Source: Bacteroidia bacterium
GTDB taxonomy: Bacteria; Bacteroidota; Bacteroidia; Flavobacteriales; Flavobacteriaceae
Length of the DNA: 64,000 nucleotides
Direction of reading: 5' to 3'
NCBI GenBank assembly: GCA_030432635.1
Contig: JAUIMB010000009.1
Location: forward strand, 62,001 to 126,000
Part shown: positions 1 through 64,000 of the stretch, one piece after another
Layout of the letters: each line of letters starts with the position of its first letter
Numbering within the stretch: the first letter of the stretch is position 1
Made by a program: the position numbers and the translations under genes
The notes under the pieces: model-generated
What the model was told of the DNA's origin: nothing
Database searches by the model: none
What the model saw: the letters and a program-made list of their open reading frames with translations, nothing else

Positions 1-1
1 C

Positions 2-148
2 AAAAATTATCAGCACCTGATGGAATTGGAAGGCTCTGAAAACCTTCATGTTTGCGAGCTAGACATTTCTTCAAAATCTGATTTAAATAGTTTTATCAAG
101 GACTGCGACCTCATTATTTATATGAGACCTTCGGACCTCACAATTTAA
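2..148 (+). CDS. 3' end of a CDS entering from the left edge; Rossmann/NAD-dependent epimerase-like fragment, possibly truncated
   Basis: Open frame from the edge: KNYQHLMELEGSENLHVCELDISSKSDLNSFIKDCDLIIYMRPSDLTI*. Pattern resembles the 'L..L.G...L....DL.....F...I..CD.V.H.A.P' segment of extended SDRs. Confidence 0.45.
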   Translation, partial: KNYQHLMELEGSENLHVCELDISSKSDLNSFIKDCDLIIYMRPSDLTI

Positions 149-159
149 AACACAAAAAC

Positions 160-1038
160 ATGAAAAAGCATATCCTGGCAACAGCCTTGTTTTTCTTGAG
201 CATTACATTAGCAACTGCCCAAAAAAGCACTATAGAAAACGACATTAAAATGTACACCGAAGTTTGGGATCATATCATTAACAACGGTGAAATCCATTTA
301 ATTAATGCCGATAACTTCGATGAAAACATTACCGCAATTTCTAATCCAGAAAACATTGTTGGGATTCCAAGCTTCAAAGCCTATTACCAAAATTTCATTA
401 CTGGTTTTTCAAATCGGGAATTCAAAGTCATAAAAGCCTTCGGAATGGGTGACAAAATAGCAAAGCACTGGGAATTCAAAGGGACTCACACAGGCATGTT
501 TTTTGGTATTCCAGCTACTGGAAACAAGGTTCATGTTCAAGGTGTAACCTTGGTTAAAATGAAAAATGGAAAAATCGCGGAAGAGCAAGATTTTATGGAC
601 AACACAGTATTTATGGGTCAATTAGGCTCTACTTCAAACCCTAAAAACATAGGCATCATCGATACAGTATATAGCAATTTTTCCAAAGGAGATATTCCAT
701 CGGTTTTGGCTCTTATGGATCCAAATATTATTTGGAATGAAGCTGAAAGCAATTCTTTGGCAGATGGAAATCCTTACATAGGACCTGATGCCGTTTTGAA
801 TGGTGTTTTTGGACGACTTGGTGATAAATATTCTAGTTTCAAGTTAAAGAATATTGAACTACATAACATGTCAAACAATAAAGTATTGGCTACGCTTCGA
901 TACGATGCTATTATCAAGAAAACCGGTAATGCCATTGATGTTCAAGTAGCACATTTATGGTCTCTTAAAAATGGTAAAATCATTGGTTTCCAACAGTATG
1001 CCGACACCAAAAAACTTGCTGACGCAGAAATGGAATAG
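160..1038 (+). CDS. secreted protein with two SnoaL/NTF2-like domains
   Basis: ORF 292 aa, signal peptide (MKKHILATALFFLSITLATAQ), two NTF2-like halves. Confidence 0.75.
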   Translation: MKKHILATALFFLSITLATAQKSTIENDIKMYTEVWDHIINNGEIHLINADNFDENITAISNPENIVGIPSFKAYYQNFITGFSNREFKVIKAFGMGDKIAKHWEFKGTHTGMFFGIPATGNKVHVQGVTLVKMKNGKIAEEQDFMDNTVFMGQLGSTSNPKNIGIIDTVYSNFSKGDIPSVLALMDPNIIWNEAESNSLADGNPYIGPDAVLNGVFGRLGDKYSSFKLKNIELHNMSNNKVLATLRYDAIIKKTGNAIDVQVAHLWSLKNGKIIGFQQYADTKKLADAEME

Positions 1039-1050
1039 AACTTCAACCCA

Positions 1051-1593
1051 ATGATATATTATCTTTTACATCTTGCATACATATTTATTGGATCCAAATT
1101 CTTTTGGAGCAAGACAAATCTCACTTCAGACCTCAGTAGAAAACGATTTGTAAACATATTGGATTGCGACATGTTTAGATATATGGCCAATTCAAAATAC
1201 TCTTACTACATGGACTTTATTCGGTTTGAAAAAATGTTTCGATCCGAATTATTCGCCAACACTGTAAAAAAAGGAATGTATCCAGTGTTGGGCTCGCAGA
1301 AGGTAATTTATAAAATTCCTTTAAAACGTTGGTCATCATTTACCACTACCCTTGTTTTGGAAGGATGGGATGAGAAATGGGTATATCACAAACAGGTTTT
1401 TGAACAACACAATCGTATTGTAGCGATTGGTTATACAAAAGTAGCCTTTTGGAGAAACAAAAAAGCTCAAAACATTCCTAAAATCCTTAAAAACAGTGGT
1501 GTTAAACAATCTGAAATGCCAGTTCCTCAAAAAGTACGCTCTATTTTCGAAAGGGATTATGAGCTACTACAAACCAACACAACGCAAAACTAA
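1051..1593 (+). CDS. acyl-CoA thioesterase family protein (THEM6-like hotdog fold)
   Basis: ORF 180 aa; 'DCDMFRYMANSKYSYYMDFIRFE' and 'VLEGWDEKWVYHKQVF' resemble 4HBT thioesterases. Confidence 0.65.
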   Translation: MIYYLLHLAYIFIGSKFFWSKTNLTSDLSRKRFVNILDCDMFRYMANSKYSYYMDFIRFEKMFRSELFANTVKKGMYPVLGSQKVIYKIPLKRWSSFTTTLVLEGWDEKWVYHKQVFEQHNRIVAIGYTKVAFWRNKKAQNIPKILKNSGVKQSEMPVPQKVRSIFERDYELLQTNTTQN

Positions 1594-1606
1594 ATCGTCA
1601 ACAACA

Positions 1607-2959
1607 ATGAAATCCAAAATATTGAAATCCGGTAAAAGTTTAAGTAGCAATCCCTTGGCGAGATATTTTTCATTTTCGGCGCTTTATATTGCCCAAGGGA
1701 TTCCTGAAGGCATTTTGTTTTACGCCATTCCTGCTTGGATGGCCATGAATGGAAAGTCACCTTTGGAGATTGGTGCTTTTACTGGAATTATAATCATTCC
1801 GTGGAGTTTTAAAATCCTGGCAGCACCATTAATGGATCGATTCACCTATTTAGCCATGGGCAGAAAACGACCATGGATCATTTTTGGGCAGCTCGGTTTG
1901 ATCTTTAGTTTTCTTAGTATGGCATTTGTTCCTGACCCATTGAACAATTTATCTGGACTGATGACTGTAGGCTTTATGATCAGTTTTTTCGGAGCATTTC
2001 AAGACGTTGCTACCGATGGCATGGCTGTTGACGTGATTCCTATAAACGAGCAAGCTAGAGCGAACGGCTTGATGTGGGGAACAAAAACTGTCGGAATCTC
2101 ATTATCTCTAGTTATTGGAACTGCACTTATCAATAGTTTCGGATTAACAACTGCTGTTGCATTATTGTCCATTGCAGTGGCTTTAATCATAGCTGTACCC
2201 ATTTATTTTACCGAACGTCCTGGTGAAAAAACCATGCCGTGGAGCGAGGGAAAAGCGCATATTGAATCTGAAACCACACAATTACGCAGCTGGTCTGAAA
2301 TTTTAAAAAATTTGTTTCGTGTGATAAAATTACGAGCCAGCATCATTTTTGGAATTGCCTCGTTTGTCATTGGAATCATGTTCGGGTTTATGGACACGCT
2401 TTTTCCAGTGTTTTCAGTGCAAGAATTAGGTTGGACCAACACTTTATTTTCTGAGGTCTTTTCGATTTTATCAATTATCGCTGGAATATTGGGAATGTGC
2501 ATTGGAGGCTATCTCGTGGATCGCTTTGGAAAATTGAAAATGACCACTTTATTTCTGGGAATACTAACCTTGTGCATTTCATTATTCGCAATGGTAACAG
2601 ATTTTTGGCACAATAATATGGTTTTTTATGGTTTCATGTTTACCTACTATACCTTTTATACGTTCTTAAGTATTGCAACCTTTGCCATTGGTATGCAACT
2701 ATGCTGGAAAACCGTTGCTGCAACTCAATTTACATTATACATGGCACTTTCAAACATGGGAAGAGGTTTTGGAGCGACGCTTTTTGGCATCGTCAAAACA
2801 AATATGATCTGGGAGCATGTTTTCTTGGTTGTAGCCTTGTCTCCAATTGTAATGGCCATCTTGATTCAGTTTCTATGCTTCAGAAGACATAAACAACAAG
2901 TTGATCGTTTTGATAGTATACAGCAGCCTTTGGTCGTTCAAAATATGATCAAGGATTAA
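1607..2959 (+). CDS. MFS transporter (AmpG/PAT-like)
   Basis: Multi-TM ORF; the track start at 1496 overlaps the upstream gene, ATG at 1607 is more likely (MKSKILKSGKSL...). Confidence 0.75.
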   Translation: MKSKILKSGKSLSSNPLARYFSFSALYIAQGIPEGILFYAIPAWMAMNGKSPLEIGAFTGIIIIPWSFKILAAPLMDRFTYLAMGRKRPWIIFGQLGLIFSFLSMAFVPDPLNNLSGLMTVGFMISFFGAFQDVATDGMAVDVIPINEQARANGLMWGTKTVGISLSLVIGTALINSFGLTTAVALLSIAVALIIAVPIYFTERPGEKTMPWSEGKAHIESETTQLRSWSEILKNLFRVIKLRASIIFGIASFVIGIMFGFMDTLFPVFSVQELGWTNTLFSEVFSILSIIAGILGMCIGGYLVDRFGKLKMTTLFLGILTLCISLFAMVTDFWHNNMVFYGFMFTYYTFYTFLSIATFAIGMQLCWKTVAATQFTLYMALSNMGRGFGATLFGIVKTNMIWEHVFLVVALSPIVMAILIQFLCFRRHKQQVDRFDSIQQPLVVQNMIKD

Positions 2960-2966
2960 AACGGTC

Positions 2967-4544
2967 TTATTTTCTAGTTACCTTTAAAGGAGAATTGACC
3001 CAATAGTCTGAAATATTCTTCAATTTACTCGTATTGATCAATGATTCATTTAATTTCTCAGATTTATTTACAAAATAAAGATCATCAGAAAGTTCTTTTT
3101 CTGTAAACACTTCCTGAACAAACAATTCCCTAAATTGATTTACCCTAATGAAGGTTCGTTTATCGAGTTCTCGTCCAGAAATGTCGGTAACTCTTTTAAT
3201 TTTATACGTAAGATCTTTCATGCTCTCTTTAGTCAATGGTTCGTTTGAAGGCATCGTCCCTTTAATCAAACTCACCTTCACCACTTTACTTTCATCTAAG
3301 GTCACACTATTGATTTTTAACTTTTTTCGCTTATAGACAAACCTAAAATTCTTACTGTTTGCAATAGTTCTTTTGTCTACAGTATTATTGAACCTCACAT
3401 AAAACGCATTCTCATTTTGATCAAAAGACACATCCTCAACTTGAAAATCGTCACGGCTCTTGACCTTAAATTTATTGTTGAAGGAAATATAGTTGAGATA
3501 CATACGGTCACCTCGAGGCACATATTCGATTCTCACAGAAAAAAATGGTTCTGGATCTCCAACATTATATCCAAAATATTCCAACTTATGAATCGCATAA
3601 GTATCAGGAGCAATATAAATGGCACCATCTGCTGTGTTTTTTACACCAGTGACCTCTTCGATGGCGTAAAACTTAATTTCATAAATCAAGGTGTCATCAA
3701 GATATAATTTTCGGGCAATCCTAAATTCGTGGTTGTCGAGAAAGTTTTCCTTCATCGTATGTATAAACGAAAATGTATGGTGCTCGTAATTCCGTATTGC
3801 ATTATGCATCATGAGGATACTGAGTTCATTCCCTCCAATGGAAGATATAGTTGCCGATTTTATGTACTTATACTTTTGGTTGTCGTATTCTTGCGTTAGT
3901 AAGGTATCCTTAGGAAACTTGGAATTTTGCTTGAATTGATACAACGAAGCTTGATTGTTTTTGAACTTAAGCTTATTGGTATGAAAACCTTCATCAAAGA
4001 TTTCCATAATTCCTTCGTTAAGATTGAAGTATTTGTTTTGCAGTAATTGATAATCTCTATAATATCCAATATAAGCATGTGGCTTTACAGGATAGTTTAC
4101 ACGCATTCTGCTAATGGCCTTACCAACAATTTCCCTAACATTTTCAAAGGGCTTTCCTTCCTTTGAAGTTTCCTTCTTCGCAGTAATCATTACAGCTTCA
4201 AGGGATTCTATTTTTGGTTTGAGAAAAATGACGTTCGATCCTGAATCATTCAAACTCTTAACCGTAATGGTTTTCGATTCATAGCCAATACAGGAGATGA
4301 TCAGAACTTCATTTTGTGTTTTATACTTATATGGCAATCTAAAATTTCCGTCGATATCGGCAATAACACCATTATTTTTATTCTGTATGCTAACAGTTGC
4401 AAAAACGACTGGTGCGTTATCTGATTTGTCCAGAACTTGACAGAATATTTCCTTGTCATTATTTTCGGCAGAAATGTTTTGGGCCTTGCTTGAAAATGCA
4501 ACAAAGATTAACAACATAGCACATAGGCGCTTTAAAGACTTCAT
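2967..4544 (-). CDS. carboxypeptidase-like regulatory domain protein
   Basis: N-terminal signal plus 'DKSDNAPVVFATVSIQNKNNGVIADIDGNFRLPYKYKTQNEVLIISCIGYE' CarbopepD_reg domain. Confidence 0.75.
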   Translation of the reverse strand: MKSLKRLCAMLLIFVAFSSKAQNISAENNDKEIFCQVLDKSDNAPVVFATVSIQNKNNGVIADIDGNFRLPYKYKTQNEVLIISCIGYESKTITVKSLNDSGSNVIFLKPKIESLEAVMITAKKETSKEGKPFENVREIVGKAISRMRVNYPVKPHAYIGYYRDYQLLQNKYFNLNEGIMEIFDEGFHTNKLKFKNNQASLYQFKQNSKFPKDTLLTQEYDNQKYKYIKSATISSIGGNELSILMMHNAIRNYEHHTFSFIHTMKENFLDNHEFRIARKLYLDDTLIYEIKFYAIEEVTGVKNTADGAIYIAPDTYAIHKLEYFGYNVGDPEPFFSVRIEYVPRGDRMYLNYISFNNKFKVKSRDDFQVEDVSFDQNENAFYVRFNNTVDKRTIANSKNFRFVYKRKKLKINSVTLDESKVVKVSLIKGTMPSNEPLTKESMKDLTYKIKRVTDISGRELDKRTFIRVNQFRELFVQEVFTEKELSDDLYFVNKSEKLNESLINTSKLKNISDYWVNSPLKVTRK

Positions 4545-4548
4545 ACAA

Positions 4549-6993
4549 TTAATTTAATGTGATGGTTTTTACTTCAGAAACAAAAGCATCATCGACCATA
4601 CCTTCGACAAATACCTTAAACTCCCTGATTTGATTATTTGTGATTTTTAAATTCAATTGACCCTTGTCATCCAATTTCATATTTGGAAACCAATCGATGA
4701 CACCAAACTCCTTAAAAAAATCAGAATCGTAAGCTGTGTATTCTGGAACATAAAATGTTTTCGGGACATTAAACTTCAAAGGAATTTCATAGCTGGCGTA
4801 AACATTTTCGGTGTTGTTATCATTTCTGAAAGTAGGTCTGGTTTTTATGCGTATCAAACCTGCACCTCCAGCCCTCAATCCACCTCCAACTCCAGATTTG
4901 TTGACCTCAATCCATTCAATATCCTCTAAGGACATATTTTGCAACATATTGAGGTTTTGACCTAAAATAACATCATCGAGATACACAATTGGAATGGAGC
5001 TCGCTTCCTGACCAATTTCTGGAGACAAACCCTTTCCAGCCAGATATTCATTTTCCACAAAACGATCCCTAAAGCTGTTTATGGTATTATTCAATATGAC
5101 AAAGTCCCCTAAATTGTTATTGTTGCCATTCTGGACAAAGAACCCTTTGTCCCTCAAATAACGATCCAAAGTCCTATAGCGTCTTACCATATCTGCGTCC
5201 ATTTCCTCAACAGTTCCAACACTGCGATTATTGAGTTTTTCAATTTTGGTATAATCTTTCTTCTTTGTAATGAGAACTTCATCCAAACGTTCAATTTGAT
5301 TAAAACTTGCAGCGATTGACATATCAATTTGTTGCAATTGCCTGTTTGCCGAATCAATAATCAATGGTTTTAAACCCATGGAAATTTCAGGAATCTTGAT
5401 TGGGTCAAATTGGATGTATAAATCTGGTTTGGTAATCTTTCCATTGGCATTGATTTGGCGAATCCTAACCTCTTCATTGTTAATAGGAAACAAACCTGAA
5501 GCCATGTATGAATTATCATCCTTGGTTAACGTCACCAATTTCATGGGATGATTTAATGTTGGAAAAATCATTAACTGTTTATCAAAATCATCTGAGGAAT
5601 TGATGGTATAACTTATGCCGCTTTCATAATCAAAATCATAATCTGGAGGATTATTGAAAATCGTATTCCAATCATAACTGCTCCAGCCTTGGGTTATTAA
5701 TAACATATCGAGTTCGAAGGTCTTTTTTGGCGTGATTTCCTGAAAATAATAGTGCGCTTTCTCGACATAACCTTTCAAATAGTTTTGTAAAAAAAACTGC
5801 GAAACTATATTTTGGTGATGAAAGGAATTTGTTCGTATCGGTAAAACCGAAACACTCAGCGTATTTGCCGAATTGGTCATCTCATTGTTATAGGGAAGAC
5901 TAACAGCAATGGTATCATTGGCAATACTAGCACTCACGTTTCCTGATTGTAATAGATGAACGCCTTCATAATTGAAAAACAAGCGTTCCAATAACGGATT
6001 GTTATTGGCATCAAAAAGTGTAAAAATGTTGAGACCACTAAATAAATCCTTATTGGGAATGACCTTTATAACTTCAATTTCGTCATTAAATTTAAATGTG
6101 ATTTCCTTTAACGCATTACCATTGTGAATTGCCAACTTAAAATAGGTCTTGTTTATTGTTGGCAAGGTCTCAGTATTTGTTCTAATGGTCAAAGCCACTT
6201 TATCGCGTAACGGACTTAAGTTCAATGTGACTCCATTAGAATCTATGGCTTTGATATCAACCTTAAATTCTTGTTCGCCATATTTGAATTTTGCCTTGTA
6301 TGTACTTCCTTTTTTAGGTGTTAACAGACATTTTCCTATTCCAAATTGATTGACCTTAAAGTTGGTCACGACTTCATCAGATTCATTCACAATATTACCC
6401 TCAATATCAGGAACACCAAGACCCTTATCATTTTTGATAACAATACCCAATACATTCTCAACATCGGCCAACAAATGACCTCCTTCTGGCAAGAATTGTG
6501 CGTCTAGTCCATCCGACTTACTTTGCTGAACCAATTGTTGTTCAATAGAAGGATCAATGACCCTAATGGTTTCGGCATATAGGTTATCTTCATTGAAGTT
6601 TCGCATCCAATTGGTATATAGCTTTATCGTATAATGTCCCGAAGTATACTTTTCTGTAATGCTGAAATCTCCAGTTGCCGTTCCATTCTCGACCATTAAG
6701 AGTTTGCTTTCTACAATACTATCATTCTCATCAGCAATGGTACAATAAAGGTTACCGGCTTGAATAGCAAGTTGTTTAGAATATTTGTCTATTATATAAG
6801 CCTTTATCCCAATGGATTCTCCCTTGATGTAAATGGATTTATTCAGATGTGCAAACACGAGCTCTCGCTCCATTTCGGCATAGTCATCATATACCGTTAT
6901 CAAATCTAAATCGGATTGCTGGTCTTGACCATATACCGAATAAAAACAAAGCACTACTATTGCCAATAAAACCACTATTTTTCTCATCATCAA
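4549..6993 (-). CDS. large secreted MG2/macroglobulin-like protein with TonB-plug-like segment, paralogue 1
   Basis: 'VFAHLNKSIYIKGESIGIKAYIIDK' and 'IPIVYLDDVILGQNLNMLQNMSLEDIEWIEVNKSG'; no beta-barrel. Confidence 0.65.
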   Translation of the reverse strand: MMMRKIVVLLAIVVLCFYSVYGQDQQSDLDLITVYDDYAEMERELVFAHLNKSIYIKGESIGIKAYIIDKYSKQLAIQAGNLYCTIADENDSIVESKLLMVENGTATGDFSITEKYTSGHYTIKLYTNWMRNFNEDNLYAETIRVIDPSIEQQLVQQSKSDGLDAQFLPEGGHLLADVENVLGIVIKNDKGLGVPDIEGNIVNESDEVVTNFKVNQFGIGKCLLTPKKGSTYKAKFKYGEQEFKVDIKAIDSNGVTLNLSPLRDKVALTIRTNTETLPTINKTYFKLAIHNGNALKEITFKFNDEIEVIKVIPNKDLFSGLNIFTLFDANNNPLLERLFFNYEGVHLLQSGNVSASIANDTIAVSLPYNNEMTNSANTLSVSVLPIRTNSFHHQNIVSQFFLQNYLKGYVEKAHYYFQEITPKKTFELDMLLITQGWSSYDWNTIFNNPPDYDFDYESGISYTINSSDDFDKQLMIFPTLNHPMKLVTLTKDDNSYMASGLFPINNEEVRIRQINANGKITKPDLYIQFDPIKIPEISMGLKPLIIDSANRQLQQIDMSIAASFNQIERLDEVLITKKKDYTKIEKLNNRSVGTVEEMDADMVRRYRTLDRYLRDKGFFVQNGNNNNLGDFVILNNTINSFRDRFVENEYLAGKGLSPEIGQEASSIPIVYLDDVILGQNLNMLQNMSLEDIEWIEVNKSGVGGGLRAGGAGLIRIKTRPTFRNDNNTENVYASYEIPLKFNVPKTFYVPEYTAYDSDFFKEFGVIDWFPNMKLDDKGQLNLKITNNQIREFKVFVEGMVDDAFVSEVKTITLN

Positions 6994-9371
6994 TTACTAT
7001 TTATCTCTTTTACTTCGGAAATGAAGGTTCCATCATTTGAAAAACCCTCAATGAACAGCTTAATGTCTGTCTCATTATTATTAAACACCTTTAAGTTCAA
7101 CGTGCCACTCTGATTGGTACTGACGTTAGAAAACCAATCAACAATGCCATATTCTTTATAGAAATTACTTTTAAATGAAGCATACTTCGGAATATAAAAA
7201 CGTTTGGCCACATCAAACTTCAAAGGAATATCAAAGCTAACATGTACTTCTTTTTTAGGCTGATTCTCGAGTACAGAAAACGGATTGGTCTTTATTTTAA
7301 TCACACATCTACCTCCTCGTAGACCATATCCAATACCAGATTTATTGATTTCAATGTAATCAATTTCATTTAAGCTGTAGTCCCTGAGAATATTGTGATC
7401 TGATAAAATAATGTCATCTATAAATATTACAGGATCTCCAATAATCTTAAACTCATAACTCTCCTCGTTCTTTCCAGAGCCAACAACACTAACACCTGCT
7501 TTATTTTCCAAAACGACAAAGCCTCTTGAACTTAAAAAATTCCCGAAGGTTCTGAAACGACGTTTCTTCTTTTCATCGAAAAAGTCAACCCTTCCCAATG
7601 ACGCGTTTCTAATTTTTTCTGTTCTTGTATACTCTCGCTTTGCTTTAATTTCAACTTCATCAAGTTGCTCTACCTTTTCCCATCCTGAGGCAAACTCTTG
7701 ATAATTGCTCATTTCACTTCCTCTAACATCCCTTGGTACCAACACATCCCAATTGTGATCTAAATTAAATTCGGGAATCCCACTTGGACTAAATTTTAGA
7801 TTTAGATATGGTTTTACAGGCTTACCTTTGTGATTTATGGCTCCTATATCAATCTTTTCATCAGAAATAGGAAACAATCCTTGTTTCTCAAAGTACATTT
7901 CATTTACGGTTAACTCTATAATTTCAAATGGATTATTCAGTGTAGGATACAACAAAATTTGTCTAAAATTATTATTGGTGAAATTTGCTGTAAAACCGAT
8001 ACCGTTCTCAAAATCGAAATCCACTTCAGGTGGATCATCGAATACTGAAGTCCAATCATAACTACTCCAGCCTTGGGTTAGTAACAAATTATCCAATTCA
8101 TATTTCGTTTTTAAACTGATATCCTGAAAATAGAATTGTGCATTCTCAATATATCCTCTAACATAAGGTTGAAGCACCATTGAGGATACTATATTCTCAT
8201 GATGATTATAGGCTCTGGTTGGCGCAGGCAAAACTGAAACACTGAAATTATTGAATTCACTGAGATTGAGATCATTGTAAGGAATGGAAATCAATAGGGA
8301 ATCCTTTTGCTTTTGTACGATAGGTGCTCCAGATTGCGCAAGCTTCAATCCATCATAATTGAACAGTTGCCGCTCTAGGATCGGTGTTGACGAATCGTCA
8401 AAAAGGGTGACAATATTAATCCCTGAAAATAAATCCTCGTTACGAATGGCCTTTACCACTTCTAGTTCGTTACCAAACCTAAAATTGAATTCCAATAACT
8501 GATTGCCATTGTGCACGGTGAAAGTATAGATGTTGTTATTAAAATCTTGAAGTGTAGCTTTGTTTGTTTTAAACGTAATAAATGTGTTATCATTTAACGC
8601 ATTGACACTTAACCCGACACCTTTTGGCTTCGCAGGCTCAATATCGAACTCATATAACGTTTCATCAAGTTTAAATTGCACCTTATAGTGTTCCCCAGGT
8701 TTTGGTTTCAACACAAAACGTCCAAGCCCAAATTGATTTACCTTGAACGATGTGAGTTCCTGACCATTTGAGTTAACGACTTTGCATTCAACGTTAGGCA
8801 CGCCAAATCCATTGTTGTCTTTTATGAGAGCACCAAGTGTCGTTTCGACATCAGTAATTAGATGTCCACCTTCAGGCAAAAATTGAGCATCAATTTTCTC
8901 GAAATTCTGAGTTTGTTTAACCTCGGTTTCAACATCTGGATCGATTACACGAATGCTTTGGGAGAAAAAGTTTTTCTCCTTAAAATTTTTCATCCAGTTC
9001 GTAAATGCTGAAATTTTATAATCACCTGAAGTAAATAAACTGTCAACAGTAAAATCGTTAATTGCAATACCATTGTTGACCATCAATAGTTTTTTCTTAA
9101 CAATCTCGTTCTTGTCATTTCGAATGACACAATATAAATTTGTGGTCTCTGATGATAAACGCCTCTTTGCCTTATCCAATACATAAGCCTGAAGTCCGAT
9201 GGACTCTCCCTTGATGTATGTCGATTTATTTAAATGCAGATAGACAATTTCACGATCTAATTCTGAATAATCCTCAAAAGACGACATAATATCCAGGTCT
9301 TGGGCACATAAAGTAAAAAAGGGCAATATAAAAACGAATACGAAGAGGCAATAGAGCTTTGGTGTCATCAA
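6990..9371 (-). CDS. large secreted MG2/macroglobulin-like protein with TonB-plug-like segment, paralogue 2
   Basis: Collinear with the 4549..6993 product; 4-nt overlap between the two genes. Confidence 0.65.
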   Translation of the reverse strand: MMTPKLYCLFVFVFILPFFTLCAQDLDIMSSFEDYSELDREIVYLHLNKSTYIKGESIGLQAYVLDKAKRRLSSETTNLYCVIRNDKNEIVKKKLLMVNNGIAINDFTVDSLFTSGDYKISAFTNWMKNFKEKNFFSQSIRVIDPDVETEVKQTQNFEKIDAQFLPEGGHLITDVETTLGALIKDNNGFGVPNVECKVVNSNGQELTSFKVNQFGLGRFVLKPKPGEHYKVQFKLDETLYEFDIEPAKPKGVGLSVNALNDNTFITFKTNKATLQDFNNNIYTFTVHNGNQLLEFNFRFGNELEVVKAIRNEDLFSGINIVTLFDDSSTPILERQLFNYDGLKLAQSGAPIVQKQKDSLLISIPYNDLNLSEFNNFSVSVLPAPTRAYNHHENIVSSMVLQPYVRGYIENAQFYFQDISLKTKYELDNLLLTQGWSSYDWTSVFDDPPEVDFDFENGIGFTANFTNNNFRQILLYPTLNNPFEIIELTVNEMYFEKQGLFPISDEKIDIGAINHKGKPVKPYLNLKFSPSGIPEFNLDHNWDVLVPRDVRGSEMSNYQEFASGWEKVEQLDEVEIKAKREYTRTEKIRNASLGRVDFFDEKKKRRFRTFGNFLSSRGFVVLENKAGVSVVGSGKNEESYEFKIIGDPVIFIDDIILSDHNILRDYSLNEIDYIEINKSGIGYGLRGGRCVIKIKTNPFSVLENQPKKEVHVSFDIPLKFDVAKRFYIPKYASFKSNFYKEYGIVDWFSNVSTNQSGTLNLKVFNNNETDIKLFIEGFSNDGTFISEVKEINSN

Positions 9372-9461
9372 TAAAGGAATTGGTTAGTGAATTTAAATGC
9401 CGTTTTTAACGTTTAAGACTTAAAAAAACCACAAAAAAATCTGTCTTAAACACATCAAAAA

Positions 9462-9851
9462 TCATTCCATAGAAAGAAAATTCCTATAAAAAATAAGTCC
9501 GTTCCCATCAATATCATAAAAACCGAATTCCCTAGTTCCCCAAGCTGTGTTTCTTAACATTGTATTATCGTGAAATATATCCTTTGATTGGTATTCGCCA
9601 AACAACACATCAACTTGCTCGACATAAATTCGTAGCAACGTACAATCCATACCTTGTGTCCAATCGTTGGCATCATGCCATTGCAAATGAATTTCCAAGC
9701 CATCTCGAGTTACACCTCCATACTTTGGATCATCACCATTATCTTTGAAAGCTAGTTCGAAACCAAGTTTTTGAACATAAAAACGTATCGAATCTGACAC
9801 GTTTCTTACAGGCAGGACCGGATGAATTTGATTTAAAACCGCCTTATCCAT
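9462..9851 (-). CDS. VOC family (glyoxalase/bleomycin resistance-like) protein
   Basis: 'IHPVLPVRNVSDSIRFYVQKLGFELAFKD...YDIDGNGLIFYR'. Confidence 0.85.
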   Translation of the reverse strand: MDKAVLNQIHPVLPVRNVSDSIRFYVQKLGFELAFKDNGDDPKYGGVTRDGLEIHLQWHDANDWTQGMDCTLLRIYVEQVDVLFGEYQSKDIFHDNTMLRNTAWGTREFGFYDIDGNGLIFYRNFLSME

Positions 9852-9853
9852 AC

Positions 9854-10468
9854 TTATTGCTTAATGGTTCCTGTAAAGTGACTGACATTAGGATTAATCG
9901 GATTTCCAGAACTTCTCCTAAAGGATGCTAATTGTCCACAATGCCATATAGCATCGGCAATAGGACCATTTATCTGATTCCAAAAAGGGTATTCATTAGT
10001 TCCAAAAATGATTTTAAACTGTGATATATCTTCGCTTTCACTCAATATCTTGGAAGCAGTTTTTAGATTCATCAAGATCAAACGTCTTTTTTCTTCATAG
10101 GTCATATCTGAAGTATCTATCTTTCCATTGGTTTTCTTTAAGGTAGAATTGACAATAACATTAGATAAATCCAATATATGGTCAATGGTTTCACCCGTTG
10201 AACGTACATCAGTACTTGGACGGTATTCCAGATCTTTTTCTGTAAGACCTTCGCTCGACCAATAAAACCGAAACCCCAAACCATCAACCATTCTTGCTGC
10301 CACAGTACCTGCAGTAAACACCTCAGAATATTCAGGCAATTCGTAGTAAGGCAACTGTTCTTTTGCTGATGATTGTGCAAAAAGCATAGTAGAAGAGCAC
10401 AGCAGAACAACAAGAACTATGTAACTTACTTTGGGTGTTGAATGTTTATTCTCTTTCAAGGCTTTCAA
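9854..10468 (-). CDS. DinB-like superfamily protein, secreted
   Basis: Signal peptide, four-helix DinB-like pattern, 'ADAIWHCGQLASFRRSSGNPINP'. Confidence 0.6.
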   Translation of the reverse strand: MKALKENKHSTPKVSYIVLVVLLCSSTMLFAQSSAKEQLPYYELPEYSEVFTAGTVAARMVDGLGFRFYWSSEGLTEKDLEYRPSTDVRSTGETIDHILDLSNVIVNSTLKKTNGKIDTSDMTYEEKRRLILMNLKTASKILSESEDISQFKIIFGTNEYPFWNQINGPIADAIWHCGQLASFRRSSGNPINPNVSHFTGTIKQ

Positions 10469-11868
10469 TCTTTAAGTTCTACTTCATCTGAAATTAATTG
10501 TGTGCCATACGTATCGATAAGGTAAACCAAGGATGTCATCGATGCCGCTCCCAATTCCAACTCGCGTTTATTCACCGCTTCAAAGGTATCATTGGCAGCA
10601 TGATGGTGATCAAAATAACGTTGGGAGTCTGGTCGCAATCCAGCCAATACGATGTTATCGCTCTTTAACGGACTAATATCTGCTCCTCCATATCCTTTTT
10701 CGAAATAGTGAATCAAATACGGTTTAAACAAAGGTCTCCAACTTTGAATTTTATTCAGCATGGCATCACTACATTGAAAACTAAAACCTCTAGGTGTAAA
10801 TCCACCAGAATCACTTTCAAGTGCAAAAACATGATTTTCATTTTTAGATTTAGCAACTTCAGCATACTTTCTACCACCACGCAAACCATTTTCCTCATTC
10901 ATAAACAAGACTGCTCGAATGGTACGCTTAGGTCTAATTCCACTTTCCTTCAGTAAGCGTAAAACATCCATGGATTGCACCACTCCTGCACCATCATCAT
11001 GAGAACCATCTCCCAAGTCCCATGAATCTAAATGACCACCAACCAAAATGATTTCATTAGGAAATTCGCTTCCAGTAATCTCTGCTATGACGTTGTAAGA
11101 CTGTACATCTTCCAGTTGTTTGCAATTTTGTTTAAAATAGAAGTTGATGTCTTTATTTAATGCCAACATATTACTCAACAATTCAGCATCGTTGGTACTA
11201 ATTGCAGCAGAAGGAATGCGTTGACTTACTGGTAAATCGCCATAACTCATGCTACCTGTGTGCGGATAATCGTCCATACGAGAACTCAATGAACGTACGA
11301 TAGTTCCAACAGCACCATACTTTGCAGCTTCCCTAGCACCTGAATATCGTTCGGATGAGCATCCACCATAAGCTTCAAAGGTATTGATAAGTTCAGGTTG
11401 CATAGGTCGGTTGATAAACACTATTTTTCCTTTGATTTTATCTTCGCCCAATGCTTCCAGATCCTTGTATGTTCCTACTTCAATAACTTTAGCCTTGAGA
11501 CCTCCAATTGGTGTAGCCACAGAACCACCCAAGGCGCAAATATTAACATTTGTAGTCATTCCTGGTGCTGTTTCAATATAAGCAAATTCTAGAGCACCTC
11601 TTACCCATCTTGGAACCATTACAGGCTGCAACCAGACTTTATCTACGCCTAGTTTTTCAAATTCGGACTTGGTATATTGCACAGCCTTTTCGGCATTCAA
11701 CGAACCTGACAATCGACCACCAATTTGGTTTGAAAGATGGTCTAGCCATTGGTAGCTCATTCCATTGGTCAATGAATTGGTATATATTGTTCTGAGAATT
11801 TCGGCATCAGACTGAGCTGATATCTGGAAACTTATACAAATAGCTAGTGTTAATATGAGTTGTTTCAT
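10465..11868 (-). CDS. M28 family metallopeptidase
   Basis: 'GGHLDSWDLGDGSHDDGAGVVQSMDVLRLL' and 'FMNEENGLRGG' Zn ligand motifs. Confidence 0.85.
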   Translation of the reverse strand: MKQLILTLAICISFQISAQSDAEILRTIYTNSLTNGMSYQWLDHLSNQIGGRLSGSLNAEKAVQYTKSEFEKLGVDKVWLQPVMVPRWVRGALEFAYIETAPGMTTNVNICALGGSVATPIGGLKAKVIEVGTYKDLEALGEDKIKGKIVFINRPMQPELINTFEAYGGCSSERYSGAREAAKYGAVGTIVRSLSSRMDDYPHTGSMSYGDLPVSQRIPSAAISTNDAELLSNMLALNKDINFYFKQNCKQLEDVQSYNVIAEITGSEFPNEIILVGGHLDSWDLGDGSHDDGAGVVQSMDVLRLLKESGIRPKRTIRAVLFMNEENGLRGGRKYAEVAKSKNENHVFALESDSGGFTPRGFSFQCSDAMLNKIQSWRPLFKPYLIHYFEKGYGGADISPLKSDNIVLAGLRPDSQRYFDHHHAANDTFEAVNKRELELGAASMTSLVYLIDTYGTQLISDEVELKD

Positions 11869-11930
11869 AAGGTTTATTTTCGGAAACTAAAGATACTATT
11901 ATACGTGTTGGATTTAAAAGAATTCTTAAA

Positions 11931-12809
11931 CTACTCGTTTTCCAATTCTTTGATATAATTATCAAGATTTGCCTTGATCTCATCATCTAACTCTGGTTCA
12001 ACTATATCTTTGTACTGAGTTAATGTATCATATAATATTTTTGCAACGATATATCTTGCCGTTGGTTTGTCATCAGCAGGAATAGTGTACCATGGTGCAT
12101 GTGGTTTTGAAGTGCGATTGAGCGCATCTTCATAACAATCTTGGTACAAGTCCCACAACTTTCGCTCTTTCAGGTCTCCTGGTGAAAATTTCCAGTTTTT
12201 TTCAGATTTGTGTAAGCGACGTAATAAACGATGCTTTTGTTCATCTTTTGAAATATGTAGAAAGAACTTGAATATGATTGTTCCATTTTGTGCGATGTGT
12301 TTTTCAAAATTATTGATTTGCTCAAAACGCTTATCCCAAAACGCATCGTCGACATCTTCTACGGAATTCAGTTCAGGCAAATATTCGCCCAAGAGATATT
12401 CTGGATGAACTCGAGTCACCAACACATTTTCATAATGTGTTCGATTAAAAACCCCAAATTTTCCTCGAGCTGGAAGTGCTATATAGTGTCGCCATAAGTA
12501 ATCGTGTTTTCGCTCTAATTCCGTAGGCACCTTAAAACTATGCACCACGACACCTCGACTATTGAAGTCCTTAAACACTTCCCTAATCATACTATCCTTG
12601 CCAGCAGTATCCATACCTTGAATACAAATGAGCACTGCATATTTTCCGTGCGCGTAAATGGTGTTTTGGAAATCACCTAAATCCTCCCGAACGTTTTCGA
12701 GTGCCTTCTCAATGGCTTTTTTATCCTCACCCAAATCGAATGCTGTAGGTGTGTCTTTTAACCGAATTGTCTTGGTGACTTTAAAGTCGTTAATGTTAAT
12801 TTCTTTCAT
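11931..12809 (-). CDS. polyphosphate kinase 2 family protein (polyP:nucleotide phosphotransferase)
   Basis: 'ICIQGMDTAGKDSMIREVFKDFNSRGVVVHSFK' PPK2 Walker A-like signature. Confidence 0.9.
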   Translation of the reverse strand: MKEININDFKVTKTIRLKDTPTAFDLGEDKKAIEKALENVREDLGDFQNTIYAHGKYAVLICIQGMDTAGKDSMIREVFKDFNSRGVVVHSFKVPTELERKHDYLWRHYIALPARGKFGVFNRTHYENVLVTRVHPEYLLGEYLPELNSVEDVDDAFWDKRFEQINNFEKHIAQNGTIIFKFFLHISKDEQKHRLLRRLHKSEKNWKFSPGDLKERKLWDLYQDCYEDALNRTSKPHAPWYTIPADDKPTARYIVAKILYDTLTQYKDIVEPELDDEIKANLDNYIKELENE

Positions 12810-12871
12810 TTGGAATCAAATGTTTTTAAAAAGACCTTTCAGGCATGAGCAATCTACAAGGTCTTACAGAT

Positions 12872-14035
12872 TTATTTTGATGCGAATAGCTTTACGTCGT
12901 TTTCACTGACTTCCTTTTCACCTAGGATAATAAGTCGTTCCACAACATTACGGAGTTCACGAATATTTCCTGTCCAGTCGTACTCTTGAAGCAACTTAAT
13001 AGCTTTATCGGTAAACGATTTTATGGCTGTTCCTTGTTCTTCAGCAATTTTTGTCGCAAAATGATTGATCAGCAAAGGAATGTCCTCACGTCGGTCGTTG
13101 AGTGCAGGTACTTTAATCAAGATAACTGCTAGCCTATGGTAAAGATCTTCCCTAAATCGACCTTCCTCAATTTCCTTTTTGAGATTTTTATTGGTGGCTG
13201 CAACGACTCTAACATCAACTTTTATGTCCTTATCATTTCCTACACGCTGAATCTTATTCTCTTGCAATGCACGAAGCACCTTTGCTTGGGCAGATAAGCT
13301 CATGTCTCCAATTTCATCCAAGAAAATCGTCCCTCCATTTGCAGCTTCAAACTTTCCAGCTCTGTCCTTAACCGCACTGGTAAATGCGCCTTTCACATGA
13401 CCAAACAACTCACTTTCGATGAGCTCTGCTGGTATAGCAGCACAATTGACTTCTATCAATGGACCTTTTGAGCGTTCGCTTTTTTGGTGCAACCAATGAG
13501 CGACCAATTCCTTACCAGTTCCATTAGGTCCAGTGATCAATACTCTGGCGTCAGTTGCAGAGACTTTTTCAATCATGTCCTTTATGTGCGAAATGGCTTC
13601 GCTCTCACCTATCATTTCATATTTTTTGCTTACTTTCTTTTTGAGCATCTTGTTTTCGACGACCAGTTCTTTCCTGTCCAAAGCGATGCGAACCGTATTT
13701 AACAAACGGTTTAAATCTGGTGGCTTGGAAATATAGTCGAAAGCACCTAAACGCATTGTATTTACCGCTGTATCAAGATCACCATGACCAGAGATCATGA
13801 CCATTGGTGTTTCAGGTTTGATTTTTTTTACGGCTTCCAAAACTTCAACACCATCCATTTTTGGCATCTTGATATCACAAAGCACCAAATCAAAATCTTC
13901 CTTTTTTATTTTTTCTATTCCTGCAAGGCCATCTTCAGCTTCATCAACTTGATAGGTATCACTTTCTTCAGAAAGAATTTTCACAAGCACCCTTCTAATT
14001 GCTGCCTCGTCTTCTATTACTAAAATTTTTGACAT
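12872..14035 (-). CDS. sigma-54-dependent response regulator (NtrC family)
   Basis: Receiver domain plus 'GPNGTGKELVAHWLH', 'ESELFGHVKGAFTSA' (GAFTGA variant) AAA+ domain. Confidence 0.92.
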   Translation of the reverse strand: MSKILVIEDEAAIRRVLVKILSEESDTYQVDEAEDGLAGIEKIKKEDFDLVLCDIKMPKMDGVEVLEAVKKIKPETPMVMISGHGDLDTAVNTMRLGAFDYISKPPDLNRLLNTVRIALDRKELVVENKMLKKKVSKKYEMIGESEAISHIKDMIEKVSATDARVLITGPNGTGKELVAHWLHQKSERSKGPLIEVNCAAIPAELIESELFGHVKGAFTSAVKDRAGKFEAANGGTIFLDEIGDMSLSAQAKVLRALQENKIQRVGNDKDIKVDVRVVAATNKNLKKEIEEGRFREDLYHRLAVILIKVPALNDRREDIPLLINHFATKIAEEQGTAIKSFTDKAIKLLQEYDWTGNIRELRNVVERLIILGEKEVSENDVKLFASK

Positions 14036-14036
14036 A

Positions 14037-14936
14037 TTATATTTTGAATTTAAGTCCGGTTCTCAAGTAAAACGCATTTACGTCATCTAATTTAAAAACT
14101 TCATCTCTATTATCATCACGTAAGACGTTATTTAGTCTAAATGTATAACCTGAATACAAGTAGGCGACCAAGTGTTTTGTAAAGCAATGTTCGTACCCTA
14201 GCCCAGCTACAATCACAGAAAGCGATATATTTTTAACTTGCTTTCCGTTGATTAATTGAGGTGTTTGTAAATTAGCAAAATACCCATCAAACCCAACAAA
14301 AGTTTGAATCATATTTCGTTCATTAAGGAAATATTTGAGGTTTGATTTAGGCACACCAGCTGAAAATGACCAGTTTTCATTAACACGTCTGTAGTAACTT
14401 ATAAACGGCAAAGGGATTGGTATACCTGTTGTAGCATTATAAGTAAGACCTAAAATAAGTCGGTACGGTCGTTTGATTCGTTCGTCCTTTGTTCTGTCCT
14501 TAATAGCAAAAACACCTCCATTGAGAAAAAAATCATCTGATGTTAGTTTCCCTGTCAATGTTGATGCAATTCTTGGGTTAAACTTAAATCCCAATCGCCA
14601 TTTTTCGCCTGTTTTGAAGGTATAACCAAGGTTCAAATCAATAACGGATATGGTTTCTAGCAAGGACTTATCAAAAGGATATTCATCTTCAAGGTTTAAT
14701 ATGATCCTGTTGTACTCAGCACCTATAATAAGGTAACAATCCTCAGCGGTTTCTATAGGAAAATTAACAAGTGCTCGAATTCGAGTATACTGATCCTCAG
14801 AATCGCTTTTGGGAATGAAAGAATATTCCAATCTCGCCAAATCAGATAATTGAGCCGCAACCGATTGCGACAGTAAACAACACAAAAAAATGCCAAGGCA
14901 CGTATTCCATATGGTATTCATAAATCGAAAAATCAC
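14037..14936 (-). CDS. outer-membrane beta-barrel-like protein (DUF6268-like)
   Basis: Signal peptide and amphipathic beta-strand repeats. Confidence 0.55.
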   Translation of the reverse strand: MIFRFMNTIWNTCLGIFLCCLLSQSVAAQLSDLARLEYSFIPKSDSEDQYTRIRALVNFPIETAEDCYLIIGAEYNRIILNLEDEYPFDKSLLETISVIDLNLGYTFKTGEKWRLGFKFNPRIASTLTGKLTSDDFFLNGGVFAIKDRTKDERIKRPYRLILGLTYNATTGIPIPLPFISYYRRVNENWSFSAGVPKSNLKYFLNERNMIQTFVGFDGYFANLQTPQLINGKQVKNISLSVIVAGLGYEHCFTKHLVAYLYSGYTFRLNNVLRDDNRDEVFKLDDVNAFYLRTGLKFKI

Positions 14937-15823
14937 TCGGTCTTCTTACTTTCAATAATATGAATGTCTCGTTGAGGAAAAGGTATAGTTACGTGGTGCT
15001 CCCTAAATAGCCTGTCAATCTCAAACCGAATATCACTTTTGGGAAATTGCGCCTTGAAGCTATCTGCTAAAGTAAATATGATTTTAAAACTGAGGGCACT
15101 ATCACCAAAATCTGTAAACACAACGGTCGGCTCTGGTGAACTTATAACGCTTGGATGTGTGCTTGCTGCTTGCAATAGTAACTTTTTCACCAATTGCACA
15201 TCACTTCCATAGGCAACTCCAACCGAAACACTCTCCCTTGTTAACGTACCATTTTGAGTCCAATTGTACAAAATATTAGTTAGGTACAAATGATTTGGAA
15301 TAATTAAGACTTTATTATCGATGGTCACCGCTCTAGTAGTCCTCAACTTTATCTCTTCGATTCGTCCAACTTTCCCGTCCATTTCGATAATATTCCCAAC
15401 CTGAACAGATTGATCTATCAAGATGAACACACCAGAAATAATATCCTGAAAAAATGTTTGCAATGCGAGTCCAACACCCAACAATAATGCAGCAGAAGCA
15501 GCAAAAACGGCTGTTACATTAACACCAACGCTATGCAAAGTGAAGAGCAAGATGACCAAATAAATCAACCATCGTAGATACCCAAAAACAACCTCAAATC
15601 TAGCTTCATTTTCTGGAGGCATATTTCGGGTAAAAACCTTCCTTGCCACTCTCAAGAAAAGGGTTGTCACAAAAATAGCGGTAATGACCACGACAATATC
15701 AAAAATCGAGATGCTAATATCCTTACCAAAGTCAATATGCTGACCCATAAAAGCCCTAAGCTTTTCCCAAGCTGAACTTTCGGTAATTGTTTCTTCTAAT
15801 TTTGACAAGTCTTGAATCATCAT
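14933..15823 (-). CDS. small-conductance mechanosensitive channel (MscS family)
   Basis: 'AASAALLLGVGLALQTFFQDIISGVFILIDQSVQVGNIIEMDGKVGRIEEI'. Confidence 0.9.
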   Translation of the reverse strand: MMIQDLSKLEETITESSAWEKLRAFMGQHIDFGKDISISIFDIVVVITAIFVTTLFLRVARKVFTRNMPPENEARFEVVFGYLRWLIYLVILLFTLHSVGVNVTAVFAASAALLLGVGLALQTFFQDIISGVFILIDQSVQVGNIIEMDGKVGRIEEIKLRTTRAVTIDNKVLIIPNHLYLTNILYNWTQNGTLTRESVSVGVAYGSDVQLVKKLLLQAASTHPSVISSPEPTVVFTDFGDSALSFKIIFTLADSFKAQFPKSDIRFEIDRLFREHHVTIPFPQRDIHIIESKKTE

Positions 15824-17136
15824 TAATATTTAATCCATTTGTATAATTCCTTATAGCTTGGTTTTTTACCATACATCAAAATCCCTACTCGATAGATCTT
15901 AGCGGCAAACCACACCGTGAACACGAACGTTCCTGCCAAGATAACAAATGACAATATCTGTTGCCATAGAGGAACTCCAAACGGAATACGCATTAACATG
16001 ACCACAGGTGATGTGAAAGGTATAAATGAAAACACTGTTGAAACCGTTCCATGAGGATCATCAATAACTGTAAATATACCAACATATACGGCTAATATCA
16101 AAGGCATGATAATTGGCATCATAAATTGTTGGGTATCTGTTTCGTTGTCAACTGCTGCTCCAACTGCGGCATACAAAGAACTGTAAAGTAGAAATCCGCC
16201 AACAAAGAAAAACAAAAATGCGACGACCAAATTAATCAATGGTAAGTTTAGGAATGATTGCACAGCACGCTGCATTTCGTTTGCCACGTCTGGGTTTTGC
16301 ATAGCTTGATTTACTATTTCCTGTTGAGGTGTTTGTAGCTCCGAAAGACTGATCCCGAAAATTGTGGTCATCACCAACATCAGTACGCTGCCCAGCACTA
16401 CCCATATCGTGAATTGTGTGATTCCAGCCAAAGACGTACCAATAATCTTACCCAACATGAGCTGAATAGGTTTCACAGACGAGATAATGACCTCAATAAT
16501 CCTACTGGTTTTTTCTTCAATAATACTGCGCATGATCATATTTCCGTAGATGATGATAAACATGAACAAAAGGTAGCCTGCTGCACCACCAAAACCAAGT
16601 TTTAGATACCCATCAAGCTTGGATGTTTTTTCACCAGAAAATGTTTCTTGCATGATGGTTATATTGGTTTCAGCAGCCTTAATCATACTTATATCAACAC
16701 CATCATTCTTGAGTTTAATATCTGATAATTTTTTTTCAATTTTACGCTCTAAACCAGATATCATGCCTATGGAAGGTGAATCGTTGGTATAAAAGCTTAT
16801 GTTAGACACTACATTTTCGGATTCATCGCTTTTTTGAATATGCAATAATCCAAATTCTTCCTTGGATTCGACCAATTCCTTTGCTATTTCCAAGCTTGTA
16901 CCCGTTAAGATACTGTAAGTTGTTTGGTCTTTATCTTCAAAGATGTCACTTAGCATTCCTGTTTCATCAAGTACTGAAATATGCCGTTCCTTGTCATTGT
17001 TTAATTGAGATAAATACACTACAACCGCAACGAGTGCAACCATGATCAATGGACTTAAGAACGTCATGATAATGAACGATTTATTCCTAACCTTATTGAG
17101 ATACTCTCGCTTTGTTATAAGTGGCAAATGGTTCAT
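15823..17136 (-). CDS. ABC-2 type transporter permease (NatB-like)
   Basis: 'REYLNKVRNKSFIIMTFLSPL', 'EEKTSRIIEVIISSVKPIQLMLGKIIG'. Confidence 0.88.
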   Translation of the reverse strand: MNHLPLITKREYLNKVRNKSFIIMTFLSPLIMVALVAVVVYLSQLNNDKERHISVLDETGMLSDIFEDKDQTTYSILTGTSLEIAKELVESKEEFGLLHIQKSDESENVVSNISFYTNDSPSIGMISGLERKIEKKLSDIKLKNDGVDISMIKAAETNITIMQETFSGEKTSKLDGYLKLGFGGAAGYLLFMFIIIYGNMIMRSIIEEKTSRIIEVIISSVKPIQLMLGKIIGTSLAGITQFTIWVVLGSVLMLVMTTIFGISLSELQTPQQEIVNQAMQNPDVANEMQRAVQSFLNLPLINLVVAFLFFFVGGFLLYSSLYAAVGAAVDNETDTQQFMMPIIMPLILAVYVGIFTVIDDPHGTVSTVFSFIPFTSPVVMLMRIPFGVPLWQQILSFVILAGTFVFTVWFAAKIYRVGILMYGKKPSYKELYKWIKY

Positions 17137-17137
17137 T

Positions 17138-18064
17138 TTAGTTGTTTTTTACGGTTTGGATAAAAATATCATTTGCAGAAGGTATGACTTCAACAAAATG
17201 ATGCACTTCGGCTTTTGATGTCAAAAAACGTAAGAGATCGTTCGGGTTATCATGAGCATCAAGCTTGATGTTGAGTTTGACATCATCGTTTAAGTTTTTA
17301 AACGTTGCAGGCAGCACCTTAAACTTTTCCTTAATCGCGTTAGTAACACTATCAATCGTATCTGTTTGTAAGCCAACCTCAAAGGTATTGGTTTTATGTT
17401 GTCGTTTAATATCGGTCAACTTACCATCTAACACCTTATTGGATTTGTGTATAAGTGCTATATGATCGCACAACTCCTCAACAGATTCCATTCGGTGAGT
17501 AGAAAATATGACAGTGGCTCCATCTTCCCTTAATTGAAGAATCTCATCCTTAATCAAATTTGCATTAATGGGATCAAACCCAGAAAATGGTTCATCGAAA
17601 ATCAATAATTTTGGGCGATGGAGTACGGTAACAATAAATTGGATTTTTTGTGCTTGTCCTTTACTAAGTTCTTGGATTTTTTTATTCCACCAATCACCAA
17701 TATCCAACTTATCAAACCAATAGTTCAATCGTTTTCTGGCGTCCTGTTTGGTCATCCCTTTCAGCTGTGCCAAGTATAGTGCTTGCTCTCCAACCTTCAT
17801 GGATTTATACAATCCACGTTCTTCAGGTAAATACCCAATGTTCTTTATGTGTTCAGGTCTCAAGTTTTCGCCATCCAAAAATACACGTCCAGTATCTGGC
17901 ATGGTAATTTGGTTGACAATACGAATAAGTGTTGTTTTCCCTGCGCCATTTGGTCCAAGCAAGCCAAATATGCTTCCTTTTGGCACGGCAATCGACACGT
18001 CGTTTAGTGCTCTGAAGCTTCCATAGTGTTTAGATACGGAATCAGCAACTAAGAGGTTATTCAT
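17138..18064 (-). CDS. ABC transporter ATP-binding protein (NatA-like)
   Basis: Walker A GPNGAGKTT, 'LSKGQAQKIQ' signature, Walker B 'LLIFDEPFSG'. Confidence 0.92.
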   Translation of the reverse strand: MNNLLVADSVSKHYGSFRALNDVSIAVPKGSIFGLLGPNGAGKTTLIRIVNQITMPDTGRVFLDGENLRPEHIKNIGYLPEERGLYKSMKVGEQALYLAQLKGMTKQDARKRLNYWFDKLDIGDWWNKKIQELSKGQAQKIQFIVTVLHRPKLLIFDEPFSGFDPINANLIKDEILQLREDGATVIFSTHRMESVEELCDHIALIHKSNKVLDGKLTDIKRQHKTNTFEVGLQTDTIDSVTNAIKEKFKVLPATFKNLNDDVKLNIKLDAHDNPNDLLRFLTSKAEVHHFVEVIPSANDIFIQTVKNN

Positions 18065-18189
18065 AAATTGTTTTTAGAAGGATTATATAACGCTGATAAA
18101 GATAACATCTTAACATCGAAATCTAGACTATCTTTACAAATTTTTGATTACGACATAAATCTTTGTCACCAAGAATCAGAAAAACAAAA

Positions 18190-18217
18190 CCCACCCTTAA
18201 AACTAATTAAGGATGGG
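18190..18217 (-). terminator. terminator for the grpE-dnaJ unit
   Basis: On the minus strand CCCATCCTTAA...TTAAGGGTGGG followed by TTTTGTTTTT; one mismatch. Confidence 0.7.
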
Positions 18218-18240
18218 AAAAAATTGCTATGAAAAAGAAA

Positions 18241-18270
18241 AATTATCACTAATTGAGTTTAGTGATAATT
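18241..18270. repeat. 12-bp perfect inverted repeat downstream of dnaJ
   Basis: AATTATCACTAA-ttgagt-TTAGTGATAATT. Confidence 0.85.
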
Positions 18271-18303
18271 CAAATATAGTGTTTTTTATTAAAACTGTAT
18301 GGG

Positions 18304-19428
18304 TTATGAAAACATATCTTTTACTTTTTCAAAAAAGGATTTATCAGAACTTTCTGGCTTTGGGTCAAAATGTTCATCATCCCTCATATTTTCAAAAAAC
18401 TCTTTCTGCTGCTTACTCAATGTCTTTGGTGTCCATACATTAACGTGCACTAACAAATCTCCACTACCATACCCATTGATACTAGGAATGCCTTTACCGC
18501 GTAAACGTAAGATTTTCCCAGACTGAACACCAGCTTCAACCTTAATCCTTACCTTTCCAGTTACGGTATCAATTTCCTTAGAGGTACCCAAAACAGCATC
18601 TGGCAAGCTAATGTATAAATCATAATGCAAATTATCACCTTCACGCTTTAAAGTATCGTGCTCTTTCTCTTCAATAACGACCAAAAGATCTCCTGAAATA
18701 CCATTACCAGGCGCTTCATTACCTTTTCCTGTGACTTTTAATTGCATGCCATCAACAACACCAGCAGGAATTTTAACTGAGACCGTTTCTTCTTGAACCA
18801 TCAATCCATGAGCATCTGCTCCTGAAGGTTTCTTATCGATAGTTTGCCCAGCTCCTCCACAAGTTGGACAAGCGGAAGCCGTTTGCATACGACCCAAAAT
18901 CGTATTGGTTACTCGTGTTACTTGACCTGTTCCATTACAGGTGTCACAAGTCTTATAAGTTGTTCCTGGAGCCTGGATCTTTCGTTTAACCTTGATTTTC
19001 TTTTCAACGCCATTGGCAACTTCCTCAAGGGTTAACGTTACTCTAATTCTTAGGTTACTTCCTTTGACACGTCTTTGACCTCCTCCAAATCCGCCTCCAA
19101 ATCCAGAAAATCCGCCACCTCCAAAAGCACCTCCAAAAATATCTCCAAACTGGCTAAAAATGTCGTCCATGTTCATGCCTCCACCTCCAAATCCGCCAGC
19201 ACCTTCAAATGCTTGATGGCCGAACTGATCGTAGCGTGCTTTTTTATCAGCATTACTCAATACTTCATAGGCTTCGGCAGCTTCCTTAAACTTTGCTTCA
19301 GCTTCTTTGTCATCAGGATTTTTATCAGGATGATACTTCAAGGCCATCTTACGGTATGCCTTTTTGATTTCGGCTGCAGATGCACCTTTGTTAATCCCTA
19401 ATACCTCGTAATAATCTTTTTTTGCCAT
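18304..19428 (-). CDS. dnaJ: molecular chaperone DnaJ
   Basis: J domain with HPD, Gly/Phe-rich region, two CxxCxGxG-type zinc motifs (shortened set); start [11 protein letters not shown] at 19428. Confidence 0.93.
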
Positions 19429-19479
19429 AGTTGCATTCATAATCTTTCAGAAGAAAAATTAAGATTTTTTGTTAATAAT

Positions 19480-20028
19480 TTATTGCCCAATAACGACCTT
19501 AGGAAAACGGATAGTCTTTTCTCCCAACCTGTAGCCTTTTTCAATCACATCAATTATCTTTCCTTTCATGTCCTCACTTGGAGCAGGAATTTGGGTAATA
19601 GCTTCGTGGACATCAGCATCAAAAGTATCACCTTTCGCCACTTCCATTTTCGACAACCCTTTTTTCTCAAGAGTAGAAAGCAGTTTATTGTAAATCAGCA
19701 AGACACCTTTACGCAGTTCCTCAGCTTCCTTGTCCTCTTCGATATGCAAAAGCGCTCTTTCAAAATCATCGAGAATTGGCAACAGTGCCAACATCACCTC
19801 TTCACTAGCGGTTTTGAAAAGGTCCATACGTTCTTTAGACGTTCTCTTTTTATAGTTTTCAAACTCAGCAAACAAACGCATGAACTTATCCTTTTCCTTA
19901 GAAAGTTCTTCTTTTAGTTGATCCTCTTTAGACAATTTCTCTGTTTGGGATTCTTCAGCGTTTTCGACCATTTCCTCTTGCATTTGAGGCTCTTCGATAG
20001 TTTGTTGTTCTTTATCTTTTTTACTCAT
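19480..20028 (-). CDS. grpE: nucleotide exchange factor GrpE
   Basis: 'FENYKKRTSKER', 'LPILDDFERAL', C-terminal GrpE signature; adjacent to dnaJ. Confidence 0.93.
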   Translation of the reverse strand: MSKKDKEQQTIEEPQMQEEMVENAEESQTEKLSKEDQLKEELSKEKDKFMRLFAEFENYKKRTSKERMDLFKTASEEVMLALLPILDDFERALLHIEEDKEAEELRKGVLLIYNKLLSTLEKKGLSKMEVAKGDTFDADVHEAITQIPAPSEDMKGKIIDVIEKGYRLGEKTIRFPKVVIGQ

Positions 20029-20184
20029 GTTCCGGATTTTTTTAATAAATCTTCGATTTAAGATGGCAAAAGTACTGCCATTATTATTAAAATGTCAAAA
20101 TGTCATCAAAATATTTTCATTGGAATTGCTGTATCGCATTTCTATGCGTATTTTTGTTCCACATAAACACATAATTAAAACAAC

Positions 20185-20859
20185 ATGAAAACAAGATTTT
20201 TAAAATTATCAATGATCATAGCACTTGCAGTCGTTTTTACAAATTGTAAAAGTGATAAAACTCCAGAAGTTACTACAGATGAAGCCAAAGAAGCAGCTAC
20301 TAGTGTTAGTGGGTCAGCAAAATATTTGGTAGATATTGCAGAGTCCTCTATACACTGGAAAGGATCTAAACCTACAGGAACACATACAGGAACCATCAAC
20401 CTTGAAAAAGGATATGTAGAAATAAATGATGGTGTCATTAAGAATGGAACATTCTTGATCGACATGAACTCTATCAATGTTACCGATTTAGAATCTGGTG
20501 ATGGCAAGGAAAACCTAGAGTCGCACCTAAAAGGCACTGTTGAAGGTAAGGAAGACCATTTTTTTAACGTTAACAAATATCCTAGTGCTGCATTTACAAT
20601 TACAGGGTCTTCGACAAATGAAGAAGGCACTAAATTAGAAGGCAACTTGACCATTAGAGATCAAAAGCACAATATTTCATTTCCAATAAATGTCACTAAT
20701 GAAAGTGATATGTTAACGATTGAAAGTAATTCATTTACAATTAACAGAACAAAATGGGGAATCAACTATGGCTCTAAATCTATATTTGATGATCTTGGCG
20801 ACAAGTTTATCAATGATAACATTGAAATCAAAATCATCTTAAAGGCTAAAAAAGGCTAA
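20185..20859 (+). CDS. YceI family lipid-binding lipoprotein
   Basis: Lipoprotein signal (FTNC), 'SSIHWKGSKPTGTHTGTINLEKGYVEI' YceI fold. Confidence 0.85.
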   Translation: MKTRFLKLSMIIALAVVFTNCKSDKTPEVTTDEAKEAATSVSGSAKYLVDIAESSIHWKGSKPTGTHTGTINLEKGYVEINDGVIKNGTFLIDMNSINVTDLESGDGKENLESHLKGTVEGKEDHFFNVNKYPSAAFTITGSSTNEEGTKLEGNLTIRDQKHNISFPINVTNESDMLTIESNSFTINRTKWGINYGSKSIFDDLGDKFINDNIEIKIILKAKKG

Positions 20860-20884
20860 TACCGATTGTAAATAATTGAATTTA

Positions 20885-20918
20885 AAAAGCATTCACGATG
20901 GTGAATGCTTTTCTTTTA
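20885..20918 (+). terminator. Rho-independent-type terminator downstream of yceI-like gene
   Basis: AAAAGCATTCAC-gatg-GTGAATGCTTTT, 12-bp perfect stem plus T tract. Confidence 0.85.
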
Positions 20919-21017
20919 TTATCACATCTGTAACAATAGACCTTTAAAAAGTCTCGTTATACCTTTTGAAACTTAAGAGAAATTAAATTACATCCACATG
21001 CGCTTTCTTTAGACCAC

Positions 21018-21986
21018 ATGATATCAAGAATTAGAACCATCTGTCTGGCTTCTATAGCTCTATACCTGTTTAATTGTAGTGACAACGAAGCAGCTAAAAC
21101 AAGTCAAACTGTCGAATTTCATTTTGAGGACATCAATCATTTTTGGGAAGCTTACGAACTAACCAAAACCGTAGACACCCATGCCAAACGTACAGCTATC
21201 GTACAGGACTTATACATCAATAAAAGTAGTAAAGGCTTAAAATTACTGATTGACAAGTACAAACTCAACGCTGCCGATTATGCAACATTTATGAAAGATA
21301 CCGTCTTTTTCAATTCCATAAAGCCTATTACATTGGATATTCAGAATGACACCTTAGACATTCGCAAACATCTTAAATCATTTGAAACCTTCTATCCTGA
21401 TGCCATTTTCAATGATATTTATTTCGTTATAGGTCAATTTAAACGTGCTGGAACCGTGATTGACAGTACAATGATTATCCAACTTGAAAAAAATGCGCGA
21501 AGCGAGACCACCGAATCAGCGTTTTTATTTAAGGATGACCAACTTGGAAATTTGAACCATTACAGCTCGTTAATTCCATTAGTTGTTCATGAGCAAGTAC
21601 ACATCAACCAAAAGAACATCAATACAAAAGCATTGTTATCAAAATCGATTTGTGAAGGTGCTGCCGATTTTCTGATGTATTTACAGACAAAACAATTCCC
21701 TTCATCTGCACAATCGACTTATGATTACGGCATGGCCAATGAAACAAGGCTGTGGGCAAAATTCCAAACGGATTTGGATATTCGTTATGCCTTGATTAAA
21801 AAGGACTGGTTTTATAATTATGACAGAAAGGATATCCCTCCAGATTTAGGCTATTTTATGGGATTCAAAATTTGTGAGGCATACTATAATAAAGCATCAG
21901 ATAAAACTGAAGCCATCAGGTTTATGCTTGACGGCTCCAATAGTGAGCGTTTACTTGAACTTAGTCAATACAATGGTGGATTTTGA
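21018..21986 (+). CDS. lipoprotein with HExxH metalloprotease motif (DUF2268/GldB-like)
   Basis: Lipobox LFNC; 'LVVHEQVHINQ' HExxH motif. Confidence 0.65.
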   Translation: MISRIRTICLASIALYLFNCSDNEAAKTSQTVEFHFEDINHFWEAYELTKTVDTHAKRTAIVQDLYINKSSKGLKLLIDKYKLNAADYATFMKDTVFFNSIKPITLDIQNDTLDIRKHLKSFETFYPDAIFNDIYFVIGQFKRAGTVIDSTMIIQLEKNARSETTESAFLFKDDQLGNLNHYSSLIPLVVHEQVHINQKNINTKALLSKSICEGAADFLMYLQTKQFPSSAQSTYDYGMANETRLWAKFQTDLDIRYALIKKDWFYNYDRKDIPPDLGYFMGFKICEAYYNKASDKTEAIRFMLDGSNSERLLELSQYNGGF

Positions 21987-22001
21987 TAATCGCGCCAACA
22001 C

Positions 22002-22730
22002 CTATTCTTTTAAAACAAAACTTATCGGAATACTGTAGGGCACATTCACTGGCACACCACGCTGCTTACCAGGTATCATTTTTGGCAGCAAGGAAATGAT
22101 CCGCTCAGCTTCTTCCTCTAGTATTCTATCGGGACCTCTACTTCTAACCTTTGACACATAACCTTTTGAATCAATTGTGAACAGCACATGTACCCTTCCG
22201 TATATTCCTAATTCCAAAGCTGTGTCTGGATATTTGAAGTTCTTTTTTACGTGGTTCAAAATTGAAGCTTCAAAACATGCTTTCTTATCAGCTTTAGTAC
22301 CACCTTCACATCCTGGAAACACTGGAATATCCTCGATTACAGCAAATGGCACATCAATTTCCTCTTCCACTTCTTCAACCTCAACCTCTTCCACAGTGAC
22401 CACTTCAGCTATAGCATCATTCTGGCCAACCTCGCTACTCTCAATAATCGATTCTTCAATTTCAACTACATCCTCAACAATCTTGATATCTTCTGGCACT
22501 ACAGCTAAAGGTGCTGGAGGCGGAGGTGGTGGAGGCACATTCAGATTCACCATGTCAATATCTTCATCGGAATAATCTATGTCCAAGACCTCAACGATTA
22601 CGTCCTCCTTAACATAGGTTTTGTGTTCGAATAATAGATAGGTGGACAATAACATTAAATTAAGCCCGATAGCAAAATAAAGGCTACTGTTTCTTCCAAC
22701 GTCTACCTCAGGTTTCTTTTTAACTTGCAT
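22002..22730 (-). CDS. energy transducer TonB
   Basis: Single N-terminal TM, 'PPPPPPPAPL', C-terminal TonB domain 'KYPDTALELGIYGRVHVLFTIDSKGYV'. Confidence 0.88.
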   Translation of the reverse strand: MQVKKKPEVDVGRNSSLYFAIGLNLMLLSTYLLFEHKTYVKEDVIVEVLDIDYSDEDIDMVNLNVPPPPPPPAPLAVVPEDIKIVEDVVEIEESIIESSEVGQNDAIAEVVTVEEVEVEEVEEEIDVPFAVIEDIPVFPGCEGGTKADKKACFEASILNHVKKNFKYPDTALELGIYGRVHVLFTIDSKGYVSKVRSRGPDRILEEEAERIISLLPKMIPGKQRGVPVNVPYSIPISFVLKE

Positions 22731-22817
22731 GACATTAGATTTTATTCAAACAAGTTACGCCTTGACCATTAAAAAAAACATGACATTTGTCATGATATCA
22801 TTTTGGATACCAACAGT

Positions 22818-24971
22818 TTATAAATTATCCAACTGATTATCGGTGCCGTCTTCACTTATCGTCCAAAAGAAACCTATAAAGAAAAATTGATCGGCTGCAG
22901 GACGTAAAGACCGTCTTGCAAAATTGCCATTGGCATCAGGTGCATTGGCATATTGATAACCATTGATGTTTTTAAAACCCAAGACATTATTGACAGAGAC
23001 ATAGAGAATTTTTTGTTGGCTGATCAAATATGCCCAGTTTAAACTAATACTATTGAAACTTTTGGTTTTTTCGCCCAAAAACTCTTGAGTGTTTGGATTT
23101 GTATATGGTCGTCCTGAGGCAAAATTATAGGCAAGACCTAGCTGGCTTTTCCAATCTTCAATCCAATATTTTGCCACTGCTGAAAAATTATGCGAATTAG
23201 CAAAGTTTGGTTGAGCCTGTGATGGGAAATTCCTGTAGTTTCTTTCTGTATCCAAGAATGAATAACTCAACCAATAATCGACATTTTTTATACTCTTGTT
23301 ATCTCTCCAAAACAAGTCCAATCCTTGAGCATATCCAGATCCTGAATTATCATAATTACTATCAAAGCCTTCAAAATCGGTATCAAATTTGACTAGATTA
23401 TCGTATTCCTTTCTATAGGTTTCAGCTCTAAAAATGCGTCCATCATTGACGTATTGGTAGTTCATGATGTAGTGTTTGGTGTTTTGGGTTTGTACCTGTG
23501 AATTAAATTTCAAGACTGCATTTCCGGCATTCTGAAAGAAGTTTCCGTAGGCAACTGATAACTGTCCGCTTTTTGATGTTTTATAAGCCACTGAAGCCCT
23601 TGGAGCCAATTGAAACTCGTTTGACAAATTGTAATGGTCTCCTCTCAAGCCCAATTTAAGCGCAAAATTCTTACTGAAGACAAGGTCAGATTCTACGAAG
23701 GCAGCTGTATTATTATTGGTGAATCCATAAGACACATCAAAGCCTTCCGTAGCAAACGTTTCATCAAAATTTGTGGTAAAGTGTTCGGCACCAAAGCTCA
23801 GCTTGAACCTACTGTTGAATCGCTTTTTTAGTTTTAGTTTGATATGCGCTGAATTTTCACTGTTGTCAATATCATCGTCCATAAGTTTAACATCTGTCTT
23901 GGCAATGGTATAGCTCAACCCAGTATGCAATGACCAACCTTTTCCCAACACACCTTTGTATGAAGCATTGGTATAAAAATTTCGATTATTGAGCTTCGTA
24001 CGGACACCTTCTGTAAAATTTATATCCTCTTGTATCAAGTCAAAATTTGCAGTATCAAAAGCAGCATAAAACTTAAGCATCCCGTTGTTGAACTTTTTAC
24101 GGAAAACGGCTTCGCCTTGAGCACCTTCATAAGGTTTTTCCCAATCATTACGATCTGGATACAATGCGATATATGGTGCCAAATTAATGTAGGTAGCATT
24201 GACACTTAAAGAAGTGCTTTTCCATTTTTCTGTATGGCCTAAACTTCCACCAACGCTCATAATCCCAAGATCGGTTTTTTCTTGATCTGGTTCGTCAATT
24301 GTGTTTAATAGAAGTACACTCGACAAGGCATTTCCAAATTCGGCAGAATACCCTCCAGTTGAAAAGGTAATCCCGTCAAAGAGAAAAGGTGAATAACGAC
24401 CACGTGTAGGAATGTTATTGGCTGTTGGCGAATATGGAGTAAACACACGAATTCCGTCAATAAAAATCTGTGTTTCATTGGCATCACCTCCTCTAACAAA
24501 CAATCGTCCATCTTCAGAAACTGTTGAAGTACCTGGCAGTGTTTGCAAGGCACCAACAAAATCACCCACTGCGCTGGCTGTCGTTACCACATCCAAGGAG
24601 TTTAACACAGACACTTTACTGTTATCATTGGCTTCAAAAGTACCTGCCGAAATAACCACAGTATCCAAAGCTTCCAAGTCATCCTTAAGTTTGATATTTA
24701 AGCCCTGCATTGTAGTCACATCGCCAACAATGGTCTTCGTCTCATATGACAAGAAGGAGATTATCAAAGTTTGGGTACCTGATTCTTCAGTTGTAAAACT
24801 AAAATTCCCATCGTCATCGGTAGTATCACCATCATAGGTGCCATCGAGATAGACATTAGCACCTACAATAGGAATGTTTTTTGAATCTGTGACTTTTCCA
24901 TTGATTGTTGTTTGTGCAAATGTTAGCGATGCGACAAGCATTAAAACTAAGGATGTAAAAAAGTGTTTCAT
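22818..24971 (-). CDS. TonB-dependent receptor with CarbopepD_reg N-terminal domain
   Basis: 'INGKVTDSKNIPIVGANVYLDGT', plug 'GDANETQIFIDGIRVF', barrel; start likely MKHFFTS at 24971. Confidence 0.88.
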   Translation of the reverse strand: MKHFFTSLVLMLVASLTFAQTTINGKVTDSKNIPIVGANVYLDGTYDGDTTDDDGNFSFTTEESGTQTLIISFLSYETKTIVGDVTTMQGLNIKLKDDLEALDTVVISAGTFEANDNSKVSVLNSLDVVTTASAVGDFVGALQTLPGTSTVSEDGRLFVRGGDANETQIFIDGIRVFTPYSPTANNIPTRGRYSPFLFDGITFSTGGYSAEFGNALSSVLLLNTIDEPDQEKTDLGIMSVGGSLGHTEKWKSTSLSVNATYINLAPYIALYPDRNDWEKPYEGAQGEAVFRKKFNNGMLKFYAAFDTANFDLIQEDINFTEGVRTKLNNRNFYTNASYKGVLGKGWSLHTGLSYTIAKTDVKLMDDDIDNSENSAHIKLKLKKRFNSRFKLSFGAEHFTTNFDETFATEGFDVSYGFTNNNTAAFVESDLVFSKNFALKLGLRGDHYNLSNEFQLAPRASVAYKTSKSGQLSVAYGNFFQNAGNAVLKFNSQVQTQNTKHYIMNYQYVNDGRIFRAETYRKEYDNLVKFDTDFEGFDSNYDNSGSGYAQGLDLFWRDNKSIKNVDYWLSYSFLDTERNYRNFPSQAQPNFANSHNFSAVAKYWIEDWKSQLGLAYNFASGRPYTNPNTQEFLGEKTKSFNSISLNWAYLISQQKILYVSVNNVLGFKNINGYQYANAPDANGNFARRSLRPAADQFFFIGFFWTISEDGTDNQLDNL

Positions 24972-25100
24972 GATGGTTGGTAATCTGTTCGTTTTTTGAT
25001 GGTACAAAGATTCAAAAGAAGCATCATTAAGAAAATTCTATGTAACCGAATTGTTAAAAATCATTCCTGAATTGCATATTTTTGACAAAACGTTATCACC

Positions 25101-25793
25101 ATGCTTTCCAAATCGGAAAAAAAATTCGCTATTGTTTTTAGCCTCTTTGTTTTGGCAGAATTGATTTCTGGCAACTCAAGGCTATTAAGTTCTATTCATT
25201 ATTTTGCCAAACCTGCCATTGTTGTATCCTTGCTGTATTTCTTTTGGAAAAAGAGCAAAAACCTTCATCATGTATTGAGGTATACTGTGGTTTTGGCATT
25301 AGTATTCTCGCTATCTGGAGACATATTACTTATGTTTGTTGTCCAATCCCCAAACTTCTTCCTGCTTGGATTGGTTGCCTTTTTATTAGCTCATATTATG
25401 TATATTATTGCCTTTTGGAGAGACCGTAAGGCGAATAAAGGTGTACTCGGCTTTATCATTTTACTTCTTGGATATGCATTCGGACTTTTTTATCTGCTGA
25501 AGGATGGACTTAAGGATATGATGATTCCTGTAATCATATACATGATTGTAATTTTGAGTATGTCAACTACTGCATTTTTACGACGAGGAAATGTGCCAGT
25601 GGCAAGCTATTGGTTTGTTTTTGTTGGGGCAATTCTTTTTATGGTTTCAGATAGTATTTTAGCACTGAACAAGTTTTATCAAACCTTACCTTTATCGAGC
25701 ATTAGCATAATGCTTACTTATGCCTTGGCTCAGTTTTGCATTATTATTGGCTTGTTAAAATCTGATAGCCCTCAGCAAGAAGAGCGTTCTTAA
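25101..25793 (+). CDS. lysoplasmalogenase-like (YhhN family) membrane protein
   Basis: ~8 TM helices, 'SLSGDILLMF...FLLGLVAFLLAHIMYI...VSDSILALNKF'. Confidence 0.8.
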   Translation: MLSKSEKKFAIVFSLFVLAELISGNSRLLSSIHYFAKPAIVVSLLYFFWKKSKNLHHVLRYTVVLALVFSLSGDILLMFVVQSPNFFLLGLVAFLLAHIMYIIAFWRDRKANKGVLGFIILLLGYAFGLFYLLKDGLKDMMIPVIIYMIVILSMSTTAFLRRGNVPVASYWFVFVGAILFMVSDSILALNKFYQTLPLSSISIMLTYALAQFCIIIGLLKSDSPQQEERS

Positions 25794-25801
25794 AATTCAA
25801 T

Positions 25802-27073
25802 CTACTTTTTAAAAGGCCGAATAATGAGTCGGGCAGCCTTATCGAAATTGATGTAGTTATAAGTCCAATTAAAAAATACGACAACCCTATTCCTGAATCC
25901 TACTAAGGACATCAAGTGAATGAACATCCAAACGAACCAAGCAAAAAAACCGCCAAACTTCAAGTGTTTTAAATCGACCACAGCTTTATTACGACCAATG
26001 GTTGCCATAGAGCCCTTATCCTTGTAGACAAACGGTTTGAGTGGTTTATTATTGATAACGTTCAAGAGGTTTTTCCCAAGCAACTTACCTTGCTGAATGG
26101 CAGGTTGCGCAACTTGAGGATGACCTTTAGGATATGATTCCGTAGGCATTTGAGCGATATCTCCAATAGCAAAAATAGCACTATAGCCATCGACTTGGTT
26201 AAACGCATTTACCTTATACCTGTTCGAGCCTTGCTGAAGGCTTTCAGGATTGAGTCCTTTAACGGGTAATCCTGTAACTCCTGCTGCCCAAATTAATGTT
26301 TGAGATTGTAGGGTAAGCTCGGAATTAGTACTAACCGTCCGACCATCGTAATCCTTTACAAATACATTCAATTTCACCTGAACACCAAGTTTTTCAAGAA
26401 AGTTTTTGGCCTTCCCAGAAGCATGTTCACTCATTGAAGGTAACACCCGATTACCTCCTTCCAACAGATAGATATTCATTTGACGACTATCCAAATCCCT
26501 ATAATCTCGAGGAAGGATGTGATTTTTGAGTTCAGCAATAGCTCCAGCCAATTCAACACCTGTTGGACCTCCTCCAACGATCACAAAATTAAGATAGGCT
26601 TCGCGCTCCTCGGTAGTATTTGCAATAGCTGCTTTTTCAAAATTTTGAAGAATCAGACTTCTAATATTTAAAGCTTGAGGCACATTCTTCATTGGCATAC
26701 TATTGGCCTCGATCAACTTATTACCAAAATAATTTGTTTTGGTTCCAGTAGCCAGCACCAAATAATCAAAAGTTAAGGTACCAATCGACGTATGAATCAA
26801 ATTTTGCTCAGGATCGATCTGATCAACTTCAGCCAAACGAAAAAACGTGTTCTTATTTTTCTTTATAATTTTACGAAGCGGATAAGCAATGGAATCTGGT
26901 TCTAAACCAGAACTGGACACTTGATATAGCAGAGGCTGAAAGGTGTGATAATTATGCTTGTCGATGAGTACAACTTGTATCGGTGCTTTTGCTAGTGACT
27001 TAACTAAATTAATACCAGCGAACCCACCACCTATTATAACAATTCTAGGGACGTCGGATTCGGGAATATTCAT
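25802..27073 (-). CDS. NAD(P)/FAD-dependent oxidoreductase, type II NADH dehydrogenase
   Basis: 'RIVIIGGGFAGINLVKSL', 'FVIVGGGPTGVELAGAIAEL', C-terminal amphipathic/TM segment. Confidence 0.9.
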   Translation of the reverse strand: MNIPESDVPRIVIIGGGFAGINLVKSLAKAPIQVVLIDKHNYHTFQPLLYQVSSSGLEPDSIAYPLRKIIKKNKNTFFRLAEVDQIDPEQNLIHTSIGTLTFDYLVLATGTKTNYFGNKLIEANSMPMKNVPQALNIRSLILQNFEKAAIANTTEEREAYLNFVIVGGGPTGVELAGAIAELKNHILPRDYRDLDSRQMNIYLLEGGNRVLPSMSEHASGKAKNFLEKLGVQVKLNVFVKDYDGRTVSTNSELTLQSQTLIWAAGVTGLPVKGLNPESLQQGSNRYKVNAFNQVDGYSAIFAIGDIAQMPTESYPKGHPQVAQPAIQQGKLLGKNLLNVINNKPLKPFVYKDKGSMATIGRNKAVVDLKHLKFGGFFAWFVWMFIHLMSLVGFRNRVVVFFNWTYNYINFDKAARLIIRPFKK

Positions 27074-27208
27074 GATGATTTGGACTTAGAATAACGATTA
27101 CAAAGATACGATTTACAGCTGTTAAAAGTGTATTTTTAAATTAATATTATCTCTTGGTGTAACGTTTTAAAATATATTGATACCAATAGGCAACTAACCG
27201 ATAAAAAC

Positions 27209-27703
27209 TTGGATAAAGAACTCGAACATAGTTTTGTGGAATTGCTTGAAAAGCATCAAAACATTGTGCATAAGGTCTGTCGACTTTATACCAATAACAA
27301 GGATGCTCACAACGATTTGTTTCAAGAGATTACCATACAGTTATGGAAAGCTTATCCTAAGTTTCGAGGTGACTCAAAGTTTAGTACCTGGATGTATCGG
27401 GTTGGATTGAATACAGCTATCACACTTTATAGAAAATCCAAGCGTAGCATCACAACCCAGGAGTTTGAAAGTGTATCTTTCAAGATTAAATCTGAAGCTT
27501 ATGATGACACCGAAGAACAACAACTCAAATTACTTTATGATGCTGTGCATCAATTGAATGATATAGAAAAAGCCTTAGTGTTTTTGTATCTAGAAGACAA
27601 AAACTATAAGGAAATTAGTGACACCCTAGGTATTTCTGAAGTCAATGCTCGCGTGAAAATGAATAGGGTCAAGAAAAAATTGAAAACAATATTAAATCCG
27701 TAG
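27209..27703 (+). CDS. ECF-type RNA polymerase sigma factor
   Basis: Sigma70 r2 'DLFQEITIQLWKAYPKFRGDSKFSTWMYRVGLNTAI' and r4 'YLEDKNYKEISDTLGISEVNARVKMNRVKKKL'; TTG start. Confidence 0.88.
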   Translation: MDKELEHSFVELLEKHQNIVHKVCRLYTNNKDAHNDLFQEITIQLWKAYPKFRGDSKFSTWMYRVGLNTAITLYRKSKRSITTQEFESVSFKIKSEAYDDTEEQQLKLLYDAVHQLNDIEKALVFLYLEDKNYKEISDTLGISEVNARVKMNRVKKKLKTILNP

Positions 27704-27707
27704 TGCT

Positions 27708-28349
27708 ATGGATGAATTAGAATTATTAAAAAAGGATTGGCAGAAACAAGACTCTGCATACCCTAAGCTTTCATACGAAGAGATCTATAAAATGATCTTA
27801 CAGAAATCCTCGTCCATTGTGAAATGGATATTCATCATCAGTCTACTGGAGTTTGTCTTCTGGCTACTGTTGGCGATAGGATTAAAAGCTTCAGGATACA
27901 ACAACGAGTATGGTGGGTTGTACTCCAGTCCAGGGTTTATCGTACTTAGTGTACTTTCCTATGGAATTTTAGCATACTTCTTTTATCGATTCTACATGAA
28001 CTACAAACAAATAAACACTACTGATAATGCCAAAACCCTAATGGAAAACATATTAAGAACCAGACGAACTGTAAAGCAATACGTTGGGTTCAACTTGGCG
28101 ATGTTGGTTGTTTCGGTGGCTTATATGCTACCTTTTGCTTTAAGCCATGATGACCAAACCCAAGCCTTAATTGAAAAAGCCCAAGCCAATGGAGAAATCT
28201 TCAAGTTTTATTTAGGGGTAATTATGGGCACCTTAATCATTCTATTGATTACCATTGGTGTATTGTTGTTCTTTTATTGGCTTATATACGGACTACTTTT
28301 GAGAAGTCTCAATAGAAATTACAGGGAATTGAAAAAATTGGAAGTGTAA
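27708..28349 (+). CDS. membrane protein co-encoded with ECF sigma factor
   Basis: Directly downstream of sigma gene, four predicted TM segments. Confidence 0.55.
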   Translation: MDELELLKKDWQKQDSAYPKLSYEEIYKMILQKSSSIVKWIFIISLLEFVFWLLLAIGLKASGYNNEYGGLYSSPGFIVLSVLSYGILAYFFYRFYMNYKQINTTDNAKTLMENILRTRRTVKQYVGFNLAMLVVSVAYMLPFALSHDDQTQALIEKAQANGEIFKFYLGVIMGTLIILLITIGVLLFFYWLIYGLLLRSLNRNYRELKKLEV

Positions 28350-28364
28350 TTAACTTAAGTAGCA

Positions 28365-28991
28365 TTAGTTTTGATGAAACTGTTGTCTACCTTGAAGCCA
28401 TTCAGCAATATAAACACAAAATTCATCCCAAGGCATTTCCTCTATATCCATGGCACTTAACTCTTCCGATCTTGCAAGAATATAGAAATCACCATTAAAC
28501 TCGTTGTAAAGCCTCCAAATTTTATTCGCGCTATCGGTTTTAGCTCCTGTTATTTTCCGAATCCAGTTTCGAAACTTCCGAATGGCCACTTGTGGATCGT
28601 CATGATGGATTTCAATATCGTTTCCAGCGAGATCAGAAATTGACTTTTGATAGCGAAATTTAATCTTATCCAAAATGAGAAGATATTTCTCCTTCATCTT
28701 TCCATCGCCAAATCGTTTGCAGCCAATGTCCAATCCCAGTTCGAATGGCATATTAAAACGTGCCAATTGATTCTTTTTTGTGGACTCCATCCTTGAAAGA
28801 TCGTGAATGCTGTACTTTGCCTTGGAAATTAACTTTTGAATGGCAAGCACTCTAGAATCTGCGGAATTATAAGTCTCTGCAACTAAAGGATTATAATCGA
28901 GATAAACAGAAGTGAATATGAGCGCCTTAAGAATGGGTTTATACTCTTTATCGAAAGGACAGTTTATGAAAATATTATTTTCAAATGCCAT
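28365..28991 (-). CDS. 'FINCPFD' family protein with TIR/deoxyribosyltransferase-like motifs
   Basis: 208 aa: 'NIFINCPFDKEYKPILKALIFT', 'ISKAKYSIHDLSR', 'NMPFELGLDIGCKRFG'; soluble. Confidence 0.6.
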   Translation of the reverse strand: MAFENNIFINCPFDKEYKPILKALIFTSVYLDYNPLVAETYNSADSRVLAIQKLISKAKYSIHDLSRMESTKKNQLARFNMPFELGLDIGCKRFGDGKMKEKYLLILDKIKFRYQKSISDLAGNDIEIHHDDPQVAIRKFRNWIRKITGAKTDSANKIWRLYNEFNGDFYILARSEELSAMDIEEMPWDEFCVYIAEWLQGRQQFHQN

Positions 28992-28999
28992 GGAAACGG

Positions 29000-29251
29000 T
29001 TAGGCTGTTTGAAGTCGCTCAACAGAACCATCTTCCCTATGGACAACCAAAATATCGGCTTCTTCGGTATTTAGAATTTTTTTACCATTAATAATGGCAG
29101 TGCGTTTTGTAGAAAATTCGGACATTACTTTATTAGCTCCTTCCTTAAAAACGACCCAATGCCCTTGTCGAGACATGACATGGATTTTTTTTCCAGAGGA
29201 ACCAGCAGTTCTGAATTTAGCACTTAATATTTTTTTTCTATCTGTTGACAT
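29000..29251 (-). CDS. DUF2188-like small protein
   Basis: 'KIHVMSRQGHWVVFKEGANKVMSEFSTKRTAIINGKKI...DILVVHREDGSVE'; ends 8 nt before the FINCPFD gene. Confidence 0.7.
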   Translation of the reverse strand: MSTDRKKILSAKFRTAGSSGKKIHVMSRQGHWVVFKEGANKVMSEFSTKRTAIINGKKILNTEEADILVVHREDGSVERLQTA

Positions 29252-29348
29252 GTGAAGTCAAATATAGTGATTATTTTTAACAAAATACGGCAAAATTCAT
29301 TCCAAACAACTGATATAGAATGCTATTTATAAAACAAATGCAACCTGA

Positions 29349-30152
29349 CTACCAGTCTCTAAGCTCTCTATTCAAGCGCTCTTTTTCTTCCAACTCTTCC
29401 TGAGGAATCACCTTTAAGAATGAAGGATGCTGCTCTATGGCATATTCGATTTTCTCAACAATTTCAGCGATGGATTCATTTTCATAATCAATGTCCAAAG
29501 GCGCTTTGATTTCAAATGTTTGATACACATTCTTCTTTTTGACACGAAGCCCCTTTTTATCGAACGAACGTCTAAACCCATCTATTACAATAGGCACCAC
29601 AACGGGTTTATACTGTTTGATGATATGAGCAGTTCCCTTTCGAATGGGTTTAAAAGGCGTTGTTGTTCCTTGCGGAAATGTAACCACCCAACCATCATCC
29701 AATGCTTTTTTGATGTTGGTGATATCACTCATTTTTACCTGTCGGTTGACATCTTCGCCCTTTGATCGCCAAGTACGCTCTATACTAATAGATCCAGTAT
29801 AAGCAAATATTTTGGGAATGAGTCCAGATTTCATGGTTTCCTTTGCAGCCACATAATACATGTTCAGTTTAGGATTCCATAGATAGCCTACATTCTTTAT
29901 GTTGTCTAAACGTCCACTTAGGCTTGCATTAAACACATGGAACATGGCAATAACATCGGCAAAGTAAGTTTGGTGGTTGGAAATGAACAATACATTGGTC
30001 TCTGGTAAAGCTTTAATGATTTCAGAACCTTCGATCTGTAACTCATTAAACCCTCTAAAACGACGATGAGTGAGCAATCCGAGAATACGAATCAACCATT
30101 TTTTTACAAAAAGTATATGTCCGAAAGGGTTTCTTTTAAATAATCCCATCAA
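29349..30152 (-). CDS. 1-acyl-sn-glycerol-3-phosphate acyltransferase family protein
   Basis: 'ISNHQTYFADV' (NHxxxxD) and 'FPQGTTTPF' motifs. Confidence 0.85.
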   Translation of the reverse strand: MMGLFKRNPFGHILFVKKWLIRILGLLTHRRFRGFNELQIEGSEIIKALPETNVLFISNHQTYFADVIAMFHVFNASLSGRLDNIKNVGYLWNPKLNMYYVAAKETMKSGLIPKIFAYTGSISIERTWRSKGEDVNRQVKMSDITNIKKALDDGWVVTFPQGTTTPFKPIRKGTAHIIKQYKPVVVPIVIDGFRRSFDKKGLRVKKKNVYQTFEIKAPLDIDYENESIAEIVEKIEYAIEQHPSFLKVIPQEELEEKERLNRELRDW

Positions 30153-30196
30153 ATTTTAGTTGTTAAGCGGAATTACAAACTTACAAAAACTGATAC

Positions 30197-30835
30197 TTAC
30201 AGTGTCATTTTTAACAAGTCTTTTAATTCGCTTAACATCATAGCGGTTGCTCCCCAAACCACATGCCCATTGAGCATGAAGGCTGGCACATCGATTTCGG
30301 TTTTCAAAGAGGTCATGACTTTGACGTCTGCGACGTTGTTATCATCCAAAAAATCGGGAAGGCGTACTTCTATCAAATCATCAACTTCAGACTCTTGTTT
30401 CATAAAATTTGGGGTCTGCAATGCTACTCCAAGAAAAGGATAAACCGTGAAATTACTTGGTGGAATGTACATAAGCGACATTGATTTCAGCACTTCAATC
30501 ATATCCATTGGCACACCAATTTCCTCGTAGGTTTCACGAAGAGCCGTGTATTTCATATCCTCATCACCTTCTTCCACTTTTCCACCAGGAAACCCAACTT
30601 GAGCTGAGTGCACACCTTTGTATGACTTTCTTAGAATAAGCATTAAATATGTTTCTTCGTGTTTAGGATAGAACAAAGCCATGACACCTGCTTTTTTGGC
30701 AAATTTCATTTTTTCCTTGTTTGCCTCAACCAAGTTTTGACGGAATGGAGGCGACATTTTAAACTGGGAAGCTTCTCCTGGAAGTTCTAGATTTTTTATT
30801 TTTGGTATAGAATTAACAAATACGTCAAAATTCAT
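30197..30835 (-). CDS. NUDIX hydrolase, CoA pyrophosphatase-like
   Basis: 'GGKVEEGDEDMKYTALRETYEEIG' Nudix box and 'SAQVGFPGG'. Confidence 0.9.
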   Translation of the reverse strand: MNFDVFVNSIPKIKNLELPGEASQFKMSPPFRQNLVEANKEKMKFAKKAGVMALFYPKHEETYLMLILRKSYKGVHSAQVGFPGGKVEEGDEDMKYTALRETYEEIGVPMDMIEVLKSMSLMYIPPSNFTVYPFLGVALQTPNFMKQESEVDDLIEVRLPDFLDDNNVADVKVMTSLKTEIDVPAFMLNGHVVWGATAMMLSELKDLLKMTL

Positions 30836-30840
30836 CCTTT

Positions 30841-31554
30841 ATGCGGTTTTATCTTCTAGTAGTATTGAGTTTAACAATTATAGGTTGTGAAGATAAACAA
30901 TCTTCAAAAAAATCATCCACGGTAATTACGAATTCCAAGACAGAAACCATTGAAAACAGAACAGATACAGTTTCAACAACCACAAAAAGCACCACTTCCA
31001 AAGACAACTTTTTGTTAACTGAAGAGAATGCCATGGAATTTTTCCTTCAGTATGATAAAGAACATAAGGAAAATAAAGTGCGTATTGTAACCGATTTTGG
31101 AAATATTGACATTGAATTATTTGATGAAACCAAATTCCACCGTTCAAACTTTATCTATTTGGCAAAAAAGAAGTATTTCGACAACACACAATTTTATCGT
31201 GTCATTGAAAATTACATCATTCAAGGCGGAAGTACAGATGATCGCGATGTCATGCGAAAACGACGCTATATAGGCAAATACCTTCTTCCGACTGATACCA
31301 AACGAGGATTCCACCATGACAGAGGCGTTATTTCGATGCCAAGCAGTGAGATTGACAATCCTTATAAATTGGCATCTCCTTATGAGTTTTTTATCATGTT
31401 GCGCGATGTCCATGAATTGGATGGTGATTATACCATCTTCGGAAAAGTGATACGTGGAATGGAGGTTGCTGATAAAATTGCCAATGTAGAAACCGATGAT
31501 GCCGATTGGCCATTACAGAATGTATACATCAAAACTGTTGAAATTTTAGATTAA
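30841..31554 (+). CDS. cyclophilin-type peptidyl-prolyl isomerase, lipoprotein
   Basis: Lipobox TIIGC; 'VTDFGNIDIELFDETKFHRSNFIYLAKKKYFDNTQFYRVIENYIIQGG'. Confidence 0.88.
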   Translation: MRFYLLVVLSLTIIGCEDKQSSKKSSTVITNSKTETIENRTDTVSTTTKSTTSKDNFLLTEENAMEFFLQYDKEHKENKVRIVTDFGNIDIELFDETKFHRSNFIYLAKKKYFDNTQFYRVIENYIIQGGSTDDRDVMRKRRYIGKYLLPTDTKRGFHHDRGVISMPSSEIDNPYKLASPYEFFIMLRDVHELDGDYTIFGKVIRGMEVADKIANVETDDADWPLQNVYIKTVEILD

Positions 31555-31590
31555 CGTCGATTTAAAGAATACAGCACTAAACCAAAAAAA

Positions 31591-32019
31591 GTGAAAAACC
31601 TTAACTTAAAAAGTGACCCTAAAGTTGCCATGGTTTTCAAGGCCTATCCTAAATCCGTACAACCTAAAATGGAACTATTAAGGGCATTGGTCATTGAAAC
31701 AGCCCAAGAGATTGAGGACATAAAAACTTTGGAAGAAACCCTTAAATGGAACGAACCAAGTTACATCACTACAATTGGAAGCACGTTGCGTATGGATTGG
31801 AAACCAAAATCACCAAACCAGTATGCGCTTTACTTTCAGTGTACAAGCCGATTGATAGCTACATTTAAAGCAATTTTCAAGGATATATTTGTATTCGATG
31901 GAAAAAGAGCTATTGTCTTTGATCTAGATCAAGAGCTTCCCACGGAAGCCTTAAAACAATGCATAAAGGCAACATTAAGATACCATAAGGTCAAACACTT
32001 GCCCACACTTGGTATTTAA
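31591..32019 (+). CDS. DUF1801 domain protein
   Basis: 'EETLKWNEPSYITTIGSTLRMDWKPKSPNQYALYF'; GTG start. Confidence 0.75.
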   Translation: MKNLNLKSDPKVAMVFKAYPKSVQPKMELLRALVIETAQEIEDIKTLEETLKWNEPSYITTIGSTLRMDWKPKSPNQYALYFQCTSRLIATFKAIFKDIFVFDGKRAIVFDLDQELPTEALKQCIKATLRYHKVKHLPTLGI

Positions 32020-32020
32020 A

Positions 32021-32632
32021 TCATTCGTGATCCCTATATAGACTTGGCAAGCTGATTTTGAACTTAACGGCCAGTAGACGCATGACAATGACAATTAGAC
32101 CAGCAATCACAAATATAAAGTTAGTATCGGCCAAAAACTCGCGAAGCAAAAAATAGGAAAAACCTCCCAAAATACATGGCGTAGCGTAAATTTCCTTTCT
32201 AAAAATCACAGGGATCTCATTACATAAAATATCTCGTAAGACACCTCCAAAACAAGCCGTCATGGTTCCCAAGGCCACACAAATTATGGGATGCAACCCA
32301 GCAACAATTCCTTTTTCAATACCCACAACCGTATAAAGACCAATACCTATGGTATCAAATAAGAACAAGGATCGCCTTAGATAACTAATTTTTCTCCTCA
32401 CCACAACAGCAAAAACAGCCGATGCCATAATGACATAAACAAAAGTCATGTTAGTCATCCAGGATACAGGTTGAATACCAATAAGCAAATCGCGTAATGT
32501 CCCTCCTCCAACAGCTGTAACAAAAGCTATAATCAATACACCAAAAGCATCCATCCGCTTGTCTAAAGCCACTAAAACACCAGAAATGGCGAAAGCAATA
32601 GTACCTAAAATATCAACAATTTGAAAAAACAT
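32021..32632 (-). CDS. trimeric intracellular cation channel family protein (UPF0126/YadS-like)
   Basis: 'DILGTIAFAISGVLVALDKRMDAFGVLIIAFVTAVGGGTLRDLLIG' repeated glycine-rich motifs. Confidence 0.9.
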   Translation of the reverse strand: MFFQIVDILGTIAFAISGVLVALDKRMDAFGVLIIAFVTAVGGGTLRDLLIGIQPVSWMTNMTFVYVIMASAVFAVVVRRKISYLRRSLFLFDTIGIGLYTVVGIEKGIVAGLHPIICVALGTMTACFGGVLRDILCNEIPVIFRKEIYATPCILGGFSYFLLREFLADTNFIFVIAGLIVIVMRLLAVKFKISLPSLYRDHE

Positions 32633-32638
32633 GATCTG

Positions 32639-33406
32639 TTATCCATTAAATGATTTGCGCACCGAAGTACCTTGAGTATAATAATTGTAATCTTTAAGAA
32701 TGGTATCAATAAATTCGATATCACTGGAACTGAAATCCTTGATTTCAACAACTTCGATGATTTTCTTCCGAAGCTTAATCAAGGTCTCATAATCTCTAGA
32801 TGCCTTCGCTCTCACATAGGTTTCCTTTATGATTCGCGCATCGTTATCTGAAAGTTTAATGACATTAGGGTAAGTGGGCACATAATCGTCATCGAGCTCT
32901 TCCAAAATCGTATGGCTGATATTCACATTATTCTTTAGAGTAATCACCGAAGTACCTGCTGTCATATCTCCTAATCGTTGACTTTTCTTACTTGTTACAA
33001 TTGCTATTAAAGCTACGACACCAGACATCATATTTAAATCGACAATCCTAAAAAACCAACGCACCAAATAATCAGATATAGAGGCTTGATATCCATCAAT
33101 TTTCACCACTTTGATCTTCATGATACGCTTACCAATAGTTTGTCCGTCTAGCAAGGTTTCGAAAACCAAGGAGTAAAACATAACCGGTAGCAATAATAAA
33201 AAATAAATGGCTCTTTGAGACCAACCATCCATATCGTCAATCACGACATCCAGTTCTAATAAATTAAAGACGATTTGAAACATTACAACGATATAAGCGA
33301 TTTTAATAATCCAATCTATGATATAGGCTAAAATGCGCTCTCCAACACTTGCAGCGATAAAATTAATATTGACGTTTTGTGTGGTATTTATTTGTAACTC
33401 TACCAT
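32639..33406 (-). CDS. RDD family membrane protein
   Basis: 'ASVGERILAYIIDWIIKIAYI', 'DGQTIGKRIMKIKVV'. Confidence 0.85.
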   Translation of the reverse strand: MVELQINTTQNVNINFIAASVGERILAYIIDWIIKIAYIVVMFQIVFNLLELDVVIDDMDGWSQRAIYFLLLLPVMFYSLVFETLLDGQTIGKRIMKIKVVKIDGYQASISDYLVRWFFRIVDLNMMSGVVALIAIVTSKKSQRLGDMTAGTSVITLKNNVNISHTILEELDDDYVPTYPNVIKLSDNDARIIKETYVRAKASRDYETLIKLRKKIIEVVEIKDFSSSDIEFIDTILKDYNYYTQGTSVRKSFNG

Positions 33407-33429
33407 TAATTGTTTTAATTTGAAAGCTT

Positions 33430-34407
33430 ATGAGAGAAGTGGCATTTATTAAGCAGAACAAGGAAAAATGGCTCAATTTTGAAAAAGCGATTTTCGGAAA
33501 AAACCTCAAAAATCCTGACGAACTTGCCTCACTCTATATTCAGTTAGTAAATGATCTATCGTATGCTCAAACTTACTATCCCAAAAGTAAAACAATTCTT
33601 TATTTAAACAACTTAGCGGCCAAGGCTTTTCAGAAAATCTACAAGACCAAACGTGAGGACACCAATCGTTTTATTCATTTTTGGAAAACCGAAGTGCCTT
33701 TAATCGTACATGAATATAGACGCTATGTATTGTACGCCTTTATAATCTTCTTGAGTTTTGTGAGCATAGGAGCCTTATCTGCCGCACATGACGACTCTTT
33801 TGTGAGATTGATATTAGGCGACAGCTATGTTAATATGAGTCTTGAAAACATCGAAGCTGGTGATCCGGTTGCCGTATACAAAAGCGGAAGTAATTGGGGA
33901 AGTGCTATAGGCATTACCATCAACAACTTATTTGTAGGTATAAAGTCTTTTATTTATGGCGTGTTTGGTGGATTGGGCACTGGCTATGTCCTACTTTACA
34001 ACGGCATTATGGTTGGCGCATTTCAGTATTTTTTTCATCAGGAAGGTGTACTTTGGGAAAGTGTTCGAGGCATATGGATTCACGGCTCAATGGAAATATT
34101 TGCAATCGTTATAGAAGGTGCAGCAGGACTGATCCTTGGCGCAAGTATATTGTTTCCTAAAACCTATTCAAGAATTACATCGTTTAAAATGGGTGTGAAA
34201 AATGGTGTTAAAATCTTGATTAGCACCTTCCCATTCACCATTGCAGCTGGATTTCTTGAAGGCTATGTGACGCGCTATTCCAATATAATGCCTAATTGGT
34301 TATCGGTCGGTATCATTTTGGTTACCCTCAGTCTCATTTCGTTTTATTATTTGGTCTACCCTTTTATTGTAAACCGTAAACTAAAAAAAGCCTATGCAAT
34401 TATATAA
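33430..34407 (+). CDS. stage II sporulation protein M-like membrane protein
   Basis: 'NNLFVGIKSFIYGVFGGLGTGYVLLYNGIMVGAFQYFF...WIHGSMEIFAIVIEGAAGL'. Confidence 0.88.
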   Translation: MREVAFIKQNKEKWLNFEKAIFGKNLKNPDELASLYIQLVNDLSYAQTYYPKSKTILYLNNLAAKAFQKIYKTKREDTNRFIHFWKTEVPLIVHEYRRYVLYAFIIFLSFVSIGALSAAHDDSFVRLILGDSYVNMSLENIEAGDPVAVYKSGSNWGSAIGITINNLFVGIKSFIYGVFGGLGTGYVLLYNGIMVGAFQYFFHQEGVLWESVRGIWIHGSMEIFAIVIEGAAGLILGASILFPKTYSRITSFKMGVKNGVKILISTFPFTIAAGFLEGYVTRYSNIMPNWLSVGIILVTLSLISFYYLVYPFIVNRKLKKAYAII

Positions 34408-35338
34408 ATCAAGAGGTTTTGGAGAGTATTTTCAAGACACCTTTTCCTTTTTGAAGCATCACGGAAAACATTTCTATAAGCATTTCTTTGTCATAAATGG
34501 GATTTTTCTACTGATCCTAATGGTCATGGTTTACTTTTTTAGCAAGTTCTATACCGATTTTATCTTTGGAGGTATTGTAAGCGGCAATGGCTCGAATGCC
34601 TTTGACGAGTATATCAACCAAAATGCTGGACTGTTTTTTGTGTTATTGTTCCTTTTCCTTACGGTTGGCTTAGTTGCAGGAATTATAACATATGCCTATG
34701 TGCCCATCTATTTGAAATTATATGCCAAGAATAATACCAATGACTTTACGGCAACCGATATCATCAACACCTACAAAGCCAATATAGGTAAAATCTTCTT
34801 TTATCTCCTTTGTGGTATCGTCATAGCAATTCCTACATTTCTTCTTGTGGGTTTACTCACGTTTGTACTAACCATAACCCTTATTGGCATTTTGGCATTG
34901 CCTTTGGTTATTGGAGCAGTAAGCCTCTTTTATCAAGGCAGCTTGATGGAATACCTCAATGGTAAAAATGGTGCTTGGGAGAGTTTTGGCTACGCTTGGA
35001 AACTTATGAGTTCAAAATTTTGGGCCTCAATAGGTTGTGTCGGACTTTTTTATCTGATGAGTTATGTAGCGCAACAAGTAGTCGCCTTAATACCTTATAT
35101 CTTTAGTATGGTCAATCTGTTTACTGAAATCGAGAGCGGTGTAAGTCCCAATCCTCAAGACATAGGTAAGACACTTACAATTACGATGGTGGCCATTTTC
35201 TTATTGACCTTCTTGGTAAGTACCTTCCTCAACCTAATTGTACAACTCAATCAAGGCATTGTATTTTACAGTCTAAAGGAAGAAAACGAAAATATCAATA
35301 CTAAAAGCGACATTGATTTAATAGGATCTGGTGAGTAA
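34394..35338 (+). CDS. multi-pass membrane protein of the SpoIIM/MoxR cluster
   Basis: Overlaps SpoIIM gene; several TM segments. Confidence 0.6.
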   Translation: MQLYKSRGFGEYFQDTFSFLKHHGKHFYKHFFVINGIFLLILMVMVYFFSKFYTDFIFGGIVSGNGSNAFDEYINQNAGLFFVLLFLFLTVGLVAGIITYAYVPIYLKLYAKNNTNDFTATDIINTYKANIGKIFFYLLCGIVIAIPTFLLVGLLTFVLTITLIGILALPLVIGAVSLFYQGSLMEYLNGKNGAWESFGYAWKLMSSKFWASIGCVGLFYLMSYVAQQVVALIPYIFSMVNLFTEIESGVSPNPQDIGKTLTITMVAIFLLTFLVSTFLNLIVQLNQGIVFYSLKEENENINTKSDIDLIGSGE

Positions 35339-36092
35339 ATTTTTAACGTTACATATGATCCTGCTGTGTTTCTCGATGTATATGAATGGTCATGCCTACA
35401 ACATATCAGAAACCACGTATGACACCATGTTTCAGACAGATTCAGTTCATGTGGATACCGAACCCATAGAACGTCGTGAATTTGAAAACCTAAAGGACAA
35501 GTATAATGGTGATGACTTTATATATGAACGGACAACCGAAAACTCAGGATGGTGGACACGGTTCAAACAGTGGTTATCAGACATTTTTAAGGATTTATTT
35601 GATTTCAACTCCGATGCACAAGCTTCAGATTTTACCGATATCGCACTGAAGGTTTTTTATGTTATCATTTTCCTCTTGGTTGTCTTTTTTATTGTCAAGG
35701 CCATTATCAACAAAGAAGGAAACTGGGTCTTCGGAAAATCTTCTGATAGGAACATCATCCCAGTGACAGATATTGAAAACAACATTTATGAAACCGATTT
35801 TAAATCGCTTATTGCTTCGGCTGAAAATGACAACAATTATAGATTAGCCGTTCGCTATTATTATTTGTGGTTATTGAGAACACTGTCTGAAGCTGAAATT
35901 ATCGACTATGATGTTGAGAAAACCAATAGCGACTATTATCTTGAAATTGAGCATCGCCAAACGCAGGAAGAATTCTCCTACACTTCTTACCTTTATAATT
36001 ATATATGGTATGGTGAGTTTGATATTGACCAACAACAATTCGATAAAGCTCAAGGTGCGTTTACACGATTTTTAAATATGATTAAAAAATGA
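35331..36092 (+). CDS. DUF4129-like membrane protein
   Basis: C-terminal 'AVRYYYLWLLRTLSEAEIIDYDVEKTNSDYY...YIWYGEFDID'; GTG start overlapping previous gene. Confidence 0.7.
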   Translation: MSKFLTLHMILLCFSMYMNGHAYNISETTYDTMFQTDSVHVDTEPIERREFENLKDKYNGDDFIYERTTENSGWWTRFKQWLSDIFKDLFDFNSDAQASDFTDIALKVFYVIIFLLVVFFIVKAIINKEGNWVFGKSSDRNIIPVTDIENNIYETDFKSLIASAENDNNYRLAVRYYYLWLLRTLSEAEIIDYDVEKTNSDYYLEIEHRQTQEEFSYTSYLYNYIWYGEFDIDQQQFDKAQGAFTRFLNMIKK

Positions 36093-37285
36093 GTAAAACA
36101 CTAAAGATATATATCGGCATTTTGATATTGTTGTTCATGGGAATCATAGCTATTGAGTTTTCAACACCACCTCCTATCAATTGGCAGAAAACCTATAACG
36201 AAACTCATAAAATACCGTATGGAACGTATGTTTTTCACGAAGAGTTAAACAACTTATTTCCAGATAGCAACATAGAATCAATTAAAGTAACTCCTTATGA
36301 GTTTTTCGATGATTTTTATAATTGGGAAGACAGCACTTACCACACCAGTGGAACATATGTTTTAATCGACGACTATTCTAGCATTGACAATACTTCAGCC
36401 CAAGAGCTCATGGATTTCGCCTCACACGGAAACGACATCTTTATGTCGAGTAATTATTTTCCAAGACGACTTATGGATTCCTTAGGATTCAACACCGACA
36501 ATGATTTTGATTTTGAAGGAAAAGCCCAATTTTCGTTCACCAACCCAAGACTTAAAAATGACTCTATTACCATCGAAAAAGGGTTGAGTAATATTTACTT
36601 TTCAAAAATTGACACCTTAAACACAATCGTTCTTGGCCATCAAAAGTTTTCCGATTCAACGTATACAAACTTCATAAAACGACCTTGGGGCAATGGTAAT
36701 TTCTATCTGCACCTCCAACCCGTCGTCTTCACAAATTATCAGCTACTCAGAAAGTCCAACAGCAAATACGCTTCCAGCATTATGTCGTATTTTGGTGACG
36801 ATACCATTTATTTTGATTCAAGGAACAAATCAGCACGAGAACTAGGCACTTCTCCTTTACGATTTGTTTTAAGCCAAGCGCCTCTGCGTTGGGCTTGGTA
36901 TCTAGCATTGATTGCAATCGTATTTTTTATGATTTTCAACGCCAAACGCAGACAACGCATAGTAAATATAAAAGAGCCACTAAAAAACACAACGATCGAT
37001 TTTACAAAAACCATTGGCAATCTCTACTATGAAACCAAAGACCACGATAATCTCATTGAGAAAAAAATCACTTATTTTTTAGAGTATATTCGTCGGGTGT
37101 ATTATCTCGACACACAACTATTAGACGATAAGTTTGTAAAAAATTTGGCACTTAAGTCAAATAAGGACGAAGCAAACCTTAAAAAATTAATAAACCAAAT
37201 TGCATATTTAAAAGCAAAAACCTCTTGTAGCGAAGATGATTTATTGGGTTTAAACAAAGCAATAGAAGATTTTTATACTACATAA
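36089..37285 (+). CDS. DUF4350-like protein
   Basis: N-terminal TM, GATase-like region 'GTYVLIDDYSSIDNTSAQELMDFASHGNDIFMSS', conserved cluster. Confidence 0.7.
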   Translation: MSKTLKIYIGILILLFMGIIAIEFSTPPPINWQKTYNETHKIPYGTYVFHEELNNLFPDSNIESIKVTPYEFFDDFYNWEDSTYHTSGTYVLIDDYSSIDNTSAQELMDFASHGNDIFMSSNYFPRRLMDSLGFNTDNDFDFEGKAQFSFTNPRLKNDSITIEKGLSNIYFSKIDTLNTIVLGHQKFSDSTYTNFIKRPWGNGNFYLHLQPVVFTNYQLLRKSNSKYASSIMSYFGDDTIYFDSRNKSARELGTSPLRFVLSQAPLRWAWYLALIAIVFFMIFNAKRRQRIVNIKEPLKNTTIDFTKTIGNLYYETKDHDNLIEKKITYFLEYIRRVYYLDTQLLDDKFVKNLALKSNKDEANLKKLINQIAYLKAKTSCSEDDLLGLNKAIEDFYTT

Positions 37286-37288
37286 CAT

Positions 37289-38329
37289 ATGGAACATACA
37301 GACGACCACAGCATCGAAGATCAAGGGCAAAACCAAGCAACCGAAAATAGCCCCAAAGATCTTAACTTCAAAAACCGTATCGACCTCAGCGAACTCCAAG
37401 ATGGAATTGCGCTTATCAAAACTGAAATCAGCAAAGTCATTGTTGGCCAGAAAAGCATGGTCGACATGCTCATTGCTTCAATTTTAGCCAATGGTCATTC
37501 CCTCATAGAAGGTGTACCAGGAGTCGCCAAAACCATTTCAGCAAAGCTTTTGGCTAAGTCCCTAGATATCGGGTTTAGTAGGATACAGTTTACGCCAGAT
37601 CTCATGCCAAGTGATATTTTAGGAACCTCTGTGTTCAATATGAAAACTTCAGAGTTCGAGTTTAAGGAAGGACCGATTTTTTCAAATATGATTCTCATTG
37701 ACGAAATCAATAGAGCACCTGCAAAAACACAGGCTGCCTTGTTTGAGGTAATGGAAGAACGCCAGATCACGATTGACGGACAAAAATATAAAATGGACCT
37801 ACCCTTTATTGTATTAGCAACCCAAAACCCTGTCGAACAAGAAGGAACCTACCGATTGCCTGAAGCCCAACTCGATCGATTTTTGTTTAAGATAGATATT
37901 GACTATCCCAACAAGGAAGAGGAAGTTGAAATCCTAAATCGCGAACAAAATTTACAAGGTGCAATCAAGACTGATCAAATCGCATCTCATTTAAGTAAAG
38001 TACAAATCAATAAGTTTCAAAAACTTGTAGATCAAGTCATTATTGAATCCCATTTGATTCAATACATTGCAGATATCATAATCAATACACGTAACAACCC
38101 GTTCTTGTATTTGGGCGCATCTCCTAGGGCATCTATAGCTATTTTAAAATCCAGCAAAGCGTTTGCCGCTATGGATGGTCGTGACTTTGTAACACCTGAA
38201 GACATTAAACGAGCTGCAATTCCAGTGCTACAACATCGTGTTATTGTGACACCAGAACGTGAAATGGAAGGCGTAACAACGAAACAAATCATCAAACAAA
38301 TTATAGAAGCTGTAGAAATTCCTAGGTAG
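37289..38329 (+). CDS. MoxR family AAA+ ATPase
   Basis: 'LIEGVPGVAKTISAKLLA', 'FSNMILIDEINRAPAKTQAALFEVMEERQ'. Confidence 0.93.
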   Translation: MEHTDDHSIEDQGQNQATENSPKDLNFKNRIDLSELQDGIALIKTEISKVIVGQKSMVDMLIASILANGHSLIEGVPGVAKTISAKLLAKSLDIGFSRIQFTPDLMPSDILGTSVFNMKTSEFEFKEGPIFSNMILIDEINRAPAKTQAALFEVMEERQITIDGQKYKMDLPFIVLATQNPVEQEGTYRLPEAQLDRFLFKIDIDYPNKEEEVEILNREQNLQGAIKTDQIASHLSKVQINKFQKLVDQVIIESHLIQYIADIIINTRNNPFLYLGASPRASIAILKSSKAFAAMDGRDFVTPEDIKRAAIPVLQHRVIVTPEREMEGVTTKQIIKQIIEAVEIPR

Positions 38330-38431
38330 CGGATAGTGAAAAGACTTATAATCCATCAGAGACGAACAACAAGTAAATTACGAACGTATTATGAAGACGC
38401 TCTTTTAACGTACAACTCTTAAATTAAAGCA

Positions 38432-39763
38432 TTGAAACGTATCAAACCTTTTTATCTTCAAAATAGATTCTTCTATGCCTGCATCGCTTTAATAGTGCTG
38501 TTTGTGCTTAGCTTTATCTTTCCAAGAGGCTTTGCTATAGCTCAATTGCTATTGTTATTATTGGTAACGCTTACTGTTCTGGACACCCTTATTCTGTTTG
38601 CGGCAAAACATGGCGTTAAGGGAGAACGCATTTTACCTGAAAAACTATCCAATGGTGATGAAAACCCAGTAAATCTTATCATTCATAACTATTACACCTT
38701 CAAGGTCTATGTGAATATTATTGACGAAATCCCAGAACAGTTTCAAGTACGTAACTTCAGTATTAAAAGAGCATTGGAACCTTCTAGCACTTCGGAAATC
38801 GAGTACAGACTGAGACCTCTAGAGCGTGGCGAATATCATTTTGGCAAGCTCAACATCTATGTCACTTCAATATTTGGCTTGATTGCTCGCCGTTTTACCA
38901 CTGAAGACAATGCCATGGTGCCTACCTACCCAAGCTTTATACAATTGCGCAAATACGATTTGATTGCCATTAGCAATAACCTCCACCAATATGGCATTAA
39001 GAAAATCAGGAAGATTGGCCATACCATGGAGTTTGAGCAGATTAAGGATTATGTTATGGGTGATGACTTAAGAACTATTAATTGGAAAGCTACAGCCAAG
39101 CGAAATCAGTTAATGGTGAACCAGTTTCAGGATGAAAAATCCCAACCTGTCTACTCAATCATCGATAAGGGTCGCGTTATGAAAATGCCATTTGATGGTC
39201 TAACTTTATTGGATTATGCCATTAATGCGGCTTTGGTCATATCTAATGTCGCTTTGAAAAAACAAGACAAAGCTGGTATCCTGGCGTTTTCCAAAAAGGT
39301 GGAGAACATTGTTGTTGCTGAGCGACGCACCTCGCAAATGAATCTCGTTTTAGAAACGCTTTACAATGTGTCTACCGATTTCTATGAAAGTGATTACAGC
39401 AGACTTTATGCAGATTGCAAACGCAACATCACTCATCGAAGCTTAATGCTGTTATACACCAATTTCGAGACTTTGGATGGTTTGCACAGACAATTGCCTT
39501 ACTTAAAAGGAATTGCCAAAAATCATTTGCTTGTGGTTATTTTCTTTAAAAATACAGAACTTAACACGTTGATCACTGAAAAAGCCGAAACTGTCCAACA
39601 AGCTTATGACAAGGTTATCGCTGAAAAGTTTGCTTTTGAAAAACGATTGATCGTAAATGAACTTCAGAAGTATGGCATCCAATCCATACTCACTTCACCG
39701 CAGGATCTAACGATCGACACCATCAACAAATACTTGGAAATCAAAGCAAGAGGATTGCTTTAA
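38432..39763 (+). CDS. DUF58 domain protein
   Basis: 'GDDLRTINWKATAKRNQLMVNQFQDE' DUF58 signature; TTG start. Confidence 0.88.
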   Translation: MKRIKPFYLQNRFFYACIALIVLFVLSFIFPRGFAIAQLLLLLLVTLTVLDTLILFAAKHGVKGERILPEKLSNGDENPVNLIIHNYYTFKVYVNIIDEIPEQFQVRNFSIKRALEPSSTSEIEYRLRPLERGEYHFGKLNIYVTSIFGLIARRFTTEDNAMVPTYPSFIQLRKYDLIAISNNLHQYGIKKIRKIGHTMEFEQIKDYVMGDDLRTINWKATAKRNQLMVNQFQDEKSQPVYSIIDKGRVMKMPFDGLTLLDYAINAALVISNVALKKQDKAGILAFSKKVENIVVAERRTSQMNLVLETLYNVSTDFYESDYSRLYADCKRNITHRSLMLLYTNFETLDGLHRQLPYLKGIAKNHLLVVIFFKNTELNTLITEKAETVQQAYDKVIAEKFAFEKRLIVNELQKYGIQSILTSPQDLTIDTINKYLEIKARGLL

Positions 39764-39817
39764 AGAATCTTAAAAAAACCGATGGTAATCCGTCGCTAAT
39801 GCTTCTACAAAGCGAGA

Positions 39818-42118
39818 CTACCAATACACCCTGAACATCAGATTTGGTGTGAATCCGATAGCATAACGGTCAATCCGTTCAATTTCCGAATTGAAATCAT
39901 TATTACCACGATACTCTGTACTGATCAAATTGAACTTATCGTAAACATTTCTGATAGACAACCCTATTTTAGCACTTAGCTTTCCTTCTGAAGAAAACCG
40001 AAACTTATAGGTCGATGAAAAATCCAAACGATGGTAATTTGGTAACCGTTCGGTATTGATACCATCATTAAACTCAAAGCCTTCATTACCCATTGAAGAT
40101 ACAGTATATGGCTTCCCAGTTTGCCATCGCCAACCCAATGCCATTTGAAAATTGGATACCTTATAACTCAAGGCTGCCGAAAAGGCATGTCTCACGTTGG
40201 ATCTTGAGGTAAAATAGGCATCGTTATTTAGGTTTTGGTATTTACTTTCAGAGTTATTGTAGGTATAGCTCAACCAAGTGTTAAACCCTTTAAATCGCTT
40301 TCTTAAAAACATATCAATGCCATAAATGCGTTGTTCTCCTATGTTGAATGTACTGCTACTCGGATTTAAAAACCCAAGTGACAAAGCTGAGATGCCATCC
40401 AAAGTCTTATAATAATTATCAATATCCACGGTCCAGCCTTTGTTATTGTATATAAATCCTGCTGAAACCTGTTTGCTATTGATAATAGGGAACTCATTGC
40501 CATTGGCCAAACGCCAAAGTCTATTCTCTAATGACAGATCACTCAATATCGTTTCATCAATCTCGCTAATGATTTGGTTTTTGACCTCAGCAGACATTTG
40601 AAGCGACACATTTTTGAACAACTTTTTATGGAGCAATAATCGTGGTTCCAAACGAACAGCATCCAGTTCCTTATAATAACTGGCTCTAACTCCTACAGAT
40701 ACCTCAAAAAGCTTTGGGTTTGCATAGTCGTAATTCACAAATACGTTATGGGCTTGAACAACGGTTTTGTCGTCATCCAATACAAATTGAAGATCAGATG
40801 TATTCAAAAAGGCATAGCCTACATCTTTTAGCACATACTGATAGCCCAAACTCGCTGAGTGTTTTTCATTAAATTCCTGAATGAGCTCCGTTGAAAGTCC
40901 TGAATCAAAAATAACATTTCGTTTCTCAAAATCGGAAGTTTGCGCTCCAGCTTCTGAAGTAATAAAATTGTAATTAAGCTTATAATCCGAAAAATAAGCA
41001 TTGGTGTTTTGCTTCATTTTATCTGACCATCGCGTTTCCCAACCAATAGCATATCCTGAATTTTTTATGGACATACGATCATTAAAATTCTGGTTTGCAC
41101 TCTCATTATTTACCGTATAATCCAAGGCATTATCTATAGAAACCAAGCTTCCGTAGATATAATTATTTTGATTGGGTCGGTAATTGAGCTTCACGTTAAA
41201 ATCTAAAAAATTGAAATCATTATTGGGATTGTCTCCATTTCTGATTTTGGTACTTTCAAATACCTTATCAGCCAATTGATCAAAAGTATATGTTTGGTAA
41301 ATATCGGTATAACTCGATCGAACCGATGCCTGAACTCCAAGCTTATTGGCTACTAAAGGCACCTCTGCATATGCATCAACATTGATACCATTTAGTCCGA
41401 GCTGTAATTTCAACCTATCCGAAACATCAGTATTGGTGTGCATTGCAATCACACTCGAAGCACGCTCACCATATCTTGGATGCGAGCCTTTGTTTACAAA
41501 GGTCACACTTTTCGTTGCATTGGGATTAAATGGCGAAATCATACCAAACAAATGACCCTTATGGTACATATTAATACCATCCCAAAGCAATCTATTTTGA
41601 TCCATTTTTCCACCTCTTACCAAAAACCCTGAAGCCGTTTCATTCGGACTCACAACACCAGGAAGGAGCTGAATACTTTCCAAAACATCTGGTTCGGTAA
41701 GGCCAGGTAAAATTCCGAGATTTGTTGGGCGAATGAGATATGTGGCATCCTTTTGTTTTGAAATTCCTTTGGTGAGATAACTATTAAGCACGATTTTATT
41801 CAATTCTTGAATATCAAGAGTTCTGTCAATGGTATTTACAATAATATATCTGTCGGAAATGCGTTCAAATTCTAGATTGGTTTGCACAGAAACAGACGTA
41901 AGCACCTGAGATAGTGTTCGTTCTGCTCTATGTAAGGTCACTGTTTGATCTGCGAGAATGGCATCATTGTAAGAAAACCTAACATCATAGATATCTTCAA
42001 TGATTTTGAAGGCATCTTCAACCGTGTGATTATCAAATACCGTATAAAATTTGGCCTCTTCTTGCGAAAAGGCCAAAACAGGTAGAATTAATGAACAAAT
42101 GATAATCAATTTTTTCAC
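39818..42118 (-). CDS. TonB-dependent receptor with N-terminal secretin/TonB (STN) domain
   Basis: STN domain 'FDNHTVEDAFKIIEDIYDVRFSYNDAILADQTVTL', plug 'GFLVRGGKMDQNRLLWDGINMYH'. Confidence 0.88.
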   Translation of the reverse strand: MKKLIIICSLILPVLAFSQEEAKFYTVFDNHTVEDAFKIIEDIYDVRFSYNDAILADQTVTLHRAERTLSQVLTSVSVQTNLEFERISDRYIIVNTIDRTLDIQELNKIVLNSYLTKGISKQKDATYLIRPTNLGILPGLTEPDVLESIQLLPGVVSPNETASGFLVRGGKMDQNRLLWDGINMYHKGHLFGMISPFNPNATKSVTFVNKGSHPRYGERASSVIAMHTNTDVSDRLKLQLGLNGINVDAYAEVPLVANKLGVQASVRSSYTDIYQTYTFDQLADKVFESTKIRNGDNPNNDFNFLDFNVKLNYRPNQNNYIYGSLVSIDNALDYTVNNESANQNFNDRMSIKNSGYAIGWETRWSDKMKQNTNAYFSDYKLNYNFITSEAGAQTSDFEKRNVIFDSGLSTELIQEFNEKHSASLGYQYVLKDVGYAFLNTSDLQFVLDDDKTVVQAHNVFVNYDYANPKLFEVSVGVRASYYKELDAVRLEPRLLLHKKLFKNVSLQMSAEVKNQIISEIDETILSDLSLENRLWRLANGNEFPIINSKQVSAGFIYNNKGWTVDIDNYYKTLDGISALSLGFLNPSSSTFNIGEQRIYGIDMFLRKRFKGFNTWLSYTYNNSESKYQNLNNDAYFTSRSNVRHAFSAALSYKVSNFQMALGWRWQTGKPYTVSSMGNEGFEFNDGINTERLPNYHRLDFSSTYKFRFSSEGKLSAKIGLSIRNVYDKFNLISTEYRGNNDFNSEIERIDRYAIGFTPNLMFRVYW

Positions 42119-43038
42119 TTCTCGCTCAAATAGATGTTTCCTTTTTCTTTTTCAACATATTGTATCTGTAAGGATCCAAATACCGTTTTTAAAGCAATAT
42201 TTAAGTCCTTATGCGTAAAACTACCAGTATAAATTTGTGATAGATCGACTGCTGAAGCATCGATTGCAATATTATATTGTGATTCTAATGTGGTGATCAC
42301 ATATGGCAATGGCACACTCTTGAAGGAACTCTCACCTTCAACCCAAGTTGGACCTTGTTTTTCAGTATCCCAAGTTTCAATATTGTGACCGTTAATTCGT
42401 CTTACCGAGTTTGAAGGCAGCAACACATAGTCTTCATTTTGAGTATGAACACCTACTTTGCCCTCAAAACAAACCACTTCAAAATAATCGCTCACGGCAT
42501 TCACATTAAATTGTGTTCCTAACACCTGTACATGACCATTTTGGGTTTTAACGGTAAATGTACTTCCTTTCTTCACTTTGAAATACGCCTCTCCATCAAG
42601 AGTTAGCGTTCGGTTAGCCTCCCAATCATCTTCATCATAAGTTAAGGTAGACTTGGAGTTAAGAATGACCTCAGAGCCATCCAAAAGCGCAATTGTTTTT
42701 TGCTCTCCGAAATTGGTTTCAACAGTGACCATATCATCACGTAGCATCGCAAATACGCCAAATAGTATGATCAAGGATGCTGCAATACCAATCCACCAAC
42801 TGGTATTCAAGGTTTTGACCTTTGCTGGTGTATTTGTTATCCGCTGCTGAATTTTATCAAATGAAGTCGCTGTTGATGCTTCCAAAGCCTCATGTGCTTC
42901 CATGCCTCTTTTCAATTTCAAAAAGGCTCTAAAATCTTCATCAGACACTAATGTCTTGAGCTCAGCATCTGTCAGCTCACCTGCCAACCATTGTGCCAAA
43001 AACCTATCGGCATTATTATTTAATTCTTGTTGTTCCAT
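42115..43038 (-). CDS. FecR family anti-sigma factor
   Basis: 'VETNFGEQKTIALLDGSEVILNSKSTLTY...GEAYFKVKKGSTFTVKTQNGHVQVLGTQFNV'. Confidence 0.92.
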   Translation of the reverse strand: MEQQELNNNADRFLAQWLAGELTDAELKTLVSDEDFRAFLKLKRGMEAHEALEASTATSFDKIQQRITNTPAKVKTLNTSWWIGIAASLIILFGVFAMLRDDMVTVETNFGEQKTIALLDGSEVILNSKSTLTYDEDDWEANRTLTLDGEAYFKVKKGSTFTVKTQNGHVQVLGTQFNVNAVSDYFEVVCFEGKVGVHTQNEDYVLLPSNSVRRINGHNIETWDTEKQGPTWVEGESSFKSVPLPYVITTLESQYNIAIDASAVDLSQIYTGSFTHKDLNIALKTVFGSLQIQYVEKEKGNIYLSEK

Positions 43039-43097
43039 CTATTTTCGTTATCTAAGACAACCTATCTGCTTAAAACCCTACTTAAAATTTAAGTTTT

Positions 43098-43610
43098 TCA
43101 AATATTTCCTATTTTCTCCCTTAAAACCAGTAATGCCAAATGCATTCTTTTTTCAACTGCCTTTACTGAAATATCCAATTGTAAAGCAATCTCTTTATAC
43201 TTCTTTTTTTCTATTCTATTAAGCAAAAACACCTCTCTTTGTTTTTCTGGCAATGCCTGTATGGTTTGCTGAAGTTTATCCATGAATTCCTTTTCGAGCA
43301 TAACAAACTCTGGCGATTCATTGGTATGGTGCACAGTCATTGTCTGCTGATGCTTTCGAACGACCTTTTTGTGCTTGACCATATTCAGAAATATATTAGT
43401 TGCCACTGTGTATAGGTAGCTCTTTACTTTTGTTGGATCGACCTTTGAACAATTATCCCATAGCTTTACAAATGTGTCTTGCAAAATATCTTCGGCCTGA
43501 TCTATATCTTGGGTTTTGTAAAATATAAATCGACGCAAATCCTTGGCATACGTTTGATATATACCTTCAAAAATTTTAGGTTTACAAATATTATGCTGTC
43601 CTTCAGGCAT
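43098..43610 (-). CDS. FecI-type ECF sigma factor
   Basis: 'AEDILQDTFVKLWDNCSKVDPTKVKSYLYTVATNIFLNMVKH', 'KKYKEIALQLDISVKAVEKRMHLAL'. Confidence 0.92.
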   Translation of the reverse strand: MPEGQHNICKPKIFEGIYQTYAKDLRRFIFYKTQDIDQAEDILQDTFVKLWDNCSKVDPTKVKSYLYTVATNIFLNMVKHKKVVRKHQQTMTVHHTNESPEFVMLEKEFMDKLQQTIQALPEKQREVFLLNRIEKKKYKEIALQLDISVKAVEKRMHLALLVLREKIGNI

Positions 43611-43736
43611 AGTTAGTTTTGAAATAAGATGACCAAAACTAAATAAAAAAAATTTAGAGAGAAAAGTAGGGTTTTTGAATTACCTGGTGTCTTAGTATTG
43701 ATTAATCACCAAAATTTAATTAACAAAAAAATTACT

Positions 43737-45383
43737 ATGAAAAATTTCAAATTATTCTTATTGAGCTTTGCCCTAATTATAGGTTGCTTTACATCATGTA
43801 CCAATGATGACCCTATAGTTGAAGAGCAAAACATAGACCAAAGCGAATCAATAACGACCACACTTGAAAGGCTAAGCGAACAATACAGCAGTCAAGGTGA
43901 TGTGATTCCGTCAGCAAATCCAACTGGAAACATTGTTTTCGATTTTTGCTTTGATTTTGTTTATCCTTTAAACCTTTCCTATAACAATGGATCAACCGTA
44001 ACCGTAGAAAGTTTGGAGGATCTTGTCGATATTCTAATCAACTCGTCAAATGACCTGTACATTAATGGTATTGCGTTTCCTTTTAACGTTGAAACTTACG
44101 ACGCAGCTTCGGATGCCATTGTAGTTGTTACCATAAATAGTGAGGAAGATTTTGTAGCCCTCTTGGAAGACTGTGATTTTGATGTTGTAGATACTTGCGA
44201 GTGTTACGAATATTACGATCCTGTTTGTGTTGAAATTACAGCGCCAGATGGTCAAACGTTCTTAATGACCTATCCGAATGCTTGTTATGCAGAATGCGAC
44301 GGTTTTACACAACAAGATTTTGCTGAAAATTGTGAAGGTGACTACAACAATCCTGGTGGCACGGAATGCTTCAGTCTTAACTTTCCAATAACAATTATTA
44401 CCGACAATGGTACTTCAGTAACTGTGAATTCCCAAGAGGAATTGGACAATGCACTTTACAACACCTATTACTTTGATTTTGTATATCCATTTGATGTTAC
44501 TTTGGAAGATGGAAATATCATCACAATCACCGATGTAGAAAGCCTTGAAACCCTTTTGGAAGATTGCTATGGAAATTACGGACCAAACGATTGTGAGTTT
44601 GAAATCGAATATTTACAGGATGTCTTAATGTTATGTGACACCTTTACCATTGAAATATTCAATCCTAATGGAAATATCGCAGATGTCAATTATGCCAATT
44701 TTAATGACAATGGCCAACTTGTTGTAAACGGTACTCCAACGGTTGTTGATTCTGGAGCCTGGAGTTTGGCATGTATAGAAAACCAAACCACTTTGACGAT
44801 ATCCAACTTAGGTACCTTTACGCTTTTAAATAACGACTGGACACTTGTTGATTATTTAGGAGAACGCATCATATTTGCCAATGGAGAAGGCTACACGATT
44901 CATATTATTTTAGATTGTAACACATCTCCTTGCAGCGAATGTGAAGACCTACCGTATGACCCTGTTTGTGTTGAAGTAAGCAATCCTGGTGGTGGAACAG
45001 AAGTCATTTCTTTCCCTAATGCATGTTATGCAGAATGTGAAGGCTATTCGCAAGCTGATTTTGTAGACTGCTCTGGAAACACTTCCGAATGTACCACTGA
45101 AGCTGTCTTGGCGATTTTGTTGGAATGCCCATGGGTTACAAATAACACCAACACCTATACCTTCAATCAAGATGGTACTGTAAACATTACTGGATCTGGT
45201 TTAAGTACAGTAGGCAGCTGGACCATCTATATGAGCAACGATGGCTATCCTATCGTAGCTATTGAAGCCAATATTGGAAATTTTGGAGATGAGTGGCACT
45301 TTGTGGATTGCAATCTAATCAATAGTTTAACGGTCATAAGTGCTTTAAATCCAGCAGGAAATATAGTCATGAACTGTGAGTAA
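43737..45383 (+). CDS. lipoprotein with repeated Kazal-like Cys modules
   Basis: Lipobox (FTSC); 'YYDPVCVEITAPDGQTFLMTYPNACYAECDGF' and 'PYDPVCVEVSNPGGGTEVISFPNACYAECEGY'. Confidence 0.65.
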   Translation: MKNFKLFLLSFALIIGCFTSCTNDDPIVEEQNIDQSESITTTLERLSEQYSSQGDVIPSANPTGNIVFDFCFDFVYPLNLSYNNGSTVTVESLEDLVDILINSSNDLYINGIAFPFNVETYDAASDAIVVVTINSEEDFVALLEDCDFDVVDTCECYEYYDPVCVEITAPDGQTFLMTYPNACYAECDGFTQQDFAENCEGDYNNPGGTECFSLNFPITIITDNGTSVTVNSQEELDNALYNTYYFDFVYPFDVTLEDGNIITITDVESLETLLEDCYGNYGPNDCEFEIEYLQDVLMLCDTFTIEIFNPNGNIADVNYANFNDNGQLVVNGTPTVVDSGAWSLACIENQTTLTISNLGTFTLLNNDWTLVDYLGERIIFANGEGYTIHIILDCNTSPCSECEDLPYDPVCVEVSNPGGGTEVISFPNACYAECEGYSQADFVDCSGNTSECTTEAVLAILLECPWVTNNTNTYTFNQDGTVNITGSGLSTVGSWTIYMSNDGYPIVAIEANIGNFGDEWHFVDCNLINSLTVISALNPAGNIVMNCE

Positions 45384-45412
45384 TACATAATGTTGTTTTT
45401 TGTATATAAAGG

Positions 45413-45456
45413 AAAAGCCCTTCGGTTTAATTACTGAAGGGCTTTTATTATTTTTT
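45413..45456. terminator. bidirectional terminator between Kazal lipoprotein and dps
   Basis: AAAAGCCCTTC...GAAGGGCTTTT stem with T-rich flank. Confidence 0.85.
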
Positions 45457-45462
45457 AGTGCC

Positions 45463-45945
45463 TTAAACACTTTCGCCTAACCAAGCTTTCATCATCCAAA
45501 CCGTTTTTTCCTGTCCAGTGATAAAATCACTCATCATCGCAATGGTACCTTCATCATTGGCATCAGAGGCATTTTCTAAAACGGATCGTTCAATTTTTAA
45601 GAGTTCGGTCAAGGAATCTACAATCAATTGTACAGCCTTTTCGTCTTTAGAAACATTCTTTCCCACCGGAACTTTTGAAGCATTGGAATACTCATCGAAG
45701 GTATGCATAGGTGTTTTTCCCAAGGTTAAAATACGTTCAGCGATTTCATCTACCCTTACATTGGCTTCAGTATATAATTCTTCAAACTTGATATGAAGAT
45801 CAAAAAATTGTTTCCCTTTGATATTCCAGTGTATCCCTCTTAAGTTTTGATAGTAGGTTTGAAAATTTGCCAATAATTGATTCAATTCATGTGCAATGGC
45901 CTGAGTTTTCCCTTTATCTAACCCTATACTGTTTAATGTTGTCAT
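45463..45945 (-). CDS. dps: Dps family ferritin-like DNA-binding protein
   Basis: 'YYQNLRGIHWNIKGKQFFDLHIKFEELYTEANVRVDEIAERILTLG'. Confidence 0.92.
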   Translation of the reverse strand: MTTLNSIGLDKGKTQAIAHELNQLLANFQTYYQNLRGIHWNIKGKQFFDLHIKFEELYTEANVRVDEIAERILTLGKTPMHTFDEYSNASKVPVGKNVSKDEKAVQLIVDSLTELLKIERSVLENASDANDEGTIAMMSDFITGQEKTVWMMKAWLGESV

Positions 45946-45997
45946 AATCTATTGTTTTTAGTTATTCAAATTTAATTTATAATTTATTTTATTTATT

Positions 45998-46031
45998 ATA
46001 GTTTTTATAAATAGTTTTTATATTTTTATAG
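45998..46031. promoter_or_regulatory. 13-nt tandem ATAGTTTTTATA(A/T) repeats in dps/oxyR divergent region
   Basis: ATAGTTTTTATAA ATAGTTTTTATAT then TTTTATAG. Confidence 0.45.
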
Positions 46032-46047
46032 CCTAAATTTATACAAC

Positions 46048-46986
46048 ATGACCATTACACAATTACACTACGTGTTGGCCATTGCCGAACATAAGAACTT
46101 TACAAAAGCTGCTGAAAAGTGTTTTGTCACGCAGCCTACATTGAGTACACAGATTCAAAAACTGGAAGATGAATTGGATGTTCAGATTTTTGATCGAAGT
46201 AAAAAACCTATAGAACTTACTGATGTTGGCCGAAAGATTGTTCAGCAGGCCAAAAATATAGTTGATGAGTCTGATCGTATCCAAGACATTGTCGATCAGC
46301 AAAAGGGCTTTGTTGGTGGTGAATTTCGAATCGGAATTATCCCAACGATCATGCCAACCTTGCTTCCAATGTTCTTGAAGAACTTTATCAAAAAGTATCC
46401 CAAGGTAAAACTTAAAATAGAAGAGCATACCACAGAGGAAATCATTACAAGAATTAATGATGGCCATTTAGATGCAGCCATAGCTGCCACGCCTTTGGAA
46501 CACGATAACATAAAAGAACGCGTGCTTTATTACGAACCTTTTGTAGCCTATGTCCCAAGTGATCATAGATTGAGGGATAAGCAAAAAATTGATATTGCCG
46601 ATTTAGACATTGATGATATGTTACTTTTGGAAGACGGACACTGTTTTAGAGATGGTGTGATCAATCTTTGTAAAGCCTTTAAAACCCATGAAGATGATCA
46701 ATTTCAATTGGAAAGTGGCAGCATTGAAACCCTGATAAAGTTGTCAAATGAAGGCTTGGGCATGACTCTGTTACCGTATTTAAACACTATGGATCTCAAT
46801 GAACGTATGACCAATAACCTTCGTCATTTCAATGCGCCTTCACCTGCAAGGGAAGTGAGCATTATTTATCACAAAAACGAACTGAAAATGCAAATCATAG
46901 ATGCTTTGCACAAGGTAATTTCTGGGATTATCAGAGGTGCCATCGCCTTTCAAGATGTAGAGATTATAAGTCCGGTTTCGAAATAA
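46048..46986 (+). CDS. oxyR: LysR-family regulator, OxyR-like
   Basis: HTH 'HKNFTKAAEKCFVTQPTLSTQIQKLEDELDVQIFDRSKKP'; 'LLLEDGHCFRDGVINLC' redox-Cys region; divergent from dps. Confidence 0.9.
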   Translation: MTITQLHYVLAIAEHKNFTKAAEKCFVTQPTLSTQIQKLEDELDVQIFDRSKKPIELTDVGRKIVQQAKNIVDESDRIQDIVDQQKGFVGGEFRIGIIPTIMPTLLPMFLKNFIKKYPKVKLKIEEHTTEEIITRINDGHLDAAIAATPLEHDNIKERVLYYEPFVAYVPSDHRLRDKQKIDIADLDIDDMLLLEDGHCFRDGVINLCKAFKTHEDDQFQLESGSIETLIKLSNEGLGMTLLPYLNTMDLNERMTNNLRHFNAPSPAREVSIIYHKNELKMQIIDALHKVISGIIRGAIAFQDVEIISPVSK

Positions 46987-47006
46987 AAAAACTTAAGTCT
47001 TTCCAT

Positions 47007-47038
47007 AAAAAAAGCGACCCGTAAGTCGCTTTTTTTTA
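47007..47038. terminator. terminator after oxyR
   Basis: AAAAAAAGCGAC-ccgtaa-GTCGCTTTTTTTT. Confidence 0.85.
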
Positions 47039-47233
47039 TTCTTCTATTAATATTAAACATTGATTGAGATCTGGATTCTGCAAGATCAAGGATTTGATAT
47101 AAATCTTTAGCTCTTCAATTTCGTAAGGTAATAAGCGTTGAAGTGCTTTTTGTAATTCCTTGCAGAACAAGTTAGCATCGAAACTAACTTTATTAAGTAC
47201 CGTTTTAGTGTACTCAAACATTGCTCTTGCCAT
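47036..47233 (-). CDS. small hypothetical protein (65 aa)
   Basis: ORF with plausible composition, followed by terminator on its strand. Confidence 0.6.
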   Translation of the reverse strand: MARAMFEYTKTVLNKVSFDANLFCKELQKALQRLLPYEIEELKIYIKSLILQNPDLNQCLILIEE

Positions 47234-47404
47234 TTTTAGTTTGGGTTTTAGGTTAAGTAGAATTGTTCTATAGGCTGTAAATTTTGTTTGTTAAATATAG
47301 AAAAAAAAATGACTCGAAATATTTTCATAAAAAAATTTAACAGCCAAATATTTGTTAAACAATACACAAACCATTAAAAACCAATACGTTAACCAACCAT
47401 CAAC

Positions 47405-49687
47405 CTAGCGTTTTACGATTTCTATGGTTTTATTTCCAGAAACAGAAAACACCTTCAAAATATAAAACCCAGACTCTAAAGCAGTTAAGTCTAATTTATA
47501 ATACTCATCTTCGAAATTTGATGATAAAACTTCTCGACCATTAACGTCATAAACGATTGCTTTGTCAAGGACAGTTGCACTTTCAATGGTCAAATTATGA
47601 TTTACGGGATTTGGGAACACGCTTACATCTAGAATGTTAAACTCATTTGTGCTCAACCCATCAGATACTAGCGTCGTATAGGTATTTGTAATTACTGGCG
47701 CATTAAAATCGAAATAAATTTCAGCATTATTGTTAAACGTTTCACCAAGCTCTAAGCTTTCCAATGTTTTAATCTTATATGTGAGATAGCCATCATTATT
47801 TGCATCATCAAAAGGAAGCTGGATGTTTTCAAAAATAAACTCTACGTCATTGTCAGGATTGATTCTTGTGTAGAAATCATGACTTCCGTTTAAAGGAATC
47901 AACGTACTGATATCAAATTTAGTAATATCAATAGGATTGTTGACAACTATATTGGTCGCATTAGCTGTTCCTAAGTTTTCAAAACGTATCAAATAGTGAA
48001 CATAGTCACCAACGCGTTCAGGTAAAATAGATTCACCTTCTAAACATCTGATATCATTTGGATCGAATGAGTTGACCACGACATGTTTAAAACCAAAATC
48101 ATTATTGTTAGGTGTTTCATCATCAACAACTGGAGATATGGTGACTTCATAATTCAAAGCGTCACCCAAGATCAAAGGAAAGTCAGGATCTGTTGATGTA
48201 TTCAGGTTAAATGTTACGATAATCTCACGCTCTTCAAATGGCATTAAATCAATAAAATCCCATGATAAAACATCATTTACATTAGTAGTTTCAGATGGAT
48301 TAGAACCTAGGTATTGCATATAATCACTATCGGGACTGTAATCAAAGGTAACCTCACCTGATAAAGTGACACTTCCAACATTCCTGTAAACAATTTTATA
48401 AGTCACCTCAAACCCTGGAATTGCAAATTCTAAAGGAATAAAAAGAACCTCCAAATCATTGTAAACACCATCAGGAGTGATACAAAAATCTTGATTATAA
48501 GGACTTTCATCCGAAGAAAAATCAACCGAAATAGTAGTTGGAGATATGCTATAATAATTTGGGCTTACAAGCTCTGGAATTAATGTATAGCTTCCCTCTT
48601 GAAGAGAAACATTATAATTACCAGATGAATCAGCCATAAAACTTGTATTGTTAATGCCGTCAGATATATTAAACTTTAAGTTGGGATATATGTCATCATT
48701 ATCATCACAACCATCTAAATCTGTATCCACTTTATTTTGACCTTCAACGACATAGTTTCCACCTCCTGGTCCAAATGAACAATACGTATTCACCACACAG
48801 TCATAACCGAAACCATCAATTATATCTTGAATAGTTTCCATTTCATCTCCATCAACACAAATAAATTGTAGAGACGAACAGTCTTCGATATTAATATCCT
48901 CAATAGATCCGTTTTTTAGATTTAAAGATTGTAGATCGATGGAAGATTGTAAATTCAAGGTTATTAAATTGTGATTCTGACTTGCATCGAGATTAGATAT
49001 AAACTCATTATAACTTAGATCTAGATATGATAGATTTATGAGTCCGCTTAAATCTATATTCATCAAATGATAGCTATTGTTTAGGTCTAAATGTTCTAAA
49101 CTATTTAGACCATCCAAATCTATACTTTGTATATCTGAGTGAGGAATTTCTACAAATTCTAAACTAGTCAAATCACTCAAATCTAATCCAGTTAAATCAT
49201 ACATGCCTAAAAGCATTAGAGTTTCCAAATTAATAAGACCACCTAAATCTAAAGTTGAAATTTCCAAATGAGAACCAACTAGTGTACTTAAATTTGTAAA
49301 GCCAGTGAGATTTAATTGATTCGTCGGAAAACTACCACCACCTAATTCTAGAAAATTAAGATTTGTAGTTGGTACTGCGTCTAAAGATTCATAATTCGGG
49401 CTATATACAATAAGACGCTCAAGATTAATAAAGTATTCTAGACCCTCAAACTCTGCAGCAGTATTAGTTATCAATACTAAGCTGGTTATGTTTTCCGCTT
49501 CTGTAATTTGAATTTCACCATCATCATTTGTGTCAGCATCTGAATCAGCAACTCCATCGCCATCAGAATCTACACATTGCTCGTTTACTAATTCATATTT
49601 TAACGATATATCAGGAAAATCAATAATTTGAGAATTGCAAATTAACGTAATAAATAAACACAAAAAAGAAAGTAGAAATGATCTCAT
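47405..49687 (-). CDS. leucine-rich-repeat protein with T9SS type A sorting domain
   Basis: LRR array 'LINLETLMLLGMYDLTGLDLSDLTSLEFVEI', C-terminal 'VFPNPVNHNLTIES...FYILKVFSVSGNKTIEIVKR'. Confidence 0.88.
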   Translation of the reverse strand: MRSFLLSFLCLFITLICNSQIIDFPDISLKYELVNEQCVDSDGDGVADSDADTNDDGEIQITEAENITSLVLITNTAAEFEGLEYFINLERLIVYSPNYESLDAVPTTNLNFLELGGGSFPTNQLNLTGFTNLSTLVGSHLEISTLDLGGLINLETLMLLGMYDLTGLDLSDLTSLEFVEIPHSDIQSIDLDGLNSLEHLDLNNSYHLMNIDLSGLINLSYLDLSYNEFISNLDASQNHNLITLNLQSSIDLQSLNLKNGSIEDINIEDCSSLQFICVDGDEMETIQDIIDGFGYDCVVNTYCSFGPGGGNYVVEGQNKVDTDLDGCDDNDDIYPNLKFNISDGINNTSFMADSSGNYNVSLQEGSYTLIPELVSPNYYSISPTTISVDFSSDESPYNQDFCITPDGVYNDLEVLFIPLEFAIPGFEVTYKIVYRNVGSVTLSGEVTFDYSPDSDYMQYLGSNPSETTNVNDVLSWDFIDLMPFEEREIIVTFNLNTSTDPDFPLILGDALNYEVTISPVVDDETPNNNDFGFKHVVVNSFDPNDIRCLEGESILPERVGDYVHYLIRFENLGTANATNIVVNNPIDITKFDISTLIPLNGSHDFYTRINPDNDVEFIFENIQLPFDDANNDGYLTYKIKTLESLELGETFNNNAEIYFDFNAPVITNTYTTLVSDGLSTNEFNILDVSVFPNPVNHNLTIESATVLDKAIVYDVNGREVLSSNFEDEYYKLDLTALESGFYILKVFSVSGNKTIEIVKR

Positions 49688-49729
49688 AGCGGTATTTGGT
49701 TGATTACTTATATCTTAAAGATACTTAAA

Positions 49730-49768
49730 CTATAAAAAGGTTGCGTTAAAAACACAACCTTTTTATAG
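49730..49768. terminator. terminator between AIM24-family and LRR genes
   Basis: CTATAAAAAGGTTG...CAACCTTTTTATAG, 14-bp perfect stem. Confidence 0.8.
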
Positions 49769-49785
49769 TTTTTTTCGACGGTTAC

Positions 49786-50610
49786 TTAAAAACGATTATC
49801 ACCATCGAGCAAATCGCCAAGTCCGCCAAGAATACTGCCCTCGCCTTTACTATTTCCTCCACGAGGTAAAGAAGACACAATACGTCCAGCTAATCGACTA
49901 AAAGGTAAAGATTGTACATAAACAATACCTGGACCTTGTAATTTGGCAAAGAACAGGCCTTCTCCTCCAAACACCGTGTTTTTAATGCCACCTACAAACT
50001 CGATATCATAATCAATATCTTGGGTAAAGCCAATAATGCATCCTGTGTCAACTTTCAAGGTCTCTCCTGCTTGCAGTACTTTTCGCGCCATGGTGCCTCC
50101 AGCATGAACAAAAGCCATACCATCACCTTCTAACTTTTGCATGATAAAGCCTTCTCCACCGAAAAGTCCTCGCCCTAATTTTTTGGAAAACTCTATGCCA
50201 ACGCTTACACCCTTAGCTGCACAAAGGAAGGCGTCTTTTTGACAAATGAATTTCCCATTGTATTCCATTAGGTCTATTGGGATGATTTTACCTGGATATG
50301 GTGATGCGAAAGAGACGTTACGCTTTCCTGAGAGATCGTTGTAAAAAGCCGTCATAAATAAACTTTCTCCCGTAAGAATTCGTTTTCCTGCACCTAAAAT
50401 TTTACCCAAAAAGCCTTTATCTTTTTGTGATCCATCACCAAAAATGGTATCCATTTTAATTCCTTCATCCATCATCATAAAGCTTCCCGATTCGGCAATC
50501 ACAGCTTCTTGAGGATCTAGTTCTATCTCTACGTATTGCATCTCTTCACCATAAATACGGTAATCGATTTCATGTGCATTTCTATCGTTATAATCTGGTA
50601 GTTTTTCCAT
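49786..50610 (-). CDS. AIM24/TIGR00266 family protein
   Basis: 'IYGEEMQYVEIELDPQEAVIAESGSFMMMDEGIKMDTIFG', Gly-rich beta pattern. Confidence 0.88.
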   Translation of the reverse strand: MEKLPDYNDRNAHEIDYRIYGEEMQYVEIELDPQEAVIAESGSFMMMDEGIKMDTIFGDGSQKDKGFLGKILGAGKRILTGESLFMTAFYNDLSGKRNVSFASPYPGKIIPIDLMEYNGKFICQKDAFLCAAKGVSVGIEFSKKLGRGLFGGEGFIMQKLEGDGMAFVHAGGTMARKVLQAGETLKVDTGCIIGFTQDIDYDIEFVGGIKNTVFGGEGLFFAKLQGPGIVYVQSLPFSRLAGRIVSSLPRGGNSKGEGSILGGLGDLLDGDNRF

Positions 50611-50741
50611 AGTTGAACGTTTTTATTGTTTTTAGATTGATTCAGTTATAGGTTGTATCATCATTGGTTTTGTTACAGCTAGTGCGCAATGTTCTTAAGA
50701 AATTCAAAAATCGCCACGCACTGCTCTCTGCGAAACAAAAT

Positions 50742-51197
50742 CTAAGATTTTAGTTTTACTGTCCACTCAAAATTGAAATCAGAGACTAGTATACCTTCGG
50801 CGTTTGTCCCTTTGGCATTTAGCCAGACGGTCTGTCCTTCTCCCGTCTCAATAGTTTTATTTATAGCATCATCAATGAGAGCGCCTTGATCACATGAAAA
50901 TGTAATGCGTCCTGTCGCTTTTTTCGTAAAAGTCGCATTATTGGAAGCGACCAACATCGATATTTGTTTACCACTAGACCAAATTTTCGACATGACCAAT
51001 GCTCCAGTGGTCAACTCTGCTGCCATACCTTGCACAGCCCAAAACATGGATTTAAATGGATTTTGGTTGATCCATCTATGCTTTACGGTCACTTTACAAT
51101 GGTTATTAGACAAAGACTTGGTTCTCACACCACAAAAATAAGCTGATGGTAATTTGAACAATAAGAAGGTATTGATTTTTCTAGGAGAAATGGCCAT
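50742..51197 (-). CDS. DUF4442-like hotdog-fold protein
   Basis: 'RWINQNPFKSMFWAVQGMAAELTTGALVM'. Confidence 0.75.
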   Translation of the reverse strand: MAISPRKINTFLLFKLPSAYFCGVRTKSLSNNHCKVTVKHRWINQNPFKSMFWAVQGMAAELTTGALVMSKIWSSGKQISMLVASNNATFTKKATGRITFSCDQGALIDDAINKTIETGEGQTVWLNAKGTNAEGILVSDFNFEWTVKLKS

Positions 51198-51305
51198 TAT
51201 TTGTAGTATGTTTCAGCTAAAATATTGAAAATTATCGATAATTCAATATGTTAATATTATGTTAATTTTTAGTACTATGCGTAACATAATACCTTTTTTT
51301 GGACA

Positions 51306-51313
51306 TATATTTG
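51306..51313 (+). promoter_or_regulatory. candidate Bacteroidota -7 box (TATATTTG) upstream of DUF4870 gene
   Basis: Matches TANNTTTG, 29 nt before the ATG; no clear -33 TTG at the expected spacing. Confidence 0.35.
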
Positions 51314-51342
51314 CATAAGAAATTACTATATGTTTTGAAATC

Positions 51343-51789
51343 ATGGCAAACAATCATCAAAAAAACATCGCAACCTTTATTCATTTATCAACCTTTAGCA
51401 GGTTTATCATTCCGCTTGGGAATTACATTGGACCTATTGCATTATGGATGATCAATAAGGACAAATCTGATTTTATTGACGCACATGGTAAGCAAGCCAT
51501 TAACTTTCAGATTAGTATTTTACTGTATACCATTATCATTGGAACATTGACCATTCCGTTTTTCATCTTTAAGTTGTTCAACGGTATTGACTTTATCGAT
51601 TTTCATGGGTTTCATGACTTCCATATCGACATAGGTGAACCTTCGCCTCTATTATATATCTCTGGCGGATTAGGGTTTCTAGCGGTTATTGCATTTATTT
51701 TGGAATTGGTGCTAATCGTGATCGCTAGCTTAAAGGCAAGAGATGGTGAATTTTATGAATATCCACTCACCATCAATTTTTTAAAATAA
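51343..51789 (+). CDS. DUF4870 domain membrane protein
   Basis: 'LGNYIGPIALWMINKDKSDFIDAHGKQAINFQISILLY'. Confidence 0.9.
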   Translation: MANNHQKNIATFIHLSTFSRFIIPLGNYIGPIALWMINKDKSDFIDAHGKQAINFQISILLYTIIIGTLTIPFFIFKLFNGIDFIDFHGFHDFHIDIGEPSPLLYISGGLGFLAVIAFILELVLIVIASLKARDGEFYEYPLTINFLK

Positions 51790-51832
51790 CAATCGACCAT
51801 TACAACCATGCATCTATTTTACAAACATATAC

Positions 51833-51951
51833 GCGTTAGGGATTGCAACGATAGCTTTTGGCGAGGTGCGCATCGAGCCAAAACTTTAAGTGGAAAGCCC
51901 GACCCGTTTCCTGCAAGGTTTCGAAAACCTTGTAGGCATTAAGGGTAACGC
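51833..51951 (+). ncRNA. putative structured intergenic element (closing helix plus two hairpins)
   Basis: GCGTTA...TAACGC closing helix; TTTTGGC...GCCAAAA; CCTGCAAGGTTT...AAACCTTGTAGG; conserved-looking GTGGAAAGCCCGACCC linker. Confidence 0.5.
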
Positions 51952-51961
51952 CAAAAAGAAA

Positions 51962-51994
<33 letters not shown>

Positions 51995-52064
51995 TCAATG
52001 CGCTTAAACCAAGACATTGGCGTATGAACCAAAAAACGAACAGTTTCACTTTAAAATCTCATTT

Positions 52065-52403
52065 ATGAAGATAGAAAACACAAAAGCTCAAATGCGAAAA
52101 GGCGTGTTGGAGTACTGTATTTTATCAGTGCTTAAGGATGATGACGCTTACGTGGCAGAAATCCTCGACACCCTTAAAGACGCAAAATTGCTAGTCGTAG
52201 AAGGAACTATATATCCGCTACTCACAAGACTCAAAAATGCTGGATTGCTCAATTACCGTTGGGAAGAATCCACCTCAGGACCACCACGAAAGTATTATGG
52301 TCTTACCGAAACCGGACAGTTGTTCCTTAAGGAATTGACAACCACCTGGAACGAATTACAAAACGCAGTTAACATAGTAACAAGACAAAAAAACACGAAA
52401 TAA
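52065..52403 (+). CDS. PadR family transcriptional regulator
   Basis: 'MRKGVLEYCILSVLKDDDAYVAEILDTLKDAKLLVVEGTIYPLLTRLKNAGLL'; ATG at 52065 preferred over TTG at 52017. Confidence 0.92.
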   Translation: MKIENTKAQMRKGVLEYCILSVLKDDDAYVAEILDTLKDAKLLVVEGTIYPLLTRLKNAGLLNYRWEESTSGPPRKYYGLTETGQLFLKELTTTWNELQNAVNIVTRQKNTK

Positions 52404-54220
52404 TGAATAAAACAGTCAACATAAATTTAGCAGGTATATTCTTTCATATTGATGAAGATGCATACTTAAAATTACAACGCTATCTTGAGGCTATAAAACG
52501 TTCATTTACAGACTCTCAAGGTCGTTCGGAAATCATCGCTGATATCGAAGCTCGTATTGCAGAGCTCTTTAGTGAGCGCATTCAAAATGAAAGACAGGTC
52601 ATCGGTAACAAAGAAGTCGATGAAGTCATTACCATTATGGGACAACCTGAAGATTATTTGGTCGATGATGAAATTTTTGAAGATGAACCAAAACGCTCGT
52701 ATTCGAGACGTTCTACCACTTCAAAAAAACTATATAGAGACACTGAAAACTCCTATGTTGGTGGTGTTTCGTCAGGATTGGCACACTACTTTGGCATCGA
52801 TGCTCTATGGATTCGTTTGATTTGGTTTCTGCTCATTTTTGGCGCTGGAACTGGTGTATTGCTCTATATTTTATTATGGATTTTTGTACCAGAAGCCACG
52901 ACAACTTCTGAAAAGTTGATGATGAAAGGAGAGCCTGTGAACATCTCCAACATTGAAAAAAAAATCAAGGACGGATTTGAAACGGTTTCGGAATCGGTGA
53001 CCGATGTGGCCAAAAATGTATCCGACACCATCTCTGACGCGACTAAAAACGTAGATTTTAGTAAACCAGGCAATAAGATCAAATCGTCATCAAAATCATT
53101 TTTTGATACCATTGGTGATATTATCATGTTCTTTTTTAAGGTCTTTGCCAAGTTTTTCGGACTTATCCTGATGATCGTTGGTGCAGTTACTATTATATCT
53201 TTGGTTGTAAGTCTATTTAGCCTTAATCTTTTGGATAATGTGCACCTTCCTGGTGTCAACTTTTTCAGCATTGCAGAAACCGCGAATGTTCCGCTATGGT
53301 TGATGTCGATTCTCGTATTTTTCCTTGTTGGAATTATTGCATTCTTTATATTCTATCTAGGATTGAAAATTCTAATCAATAACCTCAAGTCCATTGGTAA
53401 TGCCGCAAAATACACCTTATTGGGTCTGTGGTTGATCTCTTTGGTTTCTCTTATCATATTATCTGTAAAGTTCGGATTGAGTTTTAAAGAAGAAGGGACT
53501 TCTGTCAAAACAGAAAAATTAGCTAGTATTACAGCCAATGATACGATTCGTTTAAGAATGAACGATCATGAGCTATTCACACGAAATCGCTATTATAGAA
53601 ACTATGGTTTTGACACTGCGTATGACGACAATGACAATAAAATCCTGTATTCTAGAGGTATTCGACTTATTGTAAGATCGACCAAGGACAGTATTGGTAA
53701 AATACGTATTGAACGTAGTGCCAGAGGATCCGACTTTTTAGATGCCAAGGATCGTGCAGAGCTTATTCAATACCATTATGAACTTAAGGCTAATGAGCTG
53801 CTATTGGACAGCTATTTTACCCTTCCATTGGATGCCATCAGAAAAGGACAAAAATTGAAAGTAACGGTTTACCTTCCTGAAGGGTCTGTACTCTATGCCG
53901 ATGAAAACACCTATCACTATCACAGTAATGATTATTACTACAATGACATTCTTGAACACGACATGGAAGAACATTATTTAAAAATCATTAGTAGTGGTGT
54001 GGAATGTTTGGATTGCCCAGAGGATGAAAGCTTTAAAACCACGATTGAAATCGATGATGAAGCATCCAACATTCAGATTAATAATGAAGGTATTAAAGCC
54101 AAATCTAAAGATAGTAGTTTGCAAATTGATGAGGAAGGCCTGAAGGCAAAGTCAGAGGATATCAGAGTGAATATCGATGACAATGGTATAGAGATTACAA
54201 CTGAAGACAATGACAATTAA
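52403..54220 (+). CDS. PspC domain membrane protein
   Basis: 'KLYRDTENSYVGGVSSGLAHYFGIDALWIRLIWFLLIFGAGTGVLLYILLWIFVPEA'. Confidence 0.9.
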   Translation: MNKTVNINLAGIFFHIDEDAYLKLQRYLEAIKRSFTDSQGRSEIIADIEARIAELFSERIQNERQVIGNKEVDEVITIMGQPEDYLVDDEIFEDEPKRSYSRRSTTSKKLYRDTENSYVGGVSSGLAHYFGIDALWIRLIWFLLIFGAGTGVLLYILLWIFVPEATTTSEKLMMKGEPVNISNIEKKIKDGFETVSESVTDVAKNVSDTISDATKNVDFSKPGNKIKSSSKSFFDTIGDIIMFFFKVFAKFFGLILMIVGAVTIISLVVSLFSLNLLDNVHLPGVNFFSIAETANVPLWLMSILVFFLVGIIAFFIFYLGLKILINNLKSIGNAAKYTLLGLWLISLVSLIILSVKFGLSFKEEGTSVKTEKLASITANDTIRLRMNDHELFTRNRYYRNYGFDTAYDDNDNKILYSRGIRLIVRSTKDSIGKIRIERSARGSDFLDAKDRAELIQYHYELKANELLLDSYFTLPLDAIRKGQKLKVTVYLPEGSVLYADENTYHYHSNDYYYNDILEHDMEEHYLKIISSGVECLDCPEDESFKTTIEIDDEASNIQINNEGIKAKSKDSSLQIDEEGLKAKSEDIRVNIDDNGIEITTEDNDN

Positions 54221-54343
54221 TCAATCGTGAAACAATTCAGCAGCGAAAATTAACGGTTCAGTTATTTAAATTACCACTAACCAACCATTTTTTAAATCTT
54301 TGAACCGTCGCTCTGAATCTTTCAGATCAATCACAATGAAATC

Positions 54344-54823
54344 ATGAAGTCCATAGTTATTTGTTTCTCATTATTATTCGGAATTTTAAGTGCGCAAGGA
54401 CAATCGCAGTCTTCCGAAGTGTATGCCATACTTAAAGCAAAAGATAGTGTTTTGTTCGAACGCAGTTTCAACCTCTGTGAAACTTACCATTTGAACGCAC
54501 TTATTTCTGAAGACTTCGAATTCTATCATGATAAATCTGGAGTGACCAACTCAAAGGCTGATTTCATTAAAATTATGGAAACTGGAATTTGTAACCCAAA
54601 TAACCCAACCACATCCAGACGAGAACTTGTTGGCAGCTTAGAAGTGTTCCCGCTATACGACAATGGCACATTATATGGCGCTTTGCAAAATGGAACCCAT
54701 AGGTTCTTCGAGACAACCAACGGCAAGGAAATCAAGGGAAGTATCGCCAAGTTTTCGCATTTATGGATTCTTGAAAACAACACATGGAAGTTAAAACGAG
54801 TGATCAGTTTTGATCACAAATAA
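54344..54823 (+). CDS. DUF4440/NTF2-like secreted protein
   Basis: Signal peptide, SnoaL-like pattern 'HLNALISEDFEFYHDKSGVTNSKADFI'. Confidence 0.75.
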   Translation: MKSIVICFSLLFGILSAQGQSQSSEVYAILKAKDSVLFERSFNLCETYHLNALISEDFEFYHDKSGVTNSKADFIKIMETGICNPNNPTTSRRELVGSLEVFPLYDNGTLYGALQNGTHRFFETTNGKEIKGSIAKFSHLWILENNTWKLKRVISFDHK

Positions 54824-54881
54824 CATTATAAACTAATCATCAATCGTTACTGAAAACATCAGTACATAAACACAATTAATC

Positions 54882-55598
54882 ATGACAACACTCACGAAAA
54901 TTATTATCGCTGCCATATTGAGCGCCTTTTTAGTCTCCTGTAATCTTGACTTTGGAGTTCAGGGAAATGGCAATGTATCAACCGTTGAACGCAACCTCGA
55001 AGATGATTTTAATCGCATTGAGGCCAGCCGTGGACTTGATGTCTATCTCACCCAAAGTGACACTAAAATGTTAAAGGTCCAAGCCGATGAGAACCTTCAC
55101 GACTTAATTATTACAGAAGTTGAGGATGAAACCCTTAAAATCTATACTGCAGAGAACATTGGTCGGTGTGAATCCAAAAAAGTAATGGTCAATGTTAGTG
55201 ACCTTAGCCTTATTTCTGCTACCAGTGGTAGCGATGTATACTCTACAAATACTCTAGTGGCCAATGACATTAAATTGGTGACTACAAGTGGATCTGATAT
55301 GGAAGTGGATCTTGAGGCACAATCAACAACCTTGGCAGCAACAAGTGGTAGCGATATCAAAATTGCTGGAAGCACGACAACATTGAGTGCCTCAGCGACA
55401 AGCGGAAGTGACATAAAGGCGAGTAAGTTTATTTCGAAAACCTGTACAGCTGCTGCAACCAGTGGTGCTGATGTGGAAGTATACGTAGAAGAAAGCCTTA
55501 GCGCTGGAGCAACCAGTGGAGGCGATATTAGATATCACGGCAATCCGAAAAAGGTGAGCAAAAAAGACAGTTCAGCAGGAAGCGTAAAAGCCAAATAA
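54882..55598 (+). CDS. DUF2807 (head GIN) lipoprotein, TSGSD repeats
   Basis: Lipobox LVSC; 'FNRIEASRGLDVYLTQSD', repeated TSGSD motifs. Confidence 0.85.
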   Translation: MTTLTKIIIAAILSAFLVSCNLDFGVQGNGNVSTVERNLEDDFNRIEASRGLDVYLTQSDTKMLKVQADENLHDLIITEVEDETLKIYTAENIGRCESKKVMVNVSDLSLISATSGSDVYSTNTLVANDIKLVTTSGSDMEVDLEAQSTTLAATSGSDIKIAGSTTTLSASATSGSDIKASKFISKTCTAAATSGADVEVYVEESLSAGATSGGDIRYHGNPKKVSKKDSSAGSVKAK

Positions 55599-55635
55599 GC
55601 CTTATAAACCAACCCATTAATCAATCATTTTTAGG

Positions 55636-55677
55636 CCATTTCAAACTTGAAATCAAGTTTGGGATGGTTTTTGTTTT
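55636..55677 (+). terminator. terminator downstream of DUF2807 gene
   Basis: CCATTTCAAACTTG-aaat-CAAGTTTGGGATGG (2 G.U pairs) then TTTTTGTTTT. Confidence 0.75.
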
Positions 55678-55705
55678 ATATTTGTTATAACTCTAATAAT
55701 AACAA

Positions 55706-56539
55706 ATGAAACGCATTAGCCTATTTCTATGTCTCATTTTGTGCGCTACTACTACAATCCATGCACAGGATGCTGAAAAAATAAAAGGTGATAAAAACCT
55801 GTCCATCAAACAGACTTATGTTGATGATTTTAATAAAATCATTATTGGTGGCGATTTTGAAGTTGAACTTTTCTACAATAAAAAAACCTCGGTTGAAATT
55901 GAAACCGACGATAACTTGCACGCCTATATCGACATACAAGTAATTGATAGTGTCCTTACATTATCAACAACTGCTGAGATAAGACCAAAAAAATTAAACA
56001 TAAAGATCAATTATGGAGATGCATTTTCCCATATTGAAGTGAAGGACAATGCCGAAGTAAGGTCGCTTACCTCTCTCGAGTTGAACAATGCCTCATTGGT
56101 GACCACAGGTTCAGCAAGAGCCTATTTGAACATCAAAACAGATAACTTTCGGTTTGTAAGCACAGACAAAACCAAAGTAAAACTGAATATCACAGCCAAT
56201 AATGTCACAGCTGAAGTAAGTGACAATACCAAGATGGATGCCTTAATCAATGCTACAGACGCAAAGTTAGACCTCTATCAACGTGCAAATGCTGATATCG
56301 AAGGAACAGTTAAGACCTTAGCACTTCGCACTGATAACAATGCAAAATTCAACGGAAAGAACTTTACCTCCAACACATGTACTGTACTTGCCGAAATGGA
56401 GTCGGATGTTTATGTTGAAGTGACCGATAGCATCACCATAGATGCCTCTGGCGCAAGTGAAATTTACCTTTATGGAAATCCGCAGATCACGATCAACAAG
56501 TTCCTAGATACTGTAAAACTTCAGAAAAAAGAAAAATAG
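55706..56539 (+). CDS. DUF2807-like secreted protein (paralogue)
   Basis: 'VDDFNKIIIGGDFEVELFYNKKTSVEIETDDNLHAYI'. Confidence 0.8.
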   Translation: MKRISLFLCLILCATTTIHAQDAEKIKGDKNLSIKQTYVDDFNKIIIGGDFEVELFYNKKTSVEIETDDNLHAYIDIQVIDSVLTLSTTAEIRPKKLNIKINYGDAFSHIEVKDNAEVRSLTSLELNNASLVTTGSARAYLNIKTDNFRFVSTDKTKVKLNITANNVTAEVSDNTKMDALINATDAKLDLYQRANADIEGTVKTLALRTDNNAKFNGKNFTSNTCTVLAEMESDVYVEVTDSITIDASGASEIYLYGNPQITINKFLDTVKLQKKEK

Positions 56540-56582
56540 TTCCTGTAACTCAAACCAACCTTAACAATTCAATTCAAACACA

Positions 56583-58400
56583 ATGAAAAAAACACTTGTT
56601 CTGCTAGCTGTCCTCATTGCTATGGCTTCCTGTAAAAAAGATAAAGAAAGCGTTAGTTCCTCTGCCATCCCTAAGGAAGAGGTTCAAACTTTTTTGGATG
56701 AATACACCGCAACCTATAAAAAGCTGTATTATGCGTCTTCGAAGGCTGAATGGGATGCAAACACTAAAATCGTAACTGGAGATACCACAAATGCTTACAA
56801 GGTCCAAAAAGCAAATGAAGCCTTTGCAAAATTTACAGGAAGTACAGATGTCATCGAGAAAACCAAAAAGTTTCTTGAACACAAGGATAACTTGGATATT
56901 GTTCAGGTACGTCAATTAAACTCTATTTTATATACTGCAGCCAATAATCCAGAAACAGTTTCTGATTTGGTTACAGAACGAATCGCAGCAGAAAATGCTC
57001 AGAACGAAGCACTTTTCGGTTTTGATTTCCAAGTAAACGGAAAGTCGGTAACCACTGGTGATATTGATAAGGTCTTACGTGAATCCAGTGACGAAGCTGA
57101 ACGGTTGGCAAATTGGGAAGCATCAAAAGACGTAGGTAAAGGACTTAAGGACGGACTTGAAAAGTTGAGGGACCTGCGAAATGAAACTGTAGCTGCGCTT
57201 GGTTACGACGATTACTTTACCTATCAGGTTTCAGATTACGGTATGACGCGACAGGAAATGCTCAATGAAATGAACAAGATGGTCAAGGAAGTTTGGCCAC
57301 TTTATAGAGAATTACATACTTGGGCAAGATATGAACTTGCACAAAAATACAATGCAGAAGTTCCAGATTACCTTCCTGCACATTGGCTTCCAAATAGATG
57401 GGGACAAGATTGGAGTGCGCTTGTAAGTGTTGAAGGCTTGGACATTGATGGTGTTTTGGCCGATAAAGATCCTGAATGGATTGTTAAGGAAGGTGAAGAA
57501 TTTTATAAAAGCATAGGTTTTGATGCACTGCCTAAGAGCTTTTATGAAAAGTCCAGCATGTATCCACTTCCAACAGATGCGCCTTACAAAAAAAACAACC
57601 ATGCCTCTGCTTGGCATATGGATTTAGAAAATGATTTACGTTGTTTGATGAGTGTTGTACCCAATGCCGACTATTATGAGACCATTCACCATGAATTGGG
57701 TCATATTTACTATTATCAAGCCTACACCAACCCAAATGTCCCACCATTATTAAGAGGAGGTGCCAATCGTGGTTATCACGAAGCCATTGGGAGTCTGTTG
57801 GGCTTTGCGGCCATGCAAAAACCGTTCTTGGCAGGAAAAGGGCTTGTTGATGCCGATGCACCTATCGATGAAACACAGAATCTATTAAAGGAAGCCCTTA
57901 ATAACATTATATTCTTACCCTTTTCTGCTGGTGTCATGACAGAGTTTGAAAATGCGTTGTATGCTGAAAACCTGCCGAAAGACCAATTCAATGAAAAATG
58001 GTGGGAACTTGCCAAGAAATATCAAGGCATGGTTCCTCCTTCAGAGCGTGGCGAAGCCTATTGCGATGCAGCTTCAAAAACCCATATTAATAATGATGCT
58101 GCTCAATATTATGACTATGCCGTATCTTATATTTTACTGTTTCAGTTTCATGACCATATTTCGAAAAATATCTTAAATCAAGATCCACATGCGACCAACT
58201 ATTTTGGAAGTAAAAAAGTAGGAACTTTTTTAAAGGGTGTATTGGAAACTGGAGCCAATAATGACTGGAGAGTGTTACTTAAGGAAAGTGTAGGTAGTGA
58301 AATGAGTGCGAAGCCTATGTTGGAATATTTCAATCCGTTAATGGATTATCTTAAAGAACAGAACAAAGATCGATCGTACACCTTACCAGAAACTCTTTAG
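56583..58400 (+). CDS. M2 family (angiotensin-converting enzyme-like) peptidase, lipoprotein
   Basis: 'YETIHHELGHIYYYQAY' HExxH and 'GYHEAIGSLLGFA' third-ligand motif; lipobox MASC. Confidence 0.9.
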   Translation: MKKTLVLLAVLIAMASCKKDKESVSSSAIPKEEVQTFLDEYTATYKKLYYASSKAEWDANTKIVTGDTTNAYKVQKANEAFAKFTGSTDVIEKTKKFLEHKDNLDIVQVRQLNSILYTAANNPETVSDLVTERIAAENAQNEALFGFDFQVNGKSVTTGDIDKVLRESSDEAERLANWEASKDVGKGLKDGLEKLRDLRNETVAALGYDDYFTYQVSDYGMTRQEMLNEMNKMVKEVWPLYRELHTWARYELAQKYNAEVPDYLPAHWLPNRWGQDWSALVSVEGLDIDGVLADKDPEWIVKEGEEFYKSIGFDALPKSFYEKSSMYPLPTDAPYKKNNHASAWHMDLENDLRCLMSVVPNADYYETIHHELGHIYYYQAYTNPNVPPLLRGGANRGYHEAIGSLLGFAAMQKPFLAGKGLVDADAPIDETQNLLKEALNNIIFLPFSAGVMTEFENALYAENLPKDQFNEKWWELAKKYQGMVPPSERGEAYCDAASKTHINNDAAQYYDYAVSYILLFQFHDHISKNILNQDPHATNYFGSKKVGTFLKGVLETGANNDWRVLLKESVGSEMSAKPMLEYFNPLMDYLKEQNKDRSYTLPETL

Positions 58401-58421
58401 AACTTAAAGACAGAAACATAA

Positions 58422-58454
58422 AAGAAGCCCAAAGTATTGAACTTTGGGCTTCTT
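58422..58454. terminator. bidirectional terminator between M2 peptidase and trxB
   Basis: AAGAAGCCCAAAGT-attga-ACTTTGGGCTTCTT, 14-bp perfect stem. Confidence 0.85.
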
Positions 58455-58472
58455 ACTTTAGCTTTTTTTGGC

Positions 58473-59453
58473 TTAATTGTAAGTTGAGGTTGACACTTCA
58501 AAATCAGATTCCTTAGCAGCCAAATATCGTTCAGCATCCAAAGCAGCCATACAACCTGTACCTGCAGCTGTAACCGCTTGACGATATACATGATCGGCAG
58601 CATCACCAGACACAAAGACACCATCTATATTGGTTTTAGCAGTTCCAGGTACATTGATGATATAACCTGTTTCATCTAACTTGAGGTAATCCTTGAAAAT
58701 ATCTGTATTGGGTTTGTGACCAATAGCTACAAAGAAACCTGTAGCTGGAATCTCAAACTTTTCATTAGTTTGATTATTAAAGACACGCACTCCGGTAACA
58801 ACTTGTCCATCTCCCAAGACCTCATCAGTTTCAGTGTTATAAAGAATCTCAATATTCTCGGTGTTTTTTACGCGATTGGCCATGATTTTAGAGGCTCTAA
58901 ACTCATCACGTCTCACCAACATTGTAACTTTTTTGCATAATTTCGATAAATAATGTGCCTCTTCACAAGCGCTATCTCCAGCTCCAACAATAACCACTTC
59001 TTGATTTCTGTAGAAAAAGCCGTCACAAACAGCGCAAGCTGAGACACCTCCTCCAAGTTTCAGGTATTTCTGCTCAGAATCCAGTCCTAGGTATTTTGCA
59101 GATGCACCTGTAGATATGATAACTGTCTTACAGTGAATTTCCTTGGTATCATTCACCCATACTTTATGAATATCTCCAGAAAAATCCACTTTGGTAACCC
59201 AACCATCACGAATATCAGTCCCAAAACGAGCAGCTTGTTTTTGTAGTTCGATCATCATCTCTGGTCCAGTAATTCCGTCAGGATATCCTGGAAAATTTTC
59301 CACATCATTCGTGGTTGTTAATTGGCCTCCAGGCTGTGTGCCTTGGTATAACACAGGTTCCATATTTGCCCTTGACGCATAGATAGCTGCTGTATATCCA
59401 GCAGGACCTGAACCTATGATTAGGCAATTTACATGTTCGATTGTTTCAGACAT
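58473..59453 (-). CDS. trxB: thioredoxin-disulfide reductase
   Basis: 'LIIGSGPAGYTAAIYASRANMEPVLYQG', 'CAVCDGFFY' CxxC, 'VIVGAGDSACEEA'. Confidence 0.93.
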   Translation of the reverse strand: MSETIEHVNCLIIGSGPAGYTAAIYASRANMEPVLYQGTQPGGQLTTTNDVENFPGYPDGITGPEMMIELQKQAARFGTDIRDGWVTKVDFSGDIHKVWVNDTKEIHCKTVIISTGASAKYLGLDSEQKYLKLGGGVSACAVCDGFFYRNQEVVIVGAGDSACEEAHYLSKLCKKVTMLVRRDEFRASKIMANRVKNTENIEILYNTETDEVLGDGQVVTGVRVFNNQTNEKFEIPATGFFVAIGHKPNTDIFKDYLKLDETGYIINVPGTAKTNIDGVFVSGDAADHVYRQAVTAAGTGCMAALDAERYLAAKESDFEVSTSTYN

Positions 59454-59644
59454 AATTTAGATTTCAAATTTGGTAAAGCAAAAGTAGTAGTTTTGACGAC
59501 ATCCTTACGCCAAAGTTATTAACAGAAGTTATATTAACATAGGCGTTTTAAATATTAAAGCGACTGAAAATGAAGCTTAAAGTATAGGTAATGCAGTCAT
59601 TTTTTCGTAAATTTAAAGTGATTCACACGCTAAATCAATTCGTT

Positions 59645-60121
59645 ATGAAAACCATTGTCTCAATATTATTGATAGCTTCGCTCCTCTTTTCATGTAAAAA
59701 TAAGTCCGACAACACAAACGTTGAAACTATAGACCATCTTGAGAATACTGAAAAAAACAATGCGCTATTGGGTGCCTGGGAACTTGTAGGATATTATAAC
59801 TATGTAGACAATGAAGTAACCGATTCATTTCAAACAAGTGAAGGTTACCGACAGGTAAAAATCTATACAAACTCTAAAGTGATGTGGAGCAAATATGTGC
59901 CTTCAGATTCATCGGAATGGTTTGGATATGGAAGCTACAAAATAAGCGAAGGTGAGTTGATTGAAGTTTTGGAATACGGCTCTGAAATGATGAGTAGGAT
60001 TATTGAGGAAAAAAAGGAATTCAAGCACGAACTTATTATCAAGGGTGACGCCTTTAGTCAAATTGAAATCGACGATGACGGAAATAGGCTTTATGCTGAA
60101 AATTACAGGCGTATAGAATAA
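59645..60121 (+). CDS. lipocalin-like lipoprotein of unknown function
   Basis: Lipobox LLFSC from ATG at 59645; 'LLGAWELVGYYNYVDNEV' lipocalin-like start. Confidence 0.6.
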   Translation: MKTIVSILLIASLLFSCKNKSDNTNVETIDHLENTEKNNALLGAWELVGYYNYVDNEVTDSFQTSEGYRQVKIYTNSKVMWSKYVPSDSSEWFGYGSYKISEGELIEVLEYGSEMMSRIIEEKKEFKHELIIKGDAFSQIEIDDDGNRLYAENYRRIE

Positions 60122-60146
60122 CTAAAAGTGTACTTTTAACCTATAT

Positions 60147-60365
60147 TCATTTTAATTCCTTCAAATATGGATCGTTCTCTAGACGCTTTTGGGTTTCCTT
60201 TTCCACATAGGATGTTAGATCAGGACATATACCAACCTCAATAAGACACTGATTTTTAGCCTATTTTAAAACTCTAATTTCATCAACTTTCATTCTCCAG
60301 TTTTTGAAAACGACTGGAATTCGAATATTATAAAACCCAATTCCATTTGAATAATTAACTGATTT
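60147..60365 (-). pseudogene. C-terminal protein remnant with internal stop (weakly S41-peptidase-like)
   Basis: KSVNYSNGIGFYNIRIPVVFKNWRMKVDEIRVLK*AKNQCLIEVGICPDLTSYVEKETQKRLENDPYLKELK*. Confidence 0.4.
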
Positions 60366-60447
60366 TTAGTACATTTATCTTAGCTCAACGTATCTTAGCA
60401 TACACAAATGAGCATCTCCCTAATTTTTTTGGCAAGAATACTAGACC

Positions 60448-60590
60448 TTAGAATGTATCGATTGCACATTCTATAAGGATATATTCTTTATGATCGCAAT
60501 ATCTTGATTCTATTTTTGAATCATTAATTGTTGGTCTGATGATATGAAAACATAATCTATTTTCCGTTTATGACCCAAGTTTATAAAGCT
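60448..60590 (-). pseudogene. frameshifted C-terminal protein remnant (weakly endonuclease/exonuclease/phosphatase-like)
   Basis: Frame A ...NLGHKRKIDYVFISSDQ... and frame B ...RPTINDSKIESRYCDHKEYILIECAIDTF* overlap out of frame. Confidence 0.4.
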
Positions 60591-60657
60591 TTAAGTCTCT
60601 ACGGAAGTATTTTCGAATACAGCATAAATCTTTAATAGTCATCATAAATCAGAAGCT

Positions 60658-63600
60658 ATGACCAAGACAGCCAAAATAGTAGGTATCGATTACGATGTAA
60701 ATTCTGTCGACTACGTAGTACCTAATACATTTAGTAGACAATTCAAGCTAAAAACCTATATTGAAATCTCTTCGACACGTTCAGAAAATAAGGTCAATAC
60801 GGTTGAGTTTAAGGATGATGATTTAGTAGTGCTTCAATTCAGTGACAATACTGAATGGATAGGTCATCCTGAAGATGTCCAAGCGATATATGACAAAAAA
60901 ACATTAAACAAACGCTCATTGTCAAATGAGGACTATGTTTTTGACAACCAAATCATTTCCAAAAATGGAAATCGCGGTTTTTTGAAGCGTGCTGTTTTAA
61001 AACTATTTGGAATTTTATCACCTACCGTTAGTGCCAAGTCTGTTTCAGAAATTGCCATGAAGACCTTAGCTGAATCCTATGATAAGCGTATTCAATCGAA
61101 TCCTGGATTATATCAATTTGATGAAAATTTTGTGCGTCAAGAGTGTAGTTCAAACCTAGATAACTCTAGAAGTTATTTGGTATTGTTGCATGGCACCCTT
61201 TCAACAACAACTGACGCATTTTACAAACTTAACGACAACAACAAAACATGGCGAGAAATGGTAGCATTGTATGAAGATCGCGTACTGGCACTCGAGCATC
61301 ATACACTATCTGTAAGCCCTCTAAAAAATGCCCTTGATTTTCTCGAAGCATGCCCTAAAGGCATCACAATAGACATCCTCAGTCACTCTCGTGGTGGCTT
61401 GATTGCCGATATTCTTGCAAAGTGCGACCATCGAAATCCCGTTGTTGGGTTTAATGCTACAGAAATTGGCATCCTAGATTCCAAAGATATTGACTCTGAC
61501 ATTTCAGGAGAATATCTTGACAATCAACACTTAATGAAAGCCATAAATAAAATGGCTCAAGAGAAAAAAATTACGGTCAACAAAGTTATTCGCGTTGCCG
61601 CACCTGCTAGCGGTACAACAATTCTATCCAGGAGAGTTGATCACTTTTTTAACTTACTGCTTAACGCTGTATCGTTTGCTCTCGGCATTTCAAACCCTGT
61701 GTATCATACAGTTAAAGCATTTCTACTTGAAATTGTAAGTTTGAAGGAAAACCCTGAAATCTTACCTGGACTCAATGCCATGATGCCAGAGTCACTTTTT
61801 CAAAAAATGATGAATGCAGCCGAGACCCAAGTCGTAGGTCAATTGTACAATATTTCGGGTGATTCAGATATTGGCGGCATTAATTTTAATTCTCTTAAAG
61901 TCATTTTGGCCAATCTCTTTTATCAAGATGACAATGACCTAGTTGTAGACACAAGGAGAATGGAACATGGTATAAGACGTAAGGATGGTTTTTACAAATA
62001 TTTATCCAAAGGAAGCAATACAAATCACTTCAATTATTTCGACGAAAATGATTCATGTACTGCCATCATGGAGGCCTTAAGACACAATGAGCAACACCAA
62101 TTAAAATTATTTGAAAACCACGTATATACTGAAGGATATCGTGGTGTCCTTTTAGATGTGCTATCCATGGACGGAATCACCCTAAATCCAAAAATAGAAA
62201 CCATTACAAAAGATGTGGTTATACTAATACCAGGAATCATGGGTTCGACCTTGGCATATAAAGAGGAAGATCAATGGGTCGACATGCGTGAATTAAACCA
62301 AGGCGCTATAGTTAACACATTAGCAATAGATGGTGACGACAATGTTACAGCAAGTGGCGTTATAAAAAAATACTACTACAAGCTTGCCGAACATCTATCA
62401 GAAACCTATGATGTTTTGACCTTTCAGTTCGATTGGCGAAAATCAGTTCAAGAGGCTGCTGGTCGCTTAAAAGACACTATTGAAGACATCATAAAATCCA
62501 CTAGTGTTAAAATCCATATAGTTGCACATTCTATGGGAGGCTTGGTCGTACGTCAATGTATGATTGACCATCCAAAAACCTGGAAAAAATTTAAGCAAAA
62601 TGTTCAAAATAGGTTTGTGATGCTAGGCACACCTTGGCTTGGATCTTATCTTATAATGGAAGTTCTTACAGGTCATAGTAAACGTGTAAAGCAATTAGCA
62701 TTTATTGATTTTAAGCACGACCGCAAGGAACTTTTGGAAGTCTTCTGGAAATATCCTGGTGTTTTTGAATTACTACCAATCGAAACTGAGGATACAAACA
62801 GAAAGTTTTGGCAACAAAATTTTTGGACATCTTTAGATAGGAAAGTTGATCTTAAGCACATGCCTGATGTCAAGTCCAATGCACAATCCCTAAAAGACTT
62901 CAAAACTTATCGGGATAGAGTAATTGATTTTCTAGATGCTTTGGAAAATGATGATTTTAATAATATTTATTATATATGTGGCCAAGCCGACAAAACAGTA
63001 TTTGACTATACCTTTAAAAATCGTTTCTTGTCCAGTAAGCAAAAACTGGTCTATAAAGCAACCTCTCATGGTGATGGCAGTGTGACATGGAAAACTGGTA
63101 TCCCAAAACAATTGCTCGACACGCCTCGCCTATATTACACGCACACTTCTCATGGTGATCTAGCAAACGATGAGGATATGTTTCAAGGTATTTCAGATAT
63201 TCTAGAGCACGGGAGAACCAACCTTTTGAGCAACGACCAACCTGCATCAAGAAGCACCGAAGTTATTTCTGAAGTATTTGACTCTCCAGAACCTCTTGGC
63301 AATTCGGAAGCTGTAATCGATGCACTGTTTGGTACAACCGAACAACATCAACCGGAACCAGAACGCTTTAATGTAAGGGTGATTTATGGAGATCTTAAGA
63401 ATTCATCATATCCTGTGATGGTTGGGCATTTTTTTATGGATCTCATCCTTAGTTCAGAAAAAGCATTAGATAACTATCTCGACAATCGTTTATCCCAACG
63501 ATTGAGCATTGGCAACTATCCAGGAAAAATAGGTGAAAGTGAAGTCTTTTTCAACTTAAAAACACAACCCAAAGGTGCCATCGTATGCGGACTTGGAAAT

Positions 63601-64000
63601 TCTGGTGCTTTAACCTCCTATATGCTATCAAAAACCATAAAGCAAGCTGTTTTAAAATATGCGATGTTTATGCGCGACAATTACACATTACCTCAAGCAA
63701 AAAAGTATGCGTCAGGAATCTCTTTTGTTCTAATGGGAATTGGTTATGGTAAAATGCTAGTTGACGACTCTATAAAAGGAATTCTATTGGGTATAGCACT
63801 TGCCAACAAACAGATTAATGACACTGGAGAAGGTCTAAAACCAATCAAGGATATCGAAATTGTCAATTACTACGAAAGTATTGCCAGTGAGGCCTACTTC
63901 AGCCTAACAAGGCACTTTAATTCAGATAATCGAATTGCTTTTAACTACACCAAGGGCATCGCTCGTCGACCAGGAGCAAAGAAGAAAAAAATGTTTAAAG
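60658..64000 (+). CDS. giant multidomain protein, 3' truncated by window: two alpha/beta-hydrolase (second LCAT-like) domains plus CHAT-effector-associated-like module
   Basis: Uninterrupted frame of 1114 codons from ATG 60658, no stop; 'LVLLHGTLSTTTDAF...DILSHSRGGLIAD', 'VVILIPGIMGSTLAY...IHIVAHSMGGLVVRQ', 'VRVIYGDLKNSSYPVMVGHFFMDLIL...KGAIVCGLGNSGALTSYML'. Confidence 0.85.
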   Translation, partial: MTKTAKIVGIDYDVNSVDYVVPNTFSRQFKLKTYIEISSTRSENKVNTVEFKDDDLVVLQFSDNTEWIGHPEDVQAIYDKKTLNKRSLSNEDYVFDNQIISKNGNRGFLKRAVLKLFGILSPTVSAKSVSEIAMKTLAESYDKRIQSNPGLYQFDENFVRQECSSNLDNSRSYLVLLHGTLSTTTDAFYKLNDNNKTWREMVALYEDRVLALEHHTLSVSPLKNALDFLEACPKGITIDILSHSRGGLIADILAKCDHRNPVVGFNATEIGILDSKDIDSDISGEYLDNQHLMKAINKMAQEKKITVNKVIRVAAPASGTTILSRRVDHFFNLLLNAVSFALGISNPVYHTVKAFLLEIVSLKENPEILPGLNAMMPESLFQKMMNAAETQVVGQLYNISGDSDIGGINFNSLKVILANLFYQDDNDLVVDTRRMEHGIRRKDGFYKYLSKGSNTNHFNYFDENDSCTAIMEALRHNEQHQLKLFENHVYTEGYRGVLLDVLSMDGITLNPKIETITKDVVILIPGIMGSTLAYKEEDQWVDMRELNQGAIVNTLAIDGDDNVTASGVIKKYYYKLAEHLSETYDVLTFQFDWRKSVQEAAGRLKDTIEDIIKSTSVKIHIVAHSMGGLVVRQCMIDHPKTWKKFKQNVQNRFVMLGTPWLGSYLIMEVLTGHSKRVKQLAFIDFKHDRKELLEVFWKYPGVFELLPIETEDTNRKFWQQNFWTSLDRKVDLKHMPDVKSNAQSLKDFKTYRDRVIDFLDALENDDFNNIYYICGQADKTVFDYTFKNRFLSSKQKLVYKATSHGDGSVTWKTGIPKQLLDTPRLYYTHTSHGDLANDEDMFQGISDILEHGRTNLLSNDQPASRSTEVISEVFDSPEPLGNSEAVIDALFGTTEQHQPEPERFNVRVIYGDLKNSSYPVMVGHFFMDLILSSEKALDNYLDNRLSQRLSIGNYPGKIGESEVFFNLKTQPKGAIVCGLGNSGALTSYMLSKTIKQAVLKYAMFMRDNYTLPQAKKYASGISFVLMGIGYGKMLVDDSIKGILLGIALANKQINDTGEGLKPIKDIEIVNYYESIASEAYFSLTRHFNSDNRIAFNYTKGIARRPGAKKKKMFK

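What the first reader, a model, noticed from the sequence alone, without database searches (positions are those of the whole stretch)
60658..64000. Edge-truncated giant protein with two tandem serine-hydrolase domains and a probable C-terminal CHAT-type effector
The sequence shows an unbroken frame of at least 1114 codons that the ORF track lacks because no stop occurs in the window. Codons 178 (HGT) and 244 (Ser of SHSRGG, 61387-61389) fit one alpha/beta-hydrolase. Codons ~524-530 (IPGIMGS) and 625 (Ser of AHSMGG, 62530-62532), with the later 'SHGDGSVTW' and 'HTSHGDL', fit a second, LCAT-like lipase. From ~63360 the pattern 'GDLKNSSYPVMVGHF...GAIVCGLGNSGALTSYML' resembles, from memory, a module found N-terminal to CHAT caspase-like protease domains in large bacterial proteins. 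Two lipase-like domains fused to a protease-type effector would suggest a membrane-attacking or self-activating suicide/defence factor. The CHAT domain and the function are inference.
Basis: partly seen in the sequence, partly recalled or inferred. Interest (0 to 1): 0.78.

Follow-up and report, generated by a model that had tools for sequence, protein, structure and literature searches.

The report
Giant two-lipase, protease-tipped bacterial protein
A bacterium of the Flavobacteriaceae carries one very large protein that combines two fat-splitting enzymes with a caspase-like protease, belongs to a conserved family spread across many bacterial phyla, and often sits beside cell-wall-cutting or death-protease genes, so it is probably a switch that makes the cell destroy itself, for example during virus attack.

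Summary
The ORF at 60658 continues 687 codons beyond the edge and ends as an intact 1801-aa gene. It is not an oddity of one genome: a scan found 398 relatives, and the 78 kept are almost all full length, from Bacteroidota, Pseudomonadota, Acidobacteriota, Nitrospirota and desulfobacterial groups. In 78 aligned sequences all three active sites are essentially invariant. Neighbours suggest a killing module: caspase or clostripain genes upstream in proteobacteria, TIR or STAND genes, and unrelated peptidoglycan enzymes acquired several times. Our copy sits in a variable slot beside tRNA-Pro/Ser, with a peptidoglycan-binding partner 4 bp downstream. Best reading: a cytosolic, signal-triggered self-lysis (abortive-infection) effector. 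Trigger, substrates and antiphage activity are inferred. New variant of a known kind.

The parts
60658..64000 (+). Giant gene, first 1114 of 1801 codons; it continues outside the window to window-equivalent position 66063 (G000:C2:128063)
60658..61050 (+). N-terminal domain (residues 1-131), mostly beta, no family assigned
   Evidence: structure model
61105..62127 (+). Hydrolase 1 (about residues 150-490), DUF7379, lipase-like alpha/beta-hydrolase fold
   Evidence: Pfam and all 45 scanned members; AlphaFold pLDDT 85.7; Foldseek to family I.5 lipases E about 3e-7
61387..61389 (+). Ser244, nucleophile of hydrolase 1 (SHSRGG)
   Evidence: 78/78 conserved
61936..61938 (+). Asp427, proposed acid of the hydrolase 1 triad (NDLVV)
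   Evidence: 78/78 conserved; role by position
62026..62028 (+). His457, proposed base of the hydrolase 1 triad
   Evidence: 78/78 conserved; role by position
62209..63237 (+). Hydrolase 2 (about residues 518-860), LCAT / group XV phospholipase A2-like
   Evidence: Pfam LCAT E 1e-15; PDB 4x90 (group XV phospholipase A2) E 1.2e-5
62530..62532 (+). Ser625, nucleophile of hydrolase 2 (AHSMGG)
   Evidence: 77/78 conserved (one Cys)
63073..63075 (+). Asp806, proposed acid of hydrolase 2 (GDGSV)
   Evidence: 78/78 conserved; role by position
63151..63153 (+). His832, proposed base of hydrolase 2 (SHGDL)
   Evidence: 78/78 conserved; role by position
63364..63957 (+). Macro-domain fold (about residues 903-1100) with conserved V-x-V-x-H-G-(D/N)-L, G-L-G and G-x-G-x-G loops. 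CHAT (residues 1185-1462) and the helical TPR-S-like tail (about 1480-1801) lie beyond the window edge
   Evidence: AlphaFold on homologue L050, Foldseek to macroH2A1.1 and TTHA0132, TM 0.71-0.73 by target; conservation; CHAT and tail

Best explanation
A cytosolic, signal-gated self-destruction effector. In the resting cell the two lipases and the CHAT protease are held inactive. When a danger signal arrives, by a nucleotide-type ligand in the macro-like domain and/or a partner binding the helical tail, the CHAT protease fires. It cleaves itself and/or partner proteins: the adjacent caspase or clostripain where there is one, and the peptidoglycan enzyme or nuclease encoded alongside. The freed lipases attack the membrane from inside while the partner attacks the wall (or DNA), so the infected or doomed cell lyses before a phage can spread. 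SHOWN: domain order and folds, invariance of the three active sites, the operon partners, and a variable tRNA-side location. INFERRED: ligand, activation order, cleavage targets, lipid substrate, and phage as the trigger.
For: All three catalytic centres are kept across 78 homologues from several phyla in a fixed architecture of about 1750-1900 aa, so they are selected together. Lipase-type folds. CHAT in 44 and TPR-S in 39 of 44 members; the model resembles SAVED-CHAT and gRAMP-TPR-CHAT, both signal- or RNA-activated immune proteases. The PADLOC BovA profile matches 10 of 44. Peptidoglycan-type partners: 22 of 1315 flank ORFs, all on the same strand and within 3.3 kb of the giant gene, 19 within 150 bp or overlapping it, from several unrelated families with multiple origins on the tree. 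Peptidase C14 just upstream in 9 loci, clostripain in L107 and L108. TIR or STAND neighbours (L040, L044, L092, L107, L122, L127); restriction genes beside the Azotobacter and Gelidibacter copies. The own copy lies between a lipoprotein gene and tRNA-Pro/Ser, where relative G006 has 63 bp and others carry different genes. Published parallels: caspase genes of VMAP systems always come with a neighbouring alpha/beta-hydrolase gene (PMC7159879); type II Thoeris uses a macro-domain effector and type IV a caspase-like protease, both fired by TIR-made signals (PMC12847820).
Against: No phage, toxicity or enzymatic data. Many members have no recognisable partner within 200 bp. A macro fold does not prove ligand binding: the leucine aminopeptidase N-domain has the same fold and also matches, and the Asp of the GDL motif varies. 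In the own genome no TIR, caspase or STAND gene is adjacent. Other cargo in the tRNA slot of relatives is not obviously defence. The homologue scan is pattern-based and kept the best 80, so it favours well-conserved members.
Confidence: 0.5

Rival explanations
1. The giant protein is tied to contractile injection systems (CIS), either as a cargo fired into other cells or as the lysis tool that frees the cytoplasmic CIS particles from a sacrificed cell.
For: 36 of 50 giant-bearing genomes have a CIS/phage-type tube gene. Flavobacteriaceae members: 22 of 23, against 24 of 151 genomes sampled across the family (Fisher p about 4e-14 by genome, 3e-8 by genus). Lone sheath or tube genes lie next to it in L013 and L014, others within 10 kb in L101 and L118, and a complete CIS lies about 17 kb away in Gelidibacter. 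CIS are linked to cell death in Streptomyces and Anabaena (PMC10020575, PMC8894136). An alpha/beta-hydrolase CIS toxin is known (PMC11297309).
Against: The own genome has no tube or sheath gene, and only some proteobacterial members have one. Genomes with the giant gene tend to be large and are not independent samples; within the own genus 9 of 23 giant-negative genomes also have a tube. CIS packaging was not testable.
Confidence: 0.17
2. Effector or adaptor arm of a STAND/MoxR-type conflict system in which this protein is recruited by a separate sensor ATPase encoded nearby or elsewhere.
For: nSTAND1 protein upstream in Ensifer; TIR proteins, one shown to be TIR-nSTAND1-WD40, flank a partial relative; an AAA ATPase follows another partial relative; an AAA ATPase plus caspase genes lie near the Gelidibacter copy.
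Against: No constant ATPase partner in the family; none beside the own copy.
Confidence: 0.17
3. Secreted or injected antibacterial toxin used against competitors, with the peptidoglycan enzyme helping it cross the wall.
For: Lipases plus wall enzymes are the usual cargo mix of type VI effectors (general knowledge); weak Tle3 profile match.
Against: No transmembrane segment apparent, a PAAR query finds nothing in the flanks, and CHAT with TPR-S is typical of intracellular signalling. Hcp, VgrG and immunity genes were not searched for systematically.
Confidence: 0.08
4. A non-lethal lipid-remodelling or stress-response enzyme regulated by proteolysis.
For: No toxicity data; the Leeuwenhoekiella copies, for example, have no same-strand partner within 200 bp.
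Against: Patchy distribution (10 of 398 genomes of the order have any match, 2 of them full length), plasmid and variable-slot locations, and weapon-type neighbours.
Confidence: 0.08

Closest known systems
SAVED-CHAT and TPR-CHAT (Craspase/Csx29) CRISPR-linked proteases
   Same: CHAT protease joined to another controlling module, helical/TPR in Craspase; structural matches 8tl0, 8d9h
   Different: Here the CHAT sits behind two lipases and a macro-like domain; no SAVED domain was found, and no CRISPR gene was noticed nearby
VMAP/MoxR-vWA ternary conflict systems (PMC7159879)
   Same: Caspase-superfamily protease working with an alpha/beta-hydrolase
   Different: There they are separate neighbouring genes with vWA and MoxR components; here they are one polypeptide, without a constant MoxR/vWA partner
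Borvo (BovA)
   Same: PADLOC BovA profile matches 10 of 44 members; that Borvo is a single-protein, CHAT-type defence rests on memory
   Different: The window's own protein gives no PADLOC hit; lipases and macro-like domain are extra
Thoeris type II and IV (as described in PMC12847820)
   Same: Macro-domain effector (II), caspase-like protease fired by a TIR product (IV); TIR genes neighbour some members
   Different: TIR gene is not a constant partner; two lipases and CHAT in one chain; ligand unknown
Group XV phospholipase A2 / LCAT
   Same: Hydrolase 2 sequence similarity and Ser-Asp-His arrangement
   Different: Bacterial, probably cytosolic, embedded in a multi-enzyme protein

Membership tests
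CHAT protease (PF12770) | Profile match and His/Cys dyad | tested here: met
   E 1.8e-26; 44/44 members; H1328, C1368 and C1369 78/78
LCAT-like alpha/beta-hydrolase (PF02450) | Profile match above cut-off and Ser-Asp-His triad | tested here: met
   E 1e-15; S625 77/78, D806 and H832 78/78
Alpha/beta-hydrolase, DUF7379 (hydrolase 1) | Lipase-like fold and Ser-Asp-His triad | tested here: met
Macro domain | Macro fold | tested here: met
   TM 0.71-0.73 by target to macro domains, on homologue L050
Macro domain | ADP-ribose binding | not testable with these tools
   Glycine-rich loops conserved but the motif Asp varies; Pfam gives only the macro-like M17 N-domain, in 8 of 44
TPR-S (PF20308) | Profile match above cut-off | tested here: met
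   27.7 against a cut-off of 27.6 bits for the own protein, so marginal; E<0.01 in 39 of 44 members; helical in the model
VMAP ternary conflict system | vWA, MoxR and VMAP genes in one locus | tested here: not met
   Own neighbours are a PG_binding gene, tRNAs, an HD-domain gene and a trxB-like gene (the last two names from reading the sequence); no constant partner of that kind in the neighbour clusters
Thoeris | TIR gene in the same operon | tested here: not met
   None beside the own gene; present beside a few relatives only
CIS cargo | Encoded in a CIS cluster | tested here: not met
   No CIS tube or sheath in the own genome; linkage in a few relatives only
CIS cargo | Found in CIS particles | not testable with these tools
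   needs particle purification and mass spectrometry
Known antiphage system (PADLOC) | Model match to the window's protein | tested here: not met
   0 families; BovA profile matches some relatives

The most novel reading that the evidence does not exclude
A previously undescribed, cross-phylum cell-lysis machine: a signal-sensing, three-enzyme 'executioner' protein (lipase, lipase, macro-like sensor, CHAT protease) that with an exchangeable peptidoglycan enzyme or nuclease dissolves the cell from within, in some lineages coupled to the release of contractile injection particles, which are freed by cell lysis.
Probability: 0.2. Interest if true: 0.88.

Novelty: new variant of a known kind. Interest (0 to 1): 0.66.

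Why it matters
In the conflict systems described so far, caspase-superfamily proteases and alpha/beta-hydrolases are mostly separate neighbouring genes (PMC7159879). Here the protease and two lipases are one chain with every active site kept, which makes the idea 'protease unleashes lipase' directly testable with three point mutants. The recurring, unrelated peptidoglycan partners suggest a general logic for self-lysis, and the co-occurrence with contractile injection systems offers a testable lead on how producer cells open to release them.

Tried and rejected
1) A single-sequence scan of genome contigs found nothing; repeating it with a cross-phylum alignment found 398 relatives. 2) Phage records for the partner protein: no match. 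3) Paper searches for CHAT+LCAT, CHAT+CIS, TPR-S and DUF7379 gave nothing. 4) CIS cargo as the main explanation was set aside because the own genome lacks tube and sheath. 5) The doubt whether CHAT really follows was removed by extending the contig. 6) Truncated gene or pseudogene: rejected, the ORF is open for 1801 codons. 7) A GC shift as island evidence: not clear; the relatives' empty or different slot is the better evidence. 8) An effector-associated-domain reading of the 140-aa companion in five relatives rests on memory; Pfam gives no hit for one member.

Full report
Observation. The whole assembly is held: the window is G000:C2:62001-126000, and the gene runs on to C2:128063, giving 1801 aa.

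Anatomy. Residues 1-131 form a mostly beta N-terminal domain. Hydrolase 1 is called DUF7379 by Pfam; its AlphaFold model (45-row alignment, pLDDT 85.7) matches bacterial family I.5 lipases in the PDB (E about 3e-7). Hydrolase 2 matches LCAT (E 1e-15) and group XV phospholipase A2. The same fold occurs in the N-domain of leucine aminopeptidases, which Pfam hits weakly, so the fold is shown and ligand binding is not. The CHAT part resembles SAVED-CHAT and gRAMP-TPR-CHAT. No obvious transmembrane segment is seen.

Family. Within the genus and family the protein is rare: full-length copies in G010, G023 and G037 out of 99 relatives searched, and one further (G220) in a sample of 398 from the order. 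Plasmids of Ensifer, Azotobacter and Paracoccus carry full-length relatives at about 27-30% identity. Nearly all have one ORF of about 1750-1900 aa. The tree separates Bacteroidota from a mixed group of Pseudomonadota, Thermodesulfobacteriota, Acidobacteriota, Nitrospirota, Myxococcota and Rhodothermota.

Active sites. In 78 aligned sequences Ser244, Asp427, His457, Asp806, His832, His1328, Cys1368 and Cys1369 are present in all, and Ser625 in 77 with one Cys. The scan patterns did not include these residues. This is the strongest evidence that all three enzymes work. The assignment of the triad acids and bases, and of Cys1369 as nucleophile, is by position and family knowledge.

Neighbours. 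Directly downstream of our gene (4-bp gap) lies a 405-aa protein with a PG_binding_1 domain; a homologue sits in the same place in ten further genomes. Its C-terminal part carries an H...SAGC motif that recalls L,D-transpeptidases; that is a lead from memory. Elsewhere the partner is an M15 peptidase, an N-acetylmuramoyl-L-alanine amidase, a muramidase (upstream), a PG-binding/GH19 protein or a PG-binding/M15-like protein, and in Dokdonia a DNA/RNA non-specific endonuclease. Of 1315 flank ORFs, the 22 that match these peptidoglycan proteins are all on the giant gene's strand and within 3.3 kb, 19 of them within 150 bp or overlapping it (seven of the 22 are the query proteins themselves). On the tree they need several separate origins. 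Upstream, nine proteobacterial loci have a Peptidase_C14 caspase gene and two a clostripain gene. TIR, nSTAND1 and TPR-S proteins neighbour further members. Azotobacter and Gelidibacter copies lie beside restriction genes.

Location. In the own genome the pair lies between a 176-aa lipoprotein-like gene and tRNA-Pro/tRNA-Ser. In relative G006 these flanks are about 60 bp apart, and in four other relatives the slot holds 2.7 to 9.6 kb of different genes. This is a variable site, although the other cargo is not clearly defence.

Contractile injection systems. Of 50 giant-bearing genomes 36 have a T4 gp19-type tube gene. In Flavobacteriaceae members it is 22 of 23, against 24 of 151 genomes sampled across the family (Fisher p about 4e-14 by genome, 3e-8 by genus). 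Genome size and kinship confound this, and the own genome has neither tube nor sheath. Lone sheath or tube genes lie beside the giant gene in Subsaximicrobium and Arcticiflavibacter, and tail genes lie within 10 kb in two proteobacterial loci. I treat this as a serious rival and as part of the novel case, not as the main explanation.

Mechanism. The best-supported reading is a cytosolic self-lysis effector: signal to the macro-like domain and tail, CHAT activation, cleavage of itself and partners, then membrane and wall attack. Known parallels: caspase plus neighbouring alpha/beta-hydrolase in VMAP systems (PMC7159879), TIR signals that fire macro-domain and caspase-like effectors in Thoeris (PMC12847820), and CRISPR-linked CHAT proteases (PMC11417357). 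Steps shown: domains, invariance, partners, location. Steps inferred: ligand, order of events, targets, trigger.

Novelty. Its parts are known kinds; the fixed multi-domain architecture, its breadth and its exchangeable wall-enzyme partner were not found described in the papers searched, which hold only openly licensed texts. PADLOC gives no hit for the own protein and a BovA or SAVED_CHAT resemblance in some relatives. I file it as a new variant of a known kind.

Noticed in passing
L048 13121-15303 (-); also upstream in L050, L052, L055 and downstream in L067: A two-gene companion, a 140-144 aa protein plus a 582-583 aa protein with a signal-like start, sits beside the giant gene in five Flavobacteriaceae; Pfam has no match for the small one; it may be an adaptor.
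   Followed up: partly
L013 5565-7152 (-) (Subsaximicrobium wynnwilliamsii): Lone contractile sheath gene next to the giant gene, split into two overlapping ORFs around a short direct repeat, so probably broken or an assembly slip.
   Followed up: no
L014 13110-15175 (+) (Arcticiflavibacter luteus): Metallophosphoesterase gene and a lone T4 gp19-type tube gene directly downstream of the giant gene, with no full injection-system cluster around them.
   Followed up: partly
L012 and L023 (Gelidibacter salicanalis): Within about 17 kb after the giant gene come a caspase-LRR gene, an AAA ATPase, a caspase gene with a GDSL-like region and then a complete contractile injection cluster; an MmeI/Eco57I-type gene and a reverse transcriptase gene lie upstream.
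   Followed up: partly
Window 60122-60657 and L002 10121-17421 (up to tRNA-Pro/Ser): Variable insertion slot in this genus: about 60 bp in G006, different genes in G004, G007, G008 and G010.
   Followed up: yes
L058 9968-16543 and L092 9896-16357: Longer family members (2191 and 2153 aa) with extra C-terminal sequence of unknown kind.
   Followed up: no
L046 9737-12823 and L047 9878-12400 (plasmids): Shorter relatives that share the LCAT-like part, in genes annotated as CHAT and trypsin-like proteins, suggesting that the lipase is swapped between protease types.
   Followed up: no
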